A DNA stretch of 64,000 nt from Candidatus Zixiibacteriota bacterium. Lineage in GTDB: Bacteria; Zixibacteria; MSB-5A5; GN15; JACZUZ01. The notes beneath the pieces were generated by a model, which made no database searches, was not told where the DNA came from, and saw only the letters and a list, made by a program, of their open reading frames with translations. The position numbers and the translations under genes were made by a program. Location: positions 124,001 to 188,000 of the forward strand of contig JAJRPM010000004.1 in NCBI GenBank assembly GCA_024280775.1, written 5' to 3'. Every line of letters starts with the position of its first letter. The first letter of the stretch is position 1. Shown here piece after piece: positions 1-64,000 of the stretch.

Positions 1-2576
1 ATCTGGGAACTGAAAAATCCAGCATCATTGGTTGTCAACGCGTTGACGTTGTTAGCAGCTAGCGTTATGGGGTTCGTCGCCCAGAAAGGACAAGGGACAC
101 CAGTCGCGGCGATAACCGCATACAACTTGTTCTGTGTTGCATAGAACAAGATATCATCAAAACCGTCGAAAAGCATGATAGATTTGACTTCTGTCGCGTT
201 CGGAGCAAGACCAGGGAACGGAGAGTTCGTGGTATTGTGCCAAACGTATGCGCCGGTAGCGGCATTAACCGCGACTACGTCACGATTGAGACCGGTACCG
301 AGGATAGCCAAATCAATGCCTAGAGCGGCATTCGCGCCCACTGTCGGCTGGGTACGGTTACCAAGCGCGCCAGCAAACAAACCACTAACTGTAGGATCAG
401 TATCCTGATCCCAAACTAGTGAACCGTCTGTGAGCAAACGACAATCAAAGCCATTGTCATCAGAGATGAGGACTTTGTCGCCGAAAATAACTGAACCACT
501 GAAGGAGTTACCAGCCGATGACTGGGCAGTCCACAGTACGTTCAAGTTACAATTGGCTTCGCCAAGAGCGTTAAATGACGCGCCGGTTCTCTGCTGATCG
601 TGCTGATAAGTCGGCCAGTCATCTCCCGGAGTACATACGCGCTCGTTGAACGGTACGCAGCAACGGAAGCTCTCGGTGTAGTAGTTATTACCACTACCAA
701 AAACGGCGTCTGACGGGAACCAAGACCCGCCAAATTCATAATGTCCATTTACCGGATCTGAACCATCAGAAATCAATATCTGATAGATAGGATCGGCAAT
801 TGTGGTGCCCCACTGCGGCCTTGCGACCACGTGGTAAGCGCCCATAACCTGTACACCAGCGCCGGCATTCGGGAAGATGTCAATGAATCCAACACCTTGA
901 CCGGTACCATTACCGAATGGGAAGGCAGTCTGCGGAACGATTTCGCTATAAGCGGCGGCGCCCGGGGCTCCTGCGGCGTCAAGATACACGCCAACTTCCA
1001 TTCCGGTGAGATCGTCATATCCGAAAATCGGAATGCTGGCGATATCAATACGACACTCATCACCACCTGCGGCATAGGCGCCGGAGAATCCGGAGAACCC
1101 ATCCGACATGAAGAAGGTGCTGAAGAATGTCAAGTTGCCTGCGTTGCTGAGAAGTTCACAAGTAACGAACTCATCATTACAGACATTAATGTCAACCAAG
1201 AAATCTGGATTGGTTCCGAAGGCGGCAAAGTAATTGTTCCAACCTGTCAGAGGCGGGGGACATGTGCCATAAGGAACATCAATCACACCATCCGGCCAAA
1301 ACACTGAAGCAACATTTTCCACGTTTCCTTCACCAGCGGTGAAGTCATCCGCGCCAATGCCACTACCAAAACCGGTAACTGCCGGATCTGGTCCTGTCCA
1401 ACGAACTGCGATATGATATGTCACAGACGGGCCAGGAACGATGTTGATCGGATAGTCTACCCAACCGAATGAACCGAGAGGATAGAGGTCGGCGCCAAGG
1501 CCAACACCACCGATGGTCAACGAAGGAGCCAACGGAGATGAAGCATCCGGGACGCCAGCGCCGTCATCGGCGAGCATTTCAAGAATGACTTCGCCGTCAG
1601 GATCTGTTCCTGAGAAGAAGTCAGATAATGAAATCTCAGCTACCAGCAAGGTGTCAAACCCACCGGTGGAATAGCGCATGGCCACACCCTTACGGCAGTT
1701 ACCTGTGCTAGGCAGACTGAAGATGAAAGAATACGAATCCGCATGTGTGTTCAAGAAACAATCCGTAAACGGAATTTCCTGACAACAAACGATTGCGCTC
1801 GCAACCTGGTTATAGTACTGAGCCCAGAACAAATCGTTCGTGGTCCAGCCCGGAACCGAGGAGTCGAGTGTAACACCTGTGCGAGGCTCTGTCGCCAAAC
1901 CACCGGTGTTGTCAATTACGGCTTGCACACGGTCAGTTTCCGGACCGCCAGCGTCAACGGCTGAGCCGATGACTGAACCGAAGGTTACAAAGAAATCTTC
2001 GGTAAATGTCAAACCTAATGAAGTGAGATCGAAGAAGTTCCAGGCTCCGGCTGACAATGTCAATGAATTAACTATGACACTACCAACTTGAGTCGCAGGA
2101 ATACTCGGATTCGGACCTGCTCCGGCCCAAATACCAATTTCTATGTCGATATCACCATCAACCGCTCCAAGGAACATCCAAGTACCGTTCAAAGAACAAA
2201 GGAAATTGTCCTGTACGAAGTACTTATTACCTACGGCAGGTACAAGACCTCCCAAGGCGCCGGAGTTCCGGAACGATAGACCACCCCAACCACACGGATA
2301 ACACGTGTTGTCCTGATCAACGCAAGCAAAAGTAGGCACGAAGCTCTTGGTCAGGACTGCTCCTGTCAAGTCTACAGCTTCTGTAGCTACCTCTTTTTGC
2401 AGTTTCTCAGTCAACCTGGACCGCACATCGTCCTGTCCGAACAACACTGCCGACGAATTACTCGTCGGTAGCGGCTGGGCAGTGCGCTTGCCGTCTGGTG
2501 CGATGGAGAATACCGCGGTGTTCCCGATGAGCAATATGCTCAAGGCAAGAACACCAGTTAACAACTTTTTAGACAT
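1..2576 (-). CDS. Large secreted protein, partial (runs off the left edge); signal peptide MSKKLLTGVLALSILLIGNTAVFS, with a possible PQQ-like/beta-propeller-like region near the window edge
   Basis: Open minus-strand frame from ATG at 2576 with SD-like AAGGAGGAAAT just upstream; continuous translation MSKKLLTGVLALSILLIGNTAVFSIAPDGKR...CYPCGWGGLSFRNSG... to the edge. Missing from the ORF track because it has no stop inside the window. Confidence 0.85.
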   Translation of the reverse strand, partial: MSKKLLTGVLALSILLIGNTAVFSIAPDGKRTAQPLPTSNSSAVLFGQDDVRSRLTEKLQKEVATEAVDLTGAVLTKSFVPTFACVDQDNTCYPCGWGGLSFRNSGALGGLVPAVGNKYFVQDNFLCSLNGTWMFLGAVDGDIDIEIGIWAGAGPNPSIPATQVGSVIVNSLTLSAGAWNFFDLTSLGLTFTEDFFVTFGSVIGSAVDAGGPETDRVQAVIDNTGGLATEPRTGVTLDSSVPGWTTNDLFWAQYYNQVASAIVCCQEIPFTDCFLNTHADSYSFIFSLPSTGNCRKGVAMRYSTGGFDTLLVAEISLSDFFSGTDPDGEVILEMLADDGAGVPDASSPLAPSLTIGGVGLGADLYPLGSFGWVDYPINIVPGPSVTYHIAVRWTGPDPAVTGFGSGIGADDFTAGEGNVENVASVFWPDGVIDVPYGTCPPPLTGWNNYFAAFGTNPDFLVDINVCNDEFVTCELLSNAGNLTFFSTFFMSDGFSGFSGAYAAGGDECRIDIASIPIFGYDDLTGMEVGVYLDAAGAPGAAAYSEIVPQTAFPFGNGTGQGVGFIDIFPNAGAGVQVMGAYHVVARPQWGTTIADPIYQILISDGSDPVNGHYEFGGSWFPSDAVFGSGNNYYTESFRCCVPFNERVCTPGDDWPTYQHDQQRTGASFNALGEANCNLNVLWTAQSSAGNSFSGSVIFGDKVLISDDNGFDCRLLTDGSLVWDQDTDPTVSGLFAGALGNRTQPTVGANAALGIDLAILGTGLNRDVVAVNAATGAYVWHNTTNSPFPGLAPNATEVKSIMLFDGFDDILFYATQNKLYAVIAATGVPCPFWATNPITLAANNVNALTTNDAGFFSSQ

Positions 2577-3761
2577 CTATTTCCTCCTTAAGAGCTAGGA
2601 CACAATTCGTTTCTTTTGACCACATGAAGTGAATGACCAAGCTTGTTATCATTGTCGGATAAATCCGATTAGACAACAGCCATGCGGCCTTTCGCTTCGA
2701 CTCCACCCTGTCTAGGGAAAATGGTATATCAGTGGAGTTTAGTATGGACAACGTCATTGTGCTAATACCTATCTGTCTCTTGGAGTAGAGACTCACCTGC
2801 GGAATCATTTCCCGCAAGTCCAAGTCATGTTTTTGATTAGTTTTACATTACCTGTAACCCAGGAGCCCGAGTTATAGGATTGATAAATAGTCGCTTCTGT
2901 TTGCTTATCAAATCGCGAATGATTTTGAAGTAGTCCTCCAAAATTGTAGTATCGGTTTACATACAAGCTATTCGAGGGGACGAACATAATCTCTCCATAT
3001 ACGCCATCAAATACTTCAATGGCGCGGCGGTGAAATCTTGAAGCAAAATCTGCTACGTTGTTCAAAGAATCCATCAAAATTAGTTTCATTAGAAACATAA
3101 TGCCTGTATACGAGCGTAGAAGGGTTACCAACACGTACTTGAAATTAGAAGGTGTAGTGGAATCGACGTCGAATGGCTTGTTGTAGTGATTCTTACATCA
3201 GAAAACTGATGCGAAAAGCGAGATTCAGGTGGCCTACCGTGGCTTCGGTTTACCGCTTCATCGAATCTATCGAAGGTATCGTCCCTCAAAGGCCCATGCC
3301 CTTGATAAGGTCAACAATCGGAACATCCGAAGGATTCTGTTGCGCTTTTCAAACGATTCAAAACCGGCAAATCAGCGTAACGCAATAGCAGGCAATAGCT
3401 TACTGTCGCATTTGGGCCATTATTAGGGCCGAATCGCAAAAACCATTAACAATTTTCGACTTCTTAAGTTTAGAGGTAAGTTCGCAATACTCAAGGACTT
3501 ATACAAAGACCGATTTGGCTCTCAAGCCTAAGTTTATCCAGTGAGAAAACACGCACTCAGAGGTGAATAAACAACTTACAGCGAAAAAGTCAAGAGAAAT
3601 CTTTTCCCAAACCACAATAATTGGAACTTTTTTCCGCAAACCTCAATCAATCACCAAATCCACTCGCAAAAGTCCGTATTGGGAGGCTAGAGCGGCCCAA
3701 ATCGCTGTTTGCGTCGCTGTTTGCGATAGTCAAATCGCCTCCTGACCACTATATAATAGTC

Positions 3762-4478
3762 ATGAGCAACTTTACCCATCGAACTCGCCTCCAAAGAGCC
3801 CTTTATCAGCTCAGCCGCTCTCCATTTTGGCGCGGCAAACGCTGGCGTATTACGCTGGGAACCATAGTTATTATGCTGACCCTTCTGGTGCGCTTTGTAG
3901 CCGATATCGGCTATGACCTGGCCCCAAACTCTCGCTTCCAGGTAACCAAAGTAATAGACGGAGATACAGTAGAATTGACCGGCGGCGAACGCCTACGACT
4001 GCTGTTTATCGACACTCCTGAACGCGGAGAACCTTATTATGACTCGGCAAGCGCACTGGTTACCGCTTTGGCGCTCGGCAAGTTCGGAGACTTGCGATTC
4101 GGCAAACGTAAACGCGATGGCTATGGACGCCTGCTGGCAACTCTATTTATTGACACTATTAACATAAATCGGGAATTACTCCACCGGGGTTTCGCCAATC
4201 TCTACCTCTTCCCCGACAATCTCAAAGACTCATCGGTCAACAGACAGGTCCTGGAATTACTTGAAGCGCAACGAGAAGCCCTCACTGCGAAACGTGGCCT
4301 GTGGTCTATAGAAAGAAGTGAAGAAAAGAGATATGTGACAACTCGCCGCTCATTGCGCTTCCATCGGCCAAGTTGCCGCATGATCCGCAACCACGCAGAG
4401 GCAGGCCTGAGAGTATTTGACCACAGAGAGCAGGCGCTATCAGAAGGACTCTCGCCCTGCAGGGTATGCAGACCCTGA
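3762..4478 (+). CDS. Thermonuclease (SNase)-family protein with N-terminal TM segment and C-terminal Ada-like Cys/His metal-binding tail
   Basis: VIDGDTVELTGGERLRLLFIDTPERGE...DGYGRLLATLFI core; tail FHRPSCRMI...EGLSPCRVCRP. ORF opens at 3621, but ATG 3762 (MSNFTHRTRLQ) precedes the TM segment and is the more likely start. Confidence 0.85.
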   Translation: MSNFTHRTRLQRALYQLSRSPFWRGKRWRITLGTIVIMLTLLVRFVADIGYDLAPNSRFQVTKVIDGDTVELTGGERLRLLFIDTPERGEPYYDSASALVTALALGKFGDLRFGKRKRDGYGRLLATLFIDTININRELLHRGFANLYLFPDNLKDSSVNRQVLELLEAQREALTAKRGLWSIERSEEKRYVTTRRSLRFHRPSCRMIRNHAEAGLRVFDHREQALSEGLSPCRVCRP

Positions 4479-4592
4479 CAGACAGGTTTGATGATAGGGT
4501 CAACATCTGTTGTGTGAAGTCTTGATTTTCGCTTTTTGAAAATTGTGACCTCACACTTTGTCTACGGAAATTGTCTATGGAAGCAGAAATTA

Positions 4593-5345
4593 CTAGAAAA
4601 CTAATTTACGGAGTGACTTTATCTCGATTTCGGTAAGATTGCGCCATTCACCGGGCTTGAGCCCCTCACAGGTGATATTGGCAAAATTGACGCGCCAAAG
4701 GGAAAGCGTTTGGTAGCCGCAAGAGGCAAGTAATTGCTTAACTTCATGTTTATGCCCCTCACGCAGTGACAGCTCTACTACCGACCCTGCGCCATCTTTG
4801 CTAATCAGTCGCGCTTTGGCGCGACCTATGTGCCCATCCTCAAGCTTGACACCCTCAGCAATACGAGCGCTATCGGCTTCCGAAAACACTCCATCAATTA
4901 ACGCCTGATAGACTTTCTCCACTTCATAACGAGGATGCGCCAAACGATGCGCCAACTCACCGTCATTAGTGAGCAACAGAGCGCCCTCTGTATCAAAATC
5001 CAAACGGCCAACCGGATACACACGCGCCTTGAAAGGCGTTACGCCTTTTCTCCTACGGCGCAGGACATCAATCACTGTAGTTCTGTGTTGTGGATCATTA
5101 ACTGTTGTCACACACAAACGCGGTTTGTTCAGCAGGATATAGAGCTTCTCATCCTCAGGAGTGATTCGGTTGCCATTGACTTCGACAACGTCACTGTCAT
5201 GTGTCACCATAGTTGACAGGTCTTCGTCACTCAATACACGACCGTTAAGAGACACTCGCCCCTGGGCAATCATCTTCTCTGCGGCGCGTCTGGAACAGAC
5301 ACCACACAGAGCAATATATTTATTTATGCGAGATTGTTTTGACAT
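4593..5345 (-). CDS. rluB: RsuA/RluB-family rRNA pseudouridine synthase
   Basis: S4-like N-terminus (RINKYIALCGVCSRRAAEKMIAQGRVSLNG) and VGRLDFDTEGALLLTNDGELAHRLAHP catalytic motif. Confidence 0.9.
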   Translation of the reverse strand: MSKQSRINKYIALCGVCSRRAAEKMIAQGRVSLNGRVLSDEDLSTMVTHDSDVVEVNGNRITPEDEKLYILLNKPRLCVTTVNDPQHRTTVIDVLRRRRKGVTPFKARVYPVGRLDFDTEGALLLTNDGELAHRLAHPRYEVEKVYQALIDGVFSEADSARIAEGVKLEDGHIGRAKARLISKDGAGSVVELSLREGHKHEVKQLLASCGYQTLSLWRVNFANITCEGLKPGEWRNLTEIEIKSLRKLVF

Positions 5346-5415
5346 GCGCGAGTAGAGACGCAGATTATTTGTAAATAGTAAACAAACCAGCCAGGCGGAG
5401 GATTACCAGCCTGGC

Positions 5416-6315
5416 TTATGCCTGTTCGGTAGTGACAACTTCTTCGGTTTCGACAGCAACGTCTTCCTCGGCGCTATCCTCAATGACTTCATTAACAGCC
5501 AATTCTTCGCCGTCAGTAGCGCTAGCATCGCCATCTGTAGCGCTATCTTCAACTGCGCTGATTGTTGCCTCGTCACTATCGTTTGACTCGCTCTCAGAAT
5601 GAATAGCTTCGGCCCGCTCGGATTCCATGTTCTGGATCAACTCTTCGATTTCCGCAATTCGCGGTAGATCATCGAATGTATTCAAACCAAAGAACTTCAG
5701 AAATTCATCGGTGGCGCTATACAATAAAGAACGCCCCGCGCCCTCCGCCCGGCCTGAGATTCGAATCAGGTTTTTCTCCAGCAAATTGTGCAACACTCCA
5801 TCGGAAGCCACACCACGAATAAACTCAATCTGGTTCTTACTAACCGGCTGTTTGTAAGCAACAATCGCCATCGTCTCCAGCGCCGCTTTTGTCAGTCTGA
5901 TTTTTCTAGTCTTGGTAAAGAGTTTCTTAAGACAATCACTCCACTGCGGAAGCACATAGAATTGATACCCACCAGCGACCTGACGGATCCGAAATGACCT
6001 GTCACTAGCTTCATAAGATTCATTCAAAGCCGCAATAGCTTTCTTGATACGACCAACACCGCTCATGCCCAAAGCCTGCGAGATTTTTGCAGACTGCAAT
6101 GGCGAAGCGCTGGAAAACACCATCGCCTCTACATAGTTAGCCAGGTCGGTGTCATTGATAGAAGCATCAGAGACAACACTCTCACCTTCTGGATCACCTT
6201 GAACATCCACCTGTCCATTGGAAGTCATGCCTTCGCCAGTATTAGCGTCAGCGGATTCAGTGACAACAGAGTTAGACTCTGCAGATTCTTCAATTGTATT
6301 GTCTTTGTCGGTCAT
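5416..6315 (-). CDS. scpB: Segregation and condensation protein B with long acidic N- and C-terminal extensions
   Basis: YVEAMVFSSASPLQSAKISQALG...TKAALETMAIVAYKQPVSKNQIEFIRGVASDGVLHNLLEKNLIRISGRAEGAGRSLLYSAT ScpB winged-helix motifs; adjacent to scpA. Confidence 0.92.
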   Translation of the reverse strand: MTDKDNTIEESAESNSVVTESADANTGEGMTSNGQVDVQGDPEGESVVSDASINDTDLANYVEAMVFSSASPLQSAKISQALGMSGVGRIKKAIAALNESYEASDRSFRIRQVAGGYQFYVLPQWSDCLKKLFTKTRKIRLTKAALETMAIVAYKQPVSKNQIEFIRGVASDGVLHNLLEKNLIRISGRAEGAGRSLLYSATDEFLKFFGLNTFDDLPRIAEIEELIQNMESERAEAIHSESESNDSDEATISAVEDSATDGDASATDGEELAVNEVIEDSAEEDVAVETEEVVTTEQA

Positions 6316-6363
6316 AGCTATTTATTGTAATAGAAGTAGTGTTTATTGGGCGTGACAACCAAC

Positions 6364-7338
6364 TCAACTTGGCTCGTCACCTTCAGAATGATCGCTTTCC
6401 CATTCATCAACGATTATCTCACCTTCATCATAAAACGCCTCGCCACGATATACTCGCAACTCGGCAAATGAATTCACTTGTTGAAAAGTAAGCCGGCGCG
6501 CTTTGGCCATTTCAAGCAAAGCAATCAAAGTAACAATCGCCACTAGTTTGGTTTGCGCGTCAGCAAAAAGCTCCGCAAATGTTGCGCTCTCACTAACGCT
6601 TAGCAATTCTACAATCTGCGATACGCGCTCCGCCACACTTATCGGCTCCATCTCCGTCACATGCTCCAAATTCTGCTCAACACGCAACATCACTTCTTTG
6701 AAAGCTTCAATCAAATGATACACAGTGTTAGACGGAACACCCGGACCGTCACTAAAACGAATCTGCTTACGCTCCGGCACAAAAACCGTCTCCTCGCCCT
6801 CGCGCAACTCACGCAAAGACTCTGAAGCCTCTTTGAAGCGCTTGTATTCCAGCAGGGCCATCACCAGCTCTTCGCGCGGATCCATTTCATCAGGATCATT
6901 CTCATCACGCGGCAACAACATTCGCGTCTTAATGCGAATAAGCGTGGCGGCCATCAGAATAAACTCACCGGCTGATTCAAGATTCAATTCATGAATCACT
7001 TCGACATATTGCAAATACTGCCCGGTGATCTTCGCCACCGGAATATCGTGCAGGTCCAGTTCATCTTTCTTAATTAAATAGAGCAACAACTCCATCGGCC
7101 CATGAAACAAGTCAAGGTCGACCAAATACTGATTGGCCCCGCCCTCGCTCACCGCGGCTTTTACCCAAGTTGGAGTATTCTCCGGTAATTCCACCGGAGC
7201 TACCTCGACAACGGTTTGCACATCGGAAACCGGCTTACCAACTGTCGACTGCTCTTCGTCGCTTGAACTTGTATTCTTTGTTACTGCGCTATCTGGCATA
7301 TTCTGTTCTACAGGCGCATCCGGCCCCTGATTAGTCAT
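6364..7338 (-). CDS. scpA: Segregation and condensation protein A
   Basis: VDLDLFHGPMELLLYLIKKDELDLHDIPVAKITGQYLQYVEV and C-terminal winged-helix region; overlaps trpS by 8 bp. Confidence 0.92.
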   Translation of the reverse strand: MTNQGPDAPVEQNMPDSAVTKNTSSSDEEQSTVGKPVSDVQTVVEVAPVELPENTPTWVKAAVSEGGANQYLVDLDLFHGPMELLLYLIKKDELDLHDIPVAKITGQYLQYVEVIHELNLESAGEFILMAATLIRIKTRMLLPRDENDPDEMDPREELVMALLEYKRFKEASESLRELREGEETVFVPERKQIRFSDGPGVPSNTVYHLIEAFKEVMLRVEQNLEHVTEMEPISVAERVSQIVELLSVSESATFAELFADAQTKLVAIVTLIALLEMAKARRLTFQQVNSFAELRVYRGEAFYDEGEIIVDEWESDHSEGDEPS

Positions 7339-8392
7339 GATACTTCATCTTCATCGCGCTCCGAACATTGTCCATGACAATCTCAGTGCGCTCATTGGCT
7401 TTAACAGCTCCATCCCTGAGGACATCCCAAATAAACCCAGTGTTCTTTTCGATTTCAACCCTTTTTTCGCGCATCGGCGCCAGAGTTTCGTTGAGGTTCT
7501 TGGCTAGCCGCATCTTGCAATCCACACAACCCAACTCGCCTGACCTGCATTGAGGGGCAATTGTCTCCGCAATATTCTCAGAGGCAGAGTAAACCTCATG
7601 AAGTTTATACACCGGACAGACTTCCGGACGACCCGGATCATTCTTACGGAGCTTCTGCGGATCAGTGAACATCCGCTTGAGCTTGGCGCTGGTCTCTTCT
7701 TCGCTCGCGGTGATAGCTATGTGGTTATCCATAGATTTGGACATTTTCTTGCCATCAGTACCCGGAATCAGCGGTATTTTCGTCAATAAAGTACTCGGCT
7801 CGACCAATGTCGGGCCATAGTAATGGTTGAATCGCTTAGCGAGATCATTTGCCAACCATATATGCTTGGACTGGTCTTTCCCCACCGGAACCTTATGCGC
7901 CCCATAGACTAAGATATCGGCGGCCTGCAAAACCGGATAGCCCAAAAAGCCATAACTATCCATCCCCTGCTCGTCTTTCTTCTCTATATAGGTAGGCAGA
8001 CGAGTCAAAGTAGGCACCGAGATCATCATCGAGAGCAACAAATGTAGCTCGGCGTGGGCGCGCACCTCCGATTGGATGAAAATCGCGCATTTCTCCGGGT
8101 CCAACCCCGAGGCCAGCCAGTCGACCGCCATTACATAAATTCTATCCTTAAGTCCAGCGGTGTCTTTGAATTCAGCGGTAAGCGCATGCCAATCCACAAT
8201 ACAACAAAACATCTCGTAACTATCCTGCAAGTCCACCCAATTGCGCAAAGCGCCTTCAAGATTGCCAATATGCAAAGCCCCGGTGGGTTGCATTCCCGAA
8301 AGAATAGTCTCCTTGCCAGGTTGAATCGAATATCCCGAATGACCAACAGATTGCTCGTTGGCTTTGGATGCTTTCTTCTTTTTGTCAGACAT
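7331..8392 (-). CDS. trpS: Tryptophanyl-tRNA synthetase
   Basis: LSGMQPTGALHIGNLEGALRNW (HIGH) and PGTDGKKMSKSMDN (KMSKS). Confidence 0.97.
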   Translation of the reverse strand: MSDKKKKASKANEQSVGHSGYSIQPGKETILSGMQPTGALHIGNLEGALRNWVDLQDSYEMFCCIVDWHALTAEFKDTAGLKDRIYVMAVDWLASGLDPEKCAIFIQSEVRAHAELHLLLSMMISVPTLTRLPTYIEKKDEQGMDSYGFLGYPVLQAADILVYGAHKVPVGKDQSKHIWLANDLAKRFNHYYGPTLVEPSTLLTKIPLIPGTDGKKMSKSMDNHIAITASEEETSAKLKRMFTDPQKLRKNDPGRPEVCPVYKLHEVYSASENIAETIAPQCRSGELGCVDCKMRLAKNLNETLAPMREKRVEIEKNTGFIWDVLRDGAVKANERTEIVMDNVRSAMKMKYHD

Positions 8393-8435
8393 GCTCGTGC
8401 AAGATCACTATTGGAGTTTTGAACAATTCGTAAAA

Positions 8436-8459
8436 GGCAGAACCGCTTCAGGTTCTGCC
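8436..8459 (-). terminator. Rho-independent terminator for the downstream end of the lipoprotein gene 8555-9106
   Basis: GGCAGAACC/GGTTCTGCC 9-bp stem with 6-nt loop; on the minus strand followed by TTTTACG. Confidence 0.6.
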
Positions 8460-8554
8460 CTGCATTTCTCACTGCTGTATGTACGGAATAAAACGCATCC
8501 GGGCAAATGGAGTTATAATCAGGCTCTGCCAGAGTCAACAAGACTTCATGTTTT

Positions 8555-9106
8555 TCAGTTGGCAGACGCGAAATTTTCACCTAAGGCGGTAAACGACATC
8601 GACAAAGCTGAAAGCGACACACCTGTGTCAGCTACCAAGAGCTTATACTTATCTGTTTGACTTCCGTGAATCAGATTGAGAGAATACTCGCCGTTGGGTA
8701 TCTCGAAAAGTGAGATAGTTTCTGCAGGACCTATCTGGTCTGCTGTCACCTGCGGTTCCTGAATACTTAACAGAGTAATATCAATCGTTGCAGGCCCCAC
8801 TACAATTTCGTTAAGGATTGAATAGCTGATAGAAGGATATAGAATAGCGCTAGACTGCACAACACCAATTCTCAACGGCTCTCCGCTGGAGCCGTAACAA
8901 GTCGTGAAAAAGCCAACTCCAATTACAACATCACTTTCAATTGCGAGAGCGTTTCTCGTTTGCTCATCGGAAACCCGACAATTCTTCACTAAAGTCGGAG
9001 TAGGTAAGGAGCTACTGACTGGCCCCTTAGCCTGGCATCCAACAATCATTAAGAAAATCAAGGCCGAAAAACCGTACATAGGACATCGCGAAAATCTCAG
9101 ACTCAC
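8555..9106 (-). CDS. Hypothetical lipoprotein
   Basis: Signal peptide with lipobox-like IVGC (SALIFLMIVGCQAKG); otherwise unassigned. Confidence 0.65.
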   Translation of the reverse strand: MSLRFSRCPMYGFSALIFLMIVGCQAKGPVSSSLPTPTLVKNCRVSDEQTRNALAIESDVVIGVGFFTTCYGSSGEPLRIGVVQSSAILYPSISYSILNEIVVGPATIDITLLSIQEPQVTADQIGPAETISLFEIPNGEYSLNLIHGSQTDKYKLLVADTGVSLSALSMSFTALGENFASAN

Positions 9107-9241
9107 AATTCCTCCTCACAATTCAGAAGTTTCTGACGGATTAACGAACACCGAAAGATAACCGGCTTCCGGATTCTGTCAACAGATATTTGGAGGGCGT
9201 AATGTATCACATGCACTGCTAGTGGCAGGCATACAAATTAT

Positions 9242-9814
9242 TCAAAAGGCCAGTGCGCTGGCGAGGATACTTATGTGTGAATGGCTAAAGCCGGATTTAC
9301 TTGAAGACGTTCGTCCGCCAGCCAGGTAAAAACCTAGTTGAAAGTGACGTTTATATGCAAACCCAAATCCAATAAGAGCGCCAACACCCGGCTTATTGGC
9401 GTCAACCGCCTGTACATTGAAGGAATACATCCCCAAACCTGCCGAAGTAAAAAACTCTCCCACGCGTCCGGCAGGATAGTAGTGATACCAGTTCACGCCA
9501 ACGAACCCCTGTAGCACATTCTGGTTGGTGAAGCCAGTAAAACGGCCCTCGCCCCACTCTACCTCCGATACATAACTGGTGGCGTTTATCTCCAGCGCGA
9601 CTAGATTCCTATTGTCCCATGCGTAACCCGCCAAGAAATTGAATCCCACGCCACGTCTGTTTTCATTAAATGGCGTATCGGAGTTTCCCCAGTGAGAGTT
9701 AACTGCGTGACCTAAACCACCACCCACAACCACACCTTGGCGAGAACTGTCAAATGCGCTAACGCTCCTAGTGAACACAAAAAACAATACAATTGCGACC
9801 AGCAACCGCTTCAT
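9242..9814 (-). CDS. Outer-membrane beta-barrel-like protein
   Basis: Signal peptide MKRLLVAIVLFFVFTRSVSAF, alternating Gly/aromatic strands, terminal ...ILASALAF. ORF opens at 9907; MKRLL start at 9814 preferred. Confidence 0.65.
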   Translation of the reverse strand: MKRLLVAIVLFFVFTRSVSAFDSSRQGVVVGGGLGHAVNSHWGNSDTPFNENRRGVGFNFLAGYAWDNRNLVALEINATSYVSEVEWGEGRFTGFTNQNVLQGFVGVNWYHYYPAGRVGEFFTSAGLGMYSFNVQAVDANKPGVGALIGFGFAYKRHFQLGFYLAGGRTSSSKSGFSHSHISILASALAF

Positions 9815-10057
9815 GGCGAGATTCATCATCCTGAAATATCTACTCTTTGATGATGCACCCTGTTGTATCGAACTGTGACTATGTATTTTTTTCGACATCT
9901 TATGCATTCAATTTCAATTTGGAACTCGACAACTCCCTTTGTTCCTTCAATAAACGCGTACCGTTCTTAAGACATTTTGACGAATTGCACTATTTGACGA
10001 AACACACTATTTGACAAAGCGTCTAAGTGTTAGAAATCAACACTACCCTTAGGCAAT

Positions 10058-11257
10058 TCACTCCCCAGCGATAATAAACAACGGCTGGTTAGCAAAACTG
10101 TTGAACTGAGGGCGCAAACGTTCGGTGTTATAGTGCTTCTCCACATCCACAAGTTTCTTCGCGCTAGTGACAACTTCAATAGGCATGTTGTCATAGCGAC
10201 CATTGCGTAACACAACCAATCTTCCGGAAATTCCCTGCAGAATCAAATCCACCGCCAGATTACCATAGGCCATTGGAACAATCGAATCAATCGCATCAGG
10301 ATCACCGCCGCGCACCAAGTAGCCCAGCTTCTGATTGATAACATCCACTGAACGGCCATCATTAAACTTCGGAGACAACTCCCGCAATTTGCTTGAGACA
10401 ACATCACCAATACCGCCAAGTTTTGCATGACCGTATGCGTCCTTACGCGAATCAGTGTACATAGTCTCAGCGCTATCGAAAGCAGCCCCCTCAGAAACCA
10501 ACACCACCGCATAGTTACTAGGGTTGCGCTTGCGATCGTCAATCAACAACTCTGTAAGAGACTCAATACTGAACTTGTGTTCGGGGATGACACATCTATC
10601 TGCAGAACCAGCTAGAGTAGGTAGCATCGCAGTGAATCCGGCATAGCGCCCGAAAACCTCCAACACCATAAAGCGCTCATGCGAACCAGCCGAGGTGCGC
10701 AGGTTATTGGTTATCATGATAGTGCGTGTAACACAAGTACTGAAACCAATACAATAGTCAGTGCCCGGGACATCGTTGTCCATAGTCTTGGGGATAGCGA
10801 TTACTTTGAATCCCTCTTTGGCAAGACGCACGCCATAACTTAGTGTGTCATCACCACCAATTGGAATTAGATAATCGACATCTAAGAATGCAAGATTCGC
10901 CAAGACCTCAGGTGTGAGGTCATTGAGTTCGGCCTTGTAGCTTTGTTGTAAATGATTCGGAACGTCACCTGATGCGATGTAAGCTGGATTGGTGCGTGAA
11001 GTATGCAGAAAAGTTCCGCCGCTACGACCGGCGCGGTTAACAATTTCTTCAGTGAGAATCTGATAGTTGTCGGTGTTGTCCGCTTCTTTATCGCGAATCA
11101 ACTCAACCACTCCGGCCCAGCCTCGACGGAAACCAATGACCTGATAACCTTCGTTAAGAGCCCGAATGGTTATCGCCCGTATAGCGGGATTCAAACCAGG
11201 CACATCACCTCCACCGGTCAGCAGAGCGATTACACCCTTTGGACTCTTGCCTTTCAT
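10058..11257 (-). CDS. 6-phosphofructokinase family (PfkA superfamily), GGDDT / PKTMDND type
   Basis: ALLTGGGDVPGLNPAIRA, PIGGDDTLSYG, IPKTMDNDVPGTDYCIGFSTCV, FGRYAGF. Confidence 0.92.
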   Translation of the reverse strand: MKGKSPKGVIALLTGGGDVPGLNPAIRAITIRALNEGYQVIGFRRGWAGVVELIRDKEADNTDNYQILTEEIVNRAGRSGGTFLHTSRTNPAYIASGDVPNHLQQSYKAELNDLTPEVLANLAFLDVDYLIPIGGDDTLSYGVRLAKEGFKVIAIPKTMDNDVPGTDYCIGFSTCVTRTIMITNNLRTSAGSHERFMVLEVFGRYAGFTAMLPTLAGSADRCVIPEHKFSIESLTELLIDDRKRNPSNYAVVLVSEGAAFDSAETMYTDSRKDAYGHAKLGGIGDVVSSKLRELSPKFNDGRSVDVINQKLGYLVRGGDPDAIDSIVPMAYGNLAVDLILQGISGRLVVLRNGRYDNMPIEVVTSAKKLVDVEKHYNTERLRPQFNSFANQPLFIIAGE

Positions 11258-11303
11258 GTCATCTTAGTAGTCTAGATATTAGTAGTCCTGGTGACTCGCG
11301 CTG

Positions 11304-11693
11304 TTAGCCTTTGACACTAGGCTGTAATGCGCCAACCCACTTGCGCGCCTCGTCCAATGTCTCAAATATGCGCGTATCCCAAGTCCCGGCTCCGCCGGAG
11401 AGCTCGTACATACGGGCCATACCGATAATCAACGAGCTGGTGGCCACAATCGCCACTTTCATTTTGGGATTCTTCTCAGCGCCAGCTTTATCAACTGCGA
11501 CAACACGACGTATCGACTCAGCGTCAGCTTCAAACTCAGCGCCTTCCACAAACTCAACAATTTTGTATTTCAACTCCGGCAAGCGCTCGTTATCGCACAA
11601 ATTAGTCGCGCAACTAATCAAGTCCTCGCCTGAGATTTTTCCATCCTGCAGGAAGTGAACTCCCTCGGATTCCCATGTTACAACAAACGGCAT
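11304..11693 (-). CDS. STAS/SpoIIAA-like small protein
   Basis: 129 aa; sequence style like the SpoIIAA-like fold (ATSSLIIGMARMYELSGG...TRIFETLDEARKWV). Confidence 0.55.
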   Translation of the reverse strand: MPFVVTWESEGVHFLQDGKISGEDLISCATNLCDNERLPELKYKIVEFVEGAEFEADAESIRRVVAVDKAGAEKNPKMKVAIVATSSLIIGMARMYELSGGAGTWDTRIFETLDEARKWVGALQPSVKG

Positions 11694-11861
11694 TTCGTAT
11701 TTCCCCTCAACCCTAGATTATGTTCAACTGTAACTAAACACGGCCTCCTAGCCATCGGCCGCGCTCACTATAGCGACACTGAAGCTCTATGACAAGGCCC
11801 TATAACTACCAACCTAATGAAAAAATCCAATGAAACCGAAAACAATTGAAAACGAACAAGA

Positions 11862-12443
11862 TCAAGAACAAATTCTTACCCACTGCCAACCAAATACACC
11901 AGCTGTCAGTAGAGCATATACTAGTGCATCGAATTGGAGCTTGATAACCTGTGACCATGGCCTGCTGAACCAAATAGCATCTGGAATAGCCCCCATCCCA
12001 TACGCCAACCAGGAAACGACTCCGGCAATGCGAAACACCGTCAAATATTCCGCGCCCGCAGGAATGGTTCGGCTAACTATATAGGCCACTATAACCCCTA
12101 TCACCAGGTAGTAAATAAATGAGAACGCGACATTCTTACCCATATTAGGCATACCATTAGGCGCCACAGTCAGATAGCCCACCGGGCCATTGGTCATTTT
12201 TTCAATTACTTCTGGCTTCTTTGCGTCATCCCAGGATTTGCAGTGCGGCATAACATATAACCCCGGAGCCAGATTCTGATTTCGTAGCGTCTTCATGGCC
12301 GCATCTTCGTCAGGTAATTTCTTGAAATCGCTTTTGTGATGTGGCGAAACCATCCATATCAACGAACTGGCTATCCATACCGCAACAGCCGAAAGCAGGA
12401 TAGCTAACCATTGCTGTGAAATGTAAATCATCTCGGCGCCCAT
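11862..12443 (-). CDS. Multi-TM membrane protein of unknown function
   Basis: Four predicted hydrophobic segments by eye; no recognised motif. Confidence 0.65.
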   Translation of the reverse strand: MGAEMIYISQQWLAILLSAVAVWIASSLIWMVSPHHKSDFKKLPDEDAAMKTLRNQNLAPGLYVMPHCKSWDDAKKPEVIEKMTNGPVGYLTVAPNGMPNMGKNVAFSFIYYLVIGVIVAYIVSRTIPAGAEYLTVFRIAGVVSWLAYGMGAIPDAIWFSRPWSQVIKLQFDALVYALLTAGVFGWQWVRICS

Positions 12444-12609
12444 TCTAATTCCCTTTCTATTTTCTTAGAACAGATTTTTTATACTGGACTAAGGTAGTCG
12501 AATATGCGTGTTATGGCAATATGCAATGCGAGAGCAACTCGCAGAAGAGACGCCTTGACAGCAGGGGCGCTTTGGACTCACATTGGCCCTCGCCTGATGA
12601 TGCGAACTC

Positions 12610-13758
12610 ATGGGAATAACAATGAAAGCAAAGAGAAAACAACAAAGAGAAGCAATCCTCCGGCAGATAGAAGAATTGCTACGCGGCAGATTCTCAGTCA
12701 CCGCAGTCGGCAACCTCGGCGAGGAAGTCATTGTGCGGCTTGAGCCTCTGCTGGCCCCCGATGAGCCTCTCTCGGCAATCGCCACCGCCGAGATTTCTTC
12801 AATAACCGAAGAGCTCACTAGACTAAACTACGAATGCGCCTGGCTCGAACGAGCCGGAGGAACCTACCTGCGGGTGCGAATCCCAAACAGCGACAAATTC
12901 CCCTGGACTAATGTCCTGCTCTTCGCGCTGACTGTAGTGACCGTGTTTTTCTTTCCGCAATACTCCAACTACGTAATCGAAACCGTAATAGACCTCAAAG
13001 AGGCCCCTCTGGGCTTTGTAGATTGGGTATTCACTCCTTCAGCCTGGCAAGTTAGCTGGGGCTTGAGCTTCACCTTCTGGCTATTAGGTATTCTGCTGGC
13101 GCATGAATTCGGCCACTACTTCGCCGGCAGACGACGCAACCTGCGACTGACACTACCGTTCTTCATACCCTTTCCGAATTTCATCGGCACCATGGGCGCG
13201 GTTATCCGATTCAAGTCACCTATTGAAAACCGCCGCGACTTGATTGAAGTAGGCGCCGCCGGGCCTATCGCTGGTTTTGTAGTGGCAGTAATAGCGATTT
13301 GGATTGGACTACTCAATACCGACCCAACGCTGGAAGGAACATTCTCCTTCGAAAGCGAATCACTACTGATGACCTTCATGGGGAAAATGATTCTAGGCGA
13401 AAGCGCTTTCGGACACACATTGCGTCTCGCGCCAGCGGCGTTTGCGGGTTGGGTCGGTGTACTTATCACTGCGCTGAATATGTTGCCGCTGAGCCAACTC
13501 GATGGCGGACATGTCACCTATGGACTGTTCGGGAAGAATCAACGCGTTATTGCAGTATTAGCCTTCGGCGGCTTAATCTGGGCTGGCTTCCAATGGCCCG
13601 GCTGGTGGGTCTATGGAGTTCTGGCATTGGTTTTCAAACCTTTCCATTTCCCCACTCTCGATGATAACTACCCCATCCCAACCAGCGCAAAAATAATAGG
13701 CTGGATAGCCTTAGTAATTTTCGCTCTAACACTAATTATCAAACCTTTCGGGATGTAG
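12610..13758 (+). CDS. Site-2-protease (M50) family membrane metalloprotease
   Basis: HEFGHYFAGRR and LNMLPLSQLDGGHV zinc/active-site motifs, multi-TM; start may be MKAKRKQQRE at 12625. Confidence 0.9.
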   Translation: MGITMKAKRKQQREAILRQIEELLRGRFSVTAVGNLGEEVIVRLEPLLAPDEPLSAIATAEISSITEELTRLNYECAWLERAGGTYLRVRIPNSDKFPWTNVLLFALTVVTVFFFPQYSNYVIETVIDLKEAPLGFVDWVFTPSAWQVSWGLSFTFWLLGILLAHEFGHYFAGRRRNLRLTLPFFIPFPNFIGTMGAVIRFKSPIENRRDLIEVGAAGPIAGFVVAVIAIWIGLLNTDPTLEGTFSFESESLLMTFMGKMILGESAFGHTLRLAPAAFAGWVGVLITALNMLPLSQLDGGHVTYGLFGKNQRVIAVLAFGGLIWAGFQWPGWWVYGVLALVFKPFHFPTLDDNYPIPTSAKIIGWIALVIFALTLIIKPFGM

Positions 13759-13816
13759 CGCAATTCCCCACGCTGTCATTCTGGGCAAAGCGAAGAATCT
13801 CATTGGCACAAGCGCC

Positions 13817-13926
13817 GTAGGTCGGGTTCCGCAGTCCCATTCATGTGACGAAGAAACCCGACAATTCTCCCACGTAGCAAATGTCGGGTTTCTGCGCGTC
13901 TGACGACGCTCCGGAACCCGACCTAC
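13817..13926. repeat. Nested palindromic (REP/MITE-like) element
   Basis: Outer arms GTAGGTCGGGTTCCG (13817-13831) / CGGAACCCGACCTAC (13912-13926); inner arms GAAACCCGACA (13853-13863) / TGTCGGGTTTC (13882-13892). Confidence 0.8.
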
Positions 13927-13982
13927 TCAACTGACGAAACATGAACAGAATTGCGAAGTCCGTTGAAGAAGCGCTACAACTC

Positions 13983-15077
13983 TCAAACATCCGCATGCTC
14001 AACACCAGCGGCGTCACCCCAGCTGGCAAAATCCCATTTGTTTTCCAGTTTTAGTACACCACGCGGGCAAACATGCGCGCAAATTCCACAACCCACACAG
14101 GCCGCGCGTTTGAAATCCTGATTGTTCTGCGCATACTGACGCACATCAATTCCCATCTCGCAATAAGCGCTGCAATTGCCGCAGGAAATACACATTTCAT
14201 CTTTTACCGTAATTCTAAAGCGACCAAACTTTTGTATCAGCCCCATCAAAGCCGCAAGCGGGCAAAAGAATCTACACCAAACACGCGAGCCCATCAGAGG
14301 ATACAGCCCCACGCCTATCACACCAGAGAGAATAGCCCCCACAAAAAAACTATAGAACCCTTTCACACCATTGGAGACTTTCGAAAACACCGGATACATA
14401 GCGCTATACTCTCCGCCTGATTTCGCTGAGAGAATAAACCCGGAAACAACAATCGCGGTAGTCAAAACAGCCAACAGTAGAATAGCGTAAATTGAAAAAC
14501 GCTCGAAGCGCCATGACTTGGAAGTCTTACTCGAAAGATGTCGGAAGGAATCGCCTGCTGTCTCTGCCAATCCACCACAGCCGCAGACCCAGGAACAATA
14601 CCAGCGCTTGCCATACATGAAAGTCAAAATCGGAACCAGTATCAGTGAACCCAAAAAACTATAGAGAATAAATGGCAGTGGTTGATTTATAATATTCGAG
14701 GGATAGAAGGCGCTGTAGTTAAGCGGCCAAAAGTAAGCGAAGTTGTAACCGGGTGTATCAAACATCTCCATCACATGCGGCAATGCAAAAGCAAACACTA
14801 CCTGGAAAAACATGATAGAGACAGTACGAAGTTTTTGATAGCGAGTCTTGCCATGCCGCCTGATAAAGACAATTCCAAAGACAACGATGAAAAGTGTATA
14901 CAGTGTTCCATACAACCCCCACTTGCCACCCAAATGCAACTTGGCCGCAATCGGCGCAAAGAACTCGGTGAAATACATCAGCACATAAAATGTCAGCAAC
15001 ACGCCTGACAACACCCATGCGATAACACTACGGTTAGAGACGCTCTTGTTGTAAGTATTCAACAGTCCAGTTTGCAT
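13983..15077 (-). CDS. NapH/NosR/CcoG-like membrane 4Fe-4S polyferredoxin
   Basis: Multi-TM, YCSWVCGCGGL, WCRFFCPLAAL, CISCGNCSAYCEMG and CVGCGICAHVCPRG clusters. Confidence 0.88.
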   Translation of the reverse strand: MQTGLLNTYNKSVSNRSVIAWVLSGVLLTFYVLMYFTEFFAPIAAKLHLGGKWGLYGTLYTLFIVVFGIVFIRRHGKTRYQKLRTVSIMFFQVVFAFALPHVMEMFDTPGYNFAYFWPLNYSAFYPSNIINQPLPFILYSFLGSLILVPILTFMYGKRWYCSWVCGCGGLAETAGDSFRHLSSKTSKSWRFERFSIYAILLLAVLTTAIVVSGFILSAKSGGEYSAMYPVFSKVSNGVKGFYSFFVGAILSGVIGVGLYPLMGSRVWCRFFCPLAALMGLIQKFGRFRITVKDEMCISCGNCSAYCEMGIDVRQYAQNNQDFKRAACVGCGICAHVCPRGVLKLENKWDFASWGDAAGVEHADV

Positions 15078-15099
15078 ATTCCTACCCTATCTCCAACTC

Positions 15100-16368
15100 T
15101 CAAGCGGGAGCTGACTCCACTACTTTGAACTTCTTTGAGAACTCTTCGTCAAAACAGGCCTCACCTAATCGCTCCAACACCCACTTGATATCACGTTTCT
15201 CCTCCACCCATTTCACAAACAGCCTATGATCCCAGCGGCTCCCGAGCATATTGAACCCAACCACCGATCCATCGGCCAGGTAGGTGATGCGTTGTGAGGT
15301 TTCGTTAGTCAAGTCACATTGAAACCAATCACACTCACCGTCAAAGTTGAAATTCACATATCCACCAGTGGTGTACTCAATGTCAAAGAACTTGGCTGAG
15401 TTGTAGAATGTCCCGCGCACATAGTTTTGCCGCTCGGACTCAGAGGCAATCATATTGAAACCTGCATCGCGCCCCTGATCACGACCGGTATACCAAAGTT
15501 GCTCCGGCCTGCGCACTCCATTGAACCAAACAACCGAAGTGCAATCCCCCGCCGCCCATACATCAGGCGCCTTAGTCGCAAGTTTTTCATCGACGATTAT
15601 CCCGCCGCGCTCATCAAGTTCAACACCCGAATCTTTCAGAAAATCCGTCTGGGGACGAACACCAATAGCAAAAACAACTAAGTCCGCTTCAAGAGTGTCA
15701 CCTTTAGTAGTGCGGACACCGGTTACCTTTCCATTCTCGCCCAATACCTCGGCGGTCTCAGTCGAGAGAAGCATCTCTACTCCGTGAGAATGAACATGAG
15801 CTGTAATCATATCACCCTCGGCCTTGGAAAAAGCAATCGGCCAAAAGTAATCCTCGCGAACCATCATAGTAGTCTTGATACCCGCCAGGTGCAAAATCTC
15901 CAAAGTCTCAATACCAATCAACCCGCCACCAACCACAATCGCCTTGCGCGCAGTTTTAGCTTTTTCGGTCAGCCACTCAAGATCCTGCCAGGTGACAAAA
16001 TTCCCCACACCGTCAAGATCAATCCCCGGATAATTGGGTTTCAAAGGACAGGAGCCAGAGGCGACAAGCAAACGGTCATAGGTGATTATCTCTCCGTTGG
16101 TAAGCGCCAAGACTCTCTTCCCGGAATCAACTTTAGCTACTCTGCCACGAATGCGCTCGTAGTTCTTTCGCGCATACAAATCGCGCTCGTATGGCTCAAC
16201 ATCCTCAGCGGAAAGCTGACCACAGAAAACATACATCAACGCAGTGCGCGAAAAGAAATGATCACTCTCAGAAGAAATAATAGTAATCTTCGCCCCGGAA
16301 TCGCGAGACCTGATTTTCCCGGCGGCATTGATTCCCGCGACACCATTACCGATTATCACAAACCGCAT
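15100..16368 (-). CDS. FAD-dependent pyridine nucleotide-disulfide oxidoreductase family (NirB-N/NADH oxidase-like)
   Basis: IIGNGVAGINAA, KAIVVGGGLIGIETLEIL, APDVWAAGDCT nucleotide-binding motifs. Confidence 0.88.
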   Translation of the reverse strand: MRFVIIGNGVAGINAAGKIRSRDSGAKITIISSESDHFFSRTALMYVFCGQLSAEDVEPYERDLYARKNYERIRGRVAKVDSGKRVLALTNGEIITYDRLLVASGSCPLKPNYPGIDLDGVGNFVTWQDLEWLTEKAKTARKAIVVGGGLIGIETLEILHLAGIKTTMMVREDYFWPIAFSKAEGDMITAHVHSHGVEMLLSTETAEVLGENGKVTGVRTTKGDTLEADLVVFAIGVRPQTDFLKDSGVELDERGGIIVDEKLATKAPDVWAAGDCTSVVWFNGVRRPEQLWYTGRDQGRDAGFNMIASESERQNYVRGTFYNSAKFFDIEYTTGGYVNFNFDGECDWFQCDLTNETSQRITYLADGSVVGFNMLGSRWDHRLFVKWVEEKRDIKWVLERLGEACFDEEFSKKFKVVESAPA

Positions 16369-16639
16369 ATTTCCCTCTCCACTGCCTGTAACCTTCTGGC
16401 TGTAACTATCCAGCTGTAACTATCTGTCGTTATAATGCGAGACTACTCGCACGCAGAATCATTAACCAAACAATAGCAACTTTTGTTCGCAAGTGAAATA
16501 TTTTTCTTAGCCTACAGTTTGACATTGAAGTCAATTACTCCATGATTGCGCCCATACTGAGCAAGGCGAAGTATCTTCAAAGATAGCCATTAGCGCTATC
16601 GCGCTTGAATTTCTGGCATAAAACAAGCATACTTGCGCC

Positions 16640-17464
16640 GTGAATCTACTAGCCGAAAATCTCTACGCTGTCATATACTGGAATGTCCAACCAGAGCTAT
16701 TCAGTTGGGGCTTCCTACATCCACGCTGGTATGGACTCTTTTTTGCCATCGGTTTTTTGGTAGCCTACTCTTTGCTAACTAAGGTTTTTAGCCGAGAGAA
16801 CGTTCCAGTCGACGAGGCCTACCGAGTGTTTCTCTATGTTTTCATCGGCACACTTTTAGGCGCTCGTTTCGGACATGTGCTTTTCTATGACCCTGTATAT
16901 TATTTTAGCAACCCTCTTGAGATTGTGAAAATCTGGAGAGGCGGCCTCGCCAGTCATGGCGGAACTATCGGCATAGTGATAGCCGTTTGGCTCTATGCCA
17001 GAAACACCAAAGGCGTAACCTTCCTCTGGATTGCAGATAGAGCCTCGTTGGTATGCCTGGCAACCGCGGCAAGCGTACGAATTGGCAACCTGTTCAACTC
17101 AGAAATCATTGGCAAAGCGACAGACCTTCCCTGGGCCTTTGTCTTTGAACGTATTGACAACATCCCGCGCCATCCCGCACAATTATATGAAGCGATTTCC
17201 TACTTGCTTATCTTGGGTCTGCTATGGCGCATGTACAACAAAATCGGCCCCACCATCGCCCCCGGCAAAATAACCGGTGTCCTGTTCATCACCGTTTTCT
17301 CGGCGCGCTTCCTAATAGAATTCGTCAAAGAAGTCCAGGAACCATTCGAAAAAGGCATGACATTGGATATGGGACAACTCCTAAGCATACCTTTCGTCCT
17401 CGTAGGAATTTGGCTATTGCTCAGAAGTCGCAAATATGCAGAGCAAAAACTAGCCAGGGGATAG
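16640..17464 (+). CDS. lgt: Prolipoprotein diacylglyceryl transferase
   Basis: RWYGLFFAIGFLVAY, GARFGHVLFYDP, GGLASHGGTIG, RIGNLFNSEIIGKATDLPW, HPAQLYEA. Confidence 0.96.
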   Translation: MNLLAENLYAVIYWNVQPELFSWGFLHPRWYGLFFAIGFLVAYSLLTKVFSRENVPVDEAYRVFLYVFIGTLLGARFGHVLFYDPVYYFSNPLEIVKIWRGGLASHGGTIGIVIAVWLYARNTKGVTFLWIADRASLVCLATAASVRIGNLFNSEIIGKATDLPWAFVFERIDNIPRHPAQLYEAISYLLILGLLWRMYNKIGPTIAPGKITGVLFITVFSARFLIEFVKEVQEPFEKGMTLDMGQLLSIPFVLVGIWLLLRSRKYAEQKLARG

Positions 17465-17581
17465 CCTCCTTATGCGCCACAATGGGTTGCCTTGCAACTC
17501 CTTACAGGCACACAACCCCAATCAGAACCAAGTAGAGATTTCCGGTTTCCTCTATTCATTTTCATAGCACAGAATAAAGAA

Positions 17582-17622
17582 AACGCGGTTCTGCATCAGC
17601 TTTCCTATTGCAGAACCGCGTT
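17582..17622 (-). terminator. Rho-independent terminator on the minus strand (penicillin acylase transcript)
   Basis: 14-bp perfect stem AACGCGGTTCTGCA/TGCAGAACCGCGTT; minus-strand continuation ...CGCGTTTTCTTTATTC. Confidence 0.65.
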
Positions 17623-17639
17623 CGAACCGCTATACTTCT

Positions 17640-17866
17640 AGTAGCAAGAAGAGAAGCGACCGTGATGGTCAGCTAGTCAATGGACTAGAGCTAATAAAAA
17701 GAATTCTTAGTTGTACAAAGTGTGTGGCGGATACGGCCCACCTTGATACGTTTTGTTGCAAGTCTAATCTTGTGGCGCGTTTTGTATCTCGGTAGAACCG
17801 TCACATTCCCTCATCACTCTACTACACGAGTGAAACGGGGATAGCCCTCAAGCTATCCCCGTTTTC
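17640..17866 (+). ncRNA. Candidate structured non-coding RNA ending in a strong terminator
   Basis: Non-coding; contains GTGATG...CATCAC, CTAGTC-AATG-GACTAG, GATAC...CAAG-TCTAAT-CTTG...GTATC pairings and ends in the 17833-17864 hairpin plus T-rich tail. Strand and 5' end uncertain. Confidence 0.3.
17833..17866 (+). terminator. Rho-independent terminator
   Basis: AAACGGGGATAGC-CCTCAA-GCTATCCCCGTTT then TCTTTTTGG. Confidence 0.8.
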
Positions 17867-17891
17867 TTTTTGGTCAGTTGTAGACTCAGTC

Positions 17892-20372
17892 TTATTGCGG
17901 TTTCAAAGTCAATGTCGACAACGATGCGGCTTTAGTCTCTTCAAAGTCTAATGACATTCTGTGATAATCCCCGCTTTGCCATAATTCATAAAAATCAAAG
18001 AAATGCTCACTAACCGGATTACCCGATGCTCCCGCAGGTAGACACATCAGCGAATGAACCGGGTCTGACATATCTATCAAGAAGCGCCAGCTAGGCGCAG
18101 CAAGTGTATGGAAAGCGCCGGAAGTGTCGGCTCGGTAATATGATGCATTAAGCGAGCCGCCGCTTCCACCGCGACTCCAGGGGCCACGTGTCAATCCCAA
18201 AGCAGAATTGATACCCGGCACAATCGCCATCGGATGTTGCATCACCAGAGAGTGCATCATTCCCCAGGTCTGTCCTTTGACTTTCTCCAGTGTAAGCGCC
18301 AGCGCTTGCTGTGTTACATACGCGCGGCCTTCAAGAACGTCAGGCGTAGTGACATCATCAAACCACACCGAGCTATCCTGATGATAAACCTGATCTACCC
18401 AAAGTCGCTTTAGGCGACCGACAGATGATTCTAATTCGTCAGCAAAGATGCTATGTTTCAATTGAAAAATAAACTCAGCGATGATCGCGGTAGGAATAGA
18501 TGACGAATCAGTTGAGCCGTTCCATTCACTCATCAGCTCTGCCAACGAGTCTTCTCCATTGTTTTTCAGCAACGTTGCCAACTCGTCTTTCCAGCGCATG
18601 AAATAGCGATCATGTCTATCCAATTGCAGCTCTCGCATATCATCAAGTGAAAAATCATCTTTGGCTGAAAGCGCCTCACTGGCCCGAAGTATTCTATCAG
18701 AGAAAAAAGAACCGGGGAGTTGAAAATCCAGATTCGGTTGATCTTGTTTGTTATTACAATTCGCCAACCAGCCCTGCTGAGGATTATATGACGCTGGAAT
18801 CTCCTCCAAAGACCGGAAACCAGTCCACCCTGCATCTTCATCCCAGCTGTTAAGCGGAAAGTTATCACGTTCTTTGCCACCCATACGGATTGGAATCGGA
18901 GCGCCCAATTGATAACCTATATTCCCCGCAGTATCAGCGAACATCCAATTCGCATTAAGCGCCCCGAACTGTGTCACTACTTGTTGAAAGTCTGCGAAAC
19001 TGCTAGTTGTCAACAGCTGAAGCGCTGAGTGAGCGGTTGTAGCCAGGTCAAGATCAAATCCCGCCCAGTGGAGAGAATAGCTATGTGACAAAGACTCACT
19101 ACTATCGAGAACAATAGGCCCGTGATTGGTACTTCGGATATTCACAATCCTGGCGCTATCAGCGCCAGCCACAATCAAAGTCTCAACGACAACACTGAAC
19201 TCACGCCAGCCATCCGAAGTCCGGTATTGCATACTATCTGAAGGATTAACTTCTTCAAGATAGTAATCAGTTTGATCCACCCCCGCCGCAGTCATTGTCC
19301 AGGCGGCCTCGCGGTTATGCCCCATCACAACCAGCGGCAATCCCGGAACAGTAATCCCCAATGCATCGTATTCCCCATCTGTGGTATGCAACCCCACCGC
19401 ATACCAAAACTGAGGCAATCTAGTCACATCCAGATGAGGATCACCGGCAAGAAGCGCCCCGCCGCTAACAGACTTGTCCTTGGAGACCACCCAACCATTC
19501 GAACCAGCGCTCATAGAGAGTCCGTAACAATTATTAGCAATCACCTGTTCAGCTACCCTGTCACGCCAAGCTGTCACTTTCGATTGTTCTGATTGTTCCG
19601 ATTGTTCTAATGGAGCTGACACTTTCCCTTCAGCAGTAGTCGCAAGTTCTGATTTATCGTCAGCCACTGATTCAGGAGAATCTAATAGACCTAACCTACT
19701 CTTTGCCGGTACGGTAAACAAACCCCAGTCAGGATAGGGCAACTCTAGTGTCCGAGCCTTCTCCAGACCAACATTTTCAGCCAAACGCACAAAAAACTCA
19801 TCACGATTTTGTATCGCATCAGAAAACCAAGTCTGAAAACTCAAAGCCGTCAAACAATCATAAGCGCTCCATTCGTCAAACTCCGTACGCAAAAGCAAAT
19901 ATTCAAACGGCAACTCACGACAAGTAGCCACATAACTATTCACACCGGCAGAATAAGCATCCAACAGCGCCCGGTCCTGTTCATCGAGCTTCTCAAGCGC
20001 TGCGGCGGCGTGATACTTGTGACGCATCGCGCGCTGACGAATATCAATCTCAAGTGTCACCTCGCCCAAAAGCTCAGAGAGACGCCCTTGCGAAACATGC
20101 CGGACAATATCCATTTGGAACAGACGATCAGCTGCATGTTGATACCCCAATGCAAAGAGCGCATCACTTTTGCTTTTGGCCCAAATTTGCGGAATCCCCA
20201 AAGAATCAAAAGTAATCTCAACCGACTCATCCAATCCCGTTACATTCACAACGCCCTGCACTTGCGGCAATGACGCTTGCGTCGAGGAATAGAAAAACCA
20301 TGCCGCCCCACCTATTGCTGAGAGGAGAATTGTAAGTAGAAACAGGAAAATCTTCTTCTTGGTAATCTTCAT
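17892..20372 (-). CDS. Penicillin acylase (S45/Ntn-hydrolase) family protein
   Basis: SAGSNGWVVSKDKSVSGGALLAGDPHLDVTRLPQFWY with N-terminal-nucleophile SNGW; PGLPLVVMGHNREAAWTMT; N-terminal membrane/signal segment. Confidence 0.93.
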   Translation of the reverse strand: MKITKKKIFLFLLTILLSAIGGAAWFFYSSTQASLPQVQGVVNVTGLDESVEITFDSLGIPQIWAKSKSDALFALGYQHAADRLFQMDIVRHVSQGRLSELLGEVTLEIDIRQRAMRHKYHAAAALEKLDEQDRALLDAYSAGVNSYVATCRELPFEYLLLRTEFDEWSAYDCLTALSFQTWFSDAIQNRDEFFVRLAENVGLEKARTLELPYPDWGLFTVPAKSRLGLLDSPESVADDKSELATTAEGKVSAPLEQSEQSEQSKVTAWRDRVAEQVIANNCYGLSMSAGSNGWVVSKDKSVSGGALLAGDPHLDVTRLPQFWYAVGLHTTDGEYDALGITVPGLPLVVMGHNREAAWTMTAAGVDQTDYYLEEVNPSDSMQYRTSDGWREFSVVVETLIVAGADSARIVNIRSTNHGPIVLDSSESLSHSYSLHWAGFDLDLATTAHSALQLLTTSSFADFQQVVTQFGALNANWMFADTAGNIGYQLGAPIPIRMGGKERDNFPLNSWDEDAGWTGFRSLEEIPASYNPQQGWLANCNNKQDQPNLDFQLPGSFFSDRILRASEALSAKDDFSLDDMRELQLDRHDRYFMRWKDELATLLKNNGEDSLAELMSEWNGSTDSSSIPTAIIAEFIFQLKHSIFADELESSVGRLKRLWVDQVYHQDSSVWFDDVTTPDVLEGRAYVTQQALALTLEKVKGQTWGMMHSLVMQHPMAIVPGINSALGLTRGPWSRGGSGGSLNASYYRADTSGAFHTLAAPSWRFLIDMSDPVHSLMCLPAGASGNPVSEHFFDFYELWQSGDYHRMSLDFEETKAASLSTLTLKPQ

Positions 20373-20399
20373 TTGGGGTGTTTCTTCTAAAGATGGAGT

Positions 20400-21365
20400 T
20401 TAGCGTTTCGACAGGAAGTGTTCCAGCGCCTTATCTATGTCTCGATAGTCAAATTCAAAGCCTGCGGCAAGTATTCTCGCTGGAACCGCGCGGGCGCTCG
20501 CTAGAAACAACTCCTGAGCAATTCCTCCCGGCGCCAATTTCAGCAAAAACTCCGGCGCATTAAGAATCGCCGGACGATTCAAAGCCCGGCTGAGTTTCCT
20601 GGTGTACTCCGCATTGGTTATAGGATTAGGCGCAACAGCATTAACCGCTCCGGATACCGAATCATGACTCAGTATGAAAACAATCATCCGTACCAAGTCC
20701 TCAAGAGCAATCCAACTCATATACTGCTCACCTGAACCAAACCGTCCGCCCAACCCTGAACGAAATGCCGAAATCGCTTTCTGCAGCGCCGCGCCCGACG
20801 GATCAAGAACAACCCCGATGCGCAAATTGACAACTCGCATACCCGCCTCGCGAGCCAACTGTGCGGCCGCCTCCCATTGCTGACAGGTATCAGCCAGAAA
20901 ACCTTCTCCGGCGGAACTTTCCTCGGTCAGCTCCTCAATTTCCCGGTCACCATAGAACCCAACCGCCGAAGCGCAAATCAATGTCTTGGGCCGATGTTTG
21001 AGCTTGAGGACACTCAATACAAGATTTCTGGTAGCGGCAACTCGACTGTCATAAATCCGTCGCTTCTTTGCTTTGGTCCACAAACCGACAATCGACTCAC
21101 CGGCAAGATGAACCACAGCGCTAGATCCATCTATCCCGGTCAAATCACAGTTCTCAGCAGATGGATTCCACAAAACAGCGTCAGCGCCGACTTTTCTACT
21201 ATCTCGCACAAGTCGAACTACCCTCACTCCATCGCCCGACAGAGCATTCACAAGCGCCGAGCCTACAAATCCACTCGCTCCGCTTACTGCCACCATCTCC
21301 GGAATACCATTAATATCCTCTGAACCATCATCGGCGACTAAATCGGTCTTATTTGTATCAGCCAT
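20400..21365 (-). CDS. TIGR01777-type NAD-dependent epimerase family protein (YfcH/SulA-like)
   Basis: AVSGASGFVGSALVNALSGDG, ICASAVGFYGDR, LRIGVVLDPSGAALQK. ORF opens at 21422; MADTNKTD start at 21365 preferred. Confidence 0.88.
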   Translation of the reverse strand: MADTNKTDLVADDGSEDINGIPEMVAVSGASGFVGSALVNALSGDGVRVVRLVRDSRKVGADAVLWNPSAENCDLTGIDGSSAVVHLAGESIVGLWTKAKKRRIYDSRVAATRNLVLSVLKLKHRPKTLICASAVGFYGDREIEELTEESSAGEGFLADTCQQWEAAAQLAREAGMRVVNLRIGVVLDPSGAALQKAISAFRSGLGGRFGSGEQYMSWIALEDLVRMIVFILSHDSVSGAVNAVAPNPITNAEYTRKLSRALNRPAILNAPEFLLKLAPGGIAQELFLASARAVPARILAAGFEFDYRDIDKALEHFLSKR

Positions 21366-21512
21366 GACGACAATATGCCAGATGAACCGAGAATTGCAAG
21401 AGTGCAACGGCCCACACCTCAAGGGCGAAATCCATCAATACCCAACATAATCTTCAGAAAGCGCCATAGACGTCCGACTTAATACAATAGAGATAGACCA
21501 CTAGAGACGAGA

Positions 21513-22523
21513 GTGAAAAAGAGCAACAAAACTATTGGCGCGCCAGGAGTTCTCATGAGCAAGATTATCACCGTCACAGTCAACACTTCCATAGATTATC
21601 TAATCGAGGTTTCAGATTTTGAAATCGGCGCAGCAACTCGAGCGCATTCCGGTGAACGCTTCGCCGGAGGTGGAGGAATAAATGTCGCCCGCGCTCTGGC
21701 TACCTTAGGCGAAGAGGTCATAAGTCTAGGTTTCGTAGGCGCTGATTCAGCTACTTTCTTTGAAGAACCCAACCTTGTGACTCATCGCAGCCTATTGACC
21801 GTAGTTCCCGAGAAAAACCGCGAGAACATTACTGTGCATGACCCAGAGCGTCATGTCCATTCCTACATTCAAACTCCCGGCTACTCTGTAACCCACGATG
21901 ACCTGCTTTGCCTCAACAAGGCTATGCAACAATTCATTTCGCCTGGTGACTGGGTAGTAATCTCCGGTAGCCTGCCCCAAGGCGCACCCAAATCAACTGA
22001 ATGGGAGTTAGTGCGACTCGCCCAAAGCCTTGGCGCAACTGTTGTACTCGATACAAGCAAAGAGGATTTGAAACGAGGACTCGACGCCAAACCATACATG
22101 GTCAAACCTGACCTACGTGAGCTGGAAATGCTAACCGGCCAAAAACTAAAAGGCGATGAAGACGGAATAGTCTCAGCGGCGCTACAAATCGCCCGCTCCG
22201 GAGTTGAAGTGGTAATCGTATCTCGAAGTTCAGCCGGGGTAATCGTCGCCTCACGTGAACCCGAAAGAGTATGGCTAGCAAAAGTAGCGGTTGATGGTCA
22301 CCTGCATTCAGTGCCGCTAGTCGGCTCAGGTGATTCATTGGTAGGCGGAATTACTTACGGGCTGTTTAACAACAAGCCACTAGTTGAGTCCTTACGTCTA
22401 GGTGTAGCCTGCGGCGCGGCAAATCTGCTGACTGTCGGCCCGGCCAAATTCAAATTGACTGACGTAGAGCGTCTCGCCGCAAAAGTCGAAGTTAAAGAAC
22501 TGGAATTGAGTCCGGCGCTATAA
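21513..22523 (+). CDS. PfkB-family sugar kinase (1-phosphofructokinase/tagatose-6-P kinase-like)
   Basis: TVNTSIDYLIEVSDFEIGAATRAHS...GGGINVARALATLG...LVGSGDSLVGGITYGL. Internal start MSKIITVTVNT (21555) is possible. Confidence 0.88.
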   Translation: MKKSNKTIGAPGVLMSKIITVTVNTSIDYLIEVSDFEIGAATRAHSGERFAGGGGINVARALATLGEEVISLGFVGADSATFFEEPNLVTHRSLLTVVPEKNRENITVHDPERHVHSYIQTPGYSVTHDDLLCLNKAMQQFISPGDWVVISGSLPQGAPKSTEWELVRLAQSLGATVVLDTSKEDLKRGLDAKPYMVKPDLRELEMLTGQKLKGDEDGIVSAALQIARSGVEVVIVSRSSAGVIVASREPERVWLAKVAVDGHLHSVPLVGSGDSLVGGITYGLFNNKPLVESLRLGVACGAANLLTVGPAKFKLTDVERLAAKVEVKELELSPAL

Positions 22524-22541
22524 GCGCAACATCACACCCAA

Positions 22542-23936
22542 TCAATTTGGCAGTGATTCAACAACGCCCAATGAGTTTCCCAGACAATCACTGACACCAA
22601 TACCCCGGTAGGCGTTGCCCGCCAAATGAAGTCCCGGAAATTTCGCCGCTTCACTTTCAATCTCTGCTAGTATATCCATGTGACCGATAGTGTATTGCGG
22701 AATCGCTTTAGTCCAACGGTAGAGCTTCACCAACTCCGGCGGCTCAGTGACACCCATGATAGAGCTCAATTCATTGCGACAAATAGTAACTAGGGCCTCA
22801 TCAGATTTATCCATTACCTCCGGATTTGCCCCGCCACCCAGCAACACTCGTAGCAAGACTTTACCTTCTGGCGCACGATCAGGAAATATCGAGGATGTCC
22901 AAATAGCGCCGAGAATATCACGTTTCTCTGAAGGCGGAATCAAAAACCCGAACCCGTCCAGCGCCCGTGATGCGGCTTCAGCAGGATAACCGAGACAAAC
23001 AACGGCAATTGGCGCATAGGGAATACGCCCGGTTGCAGTCGCCAGTTTCCCTGATAGATTTGTCAAAACTTGCTCCGCACGGTATGACGGTATAGCCAGT
23101 ATCAGGTTATCACAATCAACTGACTCTTGATTCTCAAATTGAACAGTGAATCCGCTACCGCCTACGCCAGCCGTCACATCCTTGGCCAAACAACCAGTTT
23201 GGATACAGTCACTATAGGTCTCCGATAGACGTTCAATAAGCGCCTGCACACCGGTTCTCTTGAGCGACAACAAACGCATCGAGCCTTTGCGCTCAGGCTT
23301 GTTTTCTCCCGACTGTGACTTCTTAGCTTCCAGTTTCTTGCGCTTGCGACGCGCCAAAGCTCCACGAATAATCGAACCGGACTCTTTATCAAGCTCATAA
23401 AGCATTGGAAAACAAGCGCGCACCGACAAACGTTCAGCGGAACCAGCATAAATGCCAGTTACCATTGGCTGAATCAAATAGTCCGCGACCTCTTTCCCCA
23501 AGTGACGTGACGCAAAACTGTAGATTGATTCATCACCGTCAGTCGCTGAAGAGGTAAACGGCTCAAGGAAGATTCTCAACTTCCCTAAAGGGGATAACAC
23601 TCCGGAAGTTATGAATGACCCCAATGACATTGGAGCCGGGCGCAATTTGCCGCCTCGCAAAATGAATCGCTTCTTGGCGTTCTCATTCGCTGATTCAAGA
23701 AGACCCTCAGCGCCAATTTGCTCGCAAAGCTCACGAGTCAATCCGCTCTTATCAAGAATACCATTCGGCCCCCACTCGCAGGCGTAATCGTCAATGACAT
23801 CTGTGCCGATTACACCTCCAACACGATCAGCGCCTTCAAAAAGACGCACAGACATAGATGGACGTAGTTTTTTGAGATAATGAAGCGCCGAAAGACCTGA
23901 GATGCCTCCGCCGACTATGATGGTATCATATTTCAT
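22542..23936 (-). CDS. hemG: Protoporphyrinogen oxidase (HemY-type, FAD-dependent)
   Basis: IIVGGGISGLSALHYLKK...RLFEGADRVGGVIGT...GPNGILD...AGNAYRGIGVSDCLGNS. Confidence 0.92.
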   Translation of the reverse strand: MKYDTIIVGGGISGLSALHYLKKLRPSMSVRLFEGADRVGGVIGTDVIDDYACEWGPNGILDKSGLTRELCEQIGAEGLLESANENAKKRFILRGGKLRPAPMSLGSFITSGVLSPLGKLRIFLEPFTSSATDGDESIYSFASRHLGKEVADYLIQPMVTGIYAGSAERLSVRACFPMLYELDKESGSIIRGALARRKRKKLEAKKSQSGENKPERKGSMRLLSLKRTGVQALIERLSETYSDCIQTGCLAKDVTAGVGGSGFTVQFENQESVDCDNLILAIPSYRAEQVLTNLSGKLATATGRIPYAPIAVVCLGYPAEAASRALDGFGFLIPPSEKRDILGAIWTSSIFPDRAPEGKVLLRVLLGGGANPEVMDKSDEALVTICRNELSSIMGVTEPPELVKLYRWTKAIPQYTIGHMDILAEIESEAAKFPGLHLAGNAYRGIGVSDCLGNSLGVVESLPN

Positions 23937-23975
23937 AATGCTAACACCACAGATTCAATACTAGTTCAGTTCGCG

Positions 23976-25379
23976 CTATATAGTGCGCGAGAATGTAAGC
24001 GGCTTCTCGGCTTCCTGCTTCTTCAAATAACCGTCGAACACCATAGCGATATTACGCACAAATGTCCGACCAAGCGCCGTCACTTGCAAGACAGTACCGT
24101 CATCAACCAGCATTGCATCATCAAAGAAAGTCTCCAGTTCCTCGATGGCGCCCTTGAAATACTCTTCGAAAGACAGCTTGAAACGCTCGCTGAATTCATT
24201 TCTATCCAGAATAAAGTTGCACATAATCGACGAAATCACATACTCACGTATCACATCATCATCAGAGAGCTGCAACCCGCGCACAGTAGCATATTCACCT
24301 GCGTTAACCTTCGCCAAATACGTATCCATATCCGAACTATTCTGCGCCAGCGCCCCGCTGACCAAACCGATAGAGGAAATCCCCATTCCCACCAAGTCAG
24401 TAGCTTTATTAACAGTGTAACCCATAAAGTTGCGCATCAACTTGCCCTTACCCTGCGCAATAGTCAGCTCATCATCAGGAAGAGCAAAATGATCCATCCC
24501 AATCTGCTCATAACCCGCCTCTGAAAACAGCTTCTGCGCGGTGTTGAACAAGCGATACTTTTCCTGCAATGTAGGCAGTTGGTCTACCTTAATCAGTTTC
24601 TGATTGCCGATACGAGTAGGCAAGAATGCAAAACTATACACCGCCACCCGGTCAGGTCGCAGACCAATAGTCTTCTTGATAGTGTCACTAAAGGTTTCAA
24701 CATTCTGCTTGGGTAAACCATAAATCAAGTCTAGATTCACTCCCTTGAACCCCTGCTCACGAGCAAACTCAACACAACGCTTAGTGCGGTCATAGGGCTG
24801 AACACGCCCAATACTTTTTTGCACATCCGCATTAAAATCCTGCACGCCCATTGAAATGCGATTGAAACCACGTTTAGCCAGGAAAACAAAATGCTCTTTA
24901 GTAGTGACACGCGGATCCACTTCAATCGAAATCTCTGCAGTGTCGAGCAATATAAACCGCTCCTGCAAGGCATCCATAACCTCTGTAAACTCCGGCACAC
25001 TCAAATGCGTCGGTGTCCCTCCGCCGAAATGCAACTGCTGAACTTTGTTACGTCCGTTTAGCGCATCAGCAGTCTTAGTAATTTCCAACTTTAACGCGGA
25101 AATATAGTCAGTGATATGCTCTCTACGACGAGGAATAAAAACATTGCAACCGCAAAAATAACAGCGCTTCTCACAAAACGGCAAATGCACATAGAGCGAC
25201 AGCGGCTCCTTAGTGTTCTTTCCCGCTTTTTGCAAAGCCTTATAATATTTCTCTGCGTCAAACTCATCTGTCCATGACGGCGCGGTCGGATAACTGGTGT
25301 AACGCGGACCAGGTCGGTCATATTTTTGCAAGAGCTCAAGTGGAGCCACTACAGTATTAGAAACTGTTTTGTTAATCAT
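23976..25379 (-). CDS. hemN: Oxygen-independent coproporphyrinogen III oxidase (radical SAM)
   Basis: PRYTSYPTAPSW, YVHLPFCEKRCYFCGCNV, QLHFGGGTPTHL. Confidence 0.96.
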   Translation of the reverse strand: MINKTVSNTVVAPLELLQKYDRPGPRYTSYPTAPSWTDEFDAEKYYKALQKAGKNTKEPLSLYVHLPFCEKRCYFCGCNVFIPRRREHITDYISALKLEITKTADALNGRNKVQQLHFGGGTPTHLSVPEFTEVMDALQERFILLDTAEISIEVDPRVTTKEHFVFLAKRGFNRISMGVQDFNADVQKSIGRVQPYDRTKRCVEFAREQGFKGVNLDLIYGLPKQNVETFSDTIKKTIGLRPDRVAVYSFAFLPTRIGNQKLIKVDQLPTLQEKYRLFNTAQKLFSEAGYEQIGMDHFALPDDELTIAQGKGKLMRNFMGYTVNKATDLVGMGISSIGLVSGALAQNSSDMDTYLAKVNAGEYATVRGLQLSDDDVIREYVISSIMCNFILDRNEFSERFKLSFEEYFKGAIEELETFFDDAMLVDDGTVLQVTALGRTFVRNIAMVFDGYLKKQEAEKPLTFSRTI

Positions 25380-25390
25380 TACCCTATCTC

Positions 25391-26461
25391 CTATGACCTG
25401 AACGAATGAACCGTATCTACGAAAACAGAAACCGATTCGATTGGCGCCTGCGGCAAAATACCATGCCCGAGATTCGCTATCAAATTATCATGCGAATCCA
25501 GCGCTTCGAGCATCACTTGTGTTCTTCTTTTAACTTCATCCGGCGCACAGAAAAGTATATTCGGATCTAAATTCCCCTGAATTGCTTTTCCCGGAAGCGC
25601 CCTCTGCGCTTGCGCCAAATCCATCCGGTAATCCACCCCGACTACTTCACAGTCTAATTCCGCCACCATATCAATATACGGAGCCAAATTATTCACAAAT
25701 AAAATACGCGGAACATTGTAGCCCTTTAGCGCTTCAAATATCCGCGCCGTATGTTTCAATGACCACTGATGATACTCCTCAACAGCAAGTATCCCGCCCC
25801 AGCTATCAAATAATTGCACACCATCAGCCCCGGCTTTCACCTGCTCTTGCAAGTAGGCGATTGTCGCTGAAGTAATCCGCTCCAACAATTCCTCTGCGGC
25901 CTTTGGATACTCATACATGAAACGTTTCACTTTATCAAAAGTCTTCGAGCCATGCCCTTCAATTGCATAGCAGGCCAAAGTAAACGGTGAACCGGCGAAA
26001 CCCAAAAGCGGTGTGTCAGGAATGCTTTTTTTGATAGCGCGCACCCCGTCAAAAACATAACTCATCTTTGAAGCGACATCATAATCCTCAATACGCGAGA
26101 CATCATCAGGACTCTGTATCGCCGGTGTAACTTGGGGACCACCTTTGGCATACTCCAGCGAAAACCCCATCGGCTCCAACAGCGGAAGTATATCAGAAAA
26201 CAAAATCGCCGCATCAAAACCAAAACGTGTAATCGGATCAGTAGTAGCTGTCGCAACATGCGCTGGAGTGCGACACAGCTCCAGGAATGACACCTTCTCG
26301 CGCAAAGCACGATATTCCGGCAGATATCTTCCAGCCTGACGCATCACCCAAACCGGTATACGGCCTTTGTTTTGGCCATAGCAGGCGCGAATAAATGGAC
26401 TATCTTTAATCGAAGGCGCCTTACTCTCAAGCGCTAAGCCTGTTGCTGAATCGGTCATCAT
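25391..26461 (-). CDS. hemE: Uroporphyrinogen decarboxylase
   Basis: PVWVMRQAGRYLPEYR, AAILFSDILPLLEPMG, DGVQLFDSWGG, GNLDPNIL. Confidence 0.97.
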   Translation of the reverse strand: MMTDSATGLALESKAPSIKDSPFIRACYGQNKGRIPVWVMRQAGRYLPEYRALREKVSFLELCRTPAHVATATTDPITRFGFDAAILFSDILPLLEPMGFSLEYAKGGPQVTPAIQSPDDVSRIEDYDVASKMSYVFDGVRAIKKSIPDTPLLGFAGSPFTLACYAIEGHGSKTFDKVKRFMYEYPKAAEELLERITSATIAYLQEQVKAGADGVQLFDSWGGILAVEEYHQWSLKHTARIFEALKGYNVPRILFVNNLAPYIDMVAELDCEVVGVDYRMDLAQAQRALPGKAIQGNLDPNILFCAPDEVKRRTQVMLEALDSHDNLIANLGHGILPQAPIESVSVFVDTVHSFRS

Positions 26462-26500
26462 ATATCATCTCTCAATCAAACACTTCAGTTATTACATCTG

Positions 26501-26593
26501 TCATTGCGAGGAGCGGAGCGACGCGGCAATCTCGTCGCTAACAAGGTAGTTCTATGAATCATTGGGATTGCCGCGCTTCGCTCGCAATGACTC
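26501..26593. repeat. Dispersed palindromic repeat (TCATTGCGAGGAGCGNAGCGACGCGGCAATC family) between hemE and hemL
   Basis: Arm 26501-26533 TCATTGCGAGGAGCGGAGCGACGCGGCAATCTC and inverted arm 26564-26593 GGGATTGCCGCGCTTCGCTCGCAATGACTC. Confidence 0.85.
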
Positions 26594-26627
26594 AAGGAGT
26601 CGGGCTCTATACTTTCTAATAAATAAA

Positions 26628-27974
26628 TCACTCTGAGCCACCCAAAATCTTCGCCAATTCGCCTGCGGCGTTCGTCAACTGCTTTTCGCTATGCGCCGCG
26701 GAAATAAAGCACACCTCATATCCCGAAGGCGGCAAGTAATAACCGCTATCGAGCGCCAAACGATGACGCGAGTTATATCTATCTATCCCGGCAGACTCAA
26801 TCGCCGAAGCGCTAAGCGGCATATCTTTTTGGAACACCAACCAAAAAATCGAGCCCACTCTGGCTACTTGGTATTCGGTGTCTGTCATGTGTTTTTGCAA
26901 CTCCGCAACAAAACCTGCGCTACGATTTTCTAGTTGTTCATAAACTTGACCATCATCCAGTTTCTTGAGTGTCACCAACCCTGCCACCATCGCAAGTGGA
27001 TTCCCCGAAAGCGTACCCGCCTGATACACCGGTCCCTCCGGTGACAATTTGTCCATAATCTCAGCCCGACCGCCAAAAGCGCCAACCGGCAATCCGCCGC
27101 CAACTATTTTACCATAAGTAATTAAATCCGGTGTGAGATTGTACCTGCCAGCGGCGCCGGTCATTCCAATCCTGAAGCCGGTAATCACTTCATCGAGAAT
27201 CATCAACGCGCCATGCTTGGCTGTCAATTCACGAATAAGATTCATATATTCCGGTCGTTGAATCAACAAACCATTGTTCGCCGGAATGCCTTCAATTATC
27301 ACAGCCGCAATCTTATCACCATGCTCAGCAAAACACTTCTCCAACGCGGCTTCGTCATCAAGAGGCAAAACAATAGTATCACCAGCGGCAGCTTTGCTAA
27401 TCCCCGCCGATGACGGCTGTGAAAAAGTAGCCAGCCCTGAACCGGCTTTCACTAACAAATAATCACTATGCCCGTGATAGCAACCGTCGAACTTCACAAT
27501 CACATCCCGACCGGTATACCCGCGCGCCAAACGCACCGCCGACATCACCGCCTCAGTCCCCGAGGAGACAAAACGCACTTTATCTACCGCATCAATATGC
27601 GAAACAATAAACTCGGCAAGATCATATTCACACTCAGCGTTAGCGCCGAATGTCGAACCGCGCTTAACCTGCTCGGTAATTGTATTGACAATATCGGAAT
27701 CCGCATGACCAAAAATCAACGGCCCCCATGATGAACAAAAATCCAAATAGCGATTCCCGTCGACATCAAACATATACGGCCCCTCGCCGCGCGCAATAAA
27801 TCGCGGACCACCGCCGACAGCCTTAAAAGCCCGCACCGGAGAATTCACCCCGCCAGGAATCACCGCCTCGGATAGTCGAGTCAACTCCTCAGAGCGTGTG
27901 GTTGTCATCTTGCTTGCCTTCTCTTGGGAAACTGTTGTAGTATTCGCTTCTAGATTAGCCATTGAGCCACTCAT
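26628..27974 (-). CDS. hemL: Glutamate-1-semialdehyde 2,1-aminomutase
   Basis: IPGGVNSPVRAFKAVGG, VSSGTEAVMSAVRLARGYTGR, DEVITGFR, TYGKIVGGGLPVGAFGGR. Confidence 0.97.
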   Translation of the reverse strand: MSGSMANLEANTTTVSQEKASKMTTTRSEELTRLSEAVIPGGVNSPVRAFKAVGGGPRFIARGEGPYMFDVDGNRYLDFCSSWGPLIFGHADSDIVNTITEQVKRGSTFGANAECEYDLAEFIVSHIDAVDKVRFVSSGTEAVMSAVRLARGYTGRDVIVKFDGCYHGHSDYLLVKAGSGLATFSQPSSAGISKAAAGDTIVLPLDDEAALEKCFAEHGDKIAAVIIEGIPANNGLLIQRPEYMNLIRELTAKHGALMILDEVITGFRIGMTGAAGRYNLTPDLITYGKIVGGGLPVGAFGGRAEIMDKLSPEGPVYQAGTLSGNPLAMVAGLVTLKKLDDGQVYEQLENRSAGFVAELQKHMTDTEYQVARVGSIFWLVFQKDMPLSASAIESAGIDRYNSRHRLALDSGYYLPPSGYEVCFISAAHSEKQLTNAAGELAKILGGSE

Positions 27975-28947
27975 TTTTTAGAATATCACGTGTATGATAA
28001 GTAAGAATAATTGACGCCCCGGCGCGAGTGATTGCGGTGAGATTCTCAAGTGTCAAAGCCTTCTCATCTCCCAGCCCCGCCTGAGCCATCAACTTCACCG
28101 AAGTATACTCTCCAGAAACATTATACGCCGCCACCGGAGCCGATGAAACATCGCGGAATGCCGCGATAATATCCAAGTAGGCCAGCGCCGGTTTGACCAT
28201 CACAATATCGGCCCCCTCGGAAATATCCAGCTCCAACTCTGTAAGCGCTTCACTGGAATTACGGAAATCCATTTGATAGGACTTTCTATCACCGAATTGC
28301 GGCGAACTATGCGCCGCCTCACGGAATGGCCCATAATAAGCCGAACTATACTTCGCCGTATAGGCCATAATCAATATGTTATCGAATCCCTCAGACTCCA
28401 GCGCCTGACGAATCGAACCAATACGCCCATCCATCATATCCGACGGAGCCACACAATCACACCCCGCGCGCGCCAAAGTCAAAGCCATCTCCGTTAGAAC
28501 CGCAACCGAGTCGTCATTAGTGACACCATGACCATCCACCAAACCGCAATGACCATGATCGGTATAACCACAAAGACACACATCCGCAGAAACAAACAAC
28601 TCCTCGCCGAATTTTTGCTTTAACTCAGCGCAGGCGCGCAACGCCGGGTTATCATCGGAGAGAGCGCTCGAAGCGCTCGCGTCCTTGCGATCGGTAACCC
28701 CGAAAAGCATGATGCGATGTATACCTAACTTCATATCCTCAGCGATACTCTCAAGCAGTTTATCAACTGATTCACGGTTAATCCCCGGCAATCCGGTTAT
28801 CTCCTCACGAACCCCCGAACCGTCACATACAAAATACGGCTGAATCAAACCCTCAGCGCTTAGTCTAGTCTCGGCAACCAAATCACGGATTACAGCGCTA
28901 CGTCGCAACCTGCGCGGTCGATGTATAGTAATAGCCTTGTTATCCAT
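27955..28947 (-). CDS. hemB: Delta-aminolevulinic acid dehydratase
   Basis: RPRRLRRS, ADVCLCGYTDHGHCG, VAPSDMMDGRI, YTAKYSSAYYGPFREAA, VKPALAYLDI. Confidence 0.97.
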   Translation of the reverse strand: MDNKAITIHRPRRLRRSAVIRDLVAETRLSAEGLIQPYFVCDGSGVREEITGLPGINRESVDKLLESIAEDMKLGIHRIMLFGVTDRKDASASSALSDDNPALRACAELKQKFGEELFVSADVCLCGYTDHGHCGLVDGHGVTNDDSVAVLTEMALTLARAGCDCVAPSDMMDGRIGSIRQALESEGFDNILIMAYTAKYSSAYYGPFREAAHSSPQFGDRKSYQMDFRNSSEALTELELDISEGADIVMVKPALAYLDIIAAFRDVSSAPVAAYNVSGEYTSVKLMAQAGLGDEKALTLENLTAITRAGASIILTYHTRDILKNEWLNG

Positions 28948-29755
28948 TGCAAGTTTCTTTCTCTTGCTGTCGGTTGCCTAACACATGCTTCAAAGCCATC
29001 TCCAAATCTGGCTCTGTCAACACCTCAGGCGCTCCCCAACCAATATCTTCAATCGCCTCAGCAGTGATTTCCCCAATGGCCACCACTCTTGCCTTAGGAG
29101 CCCCGAACAATTCTTCAAATCTCTCAGCGGTCTTCGGTGAGGTAAACAATATGCTATCATCTTGCGAGAAACCTAGCGCCGATTCCTGTGGGGGTATTTC
29201 TGGCTCTGCCCGATAGACAACAACTCTGCGGTAATCTACGCTGGTGTCGGCGAAAAGACTAACCGGATCAAAGCGCACAACCTCAGCTCCCACATACACC
29301 AAATTACACCTAACTTCCGAAACTCCGGCGAGCGTATTGAGCAACTCCTCAAATAGCGCCTCACTGATTGTAGTATGTGGTTGGATGGAAACGCTGAAAC
29401 CCAGCGCAACAAGAGAGCTCGCAGTTTTTGCCCCAACAACTGCAAACTTAGTCTCTGCGGAAACCGAAACGCCCTGTTCCTTTAATCCCTGGAAAAAACA
29501 CTCAACCCCGCGAGCGCTGGTGAAACACAGCCAGTCGATGGCGGCTAATTCTTTAGGTGTTAGAGAAAACTCAACCGGGGCATAGCGAAAAAGCGGCAGA
29601 GGTATAATACAAATTCCGAGCTCCCCCCCCCGCGTAGTAATATCCGTCAACTCTTCAGCTGAGCGGGTGACTCCTAGTCTTTGCTTGTTGTCAATCCGTT
29701 TGTCAGTCTGTTTATCTGTCTGTTTCATTGCCGCGCTCTCCATGCTCTGCAACAA
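28940..29755 (-). CDS. hemD: Uroporphyrinogen-III synthase
   Basis: LGVTRSAEEL...DWLCFTSARGVECFFQGL...FAVVGAKTASSL...FTSPKTAERF; position between hemC and hemB. Confidence 0.88.
   Translation of the reverse strand: MLQSMESAAMKQTDKQTDKRIDNKQRLGVTRSAEELTDITTRGGELGICIIPLPLFRYAPVEFSLTPKELAAIDWLCFTSARGVECFFQGLKEQGVSVSAETKFAVVGAKTASSLVALGFSVSIQPHTTISEALFEELLNTLAGVSEVRCNLVYVGAEVVRFDPVSLFADTSVDYRRVVVYRAEPEIPPQESALGFSQDDSILFTSPKTAERFEELFGAPKARVVAIGEITAEAIEDIGWGAPEVLTEPDLEMALKHVLGNRQQEKETCNG
29623..29631 (-). repeat. Homopolymeric C9 (G9 on coding strand) tract within hemD
   Basis: ...CGAGCTCCCCCCCCCGCG...; nine consecutive C. Confidence 0.95.
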
Positions 29756-29756
29756 T

Positions 29757-30695
29757 CTAGCCGACTTTCACACCGGTGAGAGCGTCATAGGATTCGGCTA
29801 CCAGAGCCGCAACGTCACTTCCGCTGACCTCAACTCTGCGAATCCCCGGCGAGCCATCCTCATCCTCAACTCCCAGAGTCGCCACAAAACGTTGCGTCCC
29901 GCCTGTCTCCACTTCGCAATAAACACCCAGAGGCAATGAACAACCGGCGTCAAATTTCTTCAGCAAACCACGCTCCAGCGCGATTTCTATGCTGGTTTTC
30001 TCATCCGAGAGCTTGCTCAAAATCGCATTGAGCTCAGTGTCGGTCTCACGACTCTCAATTGCCAGAGTCCCCTGACCGGGAGCCGGCAAAAATACTTCAG
30101 GGTCAAGTTTGACCGCTTTCAATCCACTCAAATCTGAATTGAGCCGCTCAACTCCGGCGACAGCAATAATAATCGCATCAAAATCGCCACGCTTAACTTT
30201 ATCTATTCTAGTAGGCACATTGCCACGAATATCCTTGAGCTCCAGTTTTGGATTCAAATGGCGAATCTGACTTTTACGTCTCGCAGAGCTGGTGCCGATA
30301 ACCGCGCCGTCTTTCAGGGGTAGAGCGCCCGATGATCTAGCGCCTGTTTCAACCAACGCCTCCTCGCGAACCAGAAGCAATTCACGCCTATCCACCCGAA
30401 AACCTATCATCGGAAGAATCAAACCTTCAGGCAAAGTAGTTGTCAGGTCTTTAAGCGAATGCACCGCAATATCCACCTCACCACAAAGAATCGCTTCCTC
30501 TATTTCCTTGGTGAAAAAGCCAATTCCCTCAATCTTATCAAATGACATATTGGTGATTCTATCACCGGTTGTGACAATGACTTTGATTGTCGAAGAAATA
30601 CCACAACGCTCCTGCAGAATATCCTTGATAAAATTCGCCTGCCACAAAGCCAAGTCCGAGCCTCTTGAGCCAATTACTATATCACGCATTTGCAA
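29757..30695 (-). CDS. hemC: Hydroxymethylbilane synthase (porphobilinogen deaminase)
   Basis: IGSRGSDLALWQANFI, AVHSLKDLTTTLPEGL, GTSSARRKSQI, DIRGNVPTRIDKV, APGQGTLAIESR, FDAGCSLPLGVY. Confidence 0.97.
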   Translation of the reverse strand: MQMRDIVIGSRGSDLALWQANFIKDILQERCGISSTIKVIVTTGDRITNMSFDKIEGIGFFTKEIEEAILCGEVDIAVHSLKDLTTTLPEGLILPMIGFRVDRRELLLVREEALVETGARSSGALPLKDGAVIGTSSARRKSQIRHLNPKLELKDIRGNVPTRIDKVKRGDFDAIIIAVAGVERLNSDLSGLKAVKLDPEVFLPAPGQGTLAIESRETDTELNAILSKLSDEKTSIEIALERGLLKKFDAGCSLPLGVYCEVETGGTQRFVATLGVEDEDGSPGIRRVEVSGSDVAALVAESYDALTGVKVG

Positions 30696-32196
30696 CCTTC
30701 TTTACCGGACATTTTTTTACAGGATCTTCTATTACCACATCTTCTTTGGCAGTATCTGCTTTAGCGACATCTTCTCTACCAGCGCTTTTCTCAATAGAGC
30801 CGTGCCCCATCGGGCATTGCAAACGTTCGCCCTGCTCTGCTGTCTCAGGCTGTCCCTCAGGAAAACACTCTCTTTTGGCCTCCTCACACATCTCGGTCAA
30901 TGTATGCTCACCACCCCCCTGACACAAATGCGCCGAAACTGCATGACCGAACTGCGCCGAGGAAAAACCCACCACCTTACGAATCAGCGTCTCAATATGC
31001 GCTCCCACTTCCGACGGATAATCCGCCAGGTGCGCATCAAGCATCTTATTGCAAGTCTTAAGCGCGAATTCCATCGACTGCTGATATGACTCCTTGAGAG
31101 CCGGACGAATCGTACGCTCAATATGAGCCCGCTGGAATTTGCTCACCGCTCCATCGACAATCTCTCTGGCCTTGTCCACTTCACGGAACTTCTTGTGCAA
31201 ATTCGTATCTTTTCTGCTTTGCAATGAGGTAATATCAATTAACGTGGCCTTGAAAGAATCTTTGAAAACCTCATCAAAGTCGCGAGGAATAGCCAAATCC
31301 ACACAATACACTCCCGACTTGGTTCCATGTAGACGTTCATGGAATGCCACATCAAACAGCGGCTCAGGAGCGCTAGTGGCGCTGACAATTACATCCAACT
31401 CCGGCGGCGCAGCTAGAAAACCTTCCATACAGATAGTCGTACCATTAAACCTCTCAGCCAACGCCTGCGCCTTGCTGATAGTGCGATTTACAAACATGAT
31501 ATTCTGAACATTGAATTTCTTCAAATAGGTGGCAACTTTGACAGTCATCTCGCCGCTACCAACTAGAGCCACTCTAGTTGTTGAATCAAGTGCGTCTTTT
31601 TCCTCAAGCTCAGACATTACAAGTGAAGCCATCGAAACCGAGCCACGGCCCAGCTCGGTCTCGTTACGAACCTGGCGCGCAACCATCAGCGCCTCAGTAG
31701 CAAATGGCTCCAAACGCGCGCCAATTATCCCCAGCTCAATTCCTTCTTGAAGCGCATTCTTAAACTGCCCGGTAATCTGAGTCTCACCAACTACCAATGA
31801 CTCCAAAGCTGAAACTACCCGGAATACATGACGCATCGCGGCGGCTCCATTGGCAGTCTTCAAATCCGTAGGCTGGAAATCAAAATCACGACCCTTGCTG
31901 AAAAAGAAATCCAACAACCGATTACGAACATCCGATGCAGTCAAATCCTCATCGGTGGCGACAATAAACTCTACCCGATTGCAAGTAGCCAAATACAGTA
32001 GCTCTTCAACGCCAAGCCTGCCCTTTAATTCTGCAAGCTGAACAGCCCGCTCTTCGGGGGCTATTGTGAGACGCTCCAGCAACTGCATATTGCCATCGTT
32101 GACACTTACACCGATAGCGCGAATAACCGTATTCCGTGAACCGTGAATAGGAGTGATTTTTGAGGTTGCCTGATCTTTCACTGCTTGATCTTTCAC
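30682..32196 (-). CDS. hemA: Glutamyl-tRNA reductase with Cys-rich C-terminal extension
   Basis: LATCNRVEFIVAT, SLVVGETQITGQFK, GSGEMTVKVATYL; C-terminal tail ...ERLQCPMGHG...DPVKKCPVKKVANA. Confidence 0.95.
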   Translation of the reverse strand: MKDQAVKDQATSKITPIHGSRNTVIRAIGVSVNDGNMQLLERLTIAPEERAVQLAELKGRLGVEELLYLATCNRVEFIVATDEDLTASDVRNRLLDFFFSKGRDFDFQPTDLKTANGAAAMRHVFRVVSALESLVVGETQITGQFKNALQEGIELGIIGARLEPFATEALMVARQVRNETELGRGSVSMASLVMSELEEKDALDSTTRVALVGSGEMTVKVATYLKKFNVQNIMFVNRTISKAQALAERFNGTTICMEGFLAAPPELDVIVSATSAPEPLFDVAFHERLHGTKSGVYCVDLAIPRDFDEVFKDSFKATLIDITSLQSRKDTNLHKKFREVDKAREIVDGAVSKFQRAHIERTIRPALKESYQQSMEFALKTCNKMLDAHLADYPSEVGAHIETLIRKVVGFSSAQFGHAVSAHLCQGGGEHTLTEMCEEAKRECFPEGQPETAEQGERLQCPMGHGSIEKSAGREDVAKADTAKEDVVIEDPVKKCPVKKVANA

Positions 32197-32576
32197 TGCC
32201 TGAGCTCCTGAAAACTTTTATTATTACTGCAAATTCTTTTCTATATGTCTAATGTCTTTTTACTCAGACGTGATAGCTATTTCACGCCCTGTTACTGGCC
32301 GCAAATAGCGTTTAGTCCATTATTGTTTGTCAAGGTTATGTCACAGCTTTCAAAAATAACCGACTAAACAATCATTTTCTCTCTATTGAGAATCAACGAC
32401 TTACCAGCGCCACATATTACTATTATCGGCTCAGGCAATAGTGAGAATAACTTTTCATTTCATTTATTTCCGTGACAAAACTATTACATTACCTACCTTC
32501 AATTGTGTAGTCTTTCTGTCGATTAGAGAGAAATACAGCGTGGTTTCTCTCGTAGGAATCTGAAAAGGCGTCACAA

Positions 32577-34286
32577 ATGTCAGATACATTGCTAACCAAA
32601 GATAACCCAACCGAAGAAACATCGGAATTGCAAATGACCTCCATCGAGCCACGCTCAACTGTCACTACACAGGGAATCATGTTGCTGAATCTCGGCACAC
32701 CCTCTGCTCCAGAAACCGGCGCAGTGCGGCGCTATCTTCGCCAGTTCCTCTCGGACCCGCGCGTGATGGACATCAGTCCTATCGGAAGATTCTTCCTGCT
32801 AAATCTAATCATCCTGCCCTTCCGCTCCAGTAAATCCGCCGAGGCCTACCGCTTAGTTTGGACCGACCAAGGCTCGCCAATTATCTGCCACGGAGAAAAG
32901 CTAACCGAGCTGGTGCAACAACGTCTCAATTCGAAGCAACCCGGCGCCTACAAAGTAAAGCTAGCAATGCGCTATGGCGAGCCATCTATCCAACGAGTCA
33001 TGCGCGAATTTCGCGACGAAGGAATAGACGCAATCAAAGTAGTCACCCTCTTCCCCCAATACGCTTCGGCAACAGTAGGCAGCGCTATGGAGGAAGTCTA
33101 TCGCGTAGCAAACCTTGAATGGAATATGCCCGTAATAACCGCCACACCCGCCTACTATGACCATCCCGGTTACATTGGCGCCTTCGCGGATGTCACAAAA
33201 ACTGCTGTCGATTCTGATAACTACGACTACTATCTCTTTAGCTTCCACGGACTCCCCGAACGACATATTCGCAAAGCCGACGCCGAAGACAATCCCGGAC
33301 AGCCGGAGCATTGCCTAGCCGATGGCTCCTGCTGTGAATGTATCACTTCGCGCAATCGCAATTGCTATCGCGCCCAATGCTACGCCACAGCCAGAGGCAT
33401 AGCCCGTAAACTTAAACTAGAAGATGGAACATGGTCAGTGAGTTTCCAGTCACGCTTAGGCCGCGAAGCTTGGATTCCACCCTATACTGATAAGAAAATC
33501 GAAGAACTAGCACAAAACGGAATCAAATCACTAGCGATTCTCTCCCCCGCCTTTGTAGCAGACTGCCTGGAAACCTTAGAGGAACTAGGCATCCGCGGCA
33601 AAGAATCCTTCCTAGAGGCAGGCGGAGAGAAATTCAAAATGATACCGTCACTAAATACAAACCCCAAATGGGTAGAAACTGTAATAGAATTGGCAACAAC
33701 AAACAATCCATCCATTGCAAGAAGCGAAGCGCCAAATCAGTCAATGCCAGGAACGGAGCAACGAATCAGTCATTGCGAGGAGCAAAGCGACGCGGCAATC
33801 CCGTCGCCCATAGATCGGGGCTTTGAAAAAGAAAATCAACGGAGCAACAACATGACCGCACATACATTCGAACCATCCCTAAGCCGCAAAGGACTAATCA
33901 CACTCTCTGGATTAGTTTGGTCATCAGCCGGAGTAATGCTACTCATCCGCGCCATCCTAATGATTGACACCATAACTACCACCGGCATAGCGCTAATAAT
34001 CCTCGGACTGGTAGTAGGAACCCTAAAGAGCAAATTCGTCCTCTCAACAGTAGCCCGCAAAAACATCGAGCGCATCAAAACCATGTCACCCGATAAATCA
34101 AAAATCTGCCTCTTCGCCTTCCAACCGGTGATGTCCTATCTCCTGATAGCGCTAATGGTCACCGCCGGTGTAACCCTGCGCCACTACTTCCCCCACTCGA
34201 TCTACGTAATCTCCCTATACTTCGCCATAGGCGCCGCCCTACTATACTCCGGCCTAGAATACTTCCGCAGCGCCAGCCAGGTATAA
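32577..34286 (+). CDS. hemH: Ferrochelatase fused in frame to a C-terminal multi-TM domain
   Basis: GIMLLNLGTPSAPETGAVRRYLRQFLSDPRV, FSFHGLPERH, SFQSRLGREAWIPPYTD; C-terminal hydrophobic segments after about 33852. Confidence 0.94.
   Translation: MSDTLLTKDNPTEETSELQMTSIEPRSTVTTQGIMLLNLGTPSAPETGAVRRYLRQFLSDPRVMDISPIGRFFLLNLIILPFRSSKSAEAYRLVWTDQGSPIICHGEKLTELVQQRLNSKQPGAYKVKLAMRYGEPSIQRVMREFRDEGIDAIKVVTLFPQYASATVGSAMEEVYRVANLEWNMPVITATPAYYDHPGYIGAFADVTKTAVDSDNYDYYLFSFHGLPERHIRKADAEDNPGQPEHCLADGSCCECITSRNRNCYRAQCYATARGIARKLKLEDGTWSVSFQSRLGREAWIPPYTDKKIEELAQNGIKSLAILSPAFVADCLETLEELGIRGKESFLEAGGEKFKMIPSLNTNPKWVETVIELATTNNPSIARSEAPNQSMPGTEQRISHCEEQSDAAIPSPIDRGFEKENQRSNNMTAHTFEPSLSRKGLITLSGLVWSSAGVMLLIRAILMIDTITTTGIALIILGLVVGTLKSKFVLSTVARKNIERIKTMSPDKSKICLFAFQPVMSYLLIALMVTAGVTLRHYFPHSIYVISLYFAIGAALLYSGLEYFRSASQV
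33713..33803 (+). repeat. 29-bp tandem array (3 degenerate copies) of the same repeat family as 26501-26593, inside the hemH ORF
   Basis: CATTGCAAGAAGCGAAGCGCCAAATCAGT / CAATGCCAGGAACGGAGCAACGAATCAGT / CATTGCGAGGAGCAAAGCGACGCGGCAATC, unit starts 33713, 33742, 33771. Confidence 0.85.
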
Positions 34287-34314
34287 GCACACATTGAGAA
34301 CACAGGACGAGACA

Positions 34315-36888
34315 TCAATTACCTATTCTCGATTCCTTGTGTTGTATCGCTCTTTGTGCCTGTATGGGGATATTGAGTTTGTCGGAAATCCATTGGCGAT
34401 CCTCATACCCAATGGAGTGAATGTATAAATGCCTTATTACAATATCTTTGAGCATCCTTTGCGCAATCCGGTTCTTTTCTAGATCCTTATGCAATCTTGC
34501 GATTTCTTTTTTCGGCAATTTATTTTGAAACTCTAATTTCATTGCCACTTCAATCAATCGAAGTGCGGGGGTTTCTTCACTCTCCGCCATAGCTTGGGTA
34601 GCAACGCCTATCAAGTCATGTGAGCCGGTATTGTCAGCAAGCTTCTTAACTACAGCATAACTGAACCCATAGCACAATGAAAGGAATATCTGTTGCGCGA
34701 CCTTGTCTCTCTTATTTTCCTTTACAGAATCGCCTTCAATAATCATTGATATATACTTTACTACATCATCCTTGTGGTCTTCCGTAAAACTCAGATAAAA
34801 TCCGAGACACTTCAATCCTGAACCGAAAGCGGCCATCAAAAGACTCTTGATTTGTTTTTTGGTTAGAGACGATTGTCTATTGCGGAGTATTTGGCCGATT
34901 ATTTCTACTATCCGTAAAGAGCGGTGCATATCTGCTATCAGCTCCGAAGAGTGTTCTTCTGATCTGTCCTCCTCATATCCAGACTCGTACTCATCTTTAT
35001 TAGCTAGATGCTTCTTCCGTTCCTCTTCAACATTACGCCTTTCAATAATTAGATCAGGCAAATCATGTAGTAATTCGGCGAGGTATGAAGTTTCGGAGAC
35101 GTTCAATGTTGCCGCATCTTGTTCCTCGAATACCATTTCCGCATTGAGCAAAAGCTCGTCAATAATCCCACTATCCCTGCTATGGTGCACAAGGAATATG
35201 AGTATGTTGGCATACTTCTCAACATGAAGTTTACCGCAAAGGTCATAGATTGTAGACTTGACACTCTTATCTTCAAGATGATCCGATAAGTACTTCGCTA
35301 CGAAGAAATAGAAAATGTACTTGTACTTGACAACTATTCCAGTGCTTTTTTCTGTCAAAATACCTGCCGCCTTGAGGTTACGTAAGACCTCATCATGAGA
35401 TCTTATCACATAATCTGCATCATATCTTTCCTTGAAAGCCACCAAGTCCTCGGGGTCCATCCATTCATAATTCCTCCTAAACATGAAGAATGATAATTCC
35501 GACAGGTAATTGATATATAGATCAAGTTGCTGGGTACTGATGTTTAATCGAAGTAGCGAGGCATGAATTACTGTTTGATAACAGTGACCATACGACGTCA
35601 AACTATAGTCGGCTGGTCTAGCTGAATCTAGTATTTGGAGGACCGTTAGAATGTAAATTGGTTTGGGCGGGAGGACGCTCTTGCTGACAATAGCATTGAC
35701 ATGCCTTGTAGCCACATCATTCAATGACTCCAACTCAGCGGGCTGAATCGTTTCTTTGCGTCCAAGGGAATTCCAAGTACTAATCAAATCTCCTCTTCTC
35801 AAGTGTCCCATTGGCAAGATGTCGTACTGTCTGAGACCAGACATCTCTGAATATACTTCCTCGTTTAGTCTTATCGAAGGGTCAGAGCAGATTACAACTT
35901 TGTCAAAAAGGTTTTGGGAATTGGCAAGAAACTCGCATAGAGAGCGATGATTAAGTTGCATTTCGTCAAAGTCATCAATCAATAGAATCTTTTCGGAAGC
36001 ACAGGCCAAGTATCTTCTTACGTCTGCCTTATCGTATTGTCTTGATACAATAGGTGCCAACAATTTCGCCACATCTGACTTGTTAATCACTCGGCCATCG
36101 ACAAGCAATGGGACTGCACCTAACTCATAGTAGTTTACCATAAGCCTTTGAAGGAGAGCTGTCTTGCCAACCTGGTCATCACCTAACAATAGCGTACTAC
36201 TCGAAACCGATTTCAGGTGCAATGCATCGCTGGACTGCTCAATATTGTCAATGCTTTCATATTTCCGCGTAATTTCCTTTATGTCTGGAAACACATAGAT
36301 ATTCGAAAGCCGGACTTCTTCACAATGCCGGTGCTGGAACTGAATTTGCGTGTCATCGAGATAAGACAAAAAGCCATCACTAATACGCAACGCATCTCCA
36401 CGAGCCAGATTTCCGCTTGGTGAAACTGCTTTGAACTGCGATGAAGTCCAATCTTTCAAAGTCTTCGTGATAGCTAGGGCCACTTTCAACCACCACTCGT
36501 CGGAATTCGATTCGGTTGGTGGCGACCCATTTTCATTTGCCGCCGTAAGACCGGACAATGGAGTACTTAGCCAATTGCACGACCGAACAATTATGGGTAC
36601 GAGCTTGATTCTTTTTTTCTCTAACGATTTAAGAGCAACTTCAAATTCGTCGCGATAGGCAGAAGTTGAAGCAAGAAAATCTTGACTTACCAAGAAACAT
36701 ATTACATCTGAGTTCTCAAGATTCTCTCTGATGACTTCCATGATCTTATCACCAGCAAGTAGTTTTTTGTCATGCCATGTAGATAGCTCTCCGTTCTTCT
36801 CCAAGACTACCAGCTGTTTTCGGAATTCTTCGAAGTGGTTAGTATCGGCGTGGCTATAGCTAATGAAAAGCCTAGGCTTATTGTTCAT
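34315..36888 (-). CDS. TIR domain-STAND (NACHT/AAA-like) NTPase with helical C-terminal region; candidate anti-phage effector-sensor
   Basis: N-terminal TIR (PRLFISYSHADTNHFEEFRKQL...WHDKKLLAGDKIMEVIRENLENSDVICFLVSQDFLASTSAYRDEFEVAL); Walker A LLLGDDQVGKTALLQ; Walker B KILLIDDFDEM; FKYKYIFYFFVAKYL-like segment resembling metallophosphoesterase-STAND proteins. Confidence 0.88.
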   Translation of the reverse strand: MNNKPRLFISYSHADTNHFEEFRKQLVVLEKNGELSTWHDKKLLAGDKIMEVIRENLENSDVICFLVSQDFLASTSAYRDEFEVALKSLEKKRIKLVPIIVRSCNWLSTPLSGLTAANENGSPPTESNSDEWWLKVALAITKTLKDWTSSQFKAVSPSGNLARGDALRISDGFLSYLDDTQIQFQHRHCEEVRLSNIYVFPDIKEITRKYESIDNIEQSSDALHLKSVSSSTLLLGDDQVGKTALLQRLMVNYYELGAVPLLVDGRVINKSDVAKLLAPIVSRQYDKADVRRYLACASEKILLIDDFDEMQLNHRSLCEFLANSQNLFDKVVICSDPSIRLNEEVYSEMSGLRQYDILPMGHLRRGDLISTWNSLGRKETIQPAELESLNDVATRHVNAIVSKSVLPPKPIYILTVLQILDSARPADYSLTSYGHCYQTVIHASLLRLNISTQQLDLYINYLSELSFFMFRRNYEWMDPEDLVAFKERYDADYVIRSHDEVLRNLKAAGILTEKSTGIVVKYKYIFYFFVAKYLSDHLEDKSVKSTIYDLCGKLHVEKYANILIFLVHHSRDSGIIDELLLNAEMVFEEQDAATLNVSETSYLAELLHDLPDLIIERRNVEEERKKHLANKDEYESGYEEDRSEEHSSELIADMHRSLRIVEIIGQILRNRQSSLTKKQIKSLLMAAFGSGLKCLGFYLSFTEDHKDDVVKYISMIIEGDSVKENKRDKVAQQIFLSLCYGFSYAVVKKLADNTGSHDLIGVATQAMAESEETPALRLIEVAMKLEFQNKLPKKEIARLHKDLEKNRIAQRMLKDIVIRHLYIHSIGYEDRQWISDKLNIPIQAQRAIQHKESRIGN

Positions 36889-36989
36889 ACTCTACAATCC
36901 TTCGAGCAATGTGTGACGTCTTATTCGACTATACTAAAATCATCCGAGTAAACAGCAAATCGTACTGTTTCACCTATATGACCCCACCT

Positions 36990-37727
36990 CTACAACCCAG
37001 CCTCACGCCACCGCTTCAACACAAACTGTGCAAACTCAGAAACCTTGGCGGTAACTTTCTTATGATACTCTTTGGAGGATTCGAGATTGTCAAAACGAGG
37101 CTTACCGGCATCAGAGCGATAGGTAAGAATAGTGCCGGGGATTGGATAAACATCAGCGCCGGGTGCAAAAGTGTACACCATATCATCGGAGTATTGCTCA
37201 GGAAAGCCAAACTTGGGGTTAATAGCCATCACCATCGCATTTTCGTCAAGCCCCGCATGTCCGCCGGACTCACCAAAATGTTCACGCGTCAACTCCTCGC
37301 ACATCTGCCACCAATGCAGAGCCGCCACATTCAATCCATACTTGTGATTGCCCATGCGCACTACATCCTTGAGCGCATTGTTATTGCCGCCATGCCCATT
37401 GAGGATAATAACATTCTTAAACTTAGAGCGTTGGAATGACTTAAGTATGTCCATCAAGTAACGAATGAACGTCTTAGGGTCAATAGTAGTCGAACCGGGA
37501 TAGGAATACAGCGAGCGCGTAATCCCATGATTAACAATAGGCGCAATCAGCGCATTAGTGTCATCAGCTATGCCATCGGCGATAGAATCAGGGATATAAT
37601 TGTCAGTGCCGATGCAAGAAGCGCCATGCGCCTCAACAGTGCCAACCGGCAGAATAACTGTATCTATTTCAGAGGGAACTAAACGTTGAATATCCCGCCA
37701 GGTGCGGGCCTGCAGATGTCGTTCCAT
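36990..37727 (-). CDS. Creatininase family protein
   Basis: VILPVGTVEAHGASCIGTDNYIPDSIADGIA, ILNGHGGNNNALKDV, GESGGHAGLDENAMVMAI. Confidence 0.9.
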   Translation of the reverse strand: MERHLQARTWRDIQRLVPSEIDTVILPVGTVEAHGASCIGTDNYIPDSIADGIADDTNALIAPIVNHGITRSLYSYPGSTTIDPKTFIRYLMDILKSFQRSKFKNVIILNGHGGNNNALKDVVRMGNHKYGLNVAALHWWQMCEELTREHFGESGGHAGLDENAMVMAINPKFGFPEQYSDDMVYTFAPGADVYPIPGTILTYRSDAGKPRFDNLESSKEYHKKVTAKVSEFAQFVLKRWREAGL

Positions 37728-37760
37728 TTGTTCCTGCCTATTTATTACACCTGTGCTTCG

Positions 37761-38525
37761 CTAGGCTTCGCTTTCGGCGAGTAGTCGCGAAAGTGTCAAT
37801 TCGGTTTCATGCGCGGTAACTTCATCACCCTGAAGTCTGAACTGATTGATATCACGCACCAAATATTCAAGATCTTCAGGATGCTCAACCACATACCACA
37901 TCTCAAGCTCAGTCCAATGCAAACCCTCAGCGGTAAGTGTATTAGAAACATCCGAATAAATAGTCGGCTCAGTCCAGTCAAATTGCGACAACGAAGTATG
38001 ATACTGCCCGCGCATACCAAGAAGATAATAGCGCCCCTCAACAGTCGGCCCAAACACCGCATCAAAATTATCAAGCTCATCAATCGCCTGAGTAATCAAT
38101 TTGGCCGTGAGCGTAGGAGTCCGGCTACCAAGAAAAATAACTTTCTCAAATCCCTCGGCAAAACAATCCTTAATTGCGGTCTCCATCTTCACTCCCCATC
38201 TATCTGCGGGAAGCTCAACATCCAGGAATAACCGTGAGTCGATAGCCTTACCACTATTCTTCTCGATTTTATTCTGCACATAATGCACAATCTTCTCAAC
38301 CGAAGCTCTAGTCTCCAAATCATCGCCATAAAAAAGCCGCACCGAAGCCCCCGGAATAGAAAGAGCCGCAACCAGCGTATCAGCGGTGAATGACTGGCTA
38401 AGCAAATCCTTCTGACGGTCATCAAACCGGCCGTCAAAATCCAAATTCGAACCGTCCTCTGTAGTTTCCTGCACACAAATAGCGATAACTGTATTAGAGT
38501 ATTTTTTCTTCCCGGCGGCTGACAT
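37761..38525 (-). CDS. DUF2064/TIGR04282-like glycosyltransferase-fold protein
   Basis: MKTAIKDCF-like MKMETAIKDCFAEGFEKVIFLGSRTPTLTAKLITQAIDELDNFDAVFGPTVEGRYYLLGM arrangement. Confidence 0.7.
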   Translation of the reverse strand: MSAAGKKKYSNTVIAICVQETTEDGSNLDFDGRFDDRQKDLLSQSFTADTLVAALSIPGASVRLFYGDDLETRASVEKIVHYVQNKIEKNSGKAIDSRLFLDVELPADRWGVKMETAIKDCFAEGFEKVIFLGSRTPTLTAKLITQAIDELDNFDAVFGPTVEGRYYLLGMRGQYHTSLSQFDWTEPTIYSDVSNTLTAEGLHWTELEMWYVVEHPEDLEYLVRDINQFRLQGDEVTAHETELTLSRLLAESEA

Positions 38526-38755
38526 GATAATATTCTGTATCTACTTATAGTTAGTGAACGTTTCTGTTTCCTGGCGTTCGATTACGCCTCGTGCAATCGC
38601 AATAGCAATAAAGCGCTTATAGAAAACGATTGCTAAAAAAACATACGATGCCTCCGCGCGAGAGTCAACTATGCTGAAGCAAGATGTTGGGAAAATGTAA
38701 ATTGGGGAATTTGACGCCTAGCGCCATAGAATAGAAGAAATACCGGCCCAATGAC

Positions 38756-39802
38756 CTAAGAGTGGTCCTTTAAATAAACTCGCATTTCCTGCTTAATCAA
38801 CTGCACAAACTTATCCGAATTTAACTGTTTGACAAGTTTATCTGCGACACGCTGAGCCACAGCGTCAGCCATTTGCTTAGAGAACACAGTGGCGGCTTGA
38901 TCGTTATCCGACGAATCCGCCCATTCGAAAACGCTGTCATCGCTGGCAGGAGCAGGCTTAGCGGCTTTCTGCGGAGCGCTCTGCGGCGAGGACTTAGCGC
39001 CACCCTGCATTTCAGACATAAACCATTCGTAGTCATGATCGCCCTTTGCAGGAGCCGCGGAAGGACTCTGCTTCGGAGCTTCGCTAGTCTTGGCGGCTGT
39101 TTCAAGTGGAGCCACATCCAACTTAGCGCCATCGGAAACCTGTCCTGCCGAAGCCGCCATATCGCGTAGCTTGTTCTGCATAAACGCCAAATCAATTTTC
39201 GATGTGTCAGTGGTAGATTTTTGAGTTGAAGTTACACTGGTTATTTCCGCGTCATAACCAACCAAACTTTCGCTCTTGGAGATAGTTTGTATCTCAGAAC
39301 TATCAACCGCGCCACGAACTTCGGATTCGTGCACATCAATTTGGTCAAGCCCCAGAGCCTTATCAAGAGCGCCCTCTACTGCATCATCACCGAATAAAGA
39401 TGCGCTCTCCTTGGGCGATGCAACTGTCGCAGTCGACCCTGAACCAGCCCCAGTAAAAACATTCACCTTCGAAAGCAATTCATCAGCGGCAAATGGACAG
39501 CGCACAATCGCCTCTTCCGGCAAATCAGGAGCCGAATCAGTACCGGAACACAGCAACAAAAACGGAGCGCCCACATGCTCAGAGTTCTCCGCCCAACTCT
39601 GATAGAACGGAGCGCCACTATCACCCTGAACCCGAACACCAACCACCGCCAAATCAAACTTTGACACGGTGAGTATACCTTCAGCGCGTGAGGCAGAATC
39701 TACAGAAACAACTTCATAGCCAGCCTGACGCATGACTTTCTCAGCTTCGGACCGCAATGCGGCATCCGGCTCAACGAGCAATATTTGTTTGCGAGGGGTC
39801 AT
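38756..39802 (-). CDS. Receiver-like (pseudo-receiver) domain protein with long disordered linker
   Basis: N-terminus KQILLVEPDAALRSEAEKVMRQAGYEVVSVDSASRAEGILTVSKFDLAVVGVRV resembles a CheY-like domain. Confidence 0.7.
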   Translation of the reverse strand: MTPRKQILLVEPDAALRSEAEKVMRQAGYEVVSVDSASRAEGILTVSKFDLAVVGVRVQGDSGAPFYQSWAENSEHVGAPFLLLCSGTDSAPDLPEEAIVRCPFAADELLSKVNVFTGAGSGSTATVASPKESASLFGDDAVEGALDKALGLDQIDVHESEVRGAVDSSEIQTISKSESLVGYDAEITSVTSTQKSTTDTSKIDLAFMQNKLRDMAASAGQVSDGAKLDVAPLETAAKTSEAPKQSPSAAPAKGDHDYEWFMSEMQGGAKSSPQSAPQKAAKPAPASDDSVFEWADSSDNDQAATVFSKQMADAVAQRVADKLVKQLNSDKFVQLIKQEMRVYLKDHS

Positions 39803-39880
39803 AATTTAGTTATCGACAGAAAAGGGTGATTATTTGTGCTGATCTTCTATGCTGTTACCGGCCATTCTTCCACTTGGGTG

Positions 39881-40798
39881 TTACTTAGGCCGCTTGTCTT
39901 CTGATAGTCTTTCGCTGGCTTCTTCCAGGAACTTTCGCTCTTCGTCGGTGATATTCTCCAGCCCCACCGCGTTAATCTTATCCAAAATGGAATCGACTCG
40001 TTGCATTACGTCCTCGGCCTGGCGACGGTTCGTTTCGAAACGCTGATTTAACTTCTCATGTTTCCGGCGCTTAAACCAGGATTTAAGCGTCCCTTCTGAC
40101 TGCTGGACAACTCCCCTCCGGCTCAGCAGAAAACCAATCACCGCCCCGCCGAGATGAGCAAAATGCGCCACATTCCCACCCGGTGAGATAAATGACCAAA
40201 TCATCGGAATAATCAAAAACGCCGGAACCGCATATTTAATCTTGACCGGTAGCACAAAGTACAAATACAACTTACGCTCCGGGAAATAGCGCCAATAGGC
40301 CGCCATCACACCAAATACAGCTCCCGAGGCGCCTATAATAGCGGCATAAGAATTGAAGTCAAGTATCAGCGAAAACAAAGCGCCACCCAATCCCGAGAGT
40401 AAATAGAACCGCACAAATCTACGCGAGCCCCACATAGTCTCGAATTCTGTCCCGAACATCCACAGAACCAGCATATTGAAAAGAATATGCATGAGCCCAC
40501 CATGCAAGAACATGTAGGTAAACGGCTTATAGAATCCGTTGGGGAAATCTTCGCTAAAATAAGCCCCGGGCACAAAACCAAAATCCCCAGTTAGAGGGGT
40601 GATTTGCTGAATAAAAAATACTACTACATTGACAATGATTATCCACTTGATTGCCGGCCCAATTACACTTGGTCCGAACCGCAGACGAGAACCACCACCG
40701 AAGCCGCCACGATTGGAGCCGAAACCGCCAAAGCCCCCAAAGCCCGAACCGGATCTATGTGAATCGTCATGTGAATCGTCATTTGAGTAATTAGTCAT
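39881..40798 (-). CDS. Rhomboid family intramembrane serine protease
   Basis: FLHGGLMHILFNMLVLWMFG, AIIGASGAVFGVMAAY (GASG), HFAHLGGAVIGFLL; Gly-rich N-terminus. Confidence 0.93.
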   Translation of the reverse strand: MTNYSNDDSHDDSHRSGSGFGGFGGFGSNRGGFGGGSRLRFGPSVIGPAIKWIIIVNVVVFFIQQITPLTGDFGFVPGAYFSEDFPNGFYKPFTYMFLHGGLMHILFNMLVLWMFGTEFETMWGSRRFVRFYLLSGLGGALFSLILDFNSYAAIIGASGAVFGVMAAYWRYFPERKLYLYFVLPVKIKYAVPAFLIIPMIWSFISPGGNVAHFAHLGGAVIGFLLSRRGVVQQSEGTLKSWFKRRKHEKLNQRFETNRRQAEDVMQRVDSILDKINAVGLENITDEERKFLEEASERLSEDKRPK

Positions 40799-40963
40799 TG
40801 TATTCTATACATCGGAAACACGTTATAGTTTGTTAATCAAATAGCTTTTCCTCAAGAAACGCCCGCCTCTTTGGCCGCAAGTCCCTAGGCGCGCGCAACC
40901 AGTTAAACAATAACGACTTATAGCTGACCGTCATTGCTGGCGGCCCAGGTGAGTAAAAGCACA

Positions 40964-41437
40964 TCAGCTAAAACGAACATGCTCTTTAAGCATACAGCGA
41001 TCCATAACTACAGTAAGCCCGGCTTCTTTTGCCAATTCGAAGGCCTCAACTGATACGACACCCTCTTGAAACCATATAGCCTTGGCCCCAATTGCAATCG
41101 CTTGGCGAGTTATCTCCGGCGCAAACTCCGAGCGCCGGAACACATCGACTATATCGATTTTTCCGGGTACTGAAGCCAAATCAGGATAGGCCTCTATACC
41201 CAGAGCCTCTGTCTCTTTGGGATTTATCGGAATAATCTCATAACCCTGAGAAAGCAAATATGCCGCTACTCCGTTACTAGCGCGTGAGGGGTCAGAAGAC
41301 AGCCCCACAACCGCCACCCGCTTTGACTTTTCCAGTAACTCCTGGATTTCGTCCGGGTCGGGATTGACCCACTGATCGTCACGATCACCATCAGGGTCTC
41401 CAGAATTCTCAACTTCTCGCAAAATTCCTTCTTTCAA
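40964..41437 (-). CDS. CoA-binding domain protein (YccU-like)
   Basis: RVAVVGLSSDPSRASNGVAAYLLSQGYEIIPINPKETEALG...AIWFQEGVVS...VVMDRCMLKEH. Confidence 0.92.
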   Translation of the reverse strand: MKEGILREVENSGDPDGDRDDQWVNPDPDEIQELLEKSKRVAVVGLSSDPSRASNGVAAYLLSQGYEIIPINPKETEALGIEAYPDLASVPGKIDIVDVFRRSEFAPEITRQAIAIGAKAIWFQEGVVSVEAFELAKEAGLTVVMDRCMLKEHVRFS

Positions 41438-41477
41438 TCTACAATGACAAAATTATTGATTTAACAGCAAACTCAAA

Positions 41478-41503
41478 GGGCGCCACCCAAAAAGGTGACG
41501 CCC
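41478..41503 (-). terminator. Probable Rho-independent terminator downstream of trxA
   Basis: GGGCGCCACC-CAAAAA-GGTGACGCCC stem (one mismatch); minus strand continues CTTTGAGTTTG. Confidence 0.5.
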
Positions 41504-41553
41504 ACATTTGAATTATACGATACTATCAGGAAAAAGTCTCCCAACAAAAGCGT

Positions 41554-41880
41554 TCAAGCAAACACCTTATCAATTTTCTCGATAAGTTGCGCTTTCGGAA
41601 CCGCTCCAACCATCTGCTCCACCATCTCACCGTTCTTGAAAAACAACAGTGACGGAATGGACATGATACCATACTTCTGAGCAGTCTCCTGATTGCTGTC
41701 AACGTCGACCTTGGCAATACGAACCTTGCCGTCGTATTCCTTAGCCACCTCTTCGAGCATCGGAGCAATCATTCTGCAAGGACCACACCAACTGGCCCAA
41801 AAATCCACCACTACCGGTGTATCAGATTTGATTACCTGTTCCTCGAACGTGCTATCGGTAACTTGTTCTGGTGCGCTCAT
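41554..41880 (-). CDS. trxA: Thioredoxin
   Basis: [36 protein letters not shown]. Confidence 0.97.
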
Positions 41881-42223
41881 CTTAATACTCCCGCCTTTCT
41901 ATGAGAATCCTGTCGAATTCCCTCTATATGTGTTTCTTCTATCTTTTACTAAAATACAGCCCCAACCAACTCGCGACTTCTAAGAACCACTTCTAATAAC
42001 CAATGCAATCAAGCCGCAGGTGTAATACCGCAAATACCCTCAAACTGTTCCCGGGCCGTCAACAGATCTTCAGCTACCGAACCACAAGAGAGCTTACTTA
42101 GTATACTGTTTTTGTATCGTCAGGAAAAGCATATCCGGCGCTAGATTTTGCTCAATAGCAACTTCATCGCATAGTTGTGTTTGGTCGCTGTCTCGGGTCG
42201 TTGTCTCTGGTCTCTGTCTTGTT

Positions 42224-42267
42224 GTCTCGGGTCACAATTCTCGCTACGCGAGAATTGTGCCCCGAGA
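42224..42267. repeat. Long hairpin upstream of dtd
   Basis: GTCTCGGGTCACAATTCTCGC-TAC-GCGAGAATTGTGCCCCGAGAC: 20 bp paired with one mismatch. Confidence 0.85.
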
Positions 42268-42336
42268 CTTCCGCTAACTATACCAATAATAACCATTCAA
42301 CTTGTCACCAGTCCCCCGCTAGCGTATCATCAAAGC

Positions 42337-42786
42337 ATGCGAGCAGTAATCCAAAGGGTAAAATCCGCATCAGTAAAAATCGATGACGCCACTGTAGGAA
42401 AAATACAGGGCGGACTTATGATACTGTTGGGGGCCAAAACCGGAGATAGCGAAGCTGATGTCGCCTATTTGGTCGAAAAAATCTCACGCTTACGGATTTT
42501 TGAGGATGACGCCGGAAAAATGAACCTCTCCCTGCAAGACTTACCAAAAGAATCCCGCTCGGCTCTGGTAGTTTCCCAGTTCACCCTCTACGCAGACACC
42601 CGAAAAGGCCGCCGTCCCAGCTTCAATCAAGCGCTCGAACCCGTAGCCGCCAAAAAGCTCTACCACTCATTCGTCACAAATCTCAAAACTACCGGGATCA
42701 AAGTAGAAACCGGAGAGTTCGGAGCCAAAATGCTGGTAAGTCTCGAAAATGACGGTCCGGTCACAATCATTTTGGAAAGCCCATAA
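42337..42786 (+). CDS. dtd: D-aminoacyl-tRNA deacylase
   Basis: [37 protein letters not shown]...[21 protein letters not shown]-type motif. ORF track start 42175 is too long. Confidence 0.95.
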
Positions 42787-42833
42787 CAGAGATACTTCTT
42801 ACCCCAAAGACACAATACAACCGATTCCCCTCT

Positions 42834-43529
42834 ATGCCACTGCCAAAACTACAAATCCCTCCGATGAACAAACTGCGTCATCTGAGCGAGGAGTTTCCAG
42901 TGATTCTCGGCTCCGGCTCTCCCCGTCGCAAAGACTTACTGGAACAGGCGGGTATTCCATTCAGCATCGTTACCACAGATGTCCCCGAGGATATTCCACG
43001 CGGCGAAGCCCCCGATACAGCGGCAAAGCGCCTCTCAGCTCTAAAAGCCTATCACGTCAGCCAGCGAGTAATTCAAGAAGGCCGAACCGAACCAGCGGTA
43101 ATAATCTCCGCAGACACCATAGTCTGGCACAACGGCGAGTGCCTTGGAAAACCCGAGAATGAAACAGTAGCGCGAGAGCTCTTGCACAGATTACGCGGGG
43201 AAACACACAGCGTATTCACTGCAGTCACTCTATCGCTAAATCTCTCCCCTACCCTGGCGCACAGTGTTTCTGACATTGTCGTTTCTGACATTGTCGAAAC
43301 AGGGATAGCTGAAACAAAGGTAGCTTTCAAGAACGTCTCCGATGACCAAATCGAGCGCTACATAGCCACCGGCGACCCACTCGATAAGGCCGGAGCCTAT
43401 GGCGCACAAGAACTCGGCGCTTTTTTAGTTGACCATATCAGCGGAGAGCTGGATACTGTCATTGGCTTTCCGCTGGCGCTTGTGGATGATTTGGCCGGTC
43501 TTCTTCTGACCAAAATCCCTCGCGATTAG
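42834..43529 (+). CDS. maf: Maf family nucleotide pyrophosphatase
   Basis: VILGSGSPRRKDLLEQAGIPF, ISADTIVWHNGECLGKP, AGAYGAQELGAFLVDHISGELDTVIGFPL. The start may be MNKLRHLSEEF at 42864. Confidence 0.93.
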   Translation: MPLPKLQIPPMNKLRHLSEEFPVILGSGSPRRKDLLEQAGIPFSIVTTDVPEDIPRGEAPDTAAKRLSALKAYHVSQRVIQEGRTEPAVIISADTIVWHNGECLGKPENETVARELLHRLRGETHSVFTAVTLSLNLSPTLAHSVSDIVVSDIVETGIAETKVAFKNVSDDQIERYIATGDPLDKAGAYGAQELGAFLVDHISGELDTVIGFPLALVDDLAGLLLTKIPRD

Positions 43530-43793
43530 TTCCAGTCGACAAAAACCGCCGCTGAACAGGGAAAAACCACGCAAGAGGTTTGTTCACAGTAGCGGATGTC
43601 GATAGAGAATACAGGGAAAGTAATCGTGACAAATCTCTCTAACAGGATTTTCTCCAACAACCTGAGAATTTGTGCGTATTTCAAAGTGTAGTTGAGTATG
43701 TAATTCAGTATATAGCTCAGGAAATCGCCAGGGATTGGCGAGACGGAACACATCGGAAAAGTAATTTCAGAGTAGCGCCACCAGAGAATCGAT

Positions 43794-44753
43794 ATGAGCA
43801 CAGAATCCAGACTAAATGACAATCAACAAATCGGCGCAATTCTACGCGATGAGCGCATTGCCCGTGGGCTTTCCTGCGAAGAGATTTCACGAGACTGCAA
43901 ACTTCAAGAGGTTTTCGTACGAGCCATTGAAGACGGGCACACAGACTATCTGCCCACGCATATCTATTTCCGCATGTTCGCCAAACTCTACGCCGACACT
44001 CTCGCTATTGACCCCGAACAACTACTAGGAAAACTATACCCCGAGCTTCCTTTGCCGGAAAAACCAGAATTTGCCGGTGCGGTATACCGCGCGCAGGCTC
44101 TGGCAGAAAGACGCTCCCAAGCCCTGCAATCAGCCGACCTTCGAGCAGAATCAGGCGCCAACTCAGAAAACCCAACCGGAATATCATCGCTTCTCAATAG
44201 TCAATCTCAGTATGATATGTCAGGATTATCAGGCGCCAAACCGGAGCCACATAGCAGACGCAACAAGACCTTATTGCGCGGCGCAATGGCTGTCGTAGGT
44301 GTATTAGCACTCTTCGTAATCGCCAAGAACACCGTTCTTAACAATGGCTTCGCCGAAGAAGAGACAGGCTCAACGCCCCAAACCAGTGTCATAACTGGAG
44401 ATAGTAACGGAAACTCCGAAACTCCAATCGGAGCCTACCAGCCCCGCGAAAAGCTAACTCTGACCATCAAGGCCAAACCAACAGCCAAGAACGCCGGCGT
44501 GGTGGTAATTGCCGATGGAGATACTCTCTTCAATCGAAAGATACACAGCGGCGAAGTCTACACCTGGAATTCAGACTATCGTTTCAAACTCGATATCAGC
44601 GACAAAAACCAGGTAGAAATCTTCATCGGCGGGCAACGCCTGCAAACTCCGGAAGGCTCAAACAAACGCATATCCGGATTTGAAATCACCCAGCTAAATT
44701 ACGAGGAAATGCTGGCTTCACCGCTTTCGGCGGCTTCCGCTTCCACCAAATAA
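43794..44753 (+). CDS. RodZ-like protein (N-terminal HTH, single TM, C-terminal DUF4115-like)
   Basis: GAILRDERIARGLSCEEISRDCKLQEVFVRAIEDGHTDYLPTHIYFRMFAKLYA; TM TLLRGAMAVVGVLALFVI; C-terminal beta-rich domain. Confidence 0.82.
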   Translation: MSTESRLNDNQQIGAILRDERIARGLSCEEISRDCKLQEVFVRAIEDGHTDYLPTHIYFRMFAKLYADTLAIDPEQLLGKLYPELPLPEKPEFAGAVYRAQALAERRSQALQSADLRAESGANSENPTGISSLLNSQSQYDMSGLSGAKPEPHSRRNKTLLRGAMAVVGVLALFVIAKNTVLNNGFAEEETGSTPQTSVITGDSNGNSETPIGAYQPREKLTLTIKAKPTAKNAGVVVIADGDTLFNRKIHSGEVYTWNSDYRFKLDISDKNQVEIFIGGQRLQTPEGSNKRISGFEITQLNYEEMLASPLSAASASTK

Positions 44754-44820
44754 TTAGCAAATAGTTCGCTGAACTTGTTTACTAGAACCTAAGCGCCATT
44801 CAAAAGGACAATATCCCCGC

Positions 44821-45408
44821 ATGGGACTAAAATCTTTCATAGCCGACTCCAAAATCGGCTGGCGTAAACGAAACTACACCGGCTCAGAGTTCTCCTTCTC
44901 AGCCGAGTTGGCAACCAGCGCCTCGGTTCTAATCTGCCTGCCGGAAAGCCTCCGGGAATTGACCATTGTCAAACCATTCCTGCCTGAGTTCGCCGATATT
45001 TTCGCCCCGGCGGAAATGTTCCTAATAGCCTGCCCCGGATCGCATGTCGCTAATGTATTCCCGCGCAAAGGCTATCGGATAATCGCCCCCGGCATGCACC
45101 AGCGCACCTGGGCCGGCCTGCCCAAACCCGGTCTACTTAAGGCGTTGCACGCCAACAAATTCGACATAATTATCGACCTGAACCTGCACTCTAACCCCTT
45201 CGTCGAATTCATTTTACTGGACTTCCCGGATTGCGTCAAAATCGGCGTCGGCGACCATCGCGGCGAACCTTTCCACAATGTAGAAATCAGAACCTCCTAT
45301 ATGCGTGACGAGCGCAATATCTACCGTTCTTTTATCGAAACCATCAACCAACTCAAAAACCCTCTCCCCCGCGGCTTCGTCGGCCAAACCCGCCTATCCG
45401 GATTCTAG
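44821..45408 (+). CDS. Hypothetical protein (weakly glycosyltransferase-9-like)
   Basis: 195 aa, coding-like composition, between rodZ-like and smc; GT9 resemblance is weak. Confidence 0.55.
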   Translation: MGLKSFIADSKIGWRKRNYTGSEFSFSAELATSASVLICLPESLRELTIVKPFLPEFADIFAPAEMFLIACPGSHVANVFPRKGYRIIAPGMHQRTWAGLPKPGLLKALHANKFDIIIDLNLHSNPFVEFILLDFPDCVKIGVGDHRGEPFHNVEIRTSYMRDERNIYRSFIETINQLKNPLPRGFVGQTRLSGF

Positions 45409-45687
45409 CAACACTTTCGATATCTCCGCTCCAAATCTTCCTCATTCACCAAACGCAAATCGCAGTGTTTCTTGCTTTCAATAAACAGATGTTTGTTGAA
45501 TTCTTTGATTGTTCTCAAGGGCGTGATTGTGTACAATAATCACTGAAGACAATCGTTGAAAACATTGGCGCAGAATCGCCGGGTTTCGGATTGTTACCGA
45601 CATAATATACCTGTGAGCCAAGCAGTGTTCTAAACGCGTTTACCGGCCCACACTACTTTCGATATATTTTATTATTGGAGCGCCCTT

Positions 45688-46311
45688 TTGCGATTAAAAA
45701 AACTTGATATAGTCGGCTTCAAATCCTTCGCCGAACGCACCCACATCCACTTAGTCGATGGCGTAACCGCTATCGTAGGCCCCAACGGTTGCGGCAAAAC
45801 TAATATTCTCGATGCCCTCCGCTGGGTGATGGGCGAACAACGCCCGACTTTGTTACGTGGCGGCAAAATGGAAGATGTGATTTTCAACGGCTCACAAACC
45901 ATGAAATCACAGGGCATGGCCGAAGTTACACTAACCATAGAAAACGCCCACGGCGTCCTTCCTTCCGAATACGACGAGCTCCAACTGACACGACGCCTCT
46001 TCCGCTCCGGAGAATCCGAATACATCCTCAATAAGACTGTCTGCCGACTGCGAGATATCACCGACCTGTTCGCCGACACCGGCATGGGAGCCAATGCCTA
46101 CTCCGTCATTCAACAGCACATGATTGACGCCCTAATCTCGGATAAGACCGAAGACCGACGCATACTCTTCGAAGAAGCCGCCGGGATAACCAAATACAAA
46201 CAGCGCAAACGCGCGGCGATGCGCAAACTCGAAACCACTGAGAACGACCTTAAGCGTCTCTCGGATATTGTCTCTGAAGTAAAAACCCAGGTCAATTCCC
46301 TCAATCGGTAA
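45688..46311 (+). CDS. smc: SMC N-terminal head fragment (ends at an in-frame TAA)
   Basis: TTG start; LKKLDIVGFKSFAERTHIHLVDGVTAIVGPNGCGKTNILDALRWVMGEQ; stop 46309-46311. Confidence 0.9.
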   Translation: MRLKKLDIVGFKSFAERTHIHLVDGVTAIVGPNGCGKTNILDALRWVMGEQRPTLLRGGKMEDVIFNGSQTMKSQGMAEVTLTIENAHGVLPSEYDELQLTRRLFRSGESEYILNKTVCRLRDITDLFADTGMGANAYSVIQQHMIDALISDKTEDRRILFEEAAGITKYKQRKRAAMRKLETTENDLKRLSDIVSEVKTQVNSLNR

Positions 46312-49300
46312 ATGAAAAAAGCCGAGCGCTACCAGGACACCCACATCGAACTAAAAAAACTCGAACTGGGCCTGGCGAGAATCACACTGGATGCGCTAAA
46401 AGAAGAGGACTCAAGCAAACGCCAGTCGCTCTACTCTGAACGCGACAAAGTCAGTGAATGTGACACCAAGCTTTCGGTTTCAAACGCCGAGCTCGAAGAG
46501 CGACGTCTACTCCAGAATGAGCTGGAGACAGAGTTAACCCAAGTCTCCGCGGCAACTCAGGCCAAAACCGAGGAAGGTCACGCGCTCGATATCAAAATCT
46601 CCTCACTAAAAGAGCGCGCTCTATCCCTTGCCCAAACTCGCGAACGAAACATCGTAGAAATACAAGCCTGTGACACACGCCTGGTACAGCTAGGTGAAGA
46701 AGAGAACACAGTAAGGGAAGAATTACAAACCTGCGAAGCGGGCCTTGGGACCCTACTGGCGGAGATTACAACAGCTGAGTTGGCCTCACAATCCGCCGAC
46801 GAAGAACTGCTAACTGCGCGTCGCGGAGCTAATGACACCACCGAAAAACTCATGGCCCTCGAAGGCCGAATCTCTTCCGGCAAAAGTGACACTCAGAATC
46901 TCTCCGAACAAGAAAACGAACTCAAGCGCCGTGTCGAAGACTGCCAGCGTCAGGTTTCCGCTCTCACCAATGAAATCTCAACCACCAGAGCCGAAAAAGA
47001 CAAATCATCAGCGCTAGCAAAACAGGCCGAGAACAACGTAGCGGATATTTCAAACCGCCTGAACGAAACCGCGCAGGAAATTGAAGCAATAAATGCTCGC
47101 ATCGAAACCGATAGCGATAACATTACAGATTTATCAGCGGCTCTGGAGGCTACTAGCGCCAGGTTGCGCCTGCTCGAAGAAATGATCGCCCGCCATGAAG
47201 GTTTCGGCGTTGGTGTCGCCGCGGCTCTCGATAATCGCGAGCAATGGTCCGACCTGCTCGGAACAGTGGCGGACTTAATTGTCCCGCGCACTGGTCACGC
47301 GCGCGCGATTGAAGCGGCTCTTGACGATGTAGCAGGCTATTTGGTAACCAAGGAACGTAACGCCGCTGAGCAAGTCATAGACTTCCTCGCACAAGAACAA
47401 AAGGGTAAAGCGGCAGTCTTTACTCTCGACGGATTCTCTATCACAGAGAAATCTACCGAGCAAACATCAACCAACGAAGACACCGAGACCAGCCAGCGTC
47501 GTCCCTTAGAAGAATCCGGTTTCGTAGGCTGGGCCGACAGACTTGTCGATCCGCATCCTGACGCCAAAGCTCTGGCGCATTCCCTGCTATGTGACACAGC
47601 AGTCTTTGACGCTACTATCGAAGCGCTTCCCCAATCAGAGTTGCAAGCGCTCCTAAGTAGACTGCCTGCCTCTGCTCAGGTTGTCACTACTAACGGAAAA
47701 CTCTACCGTGGCGTAACAGTCCTCGCCGGCGGCTCAGCAGATCAGGCCCCAAGATTCGGTCGTAGAGAGCGCGCCGAGGAAATGAAAAGCGAGCTAACTC
47801 GTCTCGAAACCAAGCTAAGCGCCGCTCGTGACAAGAAAAATGAAAATATGGCGGAAGTCGCACGCCTCCGCGCACGCATCTCACAACTTGACCTTGAGCT
47901 CGAATCAGCCCGCGAAGAGAAAAACTCAGCGGAAAGAAATCACGGCGAACTGGCTATTACTGTCACTAATCAGGAAAAAAACCAACAGCGCTTAGAGCAA
48001 GAACAAAAAGCCGCCAATGACAAACTCGACTTACTGAAACACCGTCAATACACCCTGACTCTCGATGTAGACCAGCTCTCCGGCGAGAAATCAAGACTCC
48101 TGGCGCTAGGCGATGAGCGTAACCAGGCCCTGGCGGCCCTCGAAGCGAATGCACAATCCGCCGCTGATGCCTCAAATAAACTCCAGGTCCGCCTAGTTGA
48201 GGACAAGTCAGTAGTCAACCAGCTCACCACAAGAATCAGTCACCTGCAAGAGCTGCGCAATGAAGTAGTCCAAACCAAAGACAGCAAAATCGCAGAAAAC
48301 GAAACTTCACTACGTGAAATCGAAACCTCCGCAACAACTGTAATTGAACTCGAAGAAAACCTTAGAGCAGTATTTGATCAGCGCACCGAGCTATCACGCT
48401 CCGAAGCCGAGATTCGCCAACGTCGTGACGAAGTAGTAAACCTGCTACGCGAGCGCGAGGAAGGTCTCAAAGAAGTTCGTAGCGCACGTGAGCGCGCCAT
48501 GCAGGAAGCTCATCAACTGGAGCTACGTCGCTCACAGATCGAGCTGGAAATCAAAGCCCTTTGCGAAAGAATTTCAGAGGAATACTCAATCGACCTCAAC
48601 GAGTATCAGGACGACAGCGAGGACGCTCCCAAAAAATCCGATGAAGTAGAGAAACTCTCAGAAGCCCGCGAAACAGTTAGCAACCTGAAACAAAAACTCA
48701 AATCATTTGGCGCAGTAAACCTGCTGGCAATCGAAGAATTCTCCTCAGCTCAGGAACGTTACGCCTATCTCAGCGCCCAATACGAAGACCTCACCAGCGC
48801 CCGCGCAACCCTGCAGTCGACCATCAACAAAATCAACAAAACCGCCAAAGAGAAATTCCTGGAGACTTTCTCAGTCGCGCGCAAAAACTACAAAGAAGTC
48901 TTCACTGAATTATTCCAGGGTGGCGAATGCGACCTGAAACTAGTAGATGAAAACGATCCGCTGGAGTCAGCCATCGAAATCGTAGCCAAACCCAAAGGCA
49001 AGAAGCTAGTGACAATTACCCAAATGTCCGGTGGTGAACGCGCGCTAACTGCTATTTCATTACTCTTTGCGCTCTATTTGGTGAAACCTTCTCCGTTCTG
49101 TATTCTCGATGAAATCGACGCCCCGCTCGATGATGCAAACTGTCATCGCTCCCTGCGCATGATTCGTCGTTTCTCAGGACGCACCCAGTTCATCATCATC
49201 ACCCATAACAAAATCAGCATGGAAGCCGCTGATAATCTCTATGGCGTGACGATGGAGTCACCGGGAATCTCCAAACTGGTGTCAGTTCGCTTCGGTGATG

Positions 49301-49578
49301 TCGCCGATGACGGACGAATCACTTTGCGAAATGACGCCATCCACGACGAAGATGACAGCGAAGAAGTCGCTCCGCGCACTGTCATAAGCAAGAAAGCAAT
49401 TGTGGAACAGGAAGCCGCTACTTCTGAAGCGACCGGGTTGGAGGACTTGCAGATTCCAACTGTCGTAGCGGAGCGAATGGTCTCCACCACGATTCCAGCC
49501 GATGATATTACCAAAACAGCGCCCAGCGCAAATGGTCTCAACGTCGACACCAAAGATGACACCAACGAGAACGCATAG
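46312..49578 (+). CDS. smc: SMC remainder: coiled coil, hinge and C-terminal head; same frame as the preceding ORF
   Basis: MKKAERYQDTHIELKKLELGLA... hinge GTVADLIVPRTGHARAIEAALDDVAGYLV; TQMSGGERALTAISLLFAL; FCILDEIDAPLDDANCHR. Confidence 0.93.
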   Translation: MKKAERYQDTHIELKKLELGLARITLDALKEEDSSKRQSLYSERDKVSECDTKLSVSNAELEERRLLQNELETELTQVSAATQAKTEEGHALDIKISSLKERALSLAQTRERNIVEIQACDTRLVQLGEEENTVREELQTCEAGLGTLLAEITTAELASQSADEELLTARRGANDTTEKLMALEGRISSGKSDTQNLSEQENELKRRVEDCQRQVSALTNEISTTRAEKDKSSALAKQAENNVADISNRLNETAQEIEAINARIETDSDNITDLSAALEATSARLRLLEEMIARHEGFGVGVAAALDNREQWSDLLGTVADLIVPRTGHARAIEAALDDVAGYLVTKERNAAEQVIDFLAQEQKGKAAVFTLDGFSITEKSTEQTSTNEDTETSQRRPLEESGFVGWADRLVDPHPDAKALAHSLLCDTAVFDATIEALPQSELQALLSRLPASAQVVTTNGKLYRGVTVLAGGSADQAPRFGRRERAEEMKSELTRLETKLSAARDKKNENMAEVARLRARISQLDLELESAREEKNSAERNHGELAITVTNQEKNQQRLEQEQKAANDKLDLLKHRQYTLTLDVDQLSGEKSRLLALGDERNQALAALEANAQSAADASNKLQVRLVEDKSVVNQLTTRISHLQELRNEVVQTKDSKIAENETSLREIETSATTVIELEENLRAVFDQRTELSRSEAEIRQRRDEVVNLLREREEGLKEVRSARERAMQEAHQLELRRSQIELEIKALCERISEEYSIDLNEYQDDSEDAPKKSDEVEKLSEARETVSNLKQKLKSFGAVNLLAIEEFSSAQERYAYLSAQYEDLTSARATLQSTINKINKTAKEKFLETFSVARKNYKEVFTELFQGGECDLKLVDENDPLESAIEIVAKPKGKKLVTITQMSGGERALTAISLLFALYLVKPSPFCILDEIDAPLDDANCHRSLRMIRRFSGRTQFIIITHNKISMEAADNLYGVTMESPGISKLVSVRFGDVADDGRITLRNDAIHDEDDSEEVAPRTVISKKAIVEQEAATSEATGLEDLQIPTVVAERMVSTTIPADDITKTAPSANGLNVDTKDDTNENA

Positions 49579-49631
49579 CGTTAAACCTTCACAAACTCTA
49601 TAGATTCTATGGCGACAGCGCCGTACTGATT

Positions 49632-50546
49632 ATGTTCTCGCGATTCAAAAAGCTCAAAGACAGCCTCCTCCAAACCAAGAAATCGATTTTCGGTAAACTG
49701 GCCCCACTGGTCGGCGCCAGAAAACTCGATGAACAACTACTCGAAGAAATCGAAGAGACTTTGCTGGGCGCAGATATCGGTGTCGACGCCACCATGCAAA
49801 CCATCGACGCAGTCCGTAAGAAAGCCCAACGTGAAAATCTAACTCAGGGCGATCAAGTAATGACTCTCCTAAGAGACGAACTACGCGAAATCCTAACCAA
49901 GTCCAAAGCCACCTCAATCTGGGATAGCCCTTCCCGCCCGATAATCCTGCTAATTGTCGGTGTCAATGGCGCAGGCAAAACCACTACCATCGGAAAACTC
50001 GCTCGGCTCTACTCTGCTCAAGGCCACAGCGTCATGATAGCCGCCTGTGACACCTTCCGCGCCGCCGCCGTCGAACAACTCGAAACCTGGGCCACACGTT
50101 CAGGAGTAGACTTCGTCAAAGCCGGTGACGGCGCTGATCCCGCTTCTGTCGCATACGACGCCGCTGTCTCAGCCACTTCCAAGGGAACAGAACTACTACT
50201 AGTGGACACCGCCGGAAGACTCCACACCAAAACCCACCTGATGCAGGAATTAGGCAAAATCCGAAGGGTAGTGGAAAAAGCCAACCCCCAAGCCACAGTG
50301 CTGAGCCTGCTGGTCATCGACGGTACAACTGGCCAAAACGCCATCTCACAAGTCAAAGTATTCACTGAAACAGTAGGCTGTGACGGTCTAATCGTCACCA
50401 AGCTGGACAGCGCCGCCAAAGGCGGAGTTATAGTAGCTATCACTAAGGAGCTGTCAGCTCCTGTTCGTTTCGTGGGAGTCGGCGAAGGCATTGATGACAT
50501 TCAGGAATTCGACCCCGTCGCCTATGCCGATGCCCTGCTAGAATAA
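49632..50546 (+). CDS. ftsY: Signal recognition particle receptor FtsY
   Basis: ILLIVGVNGAGKTTTIGKLARLY, AACDTFRAAAVEQL, LLVDTAGRLHTKTHLMQEL, TKLDSAAKGGVIVAI. Confidence 0.97.
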   Translation: MFSRFKKLKDSLLQTKKSIFGKLAPLVGARKLDEQLLEEIEETLLGADIGVDATMQTIDAVRKKAQRENLTQGDQVMTLLRDELREILTKSKATSIWDSPSRPIILLIVGVNGAGKTTTIGKLARLYSAQGHSVMIAACDTFRAAAVEQLETWATRSGVDFVKAGDGADPASVAYDAAVSATSKGTELLLVDTAGRLHTKTHLMQELGKIRRVVEKANPQATVLSLLVIDGTTGQNAISQVKVFTETVGCDGLIVTKLDSAAKGGVIVAITKELSAPVRFVGVGEGIDDIQEFDPVAYADALLE

Positions 50547-50574
50547 CTCTTTGAACTCTCTCTAAGCAAAGAAG

Positions 50575-50982
50575 ATGAAACGCTTCACACTCCAAACTTC
50601 AACTCGCAATGAAATGCTGGACATTCTAGCGGATGTCCAAGACGCTCTCGACTCCTTACTTAGTGATGCCGAAGGCGCAAGTGGCGCGGCGCTTGTATAC
50701 TGTCCCCACACAACAGCGGCAATCACCGTCAATGAAAACTACGACCCCGATGTCAAAGTCGACATGCTTGCAAAACTATCGCGAGAAATCCCCAAAGAAG
50801 ACGGCTATCATCACGCCGAAGGCAACTCCGACTCCCACTTGAAGTCATCACTAGTTGGAACCTCAGAGCTAGTTCCAGTCGAAAACGGTCGAATTGCGCT
50901 TGGTCGCTGGCAGGGTTTGCTGTTTTGCGAATTCGACGGACCCCGACAACGTGAAGTGTGGGTCAGCTTTCTTCGTAGCTAG
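50575..50982 (+). CDS. yjbQ: YjbQ/UPF0047 family protein
   Basis: GAALVYCPHTTAAITVNENYDPDVKVDM; HAEGNSDSHLKSSLVGTSELVPVENGRIALGRWQGLLFCEFDGPRQREVWV. Confidence 0.95.
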   Translation: MKRFTLQTSTRNEMLDILADVQDALDSLLSDAEGASGAALVYCPHTTAAITVNENYDPDVKVDMLAKLSREIPKEDGYHHAEGNSDSHLKSSLVGTSELVPVENGRIALGRWQGLLFCEFDGPRQREVWVSFLRS

Positions 50983-51000
50983 AGAAACTCTGTTCCATCG

Positions 51001-51471
51001 ATGCTGAAAGTCAGAATCATAGCGGTAGGCAAAGCCAAAGGTGATTGGGCCAGAGACGCACAAAGCCACTACCAGAAACTCTTGCAAAAGTACTGCAAGC
51101 TGGAGATAATCGAGTTACCTGAAAAGGCCGACTCCGGCGATGGTTCAATAACCTCACTAAAGTCAGAAGAGGCCGAAAGAATTCGCAAACGTCTTTCCGG
51201 CGCATTTCTTGTGGCCTTAGATCAGCGAGGCAAAACCTTCACCTCAGAGACATTCGCCAAGACCATCTCAAACCTGATGAGCGATGGCCAAAGCGCCATA
51301 GACATAATCATCGGCGGAGCCTACGGTCTCGATGAAGACCTCCGCAAATCGAGCAACTTGATAGTGTCACTCTCGACTTTCACTCTATCCCATCAAATAG
51401 CTCGAATCACTCTACTGGAACAACTATTCCGTTGCTTCTCAATTCTCGCAAACACACCCTACCACAAATAA
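51001..51471 (+). CDS. rlmH: 23S rRNA (pseudouridine1915-N3)-methyltransferase
   Basis: MLKVRIIAVGKAKGDW, FLVALDQRGKTFTSETFAK, IIIGGAYGLDEDL, LSTFTLSHQIARITLLEQLFR. Confidence 0.95.
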   Translation: MLKVRIIAVGKAKGDWARDAQSHYQKLLQKYCKLEIIELPEKADSGDGSITSLKSEEAERIRKRLSGAFLVALDQRGKTFTSETFAKTISNLMSDGQSAIDIIIGGAYGLDEDLRKSSNLIVSLSTFTLSHQIARITLLEQLFRCFSILANTPYHK

Positions 51472-51487
51472 GAAATGCTAAAACAAC

Positions 51488-51515
51488 AGGCGCGATCCTT
51501 TCGGACCTCGCCTGC
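51488..51515 (-). terminator. Convergent/bidirectional terminator-like hairpin between rlmH and the giant gene
   Basis: CAGGCGcGaTCCtttcGGAcCtCGCCTG; minus strand continues TTGTTTT. Confidence 0.55.
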
Positions 51516-51558
51516 GCAAATCATCTTTATTAGTCTTGTATGTTACTATTGATGTCGC

Positions 51559-54500
51559 CTACTTCAATAGCAACATCTTCTTAGTAGCCGCGAAGGCTCC
51601 AGCTTTCGCTGAGTAGAGATAGACACCTGACGCCACCGAGGCGCCATGCTCATTCTTGCCGTCCCAGTTCACCTGAATAACTCCCGGATCATCTTCGCCG
51701 GTTAGCTTACGCACTGTCTGGCCAAGCATATTGTAAACCGTGATACTCCACGCCGAACGCTGAGGAAGCGAAAGCTCAATCTTCGTCGACGGATTAAACG
51801 GATTCGGATAGTTCTGCGAAAGGGCAAATGTCGTCGGAATAACTTTCTCTGCAATACGACCATTGATAACCTGCCAACCATTGGCATCCGAGAATTCAGC
51901 GCTAACCAGCTTCAATTCACCTTGATAACTTGCGGGAACATTCACTGAAAGCAACGAAGCCTTGCCGCTAGGAATCACCTCACCTTGCGCGGCATCGGGG
52001 CTTTCATAAACCAAAGCCCGAATCATGCCATCCTCAATTCGATAGGCCAAATCCATATTACCAGCGCCGGAGCCAAGCGTGATACTCTCAGGAGGCGCTC
52101 CACTGTAACTGAAGGTCAGGAACGCCGCGCCCAGCGCGATATCCGCATCAGAAGTCACCGCATAGCCGGTTTCGTTTTCAGTGAACAACACTGCTGGCTG
52201 ACGTGTATTGAACGCCAAACGCGGAATTGGCTCAGCGTCACCAATCAGCACCCGAATCAAGTGCACTAAATCAGCAACCGTAAGTGTAGCGCCATCAGCG
52301 TTGATATCCGATGCCGCAGTTTGACCGGCGATGCTGAAAATAAACGCATCCAGCCCAATCACAAAATAATTCGTATAGACCACCGCATCGGCTACCTCAT
52401 ACGCCAAACCATTGAGGTTCAAATCACCGCGAGCGTCAATCTTGTCAGGGTCAATAATACAAACACCACCATTAACAAAATCCACACAACGCGACGGAGT
52501 GTACTTGCCGTCAAGCGGACATGACGCATCCGGTGAACCAACTCCAATCAAACGAGAGCTCTCCGGGAATGCCACATCATCGAATTCATCCCAGACTAAC
52601 TTGTTCTCGGCATTGAATATCCGCGCATCAATAAACAAGTTGTCACCACCTGGATCAGAGAATCCGTTGTCACCGCAGTCAAGCCAGTAGAATGACACAG
52701 GCACAAATTGGTTACCCAGAGATTGGTCATTAGAAATGCGGAACTTCAACCTGGCCAGGACACCCTGAGGCTGGAAAGCCGAGTCAGGCGGATGATTGGC
52801 CCCGTCATTGATATCAGCAATCGCAACTAATCGCAGGAGACCATTCGGACATCCACCGCCGCAATTTGTGAACGGTCCCTGTCTGAAAGTGAAATACTCC
52901 CAATCGGTAACCGCTCCGCCAATCCCAGCGGACAAGAAAGCCAAAGCGCTTTGGTCATAGGAAATCAGCATATCATAGCCACCAATTGGTTCATTGGTCT
53001 CAGCAACAATATCCACATTAACTTCCTGGCCGACTGGCGTGCACTCCGGCCCTACAATCGAGACTGTCAAACAAACCCCGCAATCACTTGTCGGGAACAG
53101 CGTCACAAAGAATGACTCCGTGCGGGTATGACAGCCATCAGTGACTTGTATACAGAACTCATAGACACTATCAGCGCTGGCAGGCAAGAAACATATCTCT
53201 GCGCTATCTCCAGGAAATACTTGAAGTTCACCGGGACCACATATTTTGGTAATAGTAACTGCATCACCTTCTGCATCAGTGGCCAGTATTCCATTTAAGC
53301 ATATCGTAGTAGTGTCATCAGCGCAACGAGCCAGCATCAACCCTTGGGGCAATGTCAATTCAGGAACGCTATTGTTGCGAATATTCACCTCAAAGTGACA
53401 TGAGTCACTACCGCATGAAGTGCTCGCCAGAACATCAAAGACATACAACCCAGCAGTATCAACCGCAAAGGTCACCACTCCATTGTTGTAGGTCCCGAAC
53501 GGCTTAACCTCAACCACCGAACCATTTGTCATAGCGCCTACATTAACACTAAACGAATCAACCTGCCCAACACAAAGCAAAGTATCAATCGGAGCCGGAC
53601 AGGACAATTCAGGTGTCGAAGTAATCTTTACATCCACTGTCACCTGGCAACTTGCATTACCGCAAGGAGCAAAGGCATTCATATCTATCACATAGATCCC
53701 ACTCGTATCCGCGAAGAAACAAAGCTCTCTCGTCGTAGCATTGTAACTTCCGAAACTGACATTGAGCGAATCCACACCTGGAGTAACAGGTATCAATAAA
53801 CATACAGTATCAGGAGCGCAAAGCGAGGCCTGCTGAATTCCCTCAGGACAAACAATACTAGCGGCAATTCCAGTTGTCACATTTACTGCCACCGTATCAG
53901 TATCAAAAAGCCCGCAGGAATCAGTAGCGGTTACAGCAATTCGGAACTGCCCGATAGTCGCAGGCAGGAAGCACACAACCCCGCGAACCGGATCATAGGC
54001 GCCCTGATCAGCAACTACCGAAACAATATTGCCTTCATCATCAGAAAGTTGCACCGGAATACAAATCGAATCAATGGTACATTGGAACACATCTATATCC
54101 TTACCCAATGAAACAACAGGCGCATCATCAAGATCAGTAGTAACTGTAAAGGTACAGGAAGTCTCCGCGCAACTCAGACTGGAAGTAAGAGTGAGCGTCA
54201 TTGTCGTATCACCTGTTATCGGGATACAAACAGTCGAATTCGCAAAGTCTATATATGCCGGAGCAGTAACCGACGGGAACGCCTCTGGGGGTGTCACAGT
54301 AAATGGCAAGCACACCGTATCAGGCGCACAGGCAAACAATGACTGATCTGTAGGACAAGTAATAGTTGGAGTAGTTAGTAGTGTCGCCTTCACAACCAAC
54401 TCACAAGTATCTGCTCCACAATTATTAGCGGCAATCAACTGCACAGTGTATATCCCGCTAGTATCCAGCGCCAAACAAATCGAGTCATTGGCAATCACTG

Positions 54501-57500
54501 ACCCAGCTGAAGCGCTAAGAACAGCGCTCTGAGGCCCAACTTCAACAGCGAAACACTGTGTCACAGGCTCGCAGAACTCAACACTAACTGTGTCCTGACA
54601 AACAATCACCGGCGAAACATCAGCAGTCACCGTAACCGTGAAACTATCAACTGCGCTAATTCCGCAAGAATCTGTAACCCGAGTCCACAGTTGATACACA
54701 CCGGCAGTATCCGGGGTAAAGCAGATTGAACTGCTAAGAGTGTCAAAGCTCGCAAATGACGGTGTCTCGTATGCGACAATACCGCCACGTACATCATTTG
54801 CATCAACAGTCCGACAAATCTCCACTGTCCCGATATCGCAAATGAACACTGAGGTATCAGGAAGAGCCACGATAGTCGGAGGAGCGTTGAGTTCAACGTT
54901 AACTTCAAACACACAAGTATCAGAGCCACATTCTGAAGTAGCGACTGTAGTGATCGTATACAGTCCCGCTGTGTCCGCGTTGAATGACACCATACCGGCG
55001 TCATAACTTCCAACCGGACTAACAGTGACTATAGCGCCACCGGTAATTACTCCGACAGGACGACGCACCAATCCTGGGGCGCATAGGAATTCACTTGAAG
55101 GAGGCGGACAGGTAAATGCCGGCTGTCCGCCGATTACCACATTGAATACCACATTACAGCTATCAGTCCCGCAACCGCTACCGGCAGAAAGCGCCACTTC
55201 ATATACACCAGAAGTATCTGCGAAGAAACACAATTGGCCGTTGGCGTATGTTCCAAATGATGCGCTAACCACAGAACTCGCCGGTGACACATCAATTATC
55301 TGGCAGACAGTATCCGCGCCGCAAAGCATTACATCAATAGTATCCGGAGGACAGGCAATAGTAGCCTGAGGAACAATCTGCGGAGTAATCCAGGTGGTAT
55401 CAGCTCCAACAGCGCCACAGCTATCAGTAGCCACAATAATCACTGCGATAGAACCGGTATCAATCGGGGTCAAACACACCGTTCCGGTGATCGGATCATA
55501 AGAGCCATAAGGCAAAACCCGAACATCAAGTAAATCATATTCCGCATCTGAAATCCCAACCGGGATACAAACCTCCGTCAATCCGCAACCACTAACTGTA
55601 GTGTCGACACCAGCAACAACCACTGGAGCGCTATTGATTCGAACATCAACTACGATAGTTTTCTGTACAAACATTCCGCACGAATCAATAACCGTCACAG
55701 TAACCGGTGTCCTGCCGCTAACTCCCGCCGTGAAACAAATCGAACCAGTAGTCTCATCATAACGCGCCCCACCGGAGGTGGTAATAGCCATCACATTACC
55801 ATCAGTGTCAATTATATCAATGGGCACACAAACCTCGCCCGGAGCGCAAAGCAAAGCAATTGAATCCACCGGATCAGAAATCACCGGCGGCGAATTAACT
55901 ATCACAGAAACCACAACTGTATCAGCGGCAACCATACCGCAGGAATCGACGGCAGTAGTTATAATAGAATACTCACCTCCGGCATTCGAGGGAGTAAAGC
56001 ACACAGTTCCCGCTAGTTCATCATAAACACCGTAGTTCACACCCACCGAGAACAGGTTTCCATCATCATCGCGAGCGTCAACCGGCAAACATATCTCTTC
56101 AGCGCTACAGAGAAATACCGAAGTGTCAACCGGAGCAACAACTACCGGCGCACGATTGACCACCGCATTGACATAGATGGAATCGACATCACTTGCGCCG
56201 CAATTATCCACGCCGGTAACTGTAAAGAGATATAGTCCGGTAGTGTCAATACTAACACAAACTTTTCCAGTAATCGGATTGTAAGAGCCAAAAGGCGCAA
56301 CCTGCACACCAGCAAGGTTGTAGTCTGCATCGGAGATACCAACCGAAAAACAAACATCCTGAGGTTCGCAAAGCAATGCCGCGATATCAGGAGCCGTAAT
56401 CACCAACGGATTAGAGTTCATAGTCACATTGGCGATAAACGAACAAGTGTCCACAAAACAGCCATTGGTGACAATCATCTCAATCTCTTTCACCACTGAA
56501 CAATTGGTGAAGAAATAGATTTCATCATTTATCGCATCATAACCCACCGAAGGCTGGGTGATAACCACTTCAGCTCCAGCAGGAACATTCAAACCGCCGA
56601 AACGCAAGGTATCGGGCTGGCAGATAAATATCGAAGTGTCAACAGGGCAATTCAAAGTAAAGTCAGCGCCTATATTGACTATGACAACTATAGTATCGCT
56701 GGCGACTGCCCCGCAGGAATCAGCAACATTGACAATCAAAGTAAATGCGCCATCATTTTGTGGAGTAAAACAAACCTCACGAGCTTGGGAATTCCATGTT
56801 CCCCCCACAGCGGTTACAGAGGCAATATTGCCGTCAACGTCCCCATAAGTCACAGGCACACACACTTCAGTAGTTACACACTGCAAATCCAGCGTATCAC
56901 TAGCAAACGATGCTGTCGGAGGCGTATTGCCGATTACGGTAACGACTGTCGTATCTGCGGAAACCAATCCGCAACTATCTGTAGCGGTCAACACAATGTT
57001 GTATGTCCCAGAAGTATCGGGGTCAAAACAGATCTCACCATTATTGTAGAAGATGCTTGTTCCACCGCTAGCGACGACAGAAACGATATTGCTGTCAATA
57101 TCAGAAACTCCAAACGGCAAACAAACCGTCGTACCACCACAACCTAGAATAGTAGTGTCAGCGGCGGCGACTACCACCGGCGCGCTGTTGAGATCAATAA
57201 TAGCGATTGTCGTATCTGAGGTTAGGGCCCCACAGGAGTCTAGAGCATTTATCACTATGATATATGTACCGGAGGTATCAGGTATGAAACAGATTTCATT
57301 ACCTCTATCGATAGCCCCTATTACAGTCACCGACTGCAAATTATCATCCTGTACCGAATAGCCAAAACAAAGTTCAACTGGAGCGCAAAGTGAAGTGTCG
57401 CAAAGTTTTTTACTCATTACCAACGGCGCTTCATTTAGGGTGATATACAAATTCACAGTATCGCTAACAATCAATCCACAGGAATCAGTCGCTGTGGCTA

Positions 57501-60500
57501 TGATAGTCTGCTGACCCGATGCGCTAACAAACGCGCATATCTGCCCGTTGCTGTACACACCACCGACAACATCAATCGTGGCGAGATTATTATCTATATC
57601 GAAGATGCTAGCCGAGAAACAAATCGAATCCGGCGCACATAACGTCAACGACTGATCAGCCCTCAAGTCCACTACCGGAACGCTATTCTTCAGGACAGTG
57701 ACGATAGTAGTGTCATAAGCTGTTAACCCGCAAGAATCAGTGACCGAAAGCGCAATCAAATACTCTCCTGCGCTATTTGCCCCGAAGCACACCGTGTCAT
57801 TAGTGATATAACCGATATTTGTAGTTATCGAAGCAATATTGCTATCGATGTCACTTGCGCCGAAGTGGAAAAACAATTTCTCATTATCGCAGATGAACAC
57901 AGTCGTGTCATTCGGCCCGCTCAATGTCGGAGCGCTATTGAAGACCACTCTCACACGGAACGAGCAACTATCAGCCCCGCAGGCTGTCTGCGCCACCACA
58001 CCAATATCATACACACCCGAAGTGTCAGCGACAAAACTCACAAATCCATTCTGATACTGACCGATTGGAGATACGACAACCTCCGCAGAACCAGCCATCA
58101 AACCCACCGGCGTAACAATCACCGCTCCCGAATCACACACAAATACAGAAGTATCCACCGGACAAGTCAAAGTCGCGGCTTCGCCCACCGTCACAGCAAA
58201 GACAATTGTGCAACTATCAACGCCGCAACTAGTCCCGGCGCTAACAGCAATTTCATAGGTTCCACTGGTATCAGCGGTAAAGCTCAACACACCGTTGCTG
58301 ATTGTCCCGAACGACGATGTCAAATCCGCATTCGACGGACTAAACGTCAGGGCATAATTAACCTGATTCGGTCCGCACACTGTCATTGCCACCGGAACGA
58401 CTGGACAACTCAAAGCCGGAATAACGCCGGATGTAACTGTAACAGATATCGTATCAACACTGGTAGCGCCACAATCATCAGTGGCTACTACAATTTCTTC
58501 AAAGACTCCCTCACGCGCCGGCGTAAAGCAAATTGATTTCGTATTTGGATTGTAATATCCAATCGAGGGAACGACACTCACGATGTTTGCATTGCCTGCT
58601 ATCGACGGAATCGAAACCGGAAGACAAATCTCAGCTAATGAACATTGGAATATTGTAGTGTCAGCGCCAAGGGTAATCTGAGGAGCTTGATTGAAATCAA
58701 TAGTGATAATTGCCGTATCGCTGGCAACCGCGCCACAATCGTCGATCACTGACCCGATTACGGTATATACTCCAGCAGTATCTGGAGTGAAACAAATCAA
58801 GCGCCCCAACAAATCATACTGGCCGATATTCGGAGTAATCACCGGAACAGGACCATCAATATCACTTGAGACAAAGGAAACACAAATTTGTTGCGGCCCG
58901 CAAAGTTGCAAACTCAAATCAGCCCCGGCAACAACCTCGGGAGCCTGATTGACAACTGCATTGATAACCAAAGTATCGCTGGAACTAGCGCCACAATCAT
59001 CTGTCACAGTCACTACCGTCACATAGGTTCCGGTAGTGTCAACACTCTGACATACAACCCCTTGAATCTTATCATAGACACCGCCATTACTGACGGTTAC
59101 TGTAGTATTCCCATAATCCAAATCCGAAATACCTACCGGCAGGCAAATAGTAGCCGGTGCGCAAATCGTAGTATCCAACACCGGAGCCGCTATCACCAGA
59201 GGCGCTGAATTCATCGTAACATTCACATTGAAGGTACACGTGTCAGTTTGGCAGCCATTGCTGACAATGGCGGTGAGCTTCTTATTAACACTGCAATTAG
59301 TGAAGAAACAAATCGTCCCGGTGGAATCGTTATAGTAGGCCGTCTTGGGAAATATCTCCACTGTGACATCTGGCGGAAAAACTCCAAACGGAACACATAC
59401 ATCACCTGTGTCACAAACAAATATATTTGTATCAACTGGGCAGTTCACCGGAGCAAACACGGATTCGCTGACTGTTACAACAATAGTGTCGCTGGCGCTG
59501 AGTCCGCAAGAATCAGTGGCGGTGACAATAGCGGTGAAATCTCCAGGCCCGCTGGCGGCAAAACACAAATCGCCAGTCATCGGATCAATGGTTCCAAGTG
59601 TAGTAGTAATCGAAAGAATGTCGTTATCCACATCAGTGACAGTCAGGGGAACGCATATATCCTGCAAACCACAACCAGCAACAGAATAGTCCCCCGGAAG
59701 TGTAACTACCGGAGCATTCCCAGGTAACACTAGAACGCGAATAGTATCAGTTGGAATCTCATTGGCGTACATCTGCGGATTACTACGAATACAACTATCG
59801 GTAATCTGAAACACAAATTCAAATACTGTCGGCGCGCTCAAAGTCCCCGGCGCAAAACAGGCAACTCCGGAGGTATCAGTAGTCATAGAGAATGAGCCCC
59901 CGCCGCCAATCTGAGTTATTTCAACTCTGTCGCCAAAATTAGGATCAGAACCAGCGACGATAAAGCACAGTGTGTCAACACCGCAGGCGCTAAGCGTATC
60001 GGTGTAACTAAATAACTGCGGCGGATCATTCAATGCAACCAACAGACAAATCTGTTGCTCATCAAAACTACAATCATCACTAGCTCTTACAGTAAAGCAA
60101 TACACTCCGCTAGTATCAGCGGTAAAGGTAATCAAACCACTCTGGTCAATTGTTCCGGCTCCGCCAGTCAATGACCAGACAATAGCGTCAAAGTCACCAT
60201 CAAAGGCCGTAACTTGATGCGAAATCGTCCCGCCACCTAGACAAGACTGGTAGCTACGCTCATTAACCATAATCACCGGAGCGGTGTTTATCAGCACATC
60301 GACATTGGTAATGCAAGTGTCAGCTTTGCCGTCAGGCCCCAAACAAACAAGTTCAAAAGTGTACAAACCAGAAGTATCAGCGAAAAAGCAAACGCTATCG
60401 CCACTGAAGGTACCGTAGTTAACAGTGTTGGTGTAACCTGGTTTCGTTGTCGCGACAAATGAAGTCAAACAAACTTCCTGTGGCTCGCAAATGACTATTG

Positions 60501-61422
60501 CAGTGTCAGTCGGACATGAAATCTGAACTGGTGGCGAGCAGGCCAACGAATCAATTGTGAACGGATGACAGTCACTCGATGCTCCCAAAACCAAACACGA
60601 GTCATTCGCGGTAATCTCAGCGCAAGCGCTTGTATTCCGCTCCAAGCACGGGCCAAAAGGCTCTTCGCCCAGGAAGCGGGCTTGAATCGTGTAGCCCCCG
60701 TCAGCGGTAGGAAGCGCCAGTCGTACGCAGGCGGCTCCTCCCACACTTGTAACAACCGTGTCCTCGCTACTGGCAGAAGAACCCGAACCGCAATCTCCAG
60801 AATTGATAGAAACAATAACACTGCGTCCGGCCAAACCAATAGAGCCGCCATTAGGACAATACACAGCGAGATTGACACAAATATCAATAGAATCCCCCAC
60901 AACCGTGGAACAAATCGAAGTGTCAAGAGCAGGCGAAGTGATATTGAGAAAAGTATTGGCGTTGATGAAACTTGTTTGTGCGCTAAGTCCCGAAACCGAG
61001 CCTGAGGCGCTGACTATCAACTGGTCGCCTATAGCATTGTCATAAGGCAAAGCCCAGGAAGTCAGGAACTTGCCATTGCTATCGGCAAACACCGTCCAGG
61101 GGAAATGTCCAACACCTGCGGTCGGGTCTAATGCGTCGCGCAAAACCTGAACAGTAACGCTCTCACCCGGCTGAAAATTCACACCATTGATTTCAACTGT
61201 TGAACCGGGCATATAGTCCATTCTATCGGTGGAAACAGCCGCCAACGATGCAACAACTGTAGTAGCGCTGGTGTCAGTAATCTGGTTGGTGGTCGATCCG
61301 GACTTTTGCGCAAAGACCGCGCCACCAAAGCCCAACGAAAAAGTGACCGACAATATCCCCAACAACAAAAGCCGCATAGCCAGGGATTGCCTAAGGCTCC
61401 CATCAAGATGCTTTCTTGACAT
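51559..61422 (-). CDS. Giant secreted Cys-rich Ig/cadherin-like repeat protein with cohesin-like and dockerin-like modules and a C-terminal type-A (T9SS-like) sorting domain
   Basis: Signal peptide after MSRKHLDGSLRQSLAMRLLLLGILSVTFSLGFGGAVFAQ; more than a dozen ...VCF.PDTSGTY.I...ATDSCG..A.DT repeats; dockerin-like GDLNLNGLAYEVADAV...SDINADGATLTVADLVHLIRVLIGD; C-terminus FALSQNYPNPFNPSTKIELSLP...GVYLYSAKAG. ORF opens at 61509; start at 61422 (or 61479) preferred. Confidence 0.9.
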   Translation of the reverse strand: MSRKHLDGSLRQSLAMRLLLLGILSVTFSLGFGGAVFAQKSGSTTNQITDTSATTVVASLAAVSTDRMDYMPGSTVEINGVNFQPGESVTVQVLRDALDPTAGVGHFPWTVFADSNGKFLTSWALPYDNAIGDQLIVSASGSVSGLSAQTSFINANTFLNITSPALDTSICSTVVGDSIDICVNLAVYCPNGGSIGLAGRSVIVSINSGDCGSGSSASSEDTVVTSVGGAACVRLALPTADGGYTIQARFLGEEPFGPCLERNTSACAEITANDSCLVLGASSDCHPFTIDSLACSPPVQISCPTDTAIVICEPQEVCLTSFVATTKPGYTNTVNYGTFSGDSVCFFADTSGLYTFELVCLGPDGKADTCITNVDVLINTAPVIMVNERSYQSCLGGGTISHQVTAFDGDFDAIVWSLTGGAGTIDQSGLITFTADTSGVYCFTVRASDDCSFDEQQICLLVALNDPPQLFSYTDTLSACGVDTLCFIVAGSDPNFGDRVEITQIGGGGSFSMTTDTSGVACFAPGTLSAPTVFEFVFQITDSCIRSNPQMYANEIPTDTIRVLVLPGNAPVVTLPGDYSVAGCGLQDICVPLTVTDVDNDILSITTTLGTIDPMTGDLCFAASGPGDFTAIVTATDSCGLSASDTIVVTVSESVFAPVNCPVDTNIFVCDTGDVCVPFGVFPPDVTVEIFPKTAYYNDSTGTICFFTNCSVNKKLTAIVSNGCQTDTCTFNVNVTMNSAPLVIAAPVLDTTICAPATICLPVGISDLDYGNTTVTVSNGGVYDKIQGVVCQSVDTTGTYVTVVTVTDDCGASSSDTLVINAVVNQAPEVVAGADLSLQLCGPQQICVSFVSSDIDGPVPVITPNIGQYDLLGRLICFTPDTAGVYTVIGSVIDDCGAVASDTAIITIDFNQAPQITLGADTTIFQCSLAEICLPVSIPSIAGNANIVSVVPSIGYYNPNTKSICFTPAREGVFEEIVVATDDCGATSVDTISVTVTSGVIPALSCPVVPVAMTVCGPNQVNYALTFSPSNADLTSSFGTISNGVLSFTADTSGTYEIAVSAGTSCGVDSCTIVFAVTVGEAATLTCPVDTSVFVCDSGAVIVTPVGLMAGSAEVVVSPIGQYQNGFVSFVADTSGVYDIGVVAQTACGADSCSFRVRVVFNSAPTLSGPNDTTVFICDNEKLFFHFGASDIDSNIASITTNIGYITNDTVCFGANSAGEYLIALSVTDSCGLTAYDTTIVTVLKNSVPVVDLRADQSLTLCAPDSICFSASIFDIDNNLATIDVVGGVYSNGQICAFVSASGQQTIIATATDSCGLIVSDTVNLYITLNEAPLVMSKKLCDTSLCAPVELCFGYSVQDDNLQSVTVIGAIDRGNEICFIPDTSGTYIIVINALDSCGALTSDTTIAIIDLNSAPVVVAAADTTILGCGGTTVCLPFGVSDIDSNIVSVVASGGTSIFYNNGEICFDPDTSGTYNIVLTATDSCGLVSADTTVVTVIGNTPPTASFASDTLDLQCVTTEVCVPVTYGDVDGNIASVTAVGGTWNSQAREVCFTPQNDGAFTLIVNVADSCGAVASDTIVVIVNIGADFTLNCPVDTSIFICQPDTLRFGGLNVPAGAEVVITQPSVGYDAINDEIYFFTNCSVVKEIEMIVTNGCFVDTCSFIANVTMNSNPLVITAPDIAALLCEPQDVCFSVGISDADYNLAGVQVAPFGSYNPITGKVCVSIDTTGLYLFTVTGVDNCGASDVDSIYVNAVVNRAPVVVAPVDTSVFLCSAEEICLPVDARDDDGNLFSVGVNYGVYDELAGTVCFTPSNAGGEYSIITTAVDSCGMVAADTVVVSVIVNSPPVISDPVDSIALLCAPGEVCVPIDIIDTDGNVMAITTSGGARYDETTGSICFTAGVSGRTPVTVTVIDSCGMFVQKTIVVDVRINSAPVVVAGVDTTVSGCGLTEVCIPVGISDAEYDLLDVRVLPYGSYDPITGTVCLTPIDTGSIAVIIVATDSCGAVGADTTWITPQIVPQATIACPPDTIDVMLCGADTVCQIIDVSPASSVVSASFGTYANGQLCFFADTSGVYEVALSAGSGCGTDSCNVVFNVVIGGQPAFTCPPPSSEFLCAPGLVRRPVGVITGGAIVTVSPVGSYDAGMVSFNADTAGLYTITTVATSECGSDTCVFEVNVELNAPPTIVALPDTSVFICDIGTVEICRTVDANDVRGGIVAYETPSFASFDTLSSSICFTPDTAGVYQLWTRVTDSCGISAVDSFTVTVTADVSPVIVCQDTVSVEFCEPVTQCFAVEVGPQSAVLSASAGSVIANDSICLALDTSGIYTVQLIAANNCGADTCELVVKATLLTTPTITCPTDQSLFACAPDTVCLPFTVTPPEAFPSVTAPAYIDFANSTVCIPITGDTTMTLTLTSSLSCAETSCTFTVTTDLDDAPVVSLGKDIDVFQCTIDSICIPVQLSDDEGNIVSVVADQGAYDPVRGVVCFLPATIGQFRIAVTATDSCGLFDTDTVAVNVTTGIAASIVCPEGIQQASLCAPDTVCLLIPVTPGVDSLNVSFGSYNATTRELCFFADTSGIYVIDMNAFAPCGNASCQVTVDVKITSTPELSCPAPIDTLLCVGQVDSFSVNVGAMTNGSVVEVKPFGTYNNGVVTFAVDTAGLYVFDVLASTSCGSDSCHFEVNIRNNSVPELTLPQGLMLARCADDTTTICLNGILATDAEGDAVTITKICGPGELQVFPGDSAEICFLPASADSVYEFCIQVTDGCHTRTESFFVTLFPTSDCGVCLTVSIVGPECTPVGQEVNVDIVAETNEPIGGYDMLISYDQSALAFLSAGIGGAVTDWEYFTFRQGPFTNCGGGCPNGLLRLVAIADINDGANHPPDSAFQPQGVLARLKFRISNDQSLGNQFVPVSFYWLDCGDNGFSDPGGDNLFIDARIFNAENKLVWDEFDDVAFPESSRLIGVGSPDASCPLDGKYTPSRCVDFVNGGVCIIDPDKIDARGDLNLNGLAYEVADAVVYTNYFVIGLDAFIFSIAGQTAASDINADGATLTVADLVHLIRVLIGDAEPIPRLAFNTRQPAVLFTENETGYAVTSDADIALGAAFLTFSYSGAPPESITLGSGAGNMDLAYRIEDGMIRALVYESPDAAQGEVIPSGKASLLSVNVPASYQGELKLVSAEFSDANGWQVINGRIAEKVIPTTFALSQNYPNPFNPSTKIELSLPQRSAWSITVYNMLGQTVRKLTGEDDPGVIQVNWDGKNEHGASVASGVYLYSAKAGAFAATKKMLLLK
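53300..60500 (-). repeat. Array of about 60-100-aa degenerate Cys-containing beta-sandwich-type modules within the giant gene
   Basis: Recurrent DSCG/DDCG, CGxDSC, ICLPFGVSDxD, VCFxPDTSG motifs. Boundaries approximate. Confidence 0.8.
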
Positions 61423-62435
61423 TGTCACTCCAGACTTGATATGACTTCTTGAATTTAGATAGTCCACTAAAGACTTCATCCACAGCGCTCCCTGATGTGT
61501 ATTCCGCAAAATTCGTTCAAACTAAAACCCAAGCTCTTCAACTCAGAAACTGCGACAATTGCAAAACAACGGTAATCAAAGAGGCCGGTGTAGCTAATAT
61601 ATCGAGGGGACATTTCCTGATTTCCAGACCAATCCGCAATTCCGCACCAGCTATTTGAAGCTAACGCATTTTTTGCGGTTGTATTCTGGTATATATGATG
61701 ACTAACAGCTGTCTTCGTAAGGGCGAAGTAATTGACGTAAGAGTCCATCTGGACAGTGTTTAATATACCATATTTCATGCTCTCGTCAATGCCAATCTCT
61801 CTGCGCCAAACAGGAATAGAATCCATTGGAATATCCGTTGAAGTAATAATTGAAGTATCCACTGAATTATCCATTGAGACCGTATCCCTTTCGCCAACTA
61901 ATGCGCAATAGCATGCATAATTGGCATCTGGATTCAGGATTATATTCGCTGGTTTTCGTTCGTCTCTCAAAAGGCAATCTCTTGTCTTACAGCACATTAC
62001 AAACCGGGTATCATCCCCCGGGGCATTTCAACTTACCCCGAACAATATGAACTACTGCCAATATCCGCAAAATCTGTGCGAACATTCCCCTCCAATGCCT
62101 CGTAATTGAAAACGAATGACTACTAGTCTTTCGCAAAGCGCTAGTCAAAGAGAATCAGAAAAGTCAATTGGGCCAACTATTTGCCCACAATTGAATCGAC
62201 ATTACAGGACAATCGAATTGTTGTCATCAAGTATCAACAACCGCCATTGTCCATAATCTGCCAGAAAGAAGCCCAACAAAATCCAGATTCCTGCGTTAAT
62301 AAAACAAGATGGGCCTCAGTTCGCCCCAATTTACTTATATTGTCTTTAGTATCAAGTTCCTTCAATCATGGAACTAGTCAATCAATCGGATATGAATAAA
62401 CAACTGGAATCCGCAAAAGGAACCAAGGAGAAACA

Positions 62436-64000
62436 ATGTCAAAAAGCGGTAAAAACACTAGTTCCCTCCAACATCTAAAATCTCACATCTTACACCCGTT
62501 AGCGATGGTAATCGTCGTCTTTACCCTATTTTCTAACTCAACGCCTATTTTGGCTGTCCCGCCAGACTATGACTACCAGCCGTCTACCATCGATCCACAT
62601 AGCAGTCCAAACCCCACTGCGCAAACTATCTACCGCGAAAGCTTAGTGGCCCAAAGATACAACCTCGATAGTGTGGCGACTTTCCAATTCACCGGAATAA
62701 ACGGAAGTGATGTCTGGGGATGGGTTTCTCCAACTGGCGACCAATACGCCATCATGGGCATCAATGAAGGTATCGTCTTTGTCAATGTCACAACCATGAC
62801 TATAGTCGATACCATACCGGCATTCACCGGACCCTGCCTCTGGCAAGACATCAAAACCTATAGAAATTATGCATACTCTGTCTCAGAATGCGCTGGCAAC
62901 GGCATCATGATTATGGACCTGAGCTTCCTCCCAGATAGTGTCCATTTCGTGCGCTCAATACCAATCGCAGAAGACACTGTTTCGGGGCAGACACTAATGT
63001 CCTCACACAACATCTCTATTGACACAGCAAAAGGCTTCGCATATTTCGAGGGCGTCGGAGGGCCACTTAGCGTTTTTGTTCATGACCTGTCAGACCCGGA
63101 AAACCCCCAACTAATTTCTTCCTTTGGCGACCTCAATAATCAGATTCATGATCTTTTTGTAAGAAACGACACAGCTTATGTAGCCGATGGCGCGGTATCA
63201 TATTCAATCTGGGATCTGTCCGACGAACTCAACCCGCAACTCCTAAGCCGCTGGCAGCCACCCCAATCCGGCTTCACCCACAATATCTGGCCAACAAAAG
63301 ATGGCAAACGAGTTGTCACTACCGAGGAAACTCCCGGAAAGACAGTTAAGCTCTGGAACATAGAAAACCTCGACGACGTACAGCTCGAAGCCGAATTCCT
63401 AGGAGCCAGCGGCCTGGCTCATAATGCCCAAATAGAAGGCGATCTCATTTACGTCTCCCATTATGAATCCGGCGTCAGTGTCCTCGATATTTCCGACTCA
63501 AAGTGTATCGAAGAAGTAGCGAATTTCGACACCTGGATTCCCAGTGACAGGCCCGTATTCAACGGAACGTGGGGAGTCTACCCCCATGGCAAAGACTCAC
63601 TGGTTTTCGCCAGCAATTTCGATGGTAGACTATTTATTCTCAAACTTCGCGTAGATACGACGATACCAATCGCAGATTCTGACTCCGACGGTGTCCGTGA
63701 CTTCTGTGACAACTGCCCCAGTCTCCCGAACCCGCTTCAAACTGATGACGACTTCGACGGCGTAGGTGATATATGCGGCGCTCCTCAAAAAGTCAGAATC
63801 GACGACGAACTAGCCGAAACCCCGATCATCAGATGGACCTACAGCTCCAGCCCGCTTGTGCTGGGCTACGATATCTATCTAGCAAGACTCGATGATTCGG
63901 CCCTAATCTGCGGCATCCCCAACGAACAACCAATCTGGGGCTCACAGCACAAAGTAAATACCGGAATAGTCACAACCGGCGAATACACATTCACCGGACT
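62436..64000 (+). CDS. Secreted LVIVD-repeat / choice-of-anchor-B-like protein with thrombospondin type-3-like Ca-binding segment, partial (runs off the right edge)
   Basis: SD-like AAGGAG then ATG at 62436; MSKSGKNTSSLQHLKSHILHPLAMVIVVFTLFSNSTPILA...GISGSDVWGW-like GINGSDVWGWVSPTGDQYAIMGINEG...SSHNISIDTAKGFAYFEG; DSDSDGVRDFCDNCPSLPNPLQTDDDFDGVGDICG. No stop before the window end, so absent from the ORF track. Confidence 0.85.
   Translation, partial: MSKSGKNTSSLQHLKSHILHPLAMVIVVFTLFSNSTPILAVPPDYDYQPSTIDPHSSPNPTAQTIYRESLVAQRYNLDSVATFQFTGINGSDVWGWVSPTGDQYAIMGINEGIVFVNVTTMTIVDTIPAFTGPCLWQDIKTYRNYAYSVSECAGNGIMIMDLSFLPDSVHFVRSIPIAEDTVSGQTLMSSHNISIDTAKGFAYFEGVGGPLSVFVHDLSDPENPQLISSFGDLNNQIHDLFVRNDTAYVADGAVSYSIWDLSDELNPQLLSRWQPPQSGFTHNIWPTKDGKRVVTTEETPGKTVKLWNIENLDDVQLEAEFLGASGLAHNAQIEGDLIYVSHYESGVSVLDISDSKCIEEVANFDTWIPSDRPVFNGTWGVYPHGKDSLVFASNFDGRLFILKLRVDTTIPIADSDSDGVRDFCDNCPSLPNPLQTDDDFDGVGDICGAPQKVRIDDELAETPIIRWTYSSSPLVLGYDIYLARLDDSALICGIPNEQPIWGSQHKVNTGIVTTGEYTFTG

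Follow-up and report, generated by a model that had tools for sequence, protein, structure and literature searches.

A ferrochelatase and a four-helix membrane protein joined in one reading frame through a repeat-derived linker in a genus of Zixibacteria

The fused reading frame and its two domains

The window analysed in this work, a stretch of 64 kb whose coordinates are used below, belongs to a genome of 3.17 Mb in 17 contigs. On its forward strand it contains an open reading frame (ORF; 32577-34286) that starts with ATG and encodes 569 amino acids. The frame is open throughout: the first in-frame stop codon lies at 34284, and none separates its three successive parts, namely a ferrochelatase (HemH), a linker, and a membrane domain (Table 1). 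In a Pfam profile search, PF00762 matched residues 32-375 (E 5.9e-98; 328.2 bits against a cut-off of 27), and TIGR00109 scored 239.9 bits against a cut-off of 124.6, the curated cut-offs thus being exceeded over the full core. A homologue search of this genome and of that of a second species of the same genus (the congener) found no second HemH.

Table 1. Parts of the fused reading frame and elements of its linker (window coordinates)
Feature	Coordinates	Strand	Evidence
hemH part: ferrochelatase (HemH), residues 1-375, Pfam core 32-375	32577..33701	+	PF00762, TIGR00109
Linker, 50 codons, stop-free in the HemH frame, largely repeat-derived	33702..33851	+	Sequence, stop counts, shuffles
Degenerate repeat unit 1 (CATTGCAAGAAGCGAAGCG...)	33713..33741	+	17/19 to repeat head; p 0.0015 vs shuffles
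Degenerate repeat unit 2	33742..33770	+	p 0.0005 vs shuffles
Full repeat unit 3, TCATTGCGAGGAGCAAAGCGACGCGGCAATC, read as SHCEEQSDAAI	33770..33800	+	Exact member of the dispersed family
GGAG 7 nt upstream of ATG 33852; may be a ribosome-binding site kept from the once-separate membrane gene	33841..33851	+	Weak
Orphan membrane domain of four helices (144 aa), with stop codon	33852..34286	+	Homologues; AlphaFold; no Pfam family

The HemH part contains a cysteine-rich internal insertion (residues 246-268; window 33312-33380) with cysteines C246, C252, C253, C255, C263 and C268, all of which except C255 are common to the congener. Internal-type [2Fe-2S] ferrochelatases have an insertion of 22-34 amino acids with four coordinating cysteines (PMC8529089). 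The HemH described here resembles them in cysteine pattern, its cysteine-rich internal insertion including adjacent cysteines (C252-C253), and may be a candidate for such a cluster. A membrane domain is not reported for the [2Fe-2S] enzymes (PMC8529089), whereas this HemH has one.

The membrane domain was modelled by AlphaFold as four helices (mean pLDDT 83.5); no Pfam family matched it above the cut-off, and no fold match was found among solved structures (best E 5.3). The ATG at 33852 had been proposed as the start of an independent membrane protein, and the 144-aa stretch that it opens is indeed homologous to stand-alone membrane proteins. This family carries the motif KxKIC[IL]FAFQ and has members in Zixibacteria, Calditrichota and Nitrospirota. 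In another Zixibacterium, a stand-alone member lies directly upstream of hemA, hemC, hemD and hemB (L077, 3995-8426). Other stand-alone copies adjoin a ribonucleotide reductase gene (L076) or lie near ybeY (L083), and the link of the family to haem by gene neighbourhood is therefore partial.

The C-terminal CAB segment of cyanobacterial ferrochelatase is a membrane helix, and the fusion resembles that enzyme in being a ferrochelatase with a C-terminal membrane segment. C-terminal tails and insertions vary among ferrochelatases, CAB-type tails being among them, and the cyanobacterial CAB domain bears an ExxNxR motif (PMC8529089). Since this motif is absent from the C-terminal sequence of the fusion, and the modelled domain has four helices, the domain does not belong to the CAB type; the fusion differs from the cyanobacterial enzyme in ending in an orphan four-helix family, without sequence or fold match.

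As no stop codon precedes 34284, a ribosome that translates all of HemH necessarily goes on into the membrane domain, and cleavage or premature termination would be the only sources of free HemH. The positive charges of the membrane domain lie at its N-terminus and in loop 2 (8 K/R), with none in loop 1; by the positive-inside rule, this predicts an N-in topology, which would suit a HemH located in the cytoplasm. A HemH tethered to the membrane is thus the simplest prediction from the sequence. Modelling of the entire fusion from a two-row alignment gave no usable structure (mean pLDDT 35).

The linker and its dispersed repeat family

The residues that follow the ferrochelatase had been read in the initial annotation as translated repeat DNA made of three degenerate 29-bp units, and the presence of the repeat was confirmed. 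The 29-bp stretches starting at 33713, 33742 and 33771 match one another at 21, 20 and 19 of 29 positions; the third unit is exact, and the first two are significant against chance (Table 1). A general repeat finder with default settings reported no array in the linker, in keeping with the degeneracy of the array. The repeat is free of stop codons in all three forward frames (3/3), which enables the ORF to read each unit in a different frame. A stop-free linker of such size is expected by chance with P 0.12 here and 0.37 in the congener, so that openness alone is no proof of selection for the fusion. The linker RNA is no more stable in structure than its shuffles (z 0.34), and a search between the hemH part and the membrane part revealed neither terminator-like nor promoter-like sites.

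At three or fewer mismatches, the repeat has 20 copies in the fusion genome, 6 in the congener, and 13 and 11, respectively, in a pair of genomes from a different family; a reversed control pattern gave none at this threshold. The window holds two copies, compared with none in shuffles; the second (26501-26531) has one mismatch and is followed by an inverted partner. Tags and inverted partners were examined at individual loci. Inverted partners were found downstream of the copies at L043, L050, L065 and L066, and the tags were CGTC, TGTC or AGTC, the linker copy having AGTC. The ends of the repeat (ATTGC/GCAAT) are complementary, but in its most favourable single-strand fold the linker copy forms two other hairpins.

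Members of the CGTC REP superfamily have a CGTC (or TGTC/CCTC) tag at one end and a stem of 8-9 bp that opens with A-T pairs and closes on a loop of 4-5 nt, and are scattered in many copies, frequently as inverted pairs, with no transposase dedicated to them; REP elements also occur inside coding genes, as do the Rickettsia elements RPE-4 and RPE-6, with clusters that encode 43-82 residues (PMC3733652). The repeat described here is likewise a dispersed, multicopy element of about 30 bp, which is found singly and in inverted pairs and sometimes lies in frame inside proteins; its complementary ends, and the tag similar to CGTC or TGTC that many copies bear, are a possible further likeness. In the fusion ORF it is read as SHCEEQSDAAIP within a conserved protein, as are repeats of the RPE type. 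Its likeness to RPE-4 and RPE-6 is one of general description. It differs from the CGTC-tagged elements in that the linker copy carries AGTC and lies between two formerly separate genes as part of a fusion. Neither the letters nor the translation of the repeat had a match in the open-licence literature searched. The fusion genome has eight matches to Y1 transposase genes (PF01797).

Two further observations concern this family. A 283-aa ORF of the fusion genome (L002:881-1732, contig C14) contains two repeats near its C-terminus in the same frame (SHCEEQSDAAIP and SHCEERSDAAIP); no Pfam family matched it, and for this reason it is not certain to be a real gene. Partial copies of the repeat head (GTCATYGC) precede full repeats by 5-12 nt at L002, L050 and L062, suggesting tandem growth of the 5' end of the repeat.

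Comparison with related genomes

The initial annotation had called for a comparison of hemH 3' ends in related genomes. In the congener (L010/L072, contig JAJRPJ010000003.1), the same in-frame fusion is present without a stop codon, in an open frame of 632 aa, and the two fusions are 71-72% identical (72% over residues 14-568). In the sister genus (L011/L073), HemH ends at a TAA codon that is followed, after 29 nt, by a separate membrane ORF of 153 aa with GAGG before its ATG; this 29-nt gap contains nothing of the repeat (p 0.995). In a further genus (G003), HemH is broken between contigs and could not inform the comparison. Among 133 genomes of the phylum, the membrane family was found in 48, and a frame of more than 250 aa occurs only in the fusion genome and the congener (576 and 632 aa, versus 92-246 aa in the others). 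The fusion is thus restricted to this genus among the surveyed genomes, and the view of the membrane domain as a standard C-terminus of HemH was rejected, because all the other copies in the survey stand alone. The transition from separate to fused genes is well supported by these comparisons, and on the evidence of the two available species the fusion is a derived feature of the genus.

No conserved non-repeat linker is shared with the congener. The linker of the congener is shorter (35 codons) and different, with 22% amino acid identity over the aligned positions. It includes CGCGGCAATCCC, and the stretch around these bases can be aligned with the repeat (p 0.0025 against shuffles), an alignment equalled in about 0.2-0.4% of random window stretches; CGCGGCAATCCC is possibly a relic of the repeat, short and only moderately significant. 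The HemH cores of the two species share 79% amino acid identity (dN 0.15) and the membrane domains 72% (dN 0.20), dS being higher in both cases. Both domains are thus under purifying selection and the linker not visibly so, as would be expected of working domains joined by a spacer.

In the last ~90 codons of the membrane domain (window 34017-34283), the fraction of identical residues whose codons differ from those of the congener is only 0.17-0.30, compared with 0.45-0.62 in the HemH core, which may reflect recombination or a constraint at the nucleotide level.

Origin of the fusion

The best explanation, to which we assign a probability of roughly 55%, begins in the ancestor of the genus, where hemH would have lain beside the membrane-protein gene as it still does in the sister genus. 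A REP-like repeat, stop-free in its three forward frames, would have inserted into the short gap beyond the 3' end of hemH, with loss of the stop codon of that gene and in-frame joining of the two ORFs. Every ribosome that completes HemH must now read on through the linker of repeat origin and the four-helix domain, and the only ferrochelatase detected is predicted to be anchored at the inner face of the cytoplasmic membrane; a free membrane domain may also come from the old internal ATG. After the species split, the linker would have decayed as a neutral spacer, with both domains held under purifying selection. We infer the order of these events, the membrane location and any benefit; the repeat is a likely cause of the loss of the stop codon, and the relic in the congener, though short, favours its early presence. 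Only two fused species are known.

The initial annotation had proposed that a repeat joined separate genes by removing a stop codon. Its first half stands, as proteins that were once separate now form one ORF with repeat DNA at the join. The repeat as remover of the stop codon fared less well, the congener relic being weak, so the stop may have been lost by another route and the repeat inserted later. A point mutation or deletion would then have removed the hemH stop, and the repeat would have entered a neutral linker in one species only. We regard this sequence of events as a lesser but substantial possibility: the fused congener retains no more than 12 bases as a relic of the repeat, the insertion of RPEs into coding genes is an established phenomenon (PMC3733652), and protein tails of this genome also seem to receive the repeat in frame, as in ORF L002:881-1732. 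The relic lies, however, at the corresponding place in the congener, which is unlikely by chance (p about 0.003), and the degeneracy of units 1 and 2 indicates that the array is probably not recent.

The joint ORF could also be tolerated while functionally encoding two proteins, with its own ATG as the main source of the membrane domain, and with the joint product cleaved in the exposed linker or present as a minor form. ATG 33852 and its GGAG remain, the ATGs of all three members pair with the anti-Shine-Dalgarno (anti-SD) sequence at -5.8 to -7.0 kcal/mol, and the unconserved, hydrophilic linker is likely to be protease-sensitive. On the other hand, 14% to 24% of all ATGs in the window bind the anti-SD sequence as well (24% equal the -5.8 kcal/mol of ATG 33852), and without a stop codon complete translation alone cannot give free HemH. 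We regard such a two-protein arrangement, too, as a lesser possibility. A strong internal ribosome-binding site at ATG 33852 found no support beyond background. Loss of the stop codon by an assembly or sequencing error is highly improbable: although the congener is a metagenome-assembled genome and the fusion genome is probably likewise, the frame is equally open in a second species, 72% identical and with another linker, and the linker repeat matches its family exactly.

The fuller proposition that a repeat in the genus ancestor created an obligately membrane-tethered ferrochelatase, since kept by selection, is possible but less likely than not. The further suggestion that a change in unit number would toggle the fusion found no support, both species (two genomes) being fused and the units, 65-72% alike, being too degenerate for a typical slippage array; no genome with a variant unit number was present in the collections.

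Intragenic REP/RPE repeats and ORF fusions made by miniature elements are known, and the fusion is an unusual product of a known kind of event. Bacterial MITE/ERIC/RPE ORF fusions have been described, some of which give predicted membrane proteins through the in-frame fusion of a MITE (PMC2229807). The likeness lies in small mobile DNA that is read as protein and joined in frame to ORFs; the present case differs in that two complete, independently conserved proteins are joined, one of them a pathway enzyme. The present fusion was not reported in the open-licence papers searched. The common view of REP/RPE repeats inside genes is that they are passengers which the gene tolerates. Here a repeat is part of the join between complete conserved proteins, and the unfused neighbour genus makes its contribution to a new protein architecture testable. 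If the fuller proposition above is true, nature would offer here an example of a two-domain enzyme that repeat DNA has built from neighbouring genes. An uncharacterised four-helix membrane family is also linked to haem synthesis, through the fusion and the hemA-hemC-hemD-hemB neighbourhood.

The fusion is adjoined on the reverse strand by an 857-aa ORF (window 34315-36888) with TIR and STAND-like parts, a candidate anti-phage gene. The string 'RHCEEVRLSN' in this ORF was considered as a translation of the repeat and rejected, with no match to the repeat at the DNA level. The ORF scores 604 bits with the NCBIfam profile DS8_antiphage, below the cut-off of 790, and has PADLOC matches to PDC-S60 and to a ThsB-like TIR.
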